From Archaeoglobus sp. (GTDB taxonomy: Archaea > Halobacteriota > Archaeoglobi > Archaeoglobales > Archaeoglobaceae), in assembly GCF_017656475.1 (NCBI RefSeq), contig NZ_JACDNT010000018.1:1-40185 (forward strand): a DNA stretch of 40,185 nt. Direction: 5' to 3'. This document shows, piece after piece, positions 1 through 40,185 of this stretch; position 1 is the first letter of the stretch, and every line of letters starts with the position of its first letter. Under the pieces are notes generated by a model. The model ran no database searches. It saw nothing but the letters and a program-made list of their open reading frames with translations, and was not told the origin of the DNA. Both the position numbers and the translations under genes were made by a program.

Positions 1-3
1 TAT

Positions 4-53
4 TTTAGTGTTATGTTTTAGATTTATAGGTTTTGGTAATGTGGACATGCCCT
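4..53. repeat. Left arm of 50-bp terminal inverted repeat
   Basis: These 50 bases are the exact reverse complement of 40136-40185 at the other end of the window. The match stops at base 54. Outward it may continue, because the right arm runs to the last base of the window. The arm begins 22 bp beyond the stop codon of the HIT gene. It may be the edge of a repeated element lying outside the window. Confidence 0.95.
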
Positions 54-75
54 TTCACATTCTACGTAAAAAAAT

Positions 76-558
76 TCATTGTTTATGAAACACCGGATAT
101 AGCTTGTCGTACGTCTCTTCCAGGGCTTCCGGGATGATTTGAACATCCGCAAGAACCGGCATGAAGGATGTGTCCCCATTCCACCTCGGCACAACGTGTA
201 TGTGGAGATGTGCAGCAATTCCTGCCCCCGCAACTTTGCCGATATTAACACCCACATTGAAACCATCCGGATTCATCGCTTCTCTGATGGCCTTAATTGA
301 GAGCTTGACAAGCTTCATGGACTCAATCATTTCCTCCTCTGTCATATCCTCGATGGATGGGATGTGGCGGTAGGGGTTTACCATCACATGGCCAGGGTTG
401 TATGGATTGCGGTTCATAATGACGTAGCAGGTTTTACCCCTATAGAGTATTAAGTTCTCCCTGTCTTTATTTTCCTTTGGAGCAGTGCAGAAAACGCACT
501 CCTTTGGTTTAGGGGCAAGCACGTATCTTATTCTCCAGGGAGCAAAGATTCTTTCCAT
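76..558 (-). CDS. HIT family nucleotide hydrolase/transferase
   Basis: This 160-residue protein belongs to the histidine triad superfamily, whose members hydrolyse or transfer nucleotidyl groups from dinucleoside polyphosphates or AMP conjugates. The triad motif HLHIHVVP lies near residue 120 with the usual hydrophobic spacing, and an N-terminal CVFC may bind zinc. The start MERIFAPWR is chosen because archaeal HIT proteins commonly begin this way. It is also preceded by an A/T-rich TATA-like box (about 581-590) at leaderless spacing. The reading frame stays open upstream to 795, but that part contains the promoter and has no resemblance to the family. The exact substrate cannot be told from sequence. 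Confidence 0.88.
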   Translation of the reverse strand: MERIFAPWRIRYVLAPKPKECVFCTAPKENKDRENLILYRGKTCYVIMNRNPYNPGHVMVNPYRHIPSIEDMTEEEMIESMKLVKLSIKAIREAMNPDGFNVGVNIGKVAGAGIAAHLHIHVVPRWNGDTSFMPVLADVQIIPEALEETYDKLYPVFHKQ

Positions 559-577
559 AATGGGAATATTTTTTGAG

Positions 578-596
578 GCATAAATATTTTTGTTTT
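578..596 (-). promoter_or_regulatory. Probable TATA/BRE promoter of the HIT gene
   Basis: Read on the minus strand, a purine-rich stretch (CAAAACAAA) is followed by AATATTTATG. It is centred about 27 bases upstream of the chosen ATG, the distance expected for a leaderless archaeal transcript. Confidence 0.5.
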
Positions 597-633
597 GATG
601 GGGGCATGGTTTTAGCGGTTCAACAATTGTTAG

Positions 634-841
634 AGGTGGCTGGAAACAGTGAAAGATATGGCTCTTAAAGAGAAACTGATAACAAAGATGGCAGAAATTC
701 TTACAGATATCAAGGCGAAGAGTCAAAAACCAAGACTGTGAAATTCCTTCCTTCGAGAAGTGGAGAAGGCCCATAGATGCAGAAGAAAAATTCATTCTTA
801 GTTTCTACCAAATAAAAAAACTTTTATCCAAAAAAACATAG
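634..841 (+). pseudogene. Possible decayed coding fragment
   Basis: The plus strand between the HIT and DUF432 genes has protein-like character in two frames. One frame runs from 634 to a TGA at 739 (ending ...KAKSQKPRL). A second continues from about 740 (EIPSFEKWRRPIDAEEKF...). One base change near 736-740 would join them into about 68 residues reading PRLEIPSFEKW, a composition unlike random translation. No family is assigned with confidence. The motif faintly recalls the N-terminal region of archaeal topoisomerase VI A subunits. No clear start or downstream continuation exists, so a remnant is more likely than a gene. Confidence 0.3.
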
Positions 842-848
842 ACAAGAT

Positions 849-1556
849 GTGTTTGGCTACCACGACGTTGAGGGATTTCAGGCTGAGATAGGCGAATACA
901 GGATAAGAACGGAAAAGGCTGGTCCTTTTTACCAATATATTAGAGAGAACGGCGACAAAATTGAGAAAGGACTTTCAGTCGATAAGGGGAGGCTGATTAT
1001 AAATCCAGTCGAGCCGGTTAACATGCCCAAAAACATTACCAACTTCCTGCAAATCAAGTTCACCAAACCATTTTTTGCGGAACCAAAATCGGCGGTAGAG
1101 GTTTACGCCACCTTTCCGGTTGAGATAGCTGTCTTTATTGCGGCTAAAAAGAGCGTAGGGATTGTCGACATCTTCTCGCTCCAGAAACCAAAATACACGC
1201 TCTACGGGAATCCGAGAGACGGGATAATTTGCCGATACTGGGAGAGCGACCTTTATTCAGAAATTCCGCAGGTTGACAAATACAGAGAAGGTGTAATCAA
1301 GCTAAGAATCGTGAACAGCGACAGTGAGTGGATTGAAATAAGCAACGCTGTTTTCGACGTTTACGGAATGAAGATATACTATGATGAGGAGATGGTTTAC
1401 TCCTCAGCCTCTATTAACATAGTCTCACCAAAGGTTGCAGAAACGAGGTTCATCGAGCAACCTCTGAAGGAGAAGATGAGGAAGGCCTTGGAACTCTACA
1501 CCGCGAGAAGAATTGCCGTAACTGCTTTAAAATTCGTAATGGAGTGGGGATTATGA
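849..1556 (+). CDS. DUF432 family protein
   Basis: This 235-residue soluble-looking protein starts at GTG and resembles the archaeal DUF432 family, whose function is unknown. It has alternating beta-type segments (for example AVEVYATFPVEIAVFIA) and a helical C-terminal tail. It shows no signal peptide, membrane span or metal-binding cluster. Its last codons overlap the start of the MscS-type channel gene in an ATGA arrangement (1553-1556), so the two are probably translationally coupled. The pairing suggests a role tied to the channel or membrane, which is inference from context only. Confidence 0.7.
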   Translation: MFGYHDVEGFQAEIGEYRIRTEKAGPFYQYIRENGDKIEKGLSVDKGRLIINPVEPVNMPKNITNFLQIKFTKPFFAEPKSAVEVYATFPVEIAVFIAAKKSVGIVDIFSLQKPKYTLYGNPRDGIICRYWESDLYSEIPQVDKYREGVIKLRIVNSDSEWIEISNAVFDVYGMKIYYDEEMVYSSASINIVSPKVAETRFIEQPLKEKMRKALELYTARRIAVTALKFVMEWGL

Positions 1557-2395
1557 TTGATATTTTAAATTACAAGCTTTATGGAGACGTTACGGTTTAC
1601 GATGTTATAGTCGTCATCGTAGTGATGGCTTTCGCCACAATAATAGCAAAGTTGGTCACAACCAACCTCAGAAGAACCCTTATAGACAAAATGAAGAGAG
1701 ATCAGCTTGAACTGATGCTCAAAGTCATTTACTTCGGGATAATTTTCATCGCTTTCATTGCCGTTCTGCCAGCATTGGGTCTTGACCTTTCAGGTTTACT
1801 GGTTGCGGGTGGGATTACCGGAATAGTTCTCGGTTTTGCCAGCCAGAGTGTTGTCGCAAACCTCGTTTCCGGGATTTTTCTTATCTCGGAGAAGCCGATA
1901 AAGATTGGAGATCAGGTTAACATTGACGGAGTTGCGGGTTTTGTTGAGGACGTGAACATTCTCTCCACAATCATCCGAACCTACGATGGCCTTTATGTCA
2001 GAATCCCCAACGAGAAGGTGTTCACTTCTAACATAACCAACTACGTGGCCCACATAGCGAGGAGGTTCGAGTATGTTATAGGGATAAGGTACAGCGACGA
2101 TGCCGAGAAGGCGATTGAAATCATAAAGAGGCTGATTGAGGAGCATCCCTTCGCCCTTAAAAATCCTGAGCCGCAGGTTTTCGTTGACAGCCTTGGTGAC
2201 AACAGTGTAAATATCGTTGTGAAGATATGGGCGCCGTCAACAGAATGGTATAGCGTAAAAATGGAACTGCTGTGGAAGATAAAGACTGAACTTGAGAGGA
2301 ATGGAATTGAGATTCCATTCCCGCAGCGTGTGGTTTGGTTTGCGAACGAGCTGAGGGCCAATGTTGAGGGTAAGGAAGAGGGACAGCAGACTTGA
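1553..2395 (+). CDS. mscS: Small-conductance mechanosensitive channel, MscS family
   Basis: A 280-residue membrane protein with N-terminal transmembrane segments and the MscS signature. The pore-lining helix and beta-domain junction reads GLLVAGGITGIVLGFASQS, followed by NLVSGIFLISEKPIKIGDQV, a hallmark of the family. The channel opens under membrane tension to release solutes during osmotic downshift. The ATG at 1553 overlaps the upstream stop codon; an in-frame GTG at 1544 is less likely. The C-terminal cytoplasmic domain is of normal length. The 3' end overlaps the following nuclease-like gene by 35 bases, so all are probably one transcript. Confidence 0.92.
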   Translation: MIDILNYKLYGDVTVYDVIVVIVVMAFATIIAKLVTTNLRRTLIDKMKRDQLELMLKVIYFGIIFIAFIAVLPALGLDLSGLLVAGGITGIVLGFASQSVVANLVSGIFLISEKPIKIGDQVNIDGVAGFVEDVNILSTIIRTYDGLYVRIPNEKVFTSNITNYVAHIARRFEYVIGIRYSDDAEKAIEIIKRLIEEHPFALKNPEPQVFVDSLGDNSVNIVVKIWAPSTEWYSVKMELLWKIKTELERNGIEIPFPQRVVWFANELRANVEGKEEGQQT

Positions 2396-3158
2396 GGAGT
2401 TCAGCAAGGCCAAGATTATCAGAACGTGCTTGAGGGCTGGAGCGAGCAAGAGAGTTGCTGAGAGGGTGGCAGATGAGGTTGAGAGGAGGATATACGATGG
2501 GATAAGCACTGACGAGGTTCTCGAACTCGTAATTGAGCTTTTGCTGAAGCATGAGTATCCAAAAGCGGAGAGATACGACCTTAAGCGCTCCCTGCTTCGT
2601 CTTGGCCCTTCCGGGTTCGGCTTCGAGAAGTTCGTTGCGAGGCTGCTCAAAGAGTACGGCTTCGAAACGGAGACAAATGTAATCGTTCAGGGCAAGTGCG
2701 TTGAGCAGGAAATTGATGTTGTAGCTGAGAAGGACGGAGAAAAGTACATGATAGAGTGCAAGTTCCACAACCAGCCAATCTACACTGGATTAAAGGAGGC
2801 CATGTACACGTACGCACGATTTCTTGATGTCGAAGGACACGGCTTCACCAAGCCATGGATTTTCACGAACACCAAGTTTTCAGAAGAGGCAAAGAGGTAT
2901 GCGAGATGCATGGGGATAAGGCTGACCGGCTGGAATTATCCTGAGAATGAGGGGATAGAAGTGCTGCTTGAGTCAAGAGGCCTTTATCCCGTCACCATTC
3001 TAAGAATAGAGAAAGAGATACTCGACACGGTCGTTAATGCCGGGCTGGTTTTTTGCAGGGATATAGTGAAAGCTTGTGAGCCCAAGCTGAGGACGCTTGG
3101 ATTAAGCAAAGACGAGGCAAGGAGGCTCGTAGAGGAGGCGAAAAAGGTGATTTCTTAG
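2361..3158 (+). CDS. ATP-cone domain fused to Mrr-like restriction endonuclease domain
   Basis: A 265-residue two-domain protein. Residues about 1-85 resemble an ATP-cone (VRKRDSRLEEFSKAKI...), a nucleotide-sensing module best known from ribonucleotide reductase regulation. Residues about 86-180 resemble the Mrr/PD-(D/E)XK nuclease fold, with E89, D119 and E132-x-K134 (EIDVV...IECKF) forming the expected catalytic set. Residues about 215-265 are a helical tail that could be a helix-hairpin-helix-like DNA-binding segment. The gene begins inside the MscS gene and ends sharing its TAG with the next GTG (TAGTG). Whether it cuts DNA, and what nucleotide controls it, is not known from sequence. Confidence 0.75.
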   Translation: MLRVRKRDSRLEEFSKAKIIRTCLRAGASKRVAERVADEVERRIYDGISTDEVLELVIELLLKHEYPKAERYDLKRSLLRLGPSGFGFEKFVARLLKEYGFETETNVIVQGKCVEQEIDVVAEKDGEKYMIECKFHNQPIYTGLKEAMYTYARFLDVEGHGFTKPWIFTNTKFSEEAKRYARCMGIRLTGWNYPENEGIEVLLESRGLYPVTILRIEKEILDTVVNAGLVFCRDIVKACEPKLRTLGLSKDEARRLVEEAKKVIS

Positions 3159-3520
3159 TGAGCGTTTATGAGCGGTGGTTGAAAGGGTACAGATATGTGA
3201 AGGCAAGAGATCTGCCGGACTGGTTCTTGCCAATTCATGTGGCTTTCTTTGCGGTCATGAGCGTCGCCTACGTTTTCATTGCTTCGGTTATTGTTGGTGA
3301 ACTAATATTCCTTAAGGCTGAGTGCGCTCACTTGTCAATCCCAATCGTCGTCTTTTACCACTTCGTAACGGACTTCGAGGGCTGGAAGAGTGTGCTGACG
3401 AGTCCGAAAGCCCTCTATTACAGCCTATTTTACTCTACTGCCGGAGCAGTATTCTGGTTTGTAATGATGCAGATTGGTATTTTTCCGAGCTTTAAGGAGT
3501 TGTTCATGCTCAGCGAGTAA
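3158..3520 (+). CDS. Small integral membrane protein, unknown function
   Basis: A 120-residue protein starting at a GTG that overlaps the previous stop codon. It has three or so hydrophobic segments: about residues 24-50 (IHVAFFAVMSVAYVFIASVI), 58-70 and 88-108. No domain was recognised. It is the last gene of the DUF432-MscS-nuclease operon and may be a membrane partner of those products. Confidence 0.6.
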   Translation: MSVYERWLKGYRYVKARDLPDWFLPIHVAFFAVMSVAYVFIASVIVGELIFLKAECAHLSIPIVVFYHFVTDFEGWKSVLTSPKALYYSLFYSTAGAVFWFVMMQIGIFPSFKELFMLSE

Positions 3521-3659
3521 GCGCTGTCAGTTCATGGTGGAAAGGCCGGCATTTTGATAAATCTCGCTGTTTAATGTTTGCGGAAACATAAACAGAGTAG
3601 AACTCTAATCAACGTGCTGGTATGGAAAGTTAGCATCTCAGCTTAGCAGAAAATAAAAA

Positions 3660-3947
3660 TCAATCCTGCTCGGTCTTCACAGATTCCACTATAATTTTAC
3701 CCGCAACAACCTCATCCACACTATGAATGACCCCTCCAAGATCTTCAATCACGGCCTTTATCTGCTCGTAATCGAGGTTGTCGCCGAGAATTGTAATCTT
3801 TATGTTCTCCGTAGCCTGATCAATTTCAGACAGGTGGATATTCACACCATCCACATTCTCAAGCTCACTGAGCTTAAGGGCAAAAACTATTGTTTTCGGC
3901 TCATGGGGCTTTAACACATCAAGCACGAGTCTTCTCAAGCCCTTCAC
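3660..3947 (-). CDS. DUF211 family protein
   Basis: This 95-residue protein matches the archaeal DUF211 family in length and features. It opens GLRRLVLDVLKPHEP, has alternating beta and helical segments of ferredoxin-like type, and has the motif EDLGGVIHSVDEVVAG near the C-terminus. It is monocistronic and convergent with nothing close. A regulatory or ligand-binding role has been suggested for such folds, but no function is shown here. Confidence 0.85.
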   Translation of the reverse strand: MKGLRRLVLDVLKPHEPKTIVFALKLSELENVDGVNIHLSEIDQATENIKITILGDNLDYEQIKAVIEDLGGVIHSVDEVVAGKIIVESVKTEQD

Positions 3948-3984
3948 AGTAAAAGCTTAATAGCTCCTTATTTAACATTTTTGC

Positions 3985-4626
3985 ATGTTCGATTTGCACG
4001 TCCATTCCATTTTCAGTGACGGAGAACTGATTCCTTCCGAAATTGCCAGAAGGATGTATGCGGCTGGCAACAGGGGGTTTGCCATAACCGACCATGCAGA
4101 TTTCACCAACATCCCCGACATCTTAGCCAAGCTGCTAAGGATTAAGGAGCACATGGAAGTGTACGAGGCGAAGTTTCTTGTTGGTGTCGAAATCACACAT
4201 GTCCCGCCCAGTCTCATCGGTAAAGCTGTTGAACTTGCCTGGAAAGAGGGAGCTGAAATTGTTATTGTGCACGGAGAAACGATAGCAGAGCCGGTAAAGG
4301 AGGGGACTAACCTTGCCGCCCTGAACGAGGAGATAAACATCCTCGCCCATCCGGGACTGATGAAGGAGGAGGAAGCGGAACTGGCAAAGGAGAACGGAAT
4401 TTACATCGAGATTTCAGCCAGAAGGGGACACTGCCTCGGCAATGGACGGGTGAGCAGGCTCGCAGAAAAATACGGCTTCCAGCTTGTTATAAACACGGAC
4501 ATGCACTCTCCGGCAGACATAATAAACGATTCCGCTGCAGAGAAGGTTCTGAGTGGGGCTGGAGTTGAGGACTGGAGAAGGGTGATGGAAAACAACGAGA
4601 AGCTTTTCAAAAAGCTCAGAAAATAA
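3985..4626 (+). CDS. PHP domain metal-dependent phosphoesterase
   Basis: A 213-residue PHP (polymerase and histidinol phosphatase) domain protein. Visible metal ligands are H5 and H7 in LHVHSIFSDGE, the ITDHADF motif, E in GVEITHVP, HGE, the histidine in ILAHPGL, and the TDMHSPAD motif near the C-terminus. These are all the conserved blocks of the superfamily. The fold usually hydrolyses phosphoesters with a trinuclear metal site, but the substrate is not predictable. It is short, single-domain and has no fused polymerase. The last 11 bases overlap the convergent prenyl synthase gene. Confidence 0.85.
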   Translation: MFDLHVHSIFSDGELIPSEIARRMYAAGNRGFAITDHADFTNIPDILAKLLRIKEHMEVYEAKFLVGVEITHVPPSLIGKAVELAWKEGAEIVIVHGETIAEPVKEGTNLAALNEEINILAHPGLMKEEEAELAKENGIYIEISARRGHCLGNGRVSRLAEKYGFQLVINTDMHSPADIINDSAAEKVLSGAGVEDWRRVMENNEKLFKKLRK

Positions 4627-5494
4627 CCTTCTTTTCCGCCTTCCTTCTTATCATATCATATGTCATGAAATCTACGATTTTTCTGAGTTTCTCCTTCTCC
4701 CTGCAGTCATCAAAATAGTTCAAAGAGCTCAGGCTTTTCTCAACGAACGTGCTTATCCTCTCCATTACCTTATTTACACCTTCTTCCCGCCCGTACTTCT
4801 CCTCGTAGATTTGGGGAAGTGTTCTTGATTCAAAAACTGAGTGCTTGTCATCCAGAAGTCGAAGATACTCAAGAAGATCGTCAACAATTTGATAGGCTAT
4901 CCCCAGATTAAGGCCATAATCAAAGAGCTTCTGAGCTGCAGTTCTGTCGTCGCATACTATCTTGCACGCACTTCTTGCTGAATAAGCGAAAAGCGCTGCA
5001 GTCTTCTTCTCGATGCACTCAAAATAGTCCTTCTCAGCGAATTCCTCTTTGATGCTGTAGATATCCAAAACCTCCCCCTCGGACATCATCATTCCGACAT
5101 TTGAGAAGTCTCTGATTATCTCCTCTCCATACTCCGATGTCAATTCTACCGCCTTCGAAATTAGCCAGTCTCCGAGAACTATGGCAAGAGAGATGTCGTA
5201 CTTTTTGTGCAGAGCTTCTCTCTTCCTCCTCTTCTCAGCCTTGTCGATGACGTCATCATGAACTAAGCTTGCCGTGTGAATTAATTCAACTGACAAAGCG
5301 AGTTTCATCACATCTGAATAATTACCACCACAAAGCTTAGATGAAAGAAGAACGATAACAGGCCTGCTCCTCTTACCTCCCGCGGTTATTGCATAGGCAA
5401 GACCTTTTTTTATTTTCGGAGTGGTCTCTACCGTTTCAACAAACTTCCTCAGGTTTTCCTCAAAAACCCTGTATTCCTCCCAGGTATCAATCAC
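4616..5494 (-). CDS. Polyprenyl (isoprenoid) diphosphate synthase family protein
   Basis: A 292-residue trans-isoprenyl diphosphate synthase homologue. These enzymes condense isopentenyl diphosphate with allylic diphosphates, in archaea for membrane lipids and quinones. The first aspartate-rich motif is HDDVIDKAEKRR. The second is QIVDDLLEYL, where the last aspartate of DDxxD is glutamate. The usual glycine after the RR is also missing (RRKREALH). The AITAGGKRSRPVIVLLSS block is intact. The start is GTG at 5494. The divergence makes a medium-chain or altered activity possible; it is not clearly the main GGPP synthase. Confidence 0.82.
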   Translation of the reverse strand: MIDTWEEYRVFEENLRKFVETVETTPKIKKGLAYAITAGGKRSRPVIVLLSSKLCGGNYSDVMKLALSVELIHTASLVHDDVIDKAEKRRKREALHKKYDISLAIVLGDWLISKAVELTSEYGEEIIRDFSNVGMMMSEGEVLDIYSIKEEFAEKDYFECIEKKTAALFAYSARSACKIVCDDRTAAQKLFDYGLNLGIAYQIVDDLLEYLRLLDDKHSVFESRTLPQIYEEKYGREEGVNKVMERISTFVEKSLSSLNYFDDCREKEKLRKIVDFMTYDMIRRKAEKKVIF

Positions 5495-5567
5495 TCAGGT
5501 TATTTCATGGTGTTGAACTTATAACATTTTCGAGATTTTTATCTTTTTCAAATTCCAGAAATTTCGC

Positions 5568-6362
5568 TCAATCCCTCCAAGCAATGAGGACTCCAGCTAG
5601 AATCATCGCTCCTCCAATAAGCTGGTTTAATGTGAGCACTTCTCCAAAATAAAGATACCCAACAAGACCGGCACAGAGGGGCTCGATGAGTGCAAGAATC
5701 GGTGCCCTCTGAACCTTGACGTACTTCATCCCATACAAGAATAAAAGGAATGGTATCGCTGTAGGAACTATACCGAGCCCAACCGCCCACAGAATGCTTT
5801 TCACCTTTCCAAAAAGAACGAAGTAAGGTAAAAGTGCAGCTGAACCCAATCCCAGGTTGTAGAAGTTTATCCTGAATGGAGAGTGCTTTTTTCTTGCTTC
5901 TTTTGATAAAACGAAAACGAGGGCATAGCTGAAACCTGAGATGATCCCAAAAATGATACCGGGAGTTAGCTCGGCATATGGTGTGAGCATGAGATAAAGA
6001 CCCGTTAGACCCAATGGGAGGGCCAAGAGCGTTTTTGTTTCAACCTTCTCGCCCATCAGCACGGAAATAGGGATAACATATACGGGTGCCATGTAAAGCA
6101 GAAGAGCTGCCATCGCGACCTCTACATTCTGTATTGCCGTAATATAGGATGCAATTGTGGTGAAATTGAAGAATGCAAGTCCAATCAAAATTCGGTCTGG
6201 TGGTGCTATATCCTTTAGACAGAATGGCAGAATTACGAGAAAGCCGAAGAGGAGCCTCAGAAATGTGATGGAGAGGGCATCTCCACCAGTATTTCTGACG
6301 AAAATGGCCACCGTTCCCATGAGAATTGCCGAAAGAACTATGGATACCTCTCCATATCGCAT
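5568..6362 (-). CDS. EamA/DMT superfamily membrane transporter
   Basis: A 264-residue protein with about ten hydrophobic segments in two repeats of five, the layout of EamA drug/metabolite transporters. The second repeat has the family-typical ending RAPILALIEPLCAGLVGYLYFGE followed by a last span LIGGAMILAGVLIAW. It probably exports a metabolite or amino acid, but the substrate is not predictable. The gene is separate from its neighbours and divergent from KptA, whose promoter lies in the short region between them. Confidence 0.85.
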   Translation of the reverse strand: MRYGEVSIVLSAILMGTVAIFVRNTGGDALSITFLRLLFGFLVILPFCLKDIAPPDRILIGLAFFNFTTIASYITAIQNVEVAMAALLLYMAPVYVIPISVLMGEKVETKTLLALPLGLTGLYLMLTPYAELTPGIIFGIISGFSYALVFVLSKEARKKHSPFRINFYNLGLGSAALLPYFVLFGKVKSILWAVGLGIVPTAIPFLLFLYGMKYVKVQRAPILALIEPLCAGLVGYLYFGEVLTLNQLIGGAMILAGVLIAWRD

Positions 6363-6380
6363 AGCTTTTGCATCAAATCA

Positions 6381-6390
6381 CTTTTAAAAA
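6381..6390 (+). promoter_or_regulatory. Probable TATA box of kptA
   Basis: CTTTTAAAAA is centred about 25 bases upstream of the GTG at 6410. That GTG is the start supported by family resemblance. The box lies inside the upstream open-frame extension, which argues against the earlier ATG at 6368. Confidence 0.5.
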
Positions 6391-6409
6391 ACCTTGGCCT
6401 ACTCATTTC

Positions 6410-7069
6410 GTGGACCTTGGTATCTGCAAAAGATGTGGCGAGTTCGAAGGAAAGTGTGAGTGCGGAAAAGGAGAGGTTCTCATAAAGTCTGAGGACAGGA
6501 AAAAAGTTAGCAAGTTTTTGAGTGGTTTGCTGAGACATTTTGCAAGAGATTTCGGAATAACACTTAATGAGGAGGGGTGGGCAGAGCTTAATGATGTGCT
6601 GAAGGTTCTGAAAGAGCGATACGGTGTTGGGAGAAAGCAGATTGAACTCATAGTTAAGTTTGACCCAAAGAAAAGATTCGAGATTAAGAACGGGCGAATA
6701 AGGGCGAGATACGGACACAGCATTGAAGTGAAAACGGACTGGAGTGAAGAGGGGGAGATACCCAAGAAGCTCTATCACGCAACCTCACACAAGAACCTCA
6801 GTTCAATCCTCAAACTTGGACTTCTGCCTATGAAGAGGCTTGAAGTGCACATGTGTTCCTCACCACGGGAGGCCATTGAGGTCGGAAAAAGGCATTCAAG
6901 CAATCCTGTTCTGCTTGAAATTGATGCAGAAGGGTTGATGAAAAGGGGGATAAAGGTGAGGAAAAAAGGCAAAGTTTACACCGCCGATTTTGTGCCTCCT
7001 GAGTTTTTGAGAGTTGTGGAGAAATCCAGTTTTGACCGGAATTCACCAAACCCGGCAAAAGGTTATTAG
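6410..7069 (+). CDS. kptA: RNA 2'-phosphotransferase KptA/Tpt1
   Basis: A 219-residue KptA/Tpt1 homologue. The enzyme transfers an internal RNA 2'-phosphate to NAD+, giving ADP-ribose 1''-2''-cyclic phosphate. Eukaryotes need it after tRNA ligation, while the archaeal substrate is uncertain. The catalytic N-terminal block FLSGLLRHFARDFGI includes the conserved R42-H43, and the C-terminal block has LYHATSHKNLSSILKLGL. Four cysteines at the N-terminus (C6, C9, C15, C17) probably bind zinc. GTG at 6410 is preferred because the frame upstream (MHQITFKKPWPTHF) carries the promoter. The final codons overlap the probable trxB promoter. Confidence 0.88.
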   Translation: MDLGICKRCGEFEGKCECGKGEVLIKSEDRKKVSKFLSGLLRHFARDFGITLNEEGWAELNDVLKVLKERYGVGRKQIELIVKFDPKKRFEIKNGRIRARYGHSIEVKTDWSEEGEIPKKLYHATSHKNLSSILKLGLLPMKRLEVHMCSSPREAIEVGKRHSSNPVLLEIDAEGLMKRGIKVRKKGKVYTADFVPPEFLRVVEKSSFDRNSPNPAKGY

Positions 7070-7090
7070 TCTAATTGGCGTATTAAAAGC

Positions 7091-7993
7091 ATGTACGATG
7101 TCGCAATAATCGGTGGAGGGCCTGCAGGATTGACTGCCGCGCTTTACTCGGCAAGGTATGGCCTCAAAACAGTTTTCTTCGAGAGTGTTGACCCTGTGTC
7201 ACAGTTATCTCTCGCTGCCAAAATTGAAAACTATCCCGGTTTTGAGGGCAGCGGAATGGAGCTGCTGGAAAAAATGAAGGAGCAGGCTGTAAAGGCCGGA
7301 GCCGAGTGGAAGCTTGAGAGGGTGGAAAAGGTCGAGAGGAGCGGCGAAACTTTCACAGTCATAGCAGAGGGGGGAGAGTACGAGGCAAGGGCAATAATAG
7401 TCGCAACTGGAGGAAAGCACAAGGAAGCCGGAATTGAGGGTGAAAGTGCCTTTATCGGGAGAGGAGTTAGCTACTGCGCCACGTGCGACGGAAACTTTTT
7501 CAGGGGAAAGAAGGTCGTAGTTTACGGGAGCGGGAAGGAGGCCATAGAGGATGCGATCTATCTGCACGACATAGGCTGTGATGTTACAATTGTTTCCAGA
7601 ACACCCTCGTTCAGGGCAGAAAAGGCCTTGGTGGAAGAAGTGGAGAAGAGGGGAATTCCGGTTCACTACAGCACCACCATCAGAAAGATAATCGGCTCAG
7701 GAAAGGTGGAGAAAGTTGTTGCTTACAACAGGGAGAAAAAGGAGGAGTTCGAAATCGCGGCTGATGGTATCTTTGTCGCAATAGGCATGCGTCCCGCAAC
7801 GGATGTTGTGGCCGACCTCGGAGTTGAGAGAGACTCTATGGGCTACATAAAGGTCGATAAGGAGCAAAAAACGAATGTCGAGGGTGTTTTTGCTGCCGGA
7901 GACTGCTGCGACAATCCGCTTAAGCAGGTAGTCACCGCATGCGGTGATGGTGCTGTTGCGGCATACTCAGCCTACAAGTACTTGACCTCCTGA
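7091..7993 (+). CDS. trxB: Thioredoxin reductase (flavoprotein)
   Basis: A 300-residue low-molecular-weight thioredoxin reductase. It contains the FAD-binding motif IGGGPAGLTAALYSARYG at the N-terminus, the redox-active C129-ATC132-D motif, the NADPH-binding YGSGKEAIEDA, and the terminal FAD motif GVFAAGDCCDN. It passes electrons from NAD(P)H to a thioredoxin or glutaredoxin-like protein. The length is slightly below the usual 310-320. A TATA-like GTTATTAG near 7061-7069, about 26 bases upstream of ATG, overlaps the kptA stop codon and suggests a leaderless transcript. No thioredoxin gene is adjacent. Confidence 0.93.
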   Translation: MYDVAIIGGGPAGLTAALYSARYGLKTVFFESVDPVSQLSLAAKIENYPGFEGSGMELLEKMKEQAVKAGAEWKLERVEKVERSGETFTVIAEGGEYEARAIIVATGGKHKEAGIEGESAFIGRGVSYCATCDGNFFRGKKVVVYGSGKEAIEDAIYLHDIGCDVTIVSRTPSFRAEKALVEEVEKRGIPVHYSTTIRKIIGSGKVEKVVAYNREKKEEFEIAADGIFVAIGMRPATDVVADLGVERDSMGYIKVDKEQKTNVEGVFAAGDCCDNPLKQVVTACGDGAVAAYSAYKYLTS

Positions 7994-8012
7994 CCCCTTT
8001 GTTTCCTGTGGA
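7994..8012. repeat. Dispersed 19-bp motif, copy 1
   Basis: The motif CCCCTTTGTTTCCTGTGGA lies one base after the trxB stop codon. It matches, in the opposite orientation, the motifs at 26165-26183 (exact) and 26392-26410 (one mismatch). Some similarity continues past the core between this copy and the 26165 copy (CCGGAA follows in both). Confidence 0.65.
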
Positions 8013-8672
8013 ACACCGGAATAATACCAGAGGTGTGAAAGTCTAATCGAATTCTTTTGGAAATTTCTTCTTTTTAGTATGGGAGTGAATAGAATTGTTT
8101 TTTCTTGTGTTGAAGTTTTGGAGGCCATATATAGGCTGTTAGTGCGACTCAAACGAGAAGATACGCTCAAAAATTAAACAATTCTAAAGTAGTTTTAACA
8201 AAAAAGCGCAGCATGTAGGATAATCCTTAGGTGCATTGCTAGTAAGCTTAAACCCGATTGGACTGATGTCAAAATCTGCTGAATGCTTGGAATATGACTA
8301 AGCAGCTATTCGTGGATTATCTTAAAAAACTGTTAAGCATAAAATAGAGTATATATAACCAAAAATCTGATTTTATTGCTTTAGAGCTCCTCGTCCGGTT
8401 AAAAATTCCCGCTACCACACATAGAATAATTCTGAAGTAAAACGAAACCGCCCTGTAAAACCTTTCCTGATTTACAAACGGATCCAAGCAGACGACTTTA
8501 ACAAAACAACTACAAAAGCAAATCAACAATTCCACTCATAAAATTTTAATGACCTATAGTTTTTCACAATTCAACTTGGCTTTTCTCCTTAACAAACTAA
8601 TGGTTTTAAATTACCTATGAGTAACAATCAAGGAAAAAGCTTATTAATGACTTTAACCACTTCTTTTATAAA
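7994..8672. other. 679-bp A/T-rich gene-free region
   Basis: No convincing gene, tRNA or stable RNA was recognised between trxB and the SMC operon. The region holds the 19-bp motif at its start, several TATA-like boxes (for example 8349-8357) and short protein-like stretches in broken frames, such as one near 8292-8347 on the plus strand. A promoter for the following operon probably lies at about 8635-8648. It may be degraded DNA or an unrecognised small RNA locus. Confidence 0.5.
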
Positions 8673-9164
8673 ATGTCGGAAAGGGACATATTAATAGAGA
8701 GGCTCGAAAGGAAGCTTGCCGAGAAGGAAAGAGAGTTGATGGAGCTGAGAAGAATGAACAGAGAGGAACTTGAGAAGGTAAAGAGGGAAATCGCGGAAGA
8801 GGTAAAGGAGGAGGTCCTGAGAGAGGTCCAGAAGTTTCTCAAAAACTCGCAGACCTCAGAGGTTGAGTCCAAAATCGTCGAACTTAGGAAGGCGATGGAG
8901 AGTATTATAACCGAACTGGCTTACGTAAAGGGAGAGATAAAGGACTTGCTTGAGAAGAAAGACAGCAAGAAAGATAAGAGAGAAATTGTTGAAGAGCAAA
9001 TACAGAAGGCCAAAGTTTTCGAGAACGAGCCTTTATATCTGCCTGAGAAGGAGGAAGTTGAGGAGGAGAAGATCGGCAGAAGAGAAGAGAGCGAAATAAT
9101 CGTGCCTGAAAAGAATGAAGAGAAAACTGATGATGGAGAGGATGGTTTAATAGTATGCGATTAG
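8673..9164 (+). CDS. Coiled-coil protein encoded directly before smc
   Basis: A 163-residue highly charged protein, with a predicted coiled coil over roughly residues 1-95 (heptad-like ERLERKLAEKERELMELRR) and an acidic, Glu-rich disordered-looking C-terminal third. No named family was recognised. Only one base separates its stop from the smc start, and it shares the same transcript, so it probably works with or is regulated together with the condensin. It could be an SMC accessory protein. Its low-complexity sequence would give unreliable homology hits. Confidence 0.7.
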   Translation: MSERDILIERLERKLAEKERELMELRRMNREELEKVKREIAEEVKEEVLREVQKFLKNSQTSEVESKIVELRKAMESIITELAYVKGEIKDLLEKKDSKKDKREIVEEQIQKAKVFENEPLYLPEKEEVEEEKIGRREESEIIVPEKNEEKTDDGEDGLIVCD

Positions 9165-9165
9165 G

Positions 9166-12100
9166 ATGCACATCGAGAAAATACGGCTGAAAAATTTCAA
9201 ATCTTTCGGCAAAAAGGCTGAAATTCCGTTTTTCAAGGGATTTACCGTTATCACCGGCCCCAATGGGAGTGGAAAGTCGAACATAATCGACTCCATTCTC
9301 TTCTGCCTTGGCCTTTCAACTTCAACAAAGCAGCTCAGGGCTGAAAGGCTCACAGACCTCGTCCACAACGGAAAGAGTGAGGCAGAGGTCACAATCCTCT
9401 TCTCGGAGAACGGAAAGAAATACGAAGTTGCAAGGAAAGTGAAGATAACGGAAAAGGGGTACTACAGCTACTACTACCTCAACGGGAGAAGTGTCAGCCT
9501 CTCCGAGATCCATAACTTCCTCTCGCAGTTTGGGATATACAGCGACGCCTACAACGTGGTAATGCAGGGTGATGTGACAAGGATAATCGAGATGTCACCA
9601 TTCCAGAGGAGGAAAATAATAGATGATGTCGCAGGCATTTCGGAATTCGATGAAAAGAAGGAAAAGGCCTTGGAAGAACTTGAGAGAGTTAGAGAGAGTA
9701 TAGAGAAGCTTGAGGCAGTTATTGCAGAAGTCAACGATAGACTGCAAACTCTTGAGAGGGACAGGAACGAGGCCATAAGATACAAGGAGATTCTCAGCAG
9801 AAAGGAGGAGTACGAGAGCTATCTCAAAGCCCACAACTACCTCACTGCTGTCAAGGGAAAAGAGAGGGTTGAAAGGGAGCTTGAAAGACTTGAGAGGCAG
9901 AGAGATGAACTCACAAGAAAAATACCGGAAATAAACGCAAAAATGGCTGAGTTGAATGAAAAGGTTAACGAGCTTGCCACAAAAATTTCTGAGCTTGGAG
10001 ACGAGAGGTCGGCTGAAATACAGTCGAGAATACTTGAACTCAGTTCTGAGCTTGAGTCTATAAAGAGAGCTGAAAGATTCTACCTCGACGAGGCTAAAAG
10101 ACTTGAAGAAGAGTCGGTTAAGGTAATTGCGGAAATTTCCAAAATAAAAGAGGATGTGGAAAGCATAGACGCAGAGCTTGAAGAGTACGCCATAAAGAGG
10201 ATACAGGTTGGAGAAATCGTTGATGAGCTCGCTGCTAAGATGGAACTTCTGAAGCTAAAACTTGAGGAAGTTGACAGGGAGCACAGAGATCTGAGAGACA
10301 GGCTTGTCAGCAGGAAAGAGGAGCTTGAAAGGCATAAGGAGAGACGAAGTGAGATTTTAAGGGAAAGGGACAAGCTCGTTGAGCTTATCAGGAGAATAGA
10401 CATGGATGTAGAGAGCATTAAAAACGAGATTTCTTCCATCGAGTTGAAACTGAAAGAGTTTGAGGACGAGAAGAAGAGTAATCAGGAAGAACTGTGGAGG
10501 TACGAGGAGGAGTTGCTTAACGCCAAAAAGAGGCTCGGTTCTGCAGACAAGGAGCTCTTTGAACTGAGGTCAAAGATATCCGACGTGGAGGAGGAGCTAA
10601 AGAAAGCGGAGCTTGAACTTGCAAAGGTGAAGGCGACACTGTCCACCCTAAGGACGTACTCCAAGCCTGTCGAGCTTCTACTCGACGCAAGAAACAGAAG
10701 AGAGCTTCCTGGGATTTTCGGCACGGTGGCACAGCTTGGAGAGGTGGATGAAGAGTACGTAACGGCTATTGAGGCTGCTGCCGGAAATGCGCTGCAGTTT
10801 ATCGTTGTTGAGACTGAAGACGATGCTGTTACTGCCATAAACTACCTGAAGGCCGTTAGAGGAGGAAGGGCTAGCTTTATCCCCCTCAGGAGAATAAAGA
10901 ACTTCAAGCTGAACCTCGACAAGTCCATTTTGAGAGAAGACGGTGTTATAGATTATGCAGTAAATCTTGTCAAATGCGAAAAGAAGTTTCAGCCTGTTTT
11001 CAAGTTCGTTTTGAGAGATACAGTCGTTGTAGACAAAATTGAGACGGCCAAAAGGTTAATGGATAAAGGCTTCAGATTCGTCACTCTCGAAGGAGACCTT
11101 GTTGAGAAATCCGGCCTGATGACCGGAGGAAGTTCGGAGAGAAGAGGTATTCTCGTTTCGAGAGAGCTGGTGGAAAAGGAGAGAGTGCTTTCCGACAAAA
11201 TCTACGAACTTCAGAAAAAGAAGGATGGGCTCTTTGCCGAACTCAATAGAGCGGAGAGTTTGAGGAAGCAGTACAAGGAGGAAGTGGAGAGGCTCACGGG
11301 CATGATCAACGAGTTAAGGAACAGAAAGAGCTTACTGGAGGAGAAAATAAAAACGGAGAGTGGTAGAATTGAGGAGTTAAAGGAGAAGATACAGCAGAAA
11401 ACGAGAGAAAAGGAGGAGTACATAAGATCGCTCAAGGAGTACAATGAGATGCTGAAGGAGCTGGAAAAGACTGTTGGTGGGCTTGAAGCTGAAATTGAGG
11501 AAATTGAGAAGAAGCTCAGGGGAAGTGAAGTGCCGAAAATCATAGAGGAGCTCGACAGAGTGAAGGATGAGCACCAGAGGAACAAGGAGATTTTGATCTC
11601 AATAGAGAAGAAAATTGAAAGCCTTGAATTCAAAAAGGAGCAGCTCGAAAGCAGTATGCAGGAAAAGCAGGTTTACTTGGATGAGATAAGGGACAGAATC
11701 GAGGAGATCAAGAACACGGTTGAAGAGGGGAAAGTGAGAGCTGAGGAGATAAACTCCGAACTCGAGCAGCTCAGGAAAGAAGAGAAAGAGATAGGGAAAG
11801 AGCTCAAAGGACTGAGGAAGGAGAGAGATGAACTACTAAAGAAGATGAGGGCTGCGGAAGAGGAGAAGAGGAGAATTGAGGCTGAGATAGACAGGCTTGT
11901 GGAGAGGATAAAACTTCAAAATGAGAGGTTGGCGATGGCCGAGTCAGAGATTGCTGAGATAGGCGAGGTTGAGGTTCCTGAGAACCTACCACCGCTTGAA
12001 GAGGTTCAGATGGTGCTTCGAGCAATTGATGAGGAACTTTCAAAGTTTGGAGACGTCAACCTGAAAGCAATTCAGGAGTATGAAGAAGTTAAAGCGAGAA

Positions 12101-12636
12101 GAGACGAGATGGTTGAGAAGAAAATGGTGCTTGAAAAGGAGAGGGCAGACATTCTGGAGAAAATTGAGAGATACGAGAGAATGAAAAGAGAGATCTTCTT
12201 TGAAGTATTCACAGCCATAAACAGAAACTTTGCGGAAATTATAAGAGAACTCACGAACGGTGAGGGGGAGCTATACCTTGACAGCGACGATCCTTTCAAC
12301 AGCGGACTTTACATTAAGGTCAAGCCAAACAACAAACCTGTCCAGAAGCTTGAATCTATGAGCGGTGGAGAGAAGAGCCTTGTAGCACTTGCTTTAATCT
12401 TCGCCATCCAGATGTACAAGCCAGCTCCTTTCTACGCCTTTGATGAGGTCGACATGTTCCTCGACGGCGTGAATGTGGGAAGAGTGGCAAAGATGATAAA
12501 GAAGAGGTCGAAAGATGCGCAGTTTATAGTTGTCTCATTAAGAAAGCCCATGTTGGAGCAGGCTGACGCGATAGTTGGAATAACTCTCGGGAGGGATAAC
12601 GTATCACAGGTGACGGGAATCAAGCTGAAGACCTGA
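9166..12636 (+). CDS. smc: Chromosome segregation protein SMC
   Basis: An 1156-residue full-length SMC ATPase, the motor subunit of the condensin-like complex that organises and segregates chromosomes. The N-terminal head has Walker A GPNGSGKSN (residues 31-39). Long coiled coils (about 165-495 and 690-1010) flank a hinge domain at about 500-680 (ELPGIFGTVAQLGEVDEEYV...). The C-terminal head has the ABC signature MSGGEKSLVALAL (near 1066) and Walker B FYAFDEVDMFLD (near 1088). Length and domain order are standard. The gene precedes scpA, giving a typical archaeal smc-scpA operon, and a coiled-coil gene precedes it by one base. Confidence 0.97.
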   Translation: MHIEKIRLKNFKSFGKKAEIPFFKGFTVITGPNGSGKSNIIDSILFCLGLSTSTKQLRAERLTDLVHNGKSEAEVTILFSENGKKYEVARKVKITEKGYYSYYYLNGRSVSLSEIHNFLSQFGIYSDAYNVVMQGDVTRIIEMSPFQRRKIIDDVAGISEFDEKKEKALEELERVRESIEKLEAVIAEVNDRLQTLERDRNEAIRYKEILSRKEEYESYLKAHNYLTAVKGKERVERELERLERQRDELTRKIPEINAKMAELNEKVNELATKISELGDERSAEIQSRILELSSELESIKRAERFYLDEAKRLEEESVKVIAEISKIKEDVESIDAELEEYAIKRIQVGEIVDELAAKMELLKLKLEEVDREHRDLRDRLVSRKEELERHKERRSEILRERDKLVELIRRIDMDVESIKNEISSIELKLKEFEDEKKSNQEELWRYEEELLNAKKRLGSADKELFELRSKISDVEEELKKAELELAKVKATLSTLRTYSKPVELLLDARNRRELPGIFGTVAQLGEVDEEYVTAIEAAAGNALQFIVVETEDDAVTAINYLKAVRGGRASFIPLRRIKNFKLNLDKSILREDGVIDYAVNLVKCEKKFQPVFKFVLRDTVVVDKIETAKRLMDKGFRFVTLEGDLVEKSGLMTGGSSERRGILVSRELVEKERVLSDKIYELQKKKDGLFAELNRAESLRKQYKEEVERLTGMINELRNRKSLLEEKIKTESGRIEELKEKIQQKTREKEEYIRSLKEYNEMLKELEKTVGGLEAEIEEIEKKLRGSEVPKIIEELDRVKDEHQRNKEILISIEKKIESLEFKKEQLESSMQEKQVYLDEIRDRIEEIKNTVEEGKVRAEEINSELEQLRKEEKEIGKELKGLRKERDELLKKMRAAEEEKRRIEAEIDRLVERIKLQNERLAMAESEIAEIGEVEVPENLPPLEEVQMVLRAIDEELSKFGDVNLKAIQEYEEVKARRDEMVEKKMVLEKERADILEKIERYERMKREIFFEVFTAINRNFAEIIRELTNGEGELYLDSDDPFNSGLYIKVKPNNKPVQKLESMSGGEKSLVALALIFAIQMYKPAPFYAFDEVDMFLDGVNVGRVAKMIKKRSKDAQFIVVSLRKPMLEQADAIVGITLGRDNVSQVTGIKLKT

Positions 12637-12668
12637 GTTTCGAGGATCCAATTGAAATTCTTATCGAG

Positions 12669-13349
12669 ATGGCCAAAAGGGGGGAAATTGACCCCTGGAA
12701 CATCAACGTAGTTGACGTTACAGACAGATTTCTCAAAAGGATTGAGGCTGCGAAAAAGCTTGACCTGAGAGTTTCGGGAAGAGTACTGCTTTATGCAGCT
12801 ATTCTGGTTAGAATGAAGGCGGAAGCCATAACGCTTGAGGCTTTAGGTGAGGGTGAGGAGGAAGATGGGGTTGACGAGTCATACGAATGCGACTCCTTCT
12901 ATTTCCTCGATGAGCCTTTAGAGTTTCCGGAAGAGGTTGATGAAGAGATTGATGAGGTTATTCTTGAAGCTCTCACTTCAATGAGAAGGAGAGTTAGAAA
13001 GATAACAACTCTGAAAGACCTGATTGAGGAGCTCAGAAGAGCTGAAGAAGTTGAAAAAAGAAGGAGAAGACGTAAAAGAAGAGAGAGACAAGAAGATGTT
13101 GGTGTAGATGCGGCCCTGAGAGTTCCACATGAGGAGAGTCTTGAAGAAATGATTGCTAAGGTTGAGATGGAGGTTTTCGAGGCTTTGAGGAAAAGAGATT
13201 CTGTAACTCTCTTCTCTCTCGTTAAAAAGTGGGATGTGCCAACCCTTGTCGACTACTACGTCTCGATTTTGCACTTGGCCTTCAGAAAAAAAGTCGAAAT
13301 AAGGCAAGAGGAGTTTTACGGAGATGTTGAGATTCAGAAGTTGAGCTGA
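12669..13349 (+). CDS. scpA: Condensin subunit ScpA (kleisin)
   Basis: A kleisin-type partner of SMC that bridges the two SMC heads. The N-terminal motif MAKRGEIDPWNINVVDVTDRFL and the helical C-terminal winged-helix region (TLVDYYVSILHLAF...) are those of ScpA. The middle is acidic, then Arg-rich. The first standard start is ATG at 12669 (226 residues). However, the same frame stays open upstream and encodes SFEDPIEILIE, which fits the conserved ScpA start, with no ATG, GTG or TTG before the stop at 12597. The true start may be non-standard, for example the CTG at 12633 that overlaps the smc stop as CTGA. Confidence 0.88.
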   Translation: MAKRGEIDPWNINVVDVTDRFLKRIEAAKKLDLRVSGRVLLYAAILVRMKAEAITLEALGEGEEEDGVDESYECDSFYFLDEPLEFPEEVDEEIDEVILEALTSMRRRVRKITTLKDLIEELRRAEEVEKRRRRRKRRERQEDVGVDAALRVPHEESLEEMIAKVEMEVFEALRKRDSVTLFSLVKKWDVPTLVDYYVSILHLAFRKKVEIRQEEFYGDVEIQKLS

Positions 13350-13449
13350 TGCTGATTAACGTATGTTCTCTTACTATTTACTCAAAATTATGAGAAAATA
13401 AGAAATAAAATGAAGTAAGTTTTTAAAGCAGAACGTAATATTAATTCCA

Positions 13450-14025
13450 ATGACTGAAAGAGATACCAAGGAGGAAGTAAAAAGAATAACTGTATCGCTC
13501 GACGATGAAACTGCAAAAATGCTGGAGGCTTTGGCAAACTCAGACAAGCGCTCGGTCTCCGAAATAGTGAGGTTCTCAGTCTCGGAATACTACAAGTTAA
13601 GAGAAGTTCAGAAATACGTGGATCCTGAATTTGTCGGAAGAATTGTGGACTTGCTATCGGAAAGTGAACATGTAATGGTTGATGTCAGTCTTTGGGCGAC
13701 CATACTGGAGGAGTTAAACAGAACCGCAAATGAGAAATTCTGGGAGTATGTCGGAAAAATAGGGAGAGAATACGGTTTCCAGCTTAAAGTAAAGGGGCTG
13801 AACGATATTTTTGAAGTTCTGAAATACATGGAATGCCTCAACTGGTACCATGTGAAAGCCTCCTCCTCCAACACTTACACACTTATCTTAACTGTAAGAG
13901 CTGAAGTGAAACTGCTCTCTGTATTCCTCCAGAACCTCTTCAATGCGCTTGAAAAATCGGTTGAACTAATAGAGGGCGTAAGAAAAATCATAGTCATCGA
14001 TAAAACCAACGGAAAAGAACTTTAA
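13450..14025 (+). CDS. Ribbon-helix-helix transcriptional regulator
   Basis: A 191-residue protein with an N-terminal ribbon-helix-helix (CopG-like) DNA-binding domain: beta strand KRITVSLDDETAKML, then helices LEALANSDKRSVSEIVRFSVSEYY. It is followed by an alpha/beta domain of about 140 residues that was not recognised. The C-terminal domain resembles that of the protein encoded convergently at 14049-14615 (EEL...FE..LK.ME..NWY pattern), so the two are paralogues. The C-terminal part probably binds a ligand or mediates oligomers. Targets are unknown, but autoregulation is common in this class. Confidence 0.8.
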   Translation: MTERDTKEEVKRITVSLDDETAKMLEALANSDKRSVSEIVRFSVSEYYKLREVQKYVDPEFVGRIVDLLSESEHVMVDVSLWATILEELNRTANEKFWEYVGKIGREYGFQLKVKGLNDIFEVLKYMECLNWYHVKASSSNTYTLILTVRAEVKLLSVFLQNLFNALEKSVELIEGVRKIIVIDKTNGKEL

Positions 14026-14048
14026 AAACTTTTTTAACGCATAGTTAG
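14026..14048. terminator. Possible shared T-rich terminator between convergent genes
   Basis: The 23 bases between the two convergent regulator genes read AAAACTTTTTTAACGC and are rich in A on one strand and T on the other. This is compatible with T-run termination in both directions. No stem-loop is obvious. Confidence 0.3.
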
Positions 14049-14615
14049 TTAGCCAACCCTCAAAATGATGTTTCTTTCGCTTATATTTTTTATCTCAACC
14101 TCCATGCCAAGGGCTTCGGATAGTCCCTTCAAAAAGCTTACAATGTACTTTTGAAGCTCGGGATCGGGCAGGGTTAAGAAATAGCAGTTTTCCGATTCTG
14201 ACCTTAGCTTAAACCAGTTTTTAAGTTCAAAACGCTTCAGTATCTCCTCAAAATTGTCTATCCCAACGCTTTTGTAGTATGATCCATGTTTATAGCCGTC
14301 CTTTTCTGCAATTTTGCAAAACTTATCTGAATTCCCGTCAAGGTTCTTCAATAGCAAGACCACCGTTTCTAAATCTGCGACCAGATGGGAGCCATCCACC
14401 AATTCTTGGACAATTTTTTCCAGATCAGACAAATCTGACTTCTCACCCATTTCATGCTGGAAGTAATGCATTATAGACAGCCTTATAATATCAGATATTC
14501 TCAGGTGTTTTTTCTGCATTAGAGTGTTCAAAGCTTCAAATGTCTTTCCGTCAAGCAGGACTGATACTCTTCTGAACATCTTTCTATCTGGAGCTGTTTC
14601 ATAAGAATCCGTCAT
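14049..14615 (-). CDS. Ribbon-helix-helix regulator, paralogue of the convergent gene
   Basis: A 188-residue regulator with an N-terminal RHH segment (FRRVSVLLDGKTFEAL then helices with KKHLRISDIIRLSIMHYF). Its C-terminal domain shares a pattern with the 13450-14025 product: DGSHLVADLETVVLLLKNL, then GIDNFEEILKRFELKNWFKL against GLNDIFEVLKYMECLNWYHV. The gene is divergent from the universal stress protein gene at 14921. TACAATGTA-type sites lie in the 305-bp region between them, so it may control that operon and itself. This is inference from position. Confidence 0.78.
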   Translation of the reverse strand: MTDSYETAPDRKMFRRVSVLLDGKTFEALNTLMQKKHLRISDIIRLSIMHYFQHEMGEKSDLSDLEKIVQELVDGSHLVADLETVVLLLKNLDGNSDKFCKIAEKDGYKHGSYYKSVGIDNFEEILKRFELKNWFKLRSESENCYFLTLPDPELQKYIVSFLKGLSEALGMEVEIKNISERNIILRVG

Positions 14616-14920
14616 CGTTCATTTCACCCCATACATGTTCTTACAATGTATCATTCTTTCTCATATACTTAAAATTTCCGAAATTTTATTAAAGAATAAA
14701 TCATAATGATATGAAAAAATATGATTTCGTACCATTTTTCTCCAACCTTTGTCATAGTGTCCAAATTACCATATCTTGGATGAAAAATGTAAGTAATGGA
14801 ACAAAATTGTTACAATGTAATAGGAATATTACAATATATTAAATTAATTTAATTATGATGAAAAAATATATATATGAGAAGGAACAGAAGATTACATGTG
14901 TTGCAACGGTGGTGGTGTGT
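14616..14920. other. 305-bp A/T-rich divergent regulatory region
   Basis: This gene-free stretch separates an RHH regulator from a stress protein operon. It contains TACAATGTA at 14642-14650 and 14811-14819, the related TACAATATA at 14830-14838, and a long TATA-like run at about 14866-14876 that is suitable for the rightward promoter. The reading frame upstream of the chosen Usp start passes through this box, which argues that it is not translated. Confidence 0.55.
14811..14838. promoter_or_regulatory. Possible operator: TACAATGTA-type sites
   Basis: TACAATGTA (14811-14819) and TACAATATA (14830-14838) lie 19 bp apart, about 30-55 bp upstream of the probable TATA run. Another perfect copy is at 14642-14650, 27 bp upstream of the RHH gene. 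TACA-N-TGTA is an inverted repeat, as expected for RHH dimers. Confidence 0.35.
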
Positions 14921-15388
14921 ATGATTGATGTTGAAAAGAGCGTAAAAAGTGGGAACACGAGACTCCCCGGGATATCAAGAATACTGCTTGTTCTGAGAAA
15001 CGACGTCGACAATCTTAAGGCTGTTGACTATGTTGCCAATCTCGCGAGGGCAGACACCAAGGTGTACGTTCTTTACACCGTCGATGTTGAGCCAATTCCA
15101 ATGGATGACAAGGTGGAGAGGGAGTTCTACGGAAAGCTCAGAAAGGAGGGGAAGGAAATAGTGGAGGATGCGATGAACAGACTCAGAAGTGCTGGAATTG
15201 ATGCTGAATTCTACGATATGCATATTGGCATAGCTGCCGAGAGAATACTGAAAGTCGAAAAGGAGCTTGCACCTGACATAATTGTTATGGGCGTAAGAGG
15301 GTTGTCGATGTTCAAAAAGATGTTCCTGGGGAGCATTTCAGGAGAGGTTACAAAGAATGCTAAAACGCCTGTTCTACTCGTAAAATAA
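14921..15388 (+). CDS. Universal stress protein (UspA family)
   Basis: A 155-residue UspA-fold protein. The C-terminal nucleotide-binding motif MGVRGLSMFKKMFLGSISGE fits G-2x-G-9x-G-S/T of ATP-binding Usp proteins, and the core strands RILLVLRNDVD and KVYVLYTVDV are typical. The start ATG at 14921 is preferred over 14855. It follows a GGTGGTGGTG ribosome-binding sequence, and the earlier part of the frame covers the promoter TATA run. The gene lies 25 bp before a TauE/SafE transporter, so a regulatory or stress role linked to that transporter is plausible. Confidence 0.87.
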   Translation: MIDVEKSVKSGNTRLPGISRILLVLRNDVDNLKAVDYVANLARADTKVYVLYTVDVEPIPMDDKVEREFYGKLRKEGKEIVEDAMNRLRSAGIDAEFYDMHIGIAAERILKVEKELAPDIIVMGVRGLSMFKKMFLGSISGEVTKNAKTPVLLVK

Positions 15389-15396
15389 TTTTTTGA

Positions 15397-15406
15397 GGGG
15401 GAGGTG
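15397..15406 (+). promoter_or_regulatory. Ribosome binding site fixing the transporter start
   Basis: The sequence GGGGGAGGTG matches the anti-Shine-Dalgarno complement GGAGGTGA very well and ends 7 bases before the ATG at 15414. This selects that start over a TTG at 15393. Confidence 0.7.
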
Positions 15407-15413
15407 TGTTGAG

Positions 15414-16841
15414 ATGGCTTCATTCGCACAGGGCGGGGCGGCGATGACACCAGATATGTTTATAAACATTGGTTTTTACGAAGCTGCATTCCTGCTTGCC
15501 TTGGGATTCTTTGGAGGGACTTTGAGCGGTTTTATCGGTAGTGGTGGTGCATTTGTACTCACACCGGGTATGATGTCAATTGGAACTCCGGGACCAGTGG
15601 CTGTTGCATCAAATATGTGCCACAAGTTCCCCAAAGCGATGATTGGGGCCTGGAGGAGATGGAGGCTCAAACAGTTAGACCCTAAACTGGCGTTATTGAT
15701 GGCTGTCTCTGCAATTGTAGGGGTTCAGGTTGGCATTCAGGTCCAGAAGTACATTCTCGAATTGCTGGGGCCAACTGGGACTAACCTCTATGTGAGCTTT
15801 GCATTCCTCGTAGTTTTGCCAATAGTTGCAGCGATGTGTCTTAGGGATGTCTTCAAGGCAAAAAAGCTTGGAATTGATGACACTGAACCGCAGTTTGCCA
15901 AGAAGCTTGAGGAGAAATTCAGACTTTCCCCGATGATTGAGTTCAAGATTGCGGGAAGAAAGCAGTCAGCCTGGCTTACGATACCTCTTGGTTTCGGCAC
16001 CGGATTCCTGGCTGCAACAATAGCTGTTGGAGGGTTCATTGGAGTTCCTGCAATGATTTACGTTATTGGAGCTCCAAGCACTGTGGCAAGTGCTACAGAA
16101 CTTGGGATTGCATTTGTTATGGGCTCCACTGGAACGTTTTCTTGGATCTACCTGCTTGGAGCTGTTGATCTCAGATTGACCACTTTAATTCTTGCTACAT
16201 CTCTCATCGGCGTTCAGATAGGGGCAGTAGGTACAACATACACAAAGCCTTACGTCATCAAGCTTGCAATGGCTGTCGTGATGATTCTTGTCACTCTGAG
16301 CAGAGCCTGCGCAGTCCCGGGATACTTGGCAGACCTTGGATGGATCTCACTCGACCCGGCTTTGAGGGCTGTGCTTGATTCACTGGTCTTCCCGATAATG
16401 GTCATTGCGCTGCTGTCCGTTGCTCCGATAGTCATGTATCCAATGTTCAAGGTTAGAAGAACTCTCAGGAAGATGGGAGTGCTTGAGCAAGCTACAGAGG
16501 CGGCTGAGCACAAGCAGAGCGGTCTCATAAAAAGGATGATCTTCTTCGGGACATTGACGGGAATCAACTACTACCTGCTGTTCAGAGACCCAGCAGCATG
16601 GCCAAAGTTCATAACCTCCATCCCGCATTCAGACCCCTTAACAGCAGTTCTTCTTTCTCTTGGCGTGATATTCCTGGCAATATACTGGTCAGTCGTCCAT
16701 GGCAGCTTTGCACACGCGTTCTTGGACTTCATTAAAATCACCGCTCTTAAGTCTGAGGTTTACGAGTTGCTCAAGACAGAAGGGTATGAGGGGCTGCAAA
16801 AGTTGGGAAGCGTGCCTGCAGGAAGTGTGAGTGCAAGATAA
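15414..16841 (+). CDS. TauE/SafE (TSUP) family membrane transporter
   Basis: A 475-residue integral membrane protein of the TSUP family, associated with export of sulfite, sulfoacetate or related anions. The first half has the family-typical GTLSGFIGSGGAFVLTPGMM, and the second half has a related GFLAATIAVGGFIGVPAMIY, the two repeats of the fold. There are about ten hydrophobic segments and a soluble loop near residues 150-190. It is longer than the usual 250-300 residues. In a sulfate reducer, sulfite handling is a reasonable guess. The Usp gene 25 bp upstream forms a probable operon with it. Confidence 0.85.
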   Translation: MASFAQGGAAMTPDMFINIGFYEAAFLLALGFFGGTLSGFIGSGGAFVLTPGMMSIGTPGPVAVASNMCHKFPKAMIGAWRRWRLKQLDPKLALLMAVSAIVGVQVGIQVQKYILELLGPTGTNLYVSFAFLVVLPIVAAMCLRDVFKAKKLGIDDTEPQFAKKLEEKFRLSPMIEFKIAGRKQSAWLTIPLGFGTGFLAATIAVGGFIGVPAMIYVIGAPSTVASATELGIAFVMGSTGTFSWIYLLGAVDLRLTTLILATSLIGVQIGAVGTTYTKPYVIKLAMAVVMILVTLSRACAVPGYLADLGWISLDPALRAVLDSLVFPIMVIALLSVAPIVMYPMFKVRRTLRKMGVLEQATEAAEHKQSGLIKRMIFFGTLTGINYYLLFRDPAAWPKFITSIPHSDPLTAVLLSLGVIFLAIYWSVVHGSFAHAFLDFIKITALKSEVYELLKTEGYEGLQKLGSVPAGSVSAR

Positions 16842-16842
16842 A

Positions 16843-17013
16843 TCAGTGGGTAACTCTATTTTTTAATTCCTCCTCGAATCTTTTTTCTATTAGTTTTACA
16901 TCTGTACCTCTTTCAGGTTCGAATATACACACCGTGTCGTCGGGATCTATGAACCTTGCCAGTTCTTCAAAATTTATTCTCAAATTTTCCAATATTTTCT
17001 TAACTCGGCTCAT
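16843..17013 (-). CDS. Small hypothetical protein (56 residues)
   Basis: A 56-residue reading frame on the minus strand beginning MSRVKKILENLRINFEEL and ending at TGA. It has a balanced, charged composition and two likely helices around a short strand (DDTVCIFEPERGTDVK). Codon use looks like that of the neighbours. The ATG is preceded by AGATGTGATAGT, a weak ribosome-binding match, and by TATA-like AAATATTAAG about 33 bases upstream. It is divergent from the DUF22-like gene. No family was recognised. Confidence 0.55.
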   Translation of the reverse strand: MSRVKKILENLRINFEELARFIDPDDTVCIFEPERGTDVKLIEKRFEEELKNRVTH

Positions 17014-17068
17014 ACTATCACATCTTTCATATCTCTTAATATTTGTACTATGTTTTCTTATTTAAATG

Positions 17069-17078
17069 TTATGCATAA
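17069..17078. promoter_or_regulatory. Perfect 10-bp palindrome TTATGCATAA
   Basis: This palindrome sits between the divergent 56-residue gene and the DUF22-like gene, 20 bp upstream of a TATA box (17098-17107) and surrounded by A/T-rich DNA. It could be a repressor or activator binding site. Confidence 0.35.
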
Positions 17079-17097
17079 TATATTTGTGCACCAAAGA

Positions 17098-17107
17098 TTT
17101 ATAAATA
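17098..17107 (+). promoter_or_regulatory. TATA box of the DUF22-like/Usp operon
   Basis: ATTTATAAAT, with the preceding purine-rich CCAAAG, is centred about 26 bases upstream of the ATG at 17128. That is the expected spacing for an archaeal leaderless promoter. Confidence 0.65.
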
Positions 17108-17127
17108 ACATTTACACAAATTCTATT

Positions 17128-17601
17128 ATGCAAGTGGATGTAACTTACTGGAAGGACAAAATTGGGGGAGAAGCGGTCAAGAAATCTGTGAAAGTTGAAC
17201 CTTATGGTTACCGTCTAACCAACATTGCTGAATGGAGAATATTAGTGGCTGCAGAGGATGTTGAGGTTAAAGCATTCGAACCTGCAGTCATCGAAATTGA
17301 AAAAGTTGTTATTCCGAAGAACACGATAGTATCACCTCTGAGCATTATGAGACATGCCTTAGGAACTGTTATTGATGTTTTTCAACCCGGTGAACCCAAA
17401 AAAGTTGAAGACGAGAAGATTATAACTGCTGTGGTATTTCTGCCGGTGATAAGCGGAAGAGTTGAAAGAGGGGAGCTTGTAGGAGTTATAAACGTCAGAT
17501 ATGTGAAAACAAGCGCTCTTAAAAGACTGAAAGAAGCTATCGTGAAGGAGTTGGAGGAGGCCAGGTGGGTCCCGGATAAAGGTGGAATGGTTTTTGAGTA
17601 G
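17128..17601 (+). CDS. DUF22-like conserved archaeal protein
   Basis: A 157-residue protein resembling the archaeal DUF22 family by memory of its pattern: DVTYWKDKIGGEAVKKSVKV at the N-terminus and VIPKNTIVSPLSIMRHALGT in the middle. It looks beta-rich, without membrane spans or recognisable catalytic motifs. The ATG at 17128 fits the TATA box 26 bases upstream; the longer frame from 17050 includes that box and is rejected. It precedes a Usp gene by 19 bp, a probable two-gene operon. Function is unknown. Confidence 0.65.
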   Translation: MQVDVTYWKDKIGGEAVKKSVKVEPYGYRLTNIAEWRILVAAEDVEVKAFEPAVIEIEKVVIPKNTIVSPLSIMRHALGTVIDVFQPGEPKKVEDEKIITAVVFLPVISGRVERGELVGVINVRYVKTSALKRLKEAIVKELEEARWVPDKGGMVFE

Positions 17602-17620
17602 GCAATACAAAGGGATTCCT

Positions 17621-18085
17621 ATGACAGAACGCAGGAGAATACTCGTCGCAACAGACGGATCTGAGTATGCTAAGAAGGGACTGGAGTATGCTGTTAGTTT
17701 AGTTGGGGATGGGGGAGAAATACTGCTGCTTCATGTTGTTCCGTACGAGTTCGACCCAACGACCTCCTTCTGGAAAACACCTCAAGCTGAAGTATTGGAT
17801 AAAAAATATCTAAAGAAACTACGTGAGGAAGCGGAAAGATTACTGGAAGATGAAATTAAAGAGCTTGAAGTCAGGATTGGGAGCATCCCATCTGAAATTA
17901 AAATCATACCAGTAGTTGAGTTTGGTGAACCGTCCGAAAAGATACTAGAGGTTGCGGAGAAGTCTAAATGTGATCTAATTGTCTTGGGAGTTAGAGGAGG
18001 CAGTTCCTGGAAAAAGAAGTTATTGGGAAGCGTTTCCAATAATGTTTTAGAGCGTGCAAAGATACCAGTTTTAGTAATCAGATGA
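17621..18085 (+). CDS. Universal stress protein (UspA family)
   Basis: A 154-residue Usp-fold protein. It begins TERRRILVATDGSEYAKKGLEYA, the standard first strand and helix. The nucleotide-binding motif VLGVRGGSSWKKKLLGSVSN (G-2x-G-9x-G-S) suggests ATP binding, and it ends KIPVLVIR. The ATG at 17621 is chosen because family resemblance begins there, after AGGGAT at ribosome-binding distance. An upstream frame overlapping the DUF22-like gene is unlikely. It is the second Usp gene in 3 kb and shares the LGVRG and LGS motifs with the first. Confidence 0.9.
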   Translation: MTERRRILVATDGSEYAKKGLEYAVSLVGDGGEILLLHVVPYEFDPTTSFWKTPQAEVLDKKYLKKLREEAERLLEDEIKELEVRIGSIPSEIKIIPVVEFGEPSEKILEVAEKSKCDLIVLGVRGGSSWKKKLLGSVSNNVLERAKIPVLVIR

Positions 18086-18149
18086 TCCAGAATTGTTGCA
18101 GTCCGTGAATGTAGAGGCTCGCTCATGAACATAAAACTTTATCCAAAAA

Positions 18150-18989
18150 TTAAAACACCTTAACCAAAAACTCCCTCTCCTTTTCACTGCAAAACTCAAA
18201 GAGGTCGAGGTAGACGTCGAAGTGGTCTCCCTCCACCTTGATAACCTCAGAATTCTTTGTCATCTCTGCAGCCTTCAATGTGGCTTTTGTAGGAGTTATC
18301 CCGTCTTTCTCCGCAACAACGTAAAGAACGGGGCACTTGATTAATCTCACCCTAGTTATGGGCCTGTAACGAACGATACTCAGAGCAATTCTTGCTGGTA
18401 CTGCATTGAACCACTCCACTCTCTCCGGTATGATATAGGAGTACTTCTCAGCCTCGCGAGAACTCATGAACGCAAAACTACCTTCAGAGCTGAAAATCGG
18501 GACGTAGTTAACTCTGCCACCAACAGAGAGGATTTTGTCTGCAATACCTGAGAGAGTTAGCCGCAATACGTTCTTAATCCCGGCAGCTCTTGCAACAGCT
18601 AAGCCATCGACAAATGGTACCTGAGAAACGATGGCATCAACGTCCATCTCTGATGCCAATGTCAAAACATGTCCACCGCTGAACGATGTTCCCCAGAGGG
18701 CAATTTTATCGTATCCTATACCTCTGGCAAACTCGATTGCATTCCTCCAGTCCTCAAGCTGCGATTTTATGTCAATAAGCTGCCTTGGCCAGCCATCACT
18801 TTCCCCAAAAAAGCGGTAGTCGAAAAGGAGAACACCAAAATCATGCGCAAATTTTTCTGCGTACGGTATGAGAGATTCTTTAACAGCTCCGAAACCATGG
18901 GCCATCACAACGCATTTGTCTTTACCTTCGTAATGGAGAGTTGCAATTTTCATCTTTCCCGATTCTATAAAGGTCTTTTGAGGAGTCAT
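18150..18989 (-). CDS. Alpha/beta hydrolase family protein
   Basis: A 279-residue alpha/beta hydrolase. The oxyanion segment is VVMAHGFGAVKES, the nucleophile elbow is GTSFSGGH (Ser nucleophile), the acid is probably in VVAEKDGITP, and the catalytic His is in EGDHFDVY near the C-terminus. LFDYRFFGESDG is typical of acetyl-xylan-esterase or dienelactone-hydrolase-like members. The substrate is not known. The gene stands alone, in tail-to-tail order with the Usp gene. Confidence 0.87.
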   Translation of the reverse strand: MTPQKTFIESGKMKIATLHYEGKDKCVVMAHGFGAVKESLIPYAEKFAHDFGVLLFDYRFFGESDGWPRQLIDIKSQLEDWRNAIEFARGIGYDKIALWGTSFSGGHVLTLASEMDVDAIVSQVPFVDGLAVARAAGIKNVLRLTLSGIADKILSVGGRVNYVPIFSSEGSFAFMSSREAEKYSYIIPERVEWFNAVPARIALSIVRYRPITRVRLIKCPVLYVVAEKDGITPTKATLKAAEMTKNSEVIKVEGDHFDVYLDLFEFCSEKEREFLVKVF

Positions 18990-19212
18990 TGGCTTTGTGT
19001 AATCCTACATTATTAAAATGTTTACTTTGGGCTGGTTCGGGTCACAGATTATTGAACCTTATGACGGTGAGCTGCTGAGAAGTGTGAGGATGCTGCATTC
19101 TAGGAAATAAGCTTGATGTGACCAGAATGGGGCCTCAGGTCTCGGCATAAAAGGTTAAGAATTCAGAATCAGCATTTACCACCAAAACGTTTAACTTTAA
19201 AGCAAAGCAAAA
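18990..19212. other. 223-bp intergenic region
   Basis: No gene was accepted here. A 30-residue plus-strand frame (19018-19110) begins after TATTAAAATG but is too short to support without comparison. The right part (19171-19200, A/T-rich) may include a terminator for the leftward scpB gene. Confidence 0.35.
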
Positions 19213-19707
19213 TCACTCAAAGAAGCTCTTCAAAGCCTCCTTAATTTTTTCAGGCTCAGAGGATTGGAGGCCGAAATAGGTAGCAAACTCCTCTGTTGTT
19301 GTCAGAATTGTTGACCTTCCCTTTTTCTCGGCCTTTACTAGACCTCTCTCCTGCAATTTCTTTACATGGTCGTAGCATTTGTTTCCTCTTATCTTAGCAA
19401 GCTTTGCAAGAGTTATCGGTTGCTTTGAGGCTATGACGGCAAGAGTTCTGAGAGTTCCCCTGTCAAACTCCCTTACGGTGTATTTTTCTACGTAATCGGC
19501 ATACTGTGGCTTAACTCTCATAAGGTACTTTTCTCCAACCTTAATTATCTCGATGGATGTATCACGGGACTCGTAATCGCTAATGAGCTCACCAATTGCA
19601 TTGAGAATCTCAACTTTGTCCTTCCCCGTAACCTTTCTAAGCTCTTTAATATCGACAGGTTCGGATGAAGAAAAGAGGATTGCCTCTATGATTTTTTTTA
19701 GTTCCAT
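19213..19707 (-). CDS. scpB: Condensin subunit ScpB
   Basis: A 164-residue ScpB homologue with two winged-helix domains: an N-terminal KKIIEAILFSSSEPVDIKEL, typical of the family, and a second domain with YTVREFDRGTLRTLAVIASKQPITLAKLAKIRG, which fits the ScpB signature. ScpB binds ScpA and helps the SMC complex to bridge its heads. The length is close to bacterial ScpB, slightly shorter at the C-terminus. The gene is 5.9 kb from scpA and on the other strand, so SMC-ScpA and ScpB are not co-transcribed here. Confidence 0.9.
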   Translation of the reverse strand: MELKKIIEAILFSSSEPVDIKELRKVTGKDKVEILNAIGELISDYESRDTSIEIIKVGEKYLMRVKPQYADYVEKYTVREFDRGTLRTLAVIASKQPITLAKLAKIRGNKCYDHVKKLQERGLVKAEKKGRSTILTTTEEFATYFGLQSSEPEKIKEALKSFFE

Positions 19708-19826
19708 AAATGGATTGGGATTCTTTTATTTTTAAGTTTTAGCTCAAACAAATTTGAACTTCAGAATTTGTCCTTAGATACCACATATACAAATAGGATT
19801 ATTTAGGAAAATCGGTGAGATTTTTT

Positions 19827-20174
19827 ATGAATGTAATAATTCGAAGGGAAGGTGAGGGGGAGGTTGTAGAGGGGAGAGGGTTTAAACACATAGTAAAGGC
19901 CAGAACGGAAAGAATGGTAGTCATTCTGACTGAAATGGAGCCTGGAGCAGAAACCGATTTCTACGAGCACGAAGGTGAGGAGTTCAGGTTTGTGCTCTAC
20001 GGGAAGCTTGAGTGCAATGTCGGAGGTTTTGTTTACGAGCTGGGGTGGAGAGACTCAATGCTTCACTCATCAGCACTTCCACACAAAGTTAAGAACATCG
20101 GAAAGGAGAAGGCTATATACCTGACCGTTTGCTCTCCACCGAGTGATGTGCTAAGCGAGGAAGGATACTTTTAG
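19827..20174 (+). CDS. Cupin domain protein
   Basis: A 115-residue single cupin barrel. Motif 1 spans TDFYEHEGEEFRFVLYGKLE, with H and E ligands in the HEGEE pattern, and motif 2 has HSSALPHKVKNIGKEKAIYL. It probably binds a metal or small ligand; no more specific role is evident. ATG at 19827 is preferred over GTG at 19815 because GGTGA (19814-19818) lies at ribosome-binding distance. It is monocistronic. Confidence 0.78.
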   Translation: MNVIIRREGEGEVVEGRGFKHIVKARTERMVVILTEMEPGAETDFYEHEGEEFRFVLYGKLECNVGGFVYELGWRDSMLHSSALPHKVKNIGKEKAIYLTVCSPPSDVLSEEGYF

Positions 20175-20392
20175 GGGGTAATTTTGGGACAAAATTCTTA
20201 GATCCAATCCCTTGAGGATTTTGACATAAGCTCTCTGCCCAAAATGTTTCTTCAAAACCTTTGGCGGGAGTTCCCAAGGTGATACTTCTTCCTGTACTCA
20301 ACCCTCACCTCATCCAGAACCAAAGCCTATCCTTACAAGGTTGGACTAGAGTCGCGAGAATAACAAAAAAGATGGTTTAAAAAGTAAAAAAA
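20175..20392. other. 218-bp region with possible decayed coding sequence
   Basis: On the minus strand a short protein-like run (VRVEYRKKYHLGN, near 20260-20305) continues in another frame as KGFEETFWAESLCQNPQG. This suggests a frameshifted remnant, perhaps of a transposase or other lost gene. The family was not recognised. The right end (20370-20392) is A-rich and may hold the terminator of the leftward RuBisCO-like operon. Confidence 0.3.
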
Positions 20393-21706
20393 TCAAAGCT
20401 GAAGAGCCTTCAAAAGCTCCTGCAGGTTGTTCTCTTCAGCATACTTTCTCAAGTCTGCATAGCCTTTCATTGCTGCATCTATGGCCTGTCTGAAAGCCCT
20501 TGCACCTGCAGCGGGCCCATCAGGATGTGCATGAATTCCACCTCCTGCAGCAACGACGAAGTCTTTACCGAGCGTGCTGACGAGTTTTGGAACCATGATT
20601 GGTGCTATGCCACCAGAAGGCATCGGGAAGCATGGTTTTATGTCGTAGAATGGATACCTGTGCTGCTTCGCAACCTCGATATACTTCTCCTCCATCATCG
20701 GTGCTTTGCCGTAAGGTGCGGGATAGACAACTATGTCCGCTCCAGCAAGTCTCGGTAGCTTTCCTAATATAAGCGTGCTCCTTACTCCAGAAGTTGGCGA
20801 GACGTAATACGCTCCAGCAACGTCCATGTGAGCCATTATCGGGACTTTTATGCTCTCGTCCTCAGCCAGAGCCCCCAACACTGGAAAGCCTGTGGCGAGG
20901 TAGTTGACCAGCAAGCAGTTAGCCCCAAGCTCAATCGCCTTCTCAGCATTCTCAAGAACTTCCGGGATGTCAGCTGTGACGTTTACCGCATAAAGCGTCT
21001 TCTCTCCCTTTTCCTCATCAGCCCTGTCAATCGCCTCCATGAACTTTGGAACCCTTTCTTCGATTCTGTTGAAGTCCGGATTTGCCAGCAACTCGTCGTC
21101 CTTTATGATGTCAACCCCACCTCTCGCCACCTCATATGCAAGCTTTGCACCGAGGTCTGGTGGGGAGTAGACGTCTGGCTTGATCATGTTGTTGAGCAGC
21201 GGGCGATCTTTGACTCCGAGCACCTCTCTTACACCCTCGATACCGAACTTTGGACCCTTAAATCCCTTAACGAATTCCTTGGGAAATCTTAGGTCGAGGA
21301 GCTTGAGCTTCGGTGCCATCGATATGTTTCCAACGACAGTTGAGAAGAGCATGGAAAGTCTGCTTCCCATGTTTCTCCATGGGAAGGCTATCTGTACGAT
21401 GAAGCTTCTCCACTCAACATCCTGAGGCACCATAATCTCGTAATCGGGAACCTCATACACGCCCACAACCTTCGCGACATGCTTTCTCCTCACCTCTGGC
21501 GTTTCTCCCGGTACTGGCAGCCATGTGCCCGTGCTCTGCTCCAAGGCGAGAACCTGACTGATTTCAAAAGGATTCATCCCTTTCGGGAAAGACATGTAGT
21601 ACGTCCCGATAACGTATTCATCCGGATCAACGCCTTCAGGCAGAGCTTCGGGGTTTGCCTCCGGATGCTCAAACTTCTGGAACCTCAGTTTGACGCCAAG
21701 CTGCAT
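20393..21706 (-). CDS. RuBisCO-like protein (form IV type)
   Basis: A 437-residue homologue of the RuBisCO large subunit. The carbamylated-lysine motif survives (GGVDIIKDDE, K202), as do K176, H293, K334 in PYGKAP, S364-G365-G366 and the phosphate-binding G388-G390. The second lysine of KPK is aspartate (KPD, D178), and loop 6 is PYGKAP, unlike true carboxylases. The pattern GKLPRLAGAD...YPAPYGK resembles the enolase-type RuBisCO-like proteins of methionine salvage. The protein probably catalyses an enolisation or isomerisation, not CO2 fixation. The substrate is unknown. The gene lies 4 bp behind a saccharopine-dehydrogenase-like gene. Confidence 0.85.
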   Translation of the reverse strand: MQLGVKLRFQKFEHPEANPEALPEGVDPDEYVIGTYYMSFPKGMNPFEISQVLALEQSTGTWLPVPGETPEVRRKHVAKVVGVYEVPDYEIMVPQDVEWRSFIVQIAFPWRNMGSRLSMLFSTVVGNISMAPKLKLLDLRFPKEFVKGFKGPKFGIEGVREVLGVKDRPLLNNMIKPDVYSPPDLGAKLAYEVARGGVDIIKDDELLANPDFNRIEERVPKFMEAIDRADEEKGEKTLYAVNVTADIPEVLENAEKAIELGANCLLVNYLATGFPVLGALAEDESIKVPIMAHMDVAGAYYVSPTSGVRSTLILGKLPRLAGADIVVYPAPYGKAPMMEEKYIEVAKQHRYPFYDIKPCFPMPSGGIAPIMVPKLVSTLGKDFVVAAGGGIHAHPDGPAAGARAFRQAIDAAMKGYADLRKYAEENNLQELLKALQL

Positions 21707-21710
21707 TCTA

Positions 21711-22937
21711 TCACCCCAGAGCCGGAAAAACTTCCTTGAAATCTATTTCCCTCCTTCCACTCTCATCCTCAACCTCCACTATGAGGGGGATTCTTTCCAC
21801 TCCCATTGCCTGCAGAATCTTCTGGGCAAGCTGTAAAGCGTCGATTGGATCAATGCAGGCCTCAGGAGGCATCACTCCTGCTCCATCAACCTTTCCCAAA
21901 CCCATAAGCATCGCTCCTATCGCAGCCGGAATGCCGGTTCCTTCTCCCATACCCATTCCTCTCGAAGCGAGGGAGAAGTAGTACCTCTTCACCTCTCCTC
22001 CCTTCCTGCCTCTTACAGCAACCGTCACACAGCCCATTGGCTCCGTAATACCAGCCTTCTTCAGTAACTCCTCTCTCTTAGACAGTATGAACGCCACCGC
22101 AAACTCTAAGGGATCGACTGTCTGTTCTCCAACTTTGATTGGTGGCGAAGAGGTCATGCTGATTCTCACAAGAGTTTTGATAAGCTCAGCGTATTCAGGA
22201 GGGAGAACAAGGCCGAGATTCGTCACCCTCTTCACACCCTTGATGTACTTCGGTAGAGTTATGGTTTCTGGATGGGGATACGCGTAAACCCAGTACTTTC
22301 CAATGAGCGGAAACTCGAACTCTTCTTCCAAGGCCTTTCCGCTCTCTTCAAACAGCCTCACAGTCCTAAACTCACCATCCAAAAACACGGGAATTTCCAT
22401 CTCCATTGAATGTATGCGGTGCTTCACAACTGCTGCCCCTTCTGTAGCCTCTCCTCCGTGGGCATGGTAGATGTCTATCGCCTCGGTTTCATCGAAGAGG
22501 TGGAGGGCGGCATACTTTGCCAGCAAATTGGCCAGGCCAGGAGAGCTTCCCATACCAATAACAGCCTTAATTCCAGCCTTTTTGGCATCATCATCCATTT
22601 TTAACTGCTCTACTGTGGCATCGTAATCATCGCAGATGTCCACATAGTTAACCCCCGCCTTAATTGTCGCACTCAACAGCTTGGGCCCGTACTCGTAGAA
22701 GGGACCGACACAGTTCAGCACGACATCAAAATCTTTGATAATTCCGGAAACTTCGTCCACATTTCCGGCATCGCATTTAAGGGCTTTACTCTCATCAAGC
22801 TGACAAACGCTGGCAGCTCTTTGAGCATTTTCTTCGCTCACATCTGCAACGTAGAGCTCTGAGAAAATGCCCGACCTGCTGAGGATCATTGCAGCAGTTG
22901 TGCCGACTGTTCCACAACCCAAAACAACACATCTCAT
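21711..22937 (-). CDS. Saccharopine dehydrogenase-like oxidoreductase
   Basis: A 408-residue protein with an N-terminal Rossmann domain (VVLGCGTVGTTAAMIL, acidic D in VADVS) and the saccharopine dehydrogenase-type fold, with the conserved LNCVGPFYEYG and YVDICDDYD motifs. It probably uses NAD(P)H to act on an imine, enamine or related compound. It need not make lysine; many homologues act in other pathways. It is the first gene of the operon with the RuBisCO-like gene, only 4 bp apart, which suggests consecutive chemical steps. The C-terminal part has an unusual Gly/Met-rich stretch (SRGMGMGEGTGIPAAIGAM). Confidence 0.85.
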   Translation of the reverse strand: MRCVVLGCGTVGTTAAMILSRSGIFSELYVADVSEENAQRAASVCQLDESKALKCDAGNVDEVSGIIKDFDVVLNCVGPFYEYGPKLLSATIKAGVNYVDICDDYDATVEQLKMDDDAKKAGIKAVIGMGSSPGLANLLAKYAALHLFDETEAIDIYHAHGGEATEGAAVVKHRIHSMEMEIPVFLDGEFRTVRLFEESGKALEEEFEFPLIGKYWVYAYPHPETITLPKYIKGVKRVTNLGLVLPPEYAELIKTLVRISMTSSPPIKVGEQTVDPLEFAVAFILSKREELLKKAGITEPMGCVTVAVRGRKGGEVKRYYFSLASRGMGMGEGTGIPAAIGAMLMGLGKVDGAGVMPPEACIDPIDALQLAQKILQAMGVERIPLIVEVEDESGRREIDFKEVFPALG

Positions 22938-22994
22938 AGGGCTGACTTCATGTCAGCAAATATAAAGATTTTGATTTAAAGTTAAAGATACTAC

Positions 22995-23774
22995 TTAGAC
23001 GTTTCCAAATGCCGGGATTGCCTTTACACCATATTTTTCGCAGATTTTATTAATCCTCTGGCTCAATTCTTTCCAGTCTGTCTTAGCTGCTTTTTCTGCC
23101 ATTTCCGCTACAAATCCGCTCTTCATAAACCCCTTCACTCTGAACTTATCATAATAGAGTGAACTGCTTGTTTTACCTGCAATCTCAACAATCTCTTCAA
23201 TTTCTTTCTCATCTACGCCTGGAATTACGGGGCCCATGAAAATCCAGGTCCTGACACCCTCATCGCTCAACCTTTCAAGCGCTCTAATCCTTCTTTGCGG
23301 AGAGGGGGCATAAGGTTCAATTTTCCGTGCAAAATCTTTGTCCAACATTGTAATGGTGAAGCCCACATCCACGAGATTTAGGTTCTGGCTAAGAAGATCC
23401 ATATCTCGGAGAACAAGATCGCTTTTAGTCTGGATTCCGACCTTACAACCGTTTATCAACAATATTTCCAGAATTCTCCTTGTAAGCTCTTCCTCCTTCT
23501 CCAAAGGCTGATAGGGGTCAGTCATAGTGCTCAAAACGACTCTCCCACTCGGTCTCCTCCTCAACTCCTTTCCAAGAACCTCCGGGATGTTCTCCTTGAC
23601 GATTACAACGCTTCCCCAGTTTTCTCCAACCTCTTTCTGGCAATAGCTGCGGGCGTAGCAGTAAATGCAGCCGTGTGTGCAGCCTGTGTACGGGTTGATG
23701 GTAAAGTCCACACCCGGCAGGTTGCTCCTGCTTAAAGCCCTTCTGACACTCTTTCTTATCACCCGAACTCCCAT
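22995..23774 (-). CDS. Radical SAM protein, spore-photoproduct-lyase-like
   Basis: A 259-residue radical SAM enzyme with the cluster motif C32-xxx-C36-xx-C39 (GCTHGCIYCYARSYC). It has the overall pattern of the COG1533 group, which includes spore photoproduct lyase and relatives: NPYTGC, then STMTDPYQPLEKEEELTR and MGPVIPGVDE. It cleaves SAM to a 5'-deoxyadenosyl radical; the substrate is unknown. The gene overlaps nreA by 16 bases (23759-23774) and is probably translated with it, which gives a hint of a DNA repair link. Confidence 0.85.
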   Translation of the reverse strand: MGVRVIRKSVRRALSRSNLPGVDFTINPYTGCTHGCIYCYARSYCQKEVGENWGSVVIVKENIPEVLGKELRRRPSGRVVLSTMTDPYQPLEKEEELTRRILEILLINGCKVGIQTKSDLVLRDMDLLSQNLNLVDVGFTITMLDKDFARKIEPYAPSPQRRIRALERLSDEGVRTWIFMGPVIPGVDEKEIEEIVEIAGKTSSSLYYDKFRVKGFMKSGFVAEMAEKAAKTDWKELSQRINKICEKYGVKAIPAFGNV

Positions 23775-24931
23775 AGCGTCCTCTGCCTCCTGGCTTTAAC
23801 GAGATTGGATGCTTTTATCCACCTCTCCACGCCGAGATGGGAGTGTTTGTTTACGAAACTGAGAGCATCTTCGAGTGTTTCAAATTCATAGTAATTGCCG
23901 GAGTACATTTTTCTCAGCATCTCCCTCACGAACCACACTCCGATTGGAACTTTGAATCCAGGATATATTTCCCTCCAGACTATTGCTGTCGCCTGCCTCC
24001 TTATCCGTCTCAGATACTCCGATGTGGCCAGCCTTGATGAATAGTAGCACCCCCCGAGCTTTGCGTATGATGTTCTTCCGAAGAATCCCTCGCTGTCGGT
24101 AAGAACACCAACCCTGCGGGTTCTGTTCCACGTAGTGTCTGGGTACCAAGCCTCTCCCCACTCGTAGCTCCAGGGAAAGGGGCAGAGGATGGCCATGAAC
24201 AGGTTCTTGGTCTCTTTTAGGATGAAGACTCTGTATTTGTCTATGGTCTCGTACTGTTTTATTTCTTCGATAATTTTCTTAGAGAGGGTGTCGTCTACTG
24301 CAGTGATAGCCCACCTCGTAGGAACGAGCTTTCTTTTAACTCCGAGAGTCCCGGCAGAGAGCAGTTTTTGAATGTGGGACACAGCTATGCCCTTCTCGTA
24401 TAGATAGCTAATAGCCTCAACAGCCCTCATATCGGTGTCGTAGTATGCTTTCTCAACTGCTTTCGGTGGAGGGGGTGTGGAGTAAATCTTCACACCTTTT
24501 GCAGGAGCTGATGCTCCAAAAGGCGGGAGAATATCGTCGAAATGTGTTCTGGCTGCTGGAGGCTTGGCTAGGTTCACCTCAACGTCAACTGGCCTGTCGT
24601 AGAGGCACATCTCCTGTATTGTCTCCAGCTTGTCGTACCTCACATCGGCCTTAAACTGGGCGAGAATCATCGAGTAGCGGTATTCGAGGATTCTATCAAT
24701 TGGCATCTCAGACCACATCTCCGGTGTGTCATAAGCTCTGGTGTCTCCTACAACCGGAGGCACTGCCGGGCAAACCCTCACCTTCGGATAGCCATACCTA
24801 CCGACGAAAAGTGAGGGTGGGGACGAGCCGAACACCTCATTTTCCACCTTAATTTGCGGTCTGAACACCGGAAGTAGCGGACAGGTTTTTCCCGAACATC
24901 TCATCCTGCCCCTGCACTCTATGCAGTCCAC
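23759..24931 (-). CDS. nreA: DNA repair protein NreA
   Basis: A 390-residue member of the archaeal Nre family, linked to DNA damage repair and known from Haloferax and Archaeoglobus studies. An N-terminal zinc cluster is visible (C3, C6, C12, C17 in CIECRGRMRCSGKTC). The core carries PPAARTHFDDILPPFGASAP, among the family's typical blocks. The extreme C-terminus, QRTLWEFG (residues 383-390), is a PIP box (QxxLxxF), so the protein probably binds the PCNA sliding clamp. The following radical SAM gene overlaps its end, which suggests joint expression. Confidence 0.9.
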   Translation of the reverse strand: MDCIECRGRMRCSGKTCPLLPVFRPQIKVENEVFGSSPPSLFVGRYGYPKVRVCPAVPPVVGDTRAYDTPEMWSEMPIDRILEYRYSMILAQFKADVRYDKLETIQEMCLYDRPVDVEVNLAKPPAARTHFDDILPPFGASAPAKGVKIYSTPPPPKAVEKAYYDTDMRAVEAISYLYEKGIAVSHIQKLLSAGTLGVKRKLVPTRWAITAVDDTLSKKIIEEIKQYETIDKYRVFILKETKNLFMAILCPFPWSYEWGEAWYPDTTWNRTRRVGVLTDSEGFFGRTSYAKLGGCYYSSRLATSEYLRRIRRQATAIVWREIYPGFKVPIGVWFVREMLRKMYSGNYYEFETLEDALSFVNKHSHLGVERWIKASNLVKARRQRTLWEFG

Positions 24932-24989
24932 AGATTTAGTTCAGCTTAATAGTTGAAAAGGGTGATGGTGTTTTGGTTTGGATGTGGAT

Positions 24990-25824
24990 TTATTGATTGT
25001 ATTCAATATCAACTATCTCAACTTTGTCATAACAAAAATCTCCCGTTTCTAGTTTCCAGACGACATTCACTTTGTTTGGGATAATAATGCCATTAAACGA
25101 CTTATATTCGACGATTTGTCCTTCCCAATCCTCGAGTGCAAATTTTCCATTTACTTCCCTATATCTCTTTGCCGTTATCTTTGTCACTTCTCCCCTCTCG
25201 TTAAAGTGGAAAATGGCTGAAGCAGTAATTCCGTTATGATTGATCGTTGCTTTTGCTGAACTGTTGTCAATAGCTTCCCAATTTATATAGTCATTCAAAA
25301 ACGCTGAAGGGAACCATGTACATTCAGCTAAAAATCTCGTAATCTCTCCATTATCGACTTCGTATCCATTTGCATTAGCAACCTTAATGAGTCCAAGCAG
25401 TTTTACCACTAAATTTCCTTTACCGTCGATTAATTCATCTTTTGCGTGTATTGACACCAATGGAGCAACTTTTACTTTTGCTATCCAGATAAACTCAACA
25501 GAATCGACATTAAAGTACTGTTCTGCCTTTATTGGCATCCACTCTTGACCTTCTTTCATCCGAAAAATATCCACCCTGTTCCAGCCTGACGGTTGTAATT
25601 TTCTCCTTGCCAATAATCTGAGTGTATTTTAAATACCTTTGAACAGGTTCGGGCAACCCCTCTAAATCTTCAGCGGTAACAATTTCTGGTATTGCCTCCC
25701 CAACATCTCCAAGAATTTCATTTGCCTCTTCTTTCGCTTTTTTGTAAACACGAAGTCTCCAATAGTAAGATGATACTACTAAAATAAGAAACATTCCTAA
25801 AATAATCAACACAATTTTTATCAT
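24990..25824 (-). pseudogene. Frameshifted DUF6920-type membrane-anchored protein
   Basis: Two overlapping reading frames form one protein of about 277 residues. The first (25824 leftward) encodes an N-terminal membrane anchor (VLIILGMFLILVVSSYYW) and a conserved GLPEPVQRYLKYTQIIG. The second carries WMPIKAEQYF, LIDGKGNLVVKLLGLIKV and AECTWFPSAFLNDY. The pattern matches the DUF6920/DUF6544 type as remembered. The join requires removal of one base in the A5 run at 25563-25567 (T5 on the coding strand), giving GGYFRMKEGQEWMPI. Either the gene is a recent pseudogene or the sequence has a homopolymer error. Function is unknown. Confidence 0.75.
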
Positions 25825-26164
25825 TTTAGTTCACCATAATTTTTCTTCGATAATTTTTTCCATTTATAACCATTTATTTGCCTCATGCTACATATCCTTC
25901 GGGACATATTTAGTTTGTGGGTGTTGGCGGGAACAAAAAACTGGGGGCAAAATCGAGCTGTATCCGCTGCATATTTACAGGTGGAGGAAAGCTCTGGCTG
26001 TAGTTTCAGGCTTGGGAATCTCTGTGGTACAAGTCTCTCTGATCATCAAGAACCATCAAAACTTCTCGAAGTCGAAAAATCATTATCTCCACTTCAAATC
26101 GAAATAAAAGCCATTCAGAAAGATCAAGCTATCTGGAACACATACCAGATTACTTTTCCGGCTC

Positions 26165-26183
26165 TCCACAGGAAACAAAGGGG
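26165..26183. repeat. Dispersed 19-bp motif, copy 2
   Basis: TCCACAGGAAACAAAGGGG is the exact reverse complement of 7994-8012. The flanking CTC before it is shared with copy 3. Confidence 0.65.
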
Positions 26184-26391
26184 TGGTAGCATAGAATTTT
26201 GTAGCTTCAAAAATGAAAGTTCTCTGAAAGCCGGCAAGGCGAATGCGGGAGACTATAAACTCACCCCTCCAAAACAGCCCGGAAAACGTTTTGTATTGAG
26301 ATATTACCCCTCTGTCCACTTACTTGCACTTTTTCACCATTTCTCATCAATAAATTCGTCGAAAAACACCTCTACCTCCCATTTCTACCTC

Positions 26392-26410
26392 TCCACAAGA
26401 AACAAAGGGG
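26392..26410. repeat. Dispersed 19-bp motif, copy 3
   Basis: TCCACAAGAAACAAAGGGG has one mismatch to copy 2 and the same orientation. It lies just upstream of the probable TATA box of the RHH/PurM-like gene. Confidence 0.6.
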
Positions 26411-26445
26411 GTAGGCTTAAGTAATTCATCTGTATTACAAGACTT

Positions 26446-27306
26446 GTGAAGTTGGTATCGTTAAGGCTCGAAAACGAGCTGGTGGAGAAGCTCGATGAGG
26501 TGGCGAGAAAAACCCTCCAGTCGAGATCCGAGATAATCAGGTCTTCAATAACCCTCTACCTTTCCCTCCTTGAAAACATAGGGTTCTACTTCAAGCCCTC
26601 TTTACCCATCAGAAACGCAGACGTTTACGAGGAGAGGAATGCTGTAAACGTTGATCTGGGAAATCTCACTTCAGTGAGTGTGCTCAGCGTATCTTATGGC
26701 GGTGTGGGGGAGCTTGAGCTGGATTTTAAGAGGGATCTGGAGTTTGTGGCGGAGGTGATGGCCAACCAGGTGGCTGTTGAAACTCTCTGCAGGTTTATCA
26801 CACCTCTGCTGGTAATGCTGAACTCAACGTGTGACTTCTTTTACACCCACAGCTTTTTCAGGGCGTTCTCCGAAGCCATCAGGAGAAAAATAAATGTCCG
26901 CACGATGCTCGCTGGCTACGAGGAGTTTTTTGAGAGCAAGCAGAGCGGCTTTGTTGCGACTGTCATCGGGCTGAGAGACATGCGCGCTCGAAACTGTCCG
27001 AGGAGAGGGGACAGAATTTACTTTTTTGGAAAAAGTGTCAACGGGCCGGATTTGTCCATGGATGACCTGCTAAGCATGAATGACGTTGAGAGACTGGTTG
27101 GGTTTGTAAAGGACGGAAAGGCCTCTGCAATTTTCCCGGTTAAGAGTGGAGGGTTGGAGGAAGTGGCAGATTTCGCAGCCGCTCTTGCCGGAGGGAAGGC
27201 CATGCTGTTCGAGAGAAGAGAAGGCTGTCCAGCTACGGCAGTTATACTAACCTCTGCCGATGACCTCAGTGATTTCGGATGCGAACATGTTGGGGAAATA
27301 CTTTAA
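26446..27306 (+). CDS. RHH DNA-binding domain fused to PurM-like domain
   Basis: A 286-residue protein starting at GTG. Residues 1-40 form a ribbon-helix-helix segment (VSLRLENELVEKLDEVARK, then SRSEIIRSSITLYL). The rest resembles an AIR-synthase/PurM-like ATP-binding fold by general pattern: RRGDRIYFFGKSVNGPDLSM, then a shortened second half ending LTSADD. This is a weak memory-based match. It may sense a nucleotide or a phosphorylated ligand and regulate DNA. It lies directly upstream of the siroheme genes with 25 bp between, so it could regulate them. Confidence 0.55.
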   Translation: MKLVSLRLENELVEKLDEVARKTLQSRSEIIRSSITLYLSLLENIGFYFKPSLPIRNADVYEERNAVNVDLGNLTSVSVLSVSYGGVGELELDFKRDLEFVAEVMANQVAVETLCRFITPLLVMLNSTCDFFYTHSFFRAFSEAIRRKINVRTMLAGYEEFFESKQSGFVATVIGLRDMRARNCPRRGDRIYFFGKSVNGPDLSMDDLLSMNDVERLVGFVKDGKASAIFPVKSGGLEEVADFAAALAGGKAMLFERREGCPATAVILTSADDLSDFGCEHVGEIL

Positions 27307-27310
27307 ATCG
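27299..27310 (+). promoter_or_regulatory. Probable TATA box of the siroheme operon
   Basis: TACTTTAAATCG overlaps the end of the RHH/PurM-like gene and is centred about 28 bases upstream of the ATG at 27332, a normal leaderless spacing. The siroheme genes could thus have their own promoter. Confidence 0.45.
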
Positions 27311-27331
27311 TAAAAGCCCTTTTGATTTTCA

Positions 27332-28024
27332 ATGAGAATTCCCCTCTACATCGAATTTTCAGGGAAAAAGGTCGCCGTCATAGGTGGTGGTGGAGTCGGC
27401 ACTCTCAGAGCTAAAAAATTTGTGGAGGTGGGTGCTGAAGTTACAGTCTTCAGCAGAGAGTTTAGCGATGAGCTCAAGTTTATGTCTGAAAGAGGGGATG
27501 TTAAGCTGGTTGAAGCTTCGGTCGATAATCTCGATTTTGAAGAAATTGCGAAGAATTTTGATCTGATTGTTGTTGCGGTAGGTAGTAAGGAGTTTAATGA
27601 TAGGATAATTGAAGCTGCGTCAAAATACAGGTCAATGGTTAATCTTGCGAACGACGCAAGGAAAACGGAGGTAGTAGTCCCGTTTGAAGGAGGGAAGGAC
27701 GGGATAAGGTTTGCCGTCACCACTGAAGGAAAGAGTGGAGTGGTTGCGAGGAAGGTGAAGGAGCTGTTCCAAAAGGCTCTTGAGGAGCAAGAAGAGCTTG
27801 TGCACTTTTTAAAGGCTATGGACTACCTCAAAGAGTATATGAAGTCCAATGAGATTCCGGTAAATTTGAGAATGAAGTTGTATCCTATTGTCAGCAGTAA
27901 TGAGGAATTTCTTGAGCTTGTCAGGGAAGGAAAAGTTGACGAGGCAAAAAAGCTTGCTGAGAAAATAGTTGAGGATTACGTTTCAGGGAGAAAAAAGGCT
28001 GAAGAAGGAGGGATTCAGTTTTGA
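27332..28024 (+). CDS. Precorrin-2 dehydrogenase (siroheme synthase, Met8/CysG N-terminal type)
   Basis: A 230-residue enzyme of the Met8p/CysG-B class. It has the NAD-binding KKVAVIGGGGVGTLRAKKF and the later DLIVVAVGSKEFN and VNLANDARKTEVVVPF. It oxidises precorrin-2 to sirohydrochlorin with NAD+, and may also insert iron to make siroheme, the cofactor of sulfite reductase and the precursor of heme in this lineage. The C-terminal part (about 145-230) is helical, as in the family. Its TGA overlaps the next gene's TTG start (TTGA), so translation is coupled to the siroheme decarboxylase. Confidence 0.9.
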   Translation: MRIPLYIEFSGKKVAVIGGGGVGTLRAKKFVEVGAEVTVFSREFSDELKFMSERGDVKLVEASVDNLDFEEIAKNFDLIVVAVGSKEFNDRIIEAASKYRSMVNLANDARKTEVVVPFEGGKDGIRFAVTTEGKSGVVARKVKELFQKALEEQEELVHFLKAMDYLKEYMKSNEIPVNLRMKLYPIVSSNEEFLELVREGKVDEAKKLAEKIVEDYVSGRKKAEEGGIQF

Positions 28025-28959
28025 AGCTTGACATTGAGCTTTTAATGGCTTTACAGTATAACCTTCCTCTCACAACCACACCTCTCGTTGACCTGGCAGA
28101 GCAGTTGGGGAGGAATTCGGAAGAGGTAATCAGGCAGATTAGAGAGTACATTGAGAATGGAGTTGTGAAGAGGTACGGGCTGAATCTGAACTACAGGGCG
28201 TTTTCGAATTACACGAGAGCAGCTCTGGTTGGGTTCAGGACTGATGATGTTGATGGTGTGGCGAGAAAGGTAAATGCGTACGACGAGTTCAGGGTGAAGC
28301 ACAACTTTTTGAGGGAGGCTTACTACAACGTCTGGTTTACGGTGAAGGGCAGGGATCTGGACGAAATCAGTGATATAGTTGGAAAAATTGCCGAGGAGTG
28401 CGGCGTTGATGATTACGTCGTGCTGCCAACGAAGAGAGTTTACAAGATGGATGTGAAGTATGATCTTATCAAGGGAGTTTCGTGGAGTAACAGGGGCTTG
28501 GAGCCAGAAAGCGCTCCGCTTGTGAGAGAATTGGGCTTTGAAGAAGATTTTGTGAGGTCTCTGGAGTCTCTGGATATTGTTGAAAGACCGTTTGCAATGT
28601 TCGACTACTCGGAAGAGGAGGTTGTTGATATCATACAAGAGCTAATGAAAAAGGGAGTGGGAAGGGACTTCAGTGGTGTGCTGAGAGAGAGGAAGATTGG
28701 GTTCAAGGAGAACGGTATGACGGTCTTGAAACTCTCCGACAGGCCAGAAAAGGTGGCGATGCAACTCCTGAAGGATTTTCCCCAGATAACTCACCTCATT
28801 GAGAGAATTGTTAACGAGAAGTGGAACTACCCGATTTACTTTATGGTTCACGCTGTAAAGAGGGAGCCAATTGAGGAGATAAGACAGCGGGTTCTTCGGG
28901 TTGAGGGAGTGGAGGAGGCAGAGACGATTTACAGCAGGGCAAATCTGAGGGAAACATGA
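28021..28959 (+). CDS. Siroheme decarboxylase, two AsnC-like halves (AhbA-AhbB type)
   Basis: A 312-residue protein of two AhbA/AhbB (NirD/L-type) units, each with an AsnC-like wing and helix. The first half reads VDLAEQLGRNSEEVIRQIRE and GVVKRYGLNLNYRAF. The second half has SGVLRERKIGFKENGMTVLK, the family's conserved block. Siroheme decarboxylase removes two acetate carboxyl groups to give 12,18-didecarboxysiroheme, the first step of the archaeal heme route. In many organisms AhbA and AhbB are separate, while denitrifier NirDL is fused. The start is a TTG that overlaps the upstream stop. The gene ends overlapping the next ATG (ATGA). Confidence 0.85.
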   Translation: MKLDIELLMALQYNLPLTTTPLVDLAEQLGRNSEEVIRQIREYIENGVVKRYGLNLNYRAFSNYTRAALVGFRTDDVDGVARKVNAYDEFRVKHNFLREAYYNVWFTVKGRDLDEISDIVGKIAEECGVDDYVVLPTKRVYKMDVKYDLIKGVSWSNRGLEPESAPLVRELGFEEDFVRSLESLDIVERPFAMFDYSEEEVVDIIQELMKKGVGRDFSGVLRERKIGFKENGMTVLKLSDRPEKVAMQLLKDFPQITHLIERIVNEKWNYPIYFMVHAVKREPIEEIRQRVLRVEGVEEAETIYSRANLRET

Positions 28960-29870
28960 AAAAGTGCTCTAAATGTGGTAGAAGGGCAGTAATATTTCAG
29001 AGACACTCAAACAGGCATCTCTGCAAGAGGCACTTTATCGAGGACTTTGAGAGGAGAGTCAAGCTTGCAGTCAAGAAGTACAATATGATTCAGAAGGGAG
29101 ACAAAATCGCTATTGCCTTGAGCGGTGGTAAGGACAGCGTGACACTTGCCTTCGTTCTAAATAAGCTCTACGGCTTCAGGAGCGACCTCGAATTCTTCGC
29201 AATAACCGTGGATGAAGGAATTGCGGGCTACCGTCCCCCGACTGTAGAGATTGCCAGAAAGGTTACCGAACAGATTGGCATGGAGCATGTGGTCGTATCT
29301 TTTGAGGAGAACTTCGGCATGACGCTGGACGAGATGGTCAAAAGAGGAGACAAGAAGCCGTGCACTTACTGCGGAGTTTTCAGGAAGTATTTGCTAAACC
29401 GAACCGCGAGGGAAATGGGGGCGACAAAGCTCGCAACCGGCCACAACCTCGACGATGAAACTCAGACAATTCTGCTTAACTTCCTCAATGCAGATATGGA
29501 AAGAATGGCGAGGTTGGTGCCGCAGAGGGTTCAGGAAGGGCTGGTAATGCGAATTAAGCCCTTTAGGTACGTTTACGAGAAGGAAGTGGTCGTTTACGGA
29601 ATGCTTCACGAACTGCCAATGGACTTCGATGAATGTCCCTACAGTCACTTTCCCGTCAGGGCAGCAGTTAGAGACTTTCTATACGATTTTGAGAACAAGT
29701 ATCCCGGAAGAAAGTTCTCCGTTATGAGCAGCTTTGAAAAGCTGATTCCCTGCCTGAGGGAAATGTATCCTCAAATTGAGTTAAACAGGTGCGAAAAATG
29801 TGGCGAACCTACACCTCGTAGAATATGTCAGGCGTGCAAGCTTCTTGAGGAGCTTCGTGGTTCGGAGTGA
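28956..29870 (+). CDS. tRNA 2-thiolation enzyme, TtuA/NCS6 family
   Basis: A 304-residue PP-loop ATPase of the TtuA/Ncs6/CTU1 type, which installs 2-thiouridine in tRNA using a ubiquitin-like or inorganic sulfur donor. It has an N-terminal zinc finger (CSKCG...LCKRHF), the PP-loop SGGKDSVTLAF, the cluster-binding PCTYCGVFRK and GHNLDDETQTILLNF, and a C-terminal CEKCGEPTPRRICQAC finger. It overlaps the upstream decarboxylase by four bases (ATGA) but has no functional connection to heme that I know of. Confidence 0.9.
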   Translation: MKKCSKCGRRAVIFQRHSNRHLCKRHFIEDFERRVKLAVKKYNMIQKGDKIAIALSGGKDSVTLAFVLNKLYGFRSDLEFFAITVDEGIAGYRPPTVEIARKVTEQIGMEHVVVSFEENFGMTLDEMVKRGDKKPCTYCGVFRKYLLNRTAREMGATKLATGHNLDDETQTILLNFLNADMERMARLVPQRVQEGLVMRIKPFRYVYEKEVVVYGMLHELPMDFDECPYSHFPVRAAVRDFLYDFENKYPGRKFSVMSSFEKLIPCLREMYPQIELNRCEKCGEPTPRRICQACKLLEELRGSE

Positions 29871-29917
29871 GGATATTTGTCACCGCATTTTCTAAGATAG
29901 ATTTAACACAAAAACCG

Positions 29918-30592
29918 TTATCCGAAGTACTCCTGCTCTATTTCTTCCATATCCTCAATGCTTCCTTCTCTGACAATCTGACCGCTCGCAAGGATGTAGA
30001 ACCTGTCTGCGACATCGAAGGCCATCTGGGTGTTCTGCTCCACGAGGAGTATCGAAATCCCCAGCTCGTCCTTGATCGTTTCTATCCTTTCTGCAATGCT
30101 TTCCACGACAATGGGAGCGAGGCCCATTGAGGGCTCATCCAGAAGCAGAAGCTTCGGCTCAAGCATGAGGGCTCTGGCAATCGCTATCATCTGCTGCTCT
30201 CCCCCGCTCAGGTTCTTTGCCTTCTCTTTTCTCTTCTCTCTCAGATTGGGGAAGAGCGAGTAAAGGAAGTCGAGTTTGTCAGGGCTTCCGGCAATAAGGA
30301 GGTTATCCTCAACACTCATTTCCGGAAAAAGTCTCCTGCCTTCTGGGCTTATCGCGATGCCGAGCCTTATCCTCTCGTGGGGTTTGAGGGAGGTGATATC
30401 TTTCCCGCCAAAAACAATTCTTCCCTCAACCTTAACAAACCCGCAAATTGAGTTTAGGAGTGTCGTCTTTCCTGCACCATTAGGACCGAGAACTGCAACA
30501 GCCTCTCCCTCGCTAACAGCTATGCTCACATTTCTCAGAACCTGAGCTTTTCCGTAAAAGGCGTTTAAGCTGTGAACTTCAAGCAACGGCAT
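29918..30592 (-). CDS. livF: Branched-chain amino acid ABC transporter ATP-binding protein LivF
   Basis: A 224-residue ABC ATPase. Walker A is GPNGAGKTTLLNS, the signature is NLSGGEQQMIAIARALM, Walker B is LLLLDEPSMGLAP and the switch His follows in LLVEQNTQ, as in LivF. It powers uptake of leucine, isoleucine and valine, or a related substrate. The start MPLLEVHSLNAFYG at 30592 is preferred over 30616, because family resemblance begins there and AAAAGGT precedes it. It overlaps the livG stop by 14 bases, so LivG and LivF are coupled. Confidence 0.93.
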   Translation of the reverse strand: MPLLEVHSLNAFYGKAQVLRNVSIAVSEGEAVAVLGPNGAGKTTLLNSICGFVKVEGRIVFGGKDITSLKPHERIRLGIAISPEGRRLFPEMSVEDNLLIAGSPDKLDFLYSLFPNLREKRKEKAKNLSGGEQQMIAIARALMLEPKLLLLDEPSMGLAPIVVESIAERIETIKDELGISILLVEQNTQMAFDVADRFYILASGQIVREGSIEDMEEIEQEYFG

Positions 30593-31262
30593 ACCTTTTC
30601 CCGAGATAGGCCTCAACTACTGTCTTCTCCTTGACAACCTCTTCAGGATGCCCCTCAAAAATTATTCTGCCTGAGTTAAGCACCACAACTTTATCCGCAA
30701 CGTTGAACAGGTCCTTTAACCTGTGCTCTATTATCGCTATCGACTGCCCGTTGTGGTTTATTGTTTCAATAATCCCTGCAAGCTCCCTCGCCTCTTTCAG
30801 GCTCAAGCCTGAGAAGGGCTCGTCTAACAGAAGCAGTTTTGGATTTGGAGCCAGAGCTAAGGCGATGCTCAGCTTCCTCAGCTCTCCGTAAGATAGATTT
30901 GCCGCGATTTCGTGCCTTTTCTCCCACAGACCGAAGTCTCTGAGATATTCCAAGCTGTCCGAAACTGTAAGCATGTTCTGTTCGACCGTCATGTTGCTGA
31001 AAACCCTCACAATCTGGAATGTCCTTACTATACCCATCTTCGCAAGCTGGCTCGGTTTCAATCCAGTTATTTCCTTGTTTCTGAACCTTATCTCTCCGTT
31101 GTCCGGCTTCAAAAAGCCTGTAATGATGTTAAAAAGCGTGGTCTTTCCTGCACCGTTGGGGCCTATTATGCCCACCCTCTCGCTCTTGTTAATCTCAAGG
31201 TTCACACCCTCAAGCACTCTGCACTCTCCGAACTTCTTATGCACATTTCTGACTTTTAGCAT
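30579..31262 (-). CDS. livG: Branched-chain amino acid ABC transporter ATP-binding protein LivG
   Basis: A 227-residue ABC ATPase with GPNGAGKTTLFNIITGFLKP (Walker A), the LivG-type KMGIVRTFQIVRVFSNMTVEQN, signature NLSYGELRKLSIALAL, and Walker B LLLLDEPFSGLS. The signature is SYGE instead of SGGQ, as is common in LivG proteins. The ATG at 31262 is chosen. A longer frame from 31307 is rejected because it runs through the TATA box of the divergent livK gene. Transcribed leftward from a promoter shared with livKHM. Confidence 0.93.
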   Translation of the reverse strand: MLKVRNVHKKFGECRVLEGVNLEINKSERVGIIGPNGAGKTTLFNIITGFLKPDNGEIRFRNKEITGLKPSQLAKMGIVRTFQIVRVFSNMTVEQNMLTVSDSLEYLRDFGLWEKRHEIAANLSYGELRKLSIALALAPNPKLLLLDEPFSGLSLKEARELAGIIETINHNGQSIAIIEHRLKDLFNVADKVVVLNSGRIIFEGHPEEVVKEKTVVEAYLGKRYAVA

Positions 31263-31280
31263 AGTGTATTGCCTTACGGC

Positions 31281-31298
31281 AAGGTTTAAATACTTTGC
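31281..31298. promoter_or_regulatory. Shared near-symmetrical TATA box for livGF and livKHM
   Basis: GTTTAAATAC (31284-31293) reads as TATA in both directions (TTTAAATA / TATTTAAA). It is centred about 26 bases from the livG start and 27 bases from the livK start, both at leaderless spacing. No second TATA-like box is evident in the 52-bp gap. Sequence beyond it toward livK (GCAAAG on the minus strand) could be a BRE for the leftward direction. Confidence 0.6.
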
Positions 31299-31314
31299 TT
31301 TGCCCATTCAAACC

Positions 31315-32574
31315 ATGAGATATGCTAAAGCTGTGCTAACAGTCCTTATACTGCTCGCTGCTATCACAGCACTATGTGCACAGCCGGAAAAGGCTGAGAG
31401 GGAAAAGGTCGTCATAGGAGTTATTGGGCCAATGGCTTTGCCGGAAGGGCAGGCTGAAGAGAAGGCTGTAAAACTTGCTGTTGAGGAGATAAACGCGCAG
31501 GGAGGGATACTTGGCCACAAGGTAGAGGTTGTAGTGGGTGACACGAAACTTGACTCCAACACAGCAACTTCTGAGTTCAGGAGACTTGCGACGGTTGAGA
31601 ACGCTGATGTGATAATCGGAGGCTTTTCGAGCGGTGTTATGACGGCGATGATGGAGACAATGGCCGAGACCAAAACCCTATTCCTGTCTGACGCGTCCTC
31701 TCCGGCTCATGCCCAGAAGGTGGAGCAGAACTACGAGAAGTACAAGTACTGGTTCAGAGTCTCGCAAAACAACGGCTCAACATTCGCCCTCGACCTTGCC
31801 GACATGGTGAAGTTTTTGAGGGACAGCGGATACGAGGTAAAGAAGGTTTACGTTATCAGAGACGAGCACGTCTGGACCGATCCAGTCATGGAAGCCCTGA
31901 AACCGCTGCTTGAGGAGATGGGTGTGGAGATTGTCAAGGACGTCAAGATTCCGCGAGGTTACTCTGAATACGAGCAGCTAATCCTTGAAGCTGAAAACCT
32001 GAATGCAGACCTCATAATGCCCATTCTGGCGATTTCGGGAACCGGAGATATCCTCGTAAAGCAGTGGGCAACATTAAAGCCAGACCTGCTGCTTGCAGGA
32101 CACGACCTCTCTGCCATTGACGCGGAACTTTACGAGAAAACGAATGGAATGGCCAACTACGAGATTTTCCTCGCTGATGGAGGGGCTCTCGTGACGGCAC
32201 CACCAACTGAGAAGTGCAGGGAGTTTGTCGAGGCTTACAAGGCAAAGTACGGCCATTATCCGGAATCTCACCAGGCGTACGGTGCCTACGATGCCGTTTA
32301 CCTTTACAAAATGGTGGTTGAAATGGCCGCTGAGAATGGCGAGAAGGATCCATTTGACCCAGATATCCTCGTGAAGTACCTTGTGAGATTCAACGCCTCT
32401 AATCCAGTGCAGCTCACGAGAACGATAGCGTTCTACGACAACCACGACCTGATGTGGGGTGACGAGTACGTCAGAAACTGGATTTCGCAGTGGCAGGATG
32501 GGAAGCAGTACATAATCTACCCACCATCGGTGGCTAACGGAGAACTCAAGCTACCACCTTGGATTCAGAAGTAG
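31315..32574 (+). CDS. livK: Branched-chain amino acid ABC transporter substrate-binding protein LivK
   Basis: A 419-residue type I periplasmic binding protein. The N-terminus is a signal-like hydrophobic segment (AVLTVLILLAAITALCAQ) that may be cleaved or lipid-modified at C21, although the -1 to -3 residues are not a typical lipobox. The mature part starts EKVVIGVIGPMALPEGQ, then has the binding-domain pattern VEEINAQGGILGHKVEVVVGD. It probably binds leucine, isoleucine, valine or another amino acid outside the membrane. The start at 31315 follows the shared TATA by 27 bases; the longer frame upstream is an antisense read of livG. Confidence 0.92.
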   Translation: MRYAKAVLTVLILLAAITALCAQPEKAEREKVVIGVIGPMALPEGQAEEKAVKLAVEEINAQGGILGHKVEVVVGDTKLDSNTATSEFRRLATVENADVIIGGFSSGVMTAMMETMAETKTLFLSDASSPAHAQKVEQNYEKYKYWFRVSQNNGSTFALDLADMVKFLRDSGYEVKKVYVIRDEHVWTDPVMEALKPLLEEMGVEIVKDVKIPRGYSEYEQLILEAENLNADLIMPILAISGTGDILVKQWATLKPDLLLAGHDLSAIDAELYEKTNGMANYEIFLADGGALVTAPPTEKCREFVEAYKAKYGHYPESHQAYGAYDAVYLYKMVVEMAAENGEKDPFDPDILVKYLVRFNASNPVQLTRTIAFYDNHDLMWGDEYVRNWISQWQDGKQYIIYPPSVANGELKLPPWIQK

Positions 32575-32589
32575 CAGGGCTGAGGAGGT

Positions 32590-33444
32590 ATGATTGAGAC
32601 ACTAATTAAAATATTTTTATTCGGTGCTGTGGTTGGAGGAATCTGGGGGCTTGTTGCCTCCGGTTTCTCCCTGATTTTTGGAGTGTCGAGAATACTGAAC
32701 TTTGCCCACGGAGCGGCGTTTGTAAGCTCTGCCTTTCTGGCCTACGCTCTGGTTAATGAGGGATACAGTCTGTATTTTGCAGTCTCGGCAGGTTTGATGC
32801 TCGCCGCAGTTATTGGAGTTGTAGTTTACGCTCTAACAAAGCCTGTAAGGGATAGGGAAGTTATGGTCATTATCGTGACGCTCGCCTTTGCCCTCTTGGT
32901 GCAGCAAGTCCTTTTAGTCCTTTTCGGCGACAGAGGTGTGTCAATAGAGCCCTTTGTGGAGGGAGTTGCTGAAATCGGAGGTGTGAAGGTTACACACATG
33001 AGACTTCTTTCATTAGCCCTCGCAGTAATCTGTCTGACAGCACTTGAGGTCTTCATAACGAAAACAAATCTTGGAAAAAAGGTTATGGCCACTGCTCAGG
33101 ACAGCAGAGCGGCGATGATGGTCGGCATCGACATTGAGAAGATATTCCTCTTTGTTATGGTTCTCTCATCACTTCTCGCAGGGTTTGCCGGGATACTCTA
33201 TGCACAGATATTTGCCGTCAATCCTGAAGTTTCTCTGAGGGCTTTGATTTACGCGTTCGCCATCGTAATTCTTGGAGGTTTGGGTAGTTTGAGGGGCAGC
33301 ATTGCTGCATCCTTCATTGTCGGATACATTCTCGTAATCACCATAACATTCCTCGGGGCGAGGTGGTCGGAGTTCGTGATGCTTCTGACTATCGTTGCCA
33401 TCCTCGTTGTGAAACCGACGGGTCTTTTCGGGGTGGAAGAATGA
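32590..33444 (+). CDS. livH: Branched-chain amino acid ABC transporter permease LivH
   Basis: A 284-residue inner membrane permease with about eight hydrophobic spans. It has the LivH features GLVASGFSLIFGVSRILNFAHGA near residue 20 and a C-terminal AIVILGGLGSLRGSIAASFI loop that contacts the ATPases. The ribosome-binding sequence GAGGAGGT (32582-32589) lies directly against the ATG with no spacer, an unusual arrangement, yet no other start fits. Its stop overlaps the livM start as ATGA (33441-33444). Confidence 0.93.
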   Translation: MIETLIKIFLFGAVVGGIWGLVASGFSLIFGVSRILNFAHGAAFVSSAFLAYALVNEGYSLYFAVSAGLMLAAVIGVVVYALTKPVRDREVMVIIVTLAFALLVQQVLLVLFGDRGVSIEPFVEGVAEIGGVKVTHMRLLSLALAVICLTALEVFITKTNLGKKVMATAQDSRAAMMVGIDIEKIFLFVMVLSSLLAGFAGILYAQIFAVNPEVSLRALIYAFAIVILGGLGSLRGSIAASFIVGYILVITITFLGARWSEFVMLLTIVAILVVKPTGLFGVEE

Positions 33445-34382
33445 GGTGGGTGAATGGAGCAGCTTTGATTTTGGCTGCAGTCATGCCCTTTATTCTTCCA
33501 GAGGCATACCTCTACATCTTCGGACTTGCCTACATCTTTGCGGTCATGGTCATTAGCTGGGATTTAATGGTGGGCTACACAGGACAGGTGAACCTCGGAC
33601 ACACGACATTTGTTGGACTGGGAGCATATGTTGCTGCATTGCTGCAAACACCGCTTAGAACTGGAATCGCTATGCATCCCGCAGTATCAATAATTGCGGG
33701 AGGAGCAGCCGCTTCGGCAGTCGGGCTTGCAATCGGAATCATCACACTTAGGCTGAGGGGATACTACTTCGCCCTCGTTACGGCCATCTTGCCGTTGGTT
33801 TTCATGCAGACTGTCTTCATCTGGAGGGAGCTTTTTGGTGGTGAGGAGGGCTTCGCAGTAGAAAACACTCTTTTCACAACGACACTTGAAAAGTACTACT
33901 TCAGTCTGGTCGTTTTAGTTGTATCCTTCATTTTAATGAAAAAAATTGTGGACAGCAGAATCGGGTTAAGGTTCATGGCTGTGAGAGACAGCGAGGAACT
34001 CGCTGAAAGCCTCGGAATAAACACAACCAGATACAAGGTCTTGGCCTTCGTGCTGACCTCCTTCTTTGCGGGAATTGCGGGGGCGATGGTTGTGAACTAC
34101 CGCTTTACTGTAAGCCCTGAGCTCTACGGAGTACCTCTGATGCTTTTGATAATCCTCTCAGCCGTTCTTGGAGGTTTGGGAACGCTTTACGGACCTTTGA
34201 TTGGGGCGATGGTGATTTACCTCGCAAAGAACTGGTGGCTTGGCGACATCATCCGCACATTCTCCCTCCCCATAAACGACGAGATTGTGCTGTATGCGAT
34301 ACTGATTGCAGTTGGAATACTCATGCCCGAAGGTCTTTACCATGAAATTAAGGAAAGGTGGGTAAAATCAAATAAGCAGTGA
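33441..34382 (+). CDS. livM: Branched-chain amino acid ABC transporter permease LivM
   Basis: A 313-residue permease partner of LivH. It has the LivM signature [22 protein letters not shown] and the ATPase-contact loop [20 protein letters not shown] near the C-terminus. The real start is the ATG at 33441, which overlaps the livH stop; the frame open to 33363 is an extension. LivHM with LivGF and LivK gives a complete importer in this window. Its stop overlaps the nitroreductase GTG, so that gene may be coupled as well. Confidence 0.92.
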
Positions 34383-34915
34383 GGAAAAATGAGGCTATGG
34401 AATGCTTGGATTTGCTGTTCAGAAGAGTATCAATCAGGAAGTTTAAGCCTGATGACATTGACGATGATACTTTAATGAAGATTTTGGAGGCTGGAAATGC
34501 CGCGCCCTCGGCTGGAAATCTGCAGGCAAGAGATTTTGTTGTTGTGAGGAATGAACAGACGAAGAAAAAGCTCGCTATGGCCGCTTTGAAGCAGATGTTC
34601 ATCGCCGAGGCTCCTGTTGTGGTTGTTGTGTGTGCCAACTATCCGAGAAGTATGAGGGTTTACGGTGAGAGAGGGAGACTCTACGCTGAGCAGGACGCTA
34701 CTGCAGCGATTGAGAACATCCTTCTCGCTGTGACGGCGCTAAATCTGGGAGCAGTTTGGGTGGGAGCATTTGATGAGGAGCAGGTTTCGGAGATACTTGA
34801 GCTGCCCGAACACGTCAGGCCGATGGCAATAATACCAATTGGCCATCCAGCGGAAAATCCAGCTCCGAGAAACAGGTATCCGGTTAGCATGCTGACGCAT
34901 TTCGAGAAATGGTAA
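34379..34915 (+). CDS. Nitroreductase family FMN oxidoreductase
   Basis: A 178-residue nitroreductase-fold flavoprotein. It has [21 protein letters not shown] (typical N-terminus with the phosphate-binding RR-S-RKF), [19 protein letters not shown] (FMN site) and [20 protein letters not shown]. Enzymes of this family reduce nitro groups, quinones or other electrophiles with NAD(P)H. GTG at 34379 overlaps the livM stop (GTGA); ATG at 34397 is an alternative, giving 172 residues. It is probably read through from the transporter operon. Confidence 0.88.
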
Positions 34916-34918
34916 AAA

Positions 34919-36772
34919 TCAGAAGGCATCCAGCCTCTTAACCTCGTCAAAAACGCCAACCACTTTGTAGAAGGCCGTAACCTGCTTCAGGTCTCGTAAG
35001 TCATCCTCTTTCAGCGGAGCTTCCACCTCCACGAAGAAGACATAGTCTCCAAGCCCTGTTCCGGCTGGCCTCGACTCAAGCTTTCTTAAATTGAATCCTT
35101 TCCTGTGGAAGACATCAAGCACATCCTTAAGCGCCCCTGGCCTATCTTCAACTCCGAAGAAGAGTGATGTTACGTTTCCTTCGCTTTTTCCAGTCCTCTT
35201 TCTTATCAGGTAAAACCTCGTTATGTTTCTGCCCTTCAAATCCTGTATCCCCTTTCTGAGCACGTGCAACCTGTAAAACCTTGCTGCGTTCTCCGACATT
35301 ATTGCTGCAGAATAGTCGTCGAGCATCCTGGCTGCATCGCTGGTTGAGGTGGTGTACCTTATCACAACAGAGGGGAGGTAGTTGTTTATGAAGCCCATGC
35401 ACTGTGCAACTGCCTGTGGGTGAGAGTAAATGGTCTTTATTTCTTTCAACTCTATTTTCCTCCTTGCAGCGAGGCAGTGAATGACCTCAAGCCTCGCCTC
35501 TCCGAAAACCTCAACGTCGTGGTTCATCAATGCGTCGAGGACCGGCAGAACTGTACCGTTTACAGAGTTCTCAATCGGCACCAGACCGTAGTCAACCTCT
35601 CCACTTTCGACCAGCTTAACTATCTCATCCGTCGTGGAGCAGTAACGCAATGGCACTCGCGAGCCGACAAGCTTTAACGCCATTTCCTCGCTGAAACTCC
35701 CTTGCGGGCCGAGAACGGCAATTGTGTACTTCACCCCAGCAACCTTGTACTCCTCCTCCTTTGCTAGGCTCATTATTCCCTCAAAAACCTCCTTCAGCTT
35801 CACGGGATTAAGATTTGTTTTTGAAACAACCTCCCACAGCTTCTCCTCCTCAACGTCTCTGACCTCTATAGGCTCTCCCATATCAATCTTTATCCTCGCA
35901 ATCTGTCTTGCAGCGTCAATTCTCCTCTCAATCAGCCTCAAAATCAAAGAGTCAATGGATTTTATAAGTCCCCGAAGCTCGTCTATACTCTCGGCCTTTT
36001 TTGTGGCTTTGTAGGACTCAAGGATAATCGTGCTCGACTCGTAGTCGGTGTAAATCTTTCTCAACTCTTCAAAGACTCTTCTGAAGCTCTCCCTGTCTTT
36101 CATCTTCTCGTGGAGCTCCATTGCTCTTTCGAGGTAATCCCTTCTCATCTCTTCAGCATTCTTCTGAATCTGGTAGTACATCTCCCAGTTCTGGTTTATA
36201 ATCCTGCTTGCAAGCTTGTAGAGCACAGTGAAAATCGGAGAGGCGTATTTCAGCTCCTCTTTGTCGTATCTTAAATAATCAGCCATCGAGACGAGGATGA
36301 AGTGCGCAATCCCCTGAATCTCTGCCATCTTTCTGTCATGCTCCTCAACGTCAAGTCTGCTTAGAACAGCCCCGCATCTCCTCAGCTCGTTCAGAATTAC
36401 TTTCTCCTCATCTCTTCCGGATTCCCGGACAACTATGACGTTTGAAAGAGCAAGCTCGCTGTCACCACCAAGCATCGGGTGAATGCTGAGGAAATCGAAT
36501 CCGGACTTCTCGAAAAGAGGAACCGAAACACTCTTTACCGATGAAATGTCCACAAGCAACGCGTCCTTCTTAGCCTCTCTCTTTATGTGCTCTAAAGCCT
36601 CTTCAAGCGCGTACATCGGAGTGCAGACGAATATGACGTCGAAGCCAGAAATGCTGTTTGTGTCCTTCTTCATCTGGTCTATGTCGTATCCTCTGACGTA
36701 GTATCCTCTGCCGTAGAAGAGATCTCTGAAGAGCTTTCCCATGTTTCCAACGCCGTAAATCAGTATTTTCAT
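34919..36772 (-). CDS. Trifunctional prephenate dehydrogenase-chorismate mutase-prephenate dehydratase
   Basis: A 617-residue fusion of three enzymes. Residues 1-255 are a TyrA-type prephenate dehydrogenase (Rossmann KILIYGVGNMGKLF; SIHPMLGGD). Residues about 258-345 are an AroQ chorismate mutase (SIDELRGLIKSIDSLILRLI). Residues about 350-525 are a PheA prephenate dehydratase (VLGPQGSFSEEMAL; NITRF 516-520). Residues about 533-610 are an ACT regulatory domain with ESRP at 566-569, the phenylalanine-binding motif. It converts chorismate to prephenate and on to both hydroxyphenylpyruvate and phenylpyruvate. The same fusion is described from A. fulgidus (AF0227). Confidence 0.95.
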   Translation of the reverse strand: MKILIYGVGNMGKLFRDLFYGRGYYVRGYDIDQMKKDTNSISGFDVIFVCTPMYALEEALEHIKREAKKDALLVDISSVKSVSVPLFEKSGFDFLSIHPMLGGDSELALSNVIVVRESGRDEEKVILNELRRCGAVLSRLDVEEHDRKMAEIQGIAHFILVSMADYLRYDKEELKYASPIFTVLYKLASRIINQNWEMYYQIQKNAEEMRRDYLERAMELHEKMKDRESFRRVFEELRKIYTDYESSTIILESYKATKKAESIDELRGLIKSIDSLILRLIERRIDAARQIARIKIDMGEPIEVRDVEEEKLWEVVSKTNLNPVKLKEVFEGIMSLAKEEEYKVAGVKYTIAVLGPQGSFSEEMALKLVGSRVPLRYCSTTDEIVKLVESGEVDYGLVPIENSVNGTVLPVLDALMNHDVEVFGEARLEVIHCLAARRKIELKEIKTIYSHPQAVAQCMGFINNYLPSVVIRYTTSTSDAARMLDDYSAAIMSENAARFYRLHVLRKGIQDLKGRNITRFYLIRKRTGKSEGNVTSLFFGVEDRPGALKDVLDVFHRKGFNLRKLESRPAGTGLGDYVFFVEVEAPLKEDDLRDLKQVTAFYKVVGVFDEVKRLDAF

Positions 36773-36776
36773 ACAA

Positions 36777-37367
36777 TCACCCCAGCCTGCTGACTATCTC
36801 TCTTGCATCAGCCAGGCTTAGCTGCCCTGGAGCCTTGGGACTTCCTACATAACAGTAAACGAATGGAGAGCCAAGGTAGGCGGCAAAGATGCGGGTAAAG
36901 CTGAACTCCTTCCCCATGAGGAAAGCGACAACATCGTCGTAGTTTACAAGAATCCTTACGATCTTCTCCACATCTTTCTTGCTTCTCCCCATGGTCGCGA
37001 TTTTGACAATATCTCCTCTTCTGCCCTCAACAATGCTCCTCAGCTCATTATAGTCAGGTGTCTCCTTGAAATTGTGGTAGGATTCAATTATCTGACAGTT
37101 GAAATCGAATGCAGAGTCTGGAAGGTCGTTTTCCAGATCGATATATTCGGGGTTGAGTGCATCAAAAGCCTCCCTAATCCACTCAAGCCTCTTACTCTCC
37201 TCACCCTCAAACTTTCCGCCATCTGAAACCCTCCTGCACGTCAGAATTTTTTCCTTGTCAACTTTAACATCTCTAAAATCGAATAGGTCGAGTCTGAGCT
37301 CAACAACATCCGTATTTTGGGCAAGATTGAGCTCTTCAAGACTTGAAACAGTTGCAACGAGCTTCAT
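36777..37367 (-). CDS. aroD: 3-dehydroquinate dehydratase, type I
   Basis: A 196-residue type I dehydroquinase of the shikimate pathway. Motifs are VVELRLDLFDF, the catalytic H98 in ESYHNF, the Schiff-base lysine K122 in VKIATMG, and the C-terminal GSPKAPGQLSLADA. It dehydrates 3-dehydroquinate to 3-dehydroshikimate via an imine. It sits 2 bp downstream of the DHQ synthase II gene and 4 bp upstream of the trifunctional gene, so it is one transcript with them. The length is shorter than bacterial enzymes (about 250), as is typical for archaea. Confidence 0.95.
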   Translation of the reverse strand: MKLVATVSSLEELNLAQNTDVVELRLDLFDFRDVKVDKEKILTCRRVSDGGKFEGEESKRLEWIREAFDALNPEYIDLENDLPDSAFDFNCQIIESYHNFKETPDYNELRSIVEGRRGDIVKIATMGRSKKDVEKIVRILVNYDDVVAFLMGKEFSFTRIFAAYLGSPFVYCYVGSPKAPGQLSLADAREIVSRLG

Positions 37368-37369
37368 GC

Positions 37370-38341
37370 CTACCTTTCCACGATGAATTCGTCCACTTCG
37401 ACTCCAAAGTGCCTTGCCTTCTTCCCAAGCCAGACCAGAACTTCGTCTCCCGGCTTCAGCTCGGCAACGGAAACATGCTTTCCGTCTGGTGCAATTAGTT
37501 TGATCGTCTCTGCATTCTGCAATATCACGCTCCCCTCAACTCCGTCAAACTCGGCTGTTACCAGAATCAGGGGCCTTCTCTCTATTTTAACCCTTCCAAC
37601 GTAGCTTTTTCTGACACTACCGTCGAATTTTACGACCTCTACTTCATCTCCAGCCTTGAGTTCGGCAAGGTACCTTGTCTTATCCCCCACCTTTAGGTAA
37701 GCATTAACGCTGCCGGCGTTAACTCTGAAAGGCCTTGAAGCGACGTATTCACTCTCCTCACTCTCGCTTGCAACAAGAAACATGAATGAAGCTTGATTTC
37801 CGACAAGCACACCCTCTCCGGGAGTCATGAGCGTAACGGTGTCAATACAAACCCTCTCGCCAACCCCGAGCGGCCTGATCTCCTTCACTCTCGCCTTTAC
37901 AAGTTCGAGCCTCTCCCCCTCTTCTTTGACCACCTCGTAGAACTTTCGTAAGGTCTCTCTGTCTCCGCTTACAGCTATTCCGTCAGCACCCTTTTCGAGA
38001 GTTGTAAGCGCTAGCTTTGCATCTTCGATTAATTCAACGGCAGTTATGACCTTTCCACTCTTCTTCATGGCGATGATGTTCTCAAGCGGTATAACCTTCC
38101 AGTCCTCAAACTTCAGAACCACGACGTCCTTTTGCAGCGCTTTTTCCTGGTCTTCTGCCGATGAAATTTTTATAACAGCATCCTCAATCGGTATTATTTT
38201 TATCCTTCCGAGCTTCTCTGCTCTTTCTTTGAACTCTTTTTTTACAAAGGCTCCGTCAAATCCTATCTCTATGGCGTCCTTCAGCATCTCCTTTACTTCG
38301 TCCCAGCTTTCGCCTTCAGCCAACAACCATACTTCTTTCAT
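37370..38341 (-). CDS. 3-dehydroquinate synthase II (archaeal AroB' type)
   Basis: A 323-residue protein of the archaeal DHQS family, unrelated to bacterial AroB. Motifs include VWLLAEGESWDEVKEML at the N-terminus, TTLEKGADGIAVSG, and VGERVCIDTVTLMTPGEGVLVG, which are conserved in the family. It oxidatively deaminates 2-amino-3,7-dideoxy-D-threo-hept-6-ulosonate with NAD+ and cyclises it to 3-dehydroquinate. It is neighboured upstream by the ADH synthase, which makes its substrate, overlapping by 26 bases, and downstream by dehydroquinase. Confidence 0.95.
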   Translation of the reverse strand: MKEVWLLAEGESWDEVKEMLKDAIEIGFDGAFVKKEFKERAEKLGRIKIIPIEDAVIKISSAEDQEKALQKDVVVLKFEDWKVIPLENIIAMKKSGKVITAVELIEDAKLALTTLEKGADGIAVSGDRETLRKFYEVVKEEGERLELVKARVKEIRPLGVGERVCIDTVTLMTPGEGVLVGNQASFMFLVASESEESEYVASRPFRVNAGSVNAYLKVGDKTRYLAELKAGDEVEVVKFDGSVRKSYVGRVKIERRPLILVTAEFDGVEGSVILQNAETIKLIAPDGKHVSVAELKPGDEVLVWLGKKARHFGVEVDEFIVER

Positions 38342-39089
38342 ATTTCACCACTTCCTCTAAAGGTGCATTGCCATGGACAAGCATGTGCAATGTTTTGGCA
38401 ATTCTCACTGGTTGGTCGCTGTTAAATACATTTCTCCCCGCAGCCACTCCAGATGCGCCTCTTGTCAAAGCGTCGTGAACTCTCCTTAAGAACTCCTCCT
38501 CGCTTCCCTTGCTCCCTCCGGCCACAACAACGGGAATATCGCAGACGTTTACAACTTCCTCGAATCTCTGAACGTATGGTACCTTCAGAATGTCCGCACC
38601 GAGCTCGTAGCCAATTCTCGCGGCATGCCTTACAGTCTCGGTGTTAACCTCTATGCTTCCTCGCGGGTACATCATGGCCAGTAGAGGGATTCCGTAGTCG
38701 TCGCAGGTTTCGGAGATCATTCCTACCTTTTCTATCTGGTCAGCTTCCGTCTTGCTGCCAACGTTGATGTGAACGCTTACAGCATCAGCCCCAAGTGCAA
38801 TTGCCTTTTCAACACTCGTGACGATCCTCTTATCGTTCGGGTCTTTGGCATGCGCAGTTGATGCGCTGAGGTGGATTATGAGGGCAGCATCCATTTCCGC
38901 AAGAACTGCGGAATGCTTTGCCACACCCTTGTGTACAACCACCGCATCGATGTACTCTTGCACCTCTTTAACCACTCTGTCCACGTTTTCTATCCCTTTT
39001 TCTGGTTTGGTGATTCCGTGGTCCATTGGAAGTATTACAGACCTTCCATTTTTTACTATTCTTGATATTCTTCTTTTTTTACCTAACAT
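38316..39089 (-). CDS. ADH synthase (class I aldolase-type, archaeal shikimate entry)
   Basis: A 257-residue class I aldolase-like TIM barrel: ILPMDHGITKPEKG, DAVVVHKGVAKH, the Schiff-base lysine in GADILKVPY, and VVAGGSKGSEEEF. In archaea this family includes 2-amino-3,7-dideoxy-D-threo-hept-6-ulosonate synthase, which condenses aspartate semialdehyde with a sugar-derived 1-phosphate (6-deoxy-5-ketofructose 1-phosphate), and true fructose bisphosphate aldolase. Its operon with DHQ synthase II favours the first. ATG at 39089 is preferred to GTG at 39098, because GAGGTG lies 6 bases upstream. Confidence 0.88.
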   Translation of the reverse strand: MLGKKRRISRIVKNGRSVILPMDHGITKPEKGIENVDRVVKEVQEYIDAVVVHKGVAKHSAVLAEMDAALIIHLSASTAHAKDPNDKRIVTSVEKAIALGADAVSVHINVGSKTEADQIEKVGMISETCDDYGIPLLAMMYPRGSIEVNTETVRHAARIGYELGADILKVPYVQRFEEVVNVCDIPVVVAGGSKGSEEEFLRRVHDALTRGASGVAAGRNVFNSDQPVRIAKTLHMLVHGNAPLEEVVKYERSMVVG

Positions 39090-39098
39090 ATAAAACAC

Positions 39099-39342
39099 CT
39101 CTTATATTTTTCGAGCATAAACCCATACACAAACACGCAGCCATTGCAGAGCACCTCCCGCTAATTAAAAGCTAAACCAATAGCCAAAGCTAAACCCAAA
39201 ATAGAATCCATACACCTTTTCGACTTTGGCTACATTGTGCATTAAAGGCTGTTCGCCAGTATGTATTTAAGTCTTTCCAAATCCGTGAAGTTTAGACTTT
39301 ATTTATCGAAAATTTTTTAAGTTTTAAAAATTGCAACTCAGC
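39099..39342. promoter_or_regulatory. Divergent promoter region of the shikimate operon and the binding protein
   Basis: Rightward: BRE/TATA-like TCGAAAATTTTTTAAG (39306-39321) is about 28 bases upstream of the ATG at 39343. Leftward: CGAAAAATATAAG on the minus strand (39101-39113) looks like BRE/TATA, but its spacing to 39089 is short (about 16 bases), so the true leftward start may lie elsewhere. No gene is seen here. Confidence 0.4.
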
Positions 39343-40137
39343 ATGAAAAAGGCTGTTCCGATGCTGGTTGTGCTGGCTGCGCTGCTTCTGCTTGGTTGCG
39401 CTCAGCAGACAGAGCAAAAAGAAGAACAAACTCAAATCAAGCTTGTAGAGCCGGGCTACCTCACAGTGGGGAGTGACATCGCCTACCCGCCCTTTGAATT
39501 TACTGACGAAAAGACGGGAGAGTACACGGGTTTTGACATCGACCTCATGAAGGAGATTGCGAAAAGGATGGGTCTTGAGGCCAAGTTCGTGAACACTGCA
39601 TGGGATGGCATCATTCCGGGATTACTGTCTCACAAATACGATGTTATCTGCTCTGCGATGACAATTACGGAAGAGAGGGCGAAACAGGTGGACTTCAGCG
39701 ACCCGTACTTTGAGGCAAGGCAGGTAATCATTACAAGGGCCGATGTGACAGAAATTAACGATGTAGATGACTTGAATGGCAAAGTTGTTGCGGTACAGCA
39801 GGGAACTACTGGGGACTTCGCCGCTCAGAGGCTGAAAGATGAGAAGGGGATTCAGCTTGAAATCAAGAGGTTTGAAGGTACCCCTGAAGCTCTGATGGCA
39901 GTTCAGAAGGGGGATGCAGATGCGGCAATCATCGACAACTTCGTAGCTTATATCGCTGCCAAGGAAAACCCTGGAATTTACCGTGTTGTCGAGTCTGATG
40001 AGTTTGCACCTGAGTACTACGGAATTGCCGTGAACAAGGACAATCCAGCTCTACTTGAAAAAATCAACGAAGTTCTTAAAGAAATCAAGGAAGACGGAAC
40101 TTACGACGAGATTTATAATAAGTGGTTCGGTGAGTAG
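39343..40137 (+). CDS. Polar amino acid ABC transporter binding lipoprotein (GlnH-like)
   Basis: A 264-residue family 3 solute-binding protein. The signal peptide VLAALLLLGC ends in a lipobox (LLGC, C19), so the mature protein is anchored by lipid. The binding domain has YLTVGSDIAYPPFEFTDEKTG, GFDIDLMKEIAKRMG and AMTITEERAKQVDFSDPYFE, which are standard in amino acid binding proteins. It probably binds glutamine or another polar amino acid. ATG at 39343 is preferred to TTG at 39331. No permease or ATPase follows before the window ends; the stop codon overlaps the right inverted repeat by two bases. Confidence 0.92.
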   Translation: MKKAVPMLVVLAALLLLGCAQQTEQKEEQTQIKLVEPGYLTVGSDIAYPPFEFTDEKTGEYTGFDIDLMKEIAKRMGLEAKFVNTAWDGIIPGLLSHKYDVICSAMTITEERAKQVDFSDPYFEARQVIITRADVTEINDVDDLNGKVVAVQQGTTGDFAAQRLKDEKGIQLEIKRFEGTPEALMAVQKGDADAAIIDNFVAYIAAKENPGIYRVVESDEFAPEYYGIAVNKDNPALLEKINEVLKEIKEDGTYDEIYNKWFGE

Positions 40138-40185
40138 GGCATGTCCACATTACCAAAACCTATAAATCTAAAACATAACACTAAA
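40136..40185. repeat. Right arm of 50-bp terminal inverted repeat
   Basis: These bases are the reverse complement of 4-53. They start within the stop codon of the binding-protein gene. An ATG at 40141 opens an in-frame run (STLPKPINLKHNTK) to the end of the window, identical in the left arm read outward, so it could be the start of a gene in a repeated element. Confidence 0.95.

Follow-up and report, generated by a model that had tools for sequence, protein, structure and literature searches.

MscS is a model mechanosensitive channel that, to our knowledge, is generally described as acting alone. The locus analysed here, in an Archaeoglobus contig stretch of 40,185 nt (the window), whose closest named relatives are Archaeoglobi/Archaeoglobus assemblies, encodes a channel that resembles E. 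coli MscS in its three MscS domains (an NCBIfam MscS subfamily model matches at 2.5e-45, below its cut-off) but, unlike it, is encoded together with a DUF432 protein. The overlapping downstream gene specifies a nuclease orthologous to AF1548 of Archaeoglobus fulgidus (PDB 1y88; phmmer 4.1e-93 over residues 90–264), with which its model also shares the fold (Foldseek TM 0.94 of target). The solved 1y88 chain, unlike the window nuclease, has no ATP-cone and covers the nuclease and C-terminal parts only, and the cone that is intact in the window is frameshifted in G004, the complete genus genome encoding the 1y88 sequence (L034:6298–7094, corresponding to G004:C1:1394297–1395093); other genomes of the genus have intact copies. 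A comparable layout, in which an Mrr-like PD-(D/E)XK nuclease domain carries a ligand-sensing domain at its N-terminal side, is found in the Card1-like effectors Can2/Cdn1 (Foldseek probability about 1), from which the window nuclease differs in carrying an ATP-cone and no CARF domain, with low TM values of 0.3–0.4. Moreover, the cone is like those of NrdR and RNR in sequence, fold and retained base- and phosphate-contacting residues, whereas its carrier is neither an RNR nor a repressor, the cone being joined to a nuclease.

Layout of the locus

The features of the locus, all four ORFs being on the + strand, are as follows.

849..1556, + strand: DUF432 protein, 235 aa (Pfam PF04254, 8.5e-49)
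1553..2395, + strand: MscS mechanosensitive channel, 280 aa (Pfam MS_channel 1st, 2nd and 3rd domains)
2361..2395, + strand: 35-bp double-coding overlap of the MscS C-terminus and the first ATP-cone strand
2361..3158, + strand: AF1548-family nuclease with ATP-cone (Pfam; PDB 1y88 by phmmer, 4.1e-93)
3158..3520, + strand: small membrane ORF, 120 aa (Pfam: no family)
3163..3628, strand not given: segment of about 466 bp that differs in the relative G003 (blastn of the window against L030)

A sequence-only reading of this DNA had described four genes with overlapping stops and starts, and these could all be found in the window sequence: the DUF432 stop and MscS start are joined as ATGA (1553–1556), the 35-bp overlap follows, and the nuclease and small ORF meet at TAGTG (3156–3160). 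Its domain calls (DUF432, MscS, ATP-cone and PD-(D/E)XK nuclease) were likewise upheld by Pfam. The mechanically called MscS ORF opens at GTG 1544, ATG 1553 being the likelier start. The double-coding overlap is real, as many nuclease homologues begin at the same cone position, and its length is 32–35 bp throughout the genus.

What did not stand was the idea of a conserved four-gene system, since outside two Archaeoglobaceae lineages the nuclease is scattered relative to DUF432–MscS, and since the small membrane gene is not kept among relatives; a four-gene module was rejected on these two grounds. The small ORF gave no PADLOC match, and is absent from the other seven genomes of the genus; G017 and G025 alone have clear homologues, that of G017 lying far from the nuclease. 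It falls within a 466-bp segment flanked by DNA that is 92–93% identical in G003, and is an accidental passenger outside any conserved unit. In G003 itself, this segment is exchanged for sequence unrelated to it that contains another membrane-protein ORF, a clean swap between near-identical relatives. With moderate confidence, we favour a locus of two tandem units (DUF432–MscS and the nuclease) plus a passenger ORF, that is, a DUF432-partnered osmotic valve with a loosely attached, probably ATP/dATP-gated nuclease. Gene order and its retention among relatives, the conserved residues and the modelled folds are observed, and the biochemistry throughout is inferred.

DUF432 and MscS as a conserved archaeal pair

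DUF432–MscS is the conserved core of the locus and a widespread archaeal pair. Among 53 DUF432 genes in the window's phylum, 52 have MscS directly downstream, mostly overlapping, and the one true exception (G012) has both genes but separated. The 52 include 20 of 20 loci sampled across the phylum outside the window's family, and in Thermoproteota DUF432 is directly upstream of MscS in 11/12 cases, the twelfth DUF432 lying at a contig end. Seven Archaeoglobaceae genomes have a single MscS each, the channel of the window is the only MscS in its genome, and in G018 we found neither DUF432 nor an MscS of this type. Among 14 control genomes, all have MscS and one has DUF432 (Methanosarcina acetivorans), with DUF432 found in none of the bacterial controls.

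DUF432 scores 165.3 bits against a PF04254 cut-off of 21, and MscS matches its three Pfam domains (TM2/3, beta and C-terminal) above cut-off. The DUF432 model (pLDDT 92) is all-beta and predicted soluble, and found no fold match in PDB or among the viral folds of BFVD; a similarity to tetanus toxin (E about 0.8–1) was dismissed as chance. Against PADLOC defence models DUF432 gave nothing beyond a weak Csn2 match (E=0.01). No mention of DUF432 or COG2430 as whole words was found in a literature search whose scope excluded most subscription journals. The C-terminal tail, FxMEWG here, is conserved, reading roughly FxM(E/D)xG in most of the 53-gene set and more weakly in some Thermoproteota copies. 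Because it is retained even where MscS starts 51–114 nt downstream, the tail is not merely a protein-encoded ribosome-binding site.

From gene order, we infer that DUF432 is a dedicated partner in contact with MscS. MscS would act as a tension-gated emergency valve made together with soluble, all-beta DUF432, which may bind the cytosolic portion of the channel, perhaps via the FxM(E/D)xG tail, and may thereby assist its assembly or tune its gating. That DUF432 is instead an independent osmotic-response enzyme or binding protein, sharing the operon with no channel partner, we consider unlikely. The split pair in G012 and the presence of two or three DUF432 copies in several genomes of the phylum and of Thermoproteota fit such independence, but one-to-one adjacency over two archaeal phyla is typical of stoichiometric partners and, in G104, G126 and G184, which have two DUF432–MscS pairs apiece, each examined copy adjoins its own MscS. 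As DUF432 is co-encoded with MscS across two phyla and has no detectable structural relative, the proposed role of dedicated MscS partner is directly testable.

An ATP-cone on a PD-(D/E)XK nuclease

The nuclease comprises an ATP-cone (residues 1–80; Pfam 4.3e-12), an Mrr-type PD-(D/E)XK domain (84–188; Mrr_cat, 3.9e-11) and an AF1548-like_C domain (209–264; 7.1e-21), the last of which the sequence-only reading had left unnamed and which scores 74.5 bits against a cut-off of 23.9. Its model (pLDDT 89.6) showed, besides 1y88, weaker Foldseek matches to the modification-dependent endonucleases AspBHI and MspJI, to Can2/Cdn1 and to the cones of NrdR and RNR. The catalytic motif proposed earlier, E89, D119, E132 and K134, is present and, when its conservation was checked, proved invariant among 17 homologues. 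The proposed fusion of a nucleotide-sensing-type domain to a nuclease was also borne out, by the Pfam ATP-cone and by fold matches that include CARF–PD-(D/E)XK effectors as well as NrdR/RNR cones.

Within the cone, K6, K18 and T50 are invariant and V4 and E12 nearly so across the same 17 homologues, and R7 is retained in the window's own protein. In E. coli NrdA, adenine and phosphate are contacted by V7, K9, R10, E15, K21 and T55 (PMC11447812), which align with V4, K6, R7, E12, K18 and T50 of the nuclease cone. By contrast, Leu54 stands where NrdA has H59, the residue that tells dATP from ATP, so that a simple copy of RNR switching is not to be assumed. The window cone also reads KRDS (G9 replaced by Ser; 2385–2387) where nearly all homologues, the closest relative included, have KRDG. 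Given these two substitutions, the cone may discriminate between nucleotides differently or no longer do so.

Judged from its sequence, the nuclease is probably ATP/dATP-gated. Binding of ATP or dATP by the cone would change the oligomeric state, and this change could switch the Mrr-type PD-(D/E)XK site on or off, much as in CARF–PD-(D/E)XK effectors with ATP/dATP taking the place of the cyclic oligonucleotide. Within a scope that left out most subscription journals, a literature search on AF1548 with Archaeoglobus found nothing, and one on ATP-cone nucleases found a single paper, on NrdR. AF1548 nucleases form a large uncharacterised group for which the ATP-cone predicts ATP/dATP control, testable in vitro on thermostable proteins.

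Linkage, neighbours and the defence question

The order DUF432–MscS–nuclease, with overlapping genes, occurs in all eight genomes of the window's genus. Three more loci of the Archaeoglobaceae (L083, L084 and L086) share the order, the nuclease being preceded there by a gap of −4 to 25 nt. All other examined family members that have the nuclease carry it unlinked to DUF432–MscS, G021 at a distance of about 2 kb and in the opposite orientation. None of the 20 DUF432–MscS loci sampled across the phylum outside the window's family has it. On the nuclease tree, the linked label requires three changes and occurs in two lineages. The link is confined to two Archaeoglobaceae lineages. Nonetheless, the genus-wide overlap and the recurrence of adjacency in a second lineage leave room for some functional link between nuclease and channel. 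In the genus and this one sister lineage, overlap or close spacing would couple the nuclease to DUF432–MscS, probably for joint production, and this coupling need imply no physical interaction.

The sequence-only reading had likened the locus to stress or abortive-infection modules and raised an association with defence islands. In its three-gene form, DUF432, MscS and the nuclease would be a single such module, with the channel or the cone as damage sensor and the nuclease as the effector that destroys nucleic acid. Besides the conserved overlap and second-lineage adjacency, such a module could draw on the resemblance of the sensor-plus-PD-(D/E)XK layout to Can2/Cdn1, and on the frequent occurrence of multi-TM operon neighbours beside the nuclease elsewhere (19/44 against 55/295, p=5e-4). 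Against it stand the distant DUF432–MscS loci, 20/20 of which are missing the nuclease, the majority of family members outside the genus, in which the nuclease has no linked DUF432–MscS, and the near-universal, mostly one-copy distribution of DUF432–MscS, which is unlike that of a mobile defence system. PADLOC signal was likewise scarce: MscS matched no PADLOC model, the nuclease gave only generic nuclease-domain matches (ZorD and CARF_PDDEXK, the latter to the nuclease part at 1.8e-8), and just three matches at 1e-10 were found among the 54 immediate or selected near neighbours of the nuclease that were scanned. For lack of such signal in the locus's own genes and among these 54 neighbours, the defence module was rejected and an association with defence islands found no support, and we regard a joint three-gene stress module as very improbable.

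Relatives of the AF1548 family occur in Archaea, Bacteroidota, Patescibacteria/CPR and DPANN, and 141 of 393 genomes have some match, many of which involve just the cone or just the nuclease domain. In 81 nuclease clusters, the families that recur up to three genes away are P-type ATPases (11), beta-CASP nucleases (9), AMP phosphorylase-like proteins (6), PRPP synthetases (5) and amino-acid permeases (5), and the genes flanking the nuclease in G017 are, judged by eye from sequence, similar to CorA and to a membrane protein of DUF389 type. With TM segments counted by a simple hydropathy rule, an independent nuclease set had neighbours with ≥2 TM in 8/34 cases versus 21/149 (p=0.14) and with ≥4 TM in 8/34 versus 11/149 (p=0.011). 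A general rule that the nuclease lies beside transporters is thus only partly supported, being strong in the first set (19/44 against 55/295) and significant in the independent set only at ≥4 TM.

These data also bear on whether the nuclease might be a nucleotide-pool-regulated enzyme of DNA repair or maintenance, related to Mrr/Hjc/NucS, whose channel neighbour arose by chance and was fixed in one lineage. Weak Hjc and NERD Pfam matches, the presence of Hjc and the repair endonuclease 2vld among the Foldseek hits, and the scatter of the family among unrelated neighbours are consistent with such a role, to which ATP/dATP sensing would be suited as a monitor of dNTPs. Yet no recognised repair genes are among the recurrent neighbours, which encode transporters, beta-CASP, AMP phosphorylase and PRPP synthetase, and the patchy distribution of the family is unlike that of core repair, so that we hold this account to be rather unlikely. 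Returning to the two-unit reading, a bolder extension of it can be put forward only tentatively: DUF432 would be a near-obligate archaeal MscS subunit with a novel all-beta fold and a role in tuning or assembling the channel, and the AF1548 family a widespread ATP/dATP-gated nuclease, placed in stress loci beside genes for ion or metal transport and nucleotide salvage as the nucleotide-sensing counterpart of CARF nucleases.

Further observations concern the surroundings of the nuclease genes. In Fodinibius-type bacteria (L130:9185–10720 and L156:9184–10719), another ATP-cone protein, of 511 aa and with the cone at its N-terminus, is encoded two genes 3′ of the nuclease, and the remainder of this protein resembles, by eye, a glucoamylase-like domain. 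A single Olivibacter genome has two nuclease copies (L119 and L150), each amid P-type ATPase and beta-CASP genes. Elsewhere in the window, genes for SMC and a ScpA-like protein are adjacent, with that for a ScpB-like protein on the other strand at a distance of about 6 kb (9166–13349 and 19213–19707), and a run on the minus strand (20393–23774) contains radical SAM, saccharopine-dehydrogenase-like and RuBisCO large-chain family genes.
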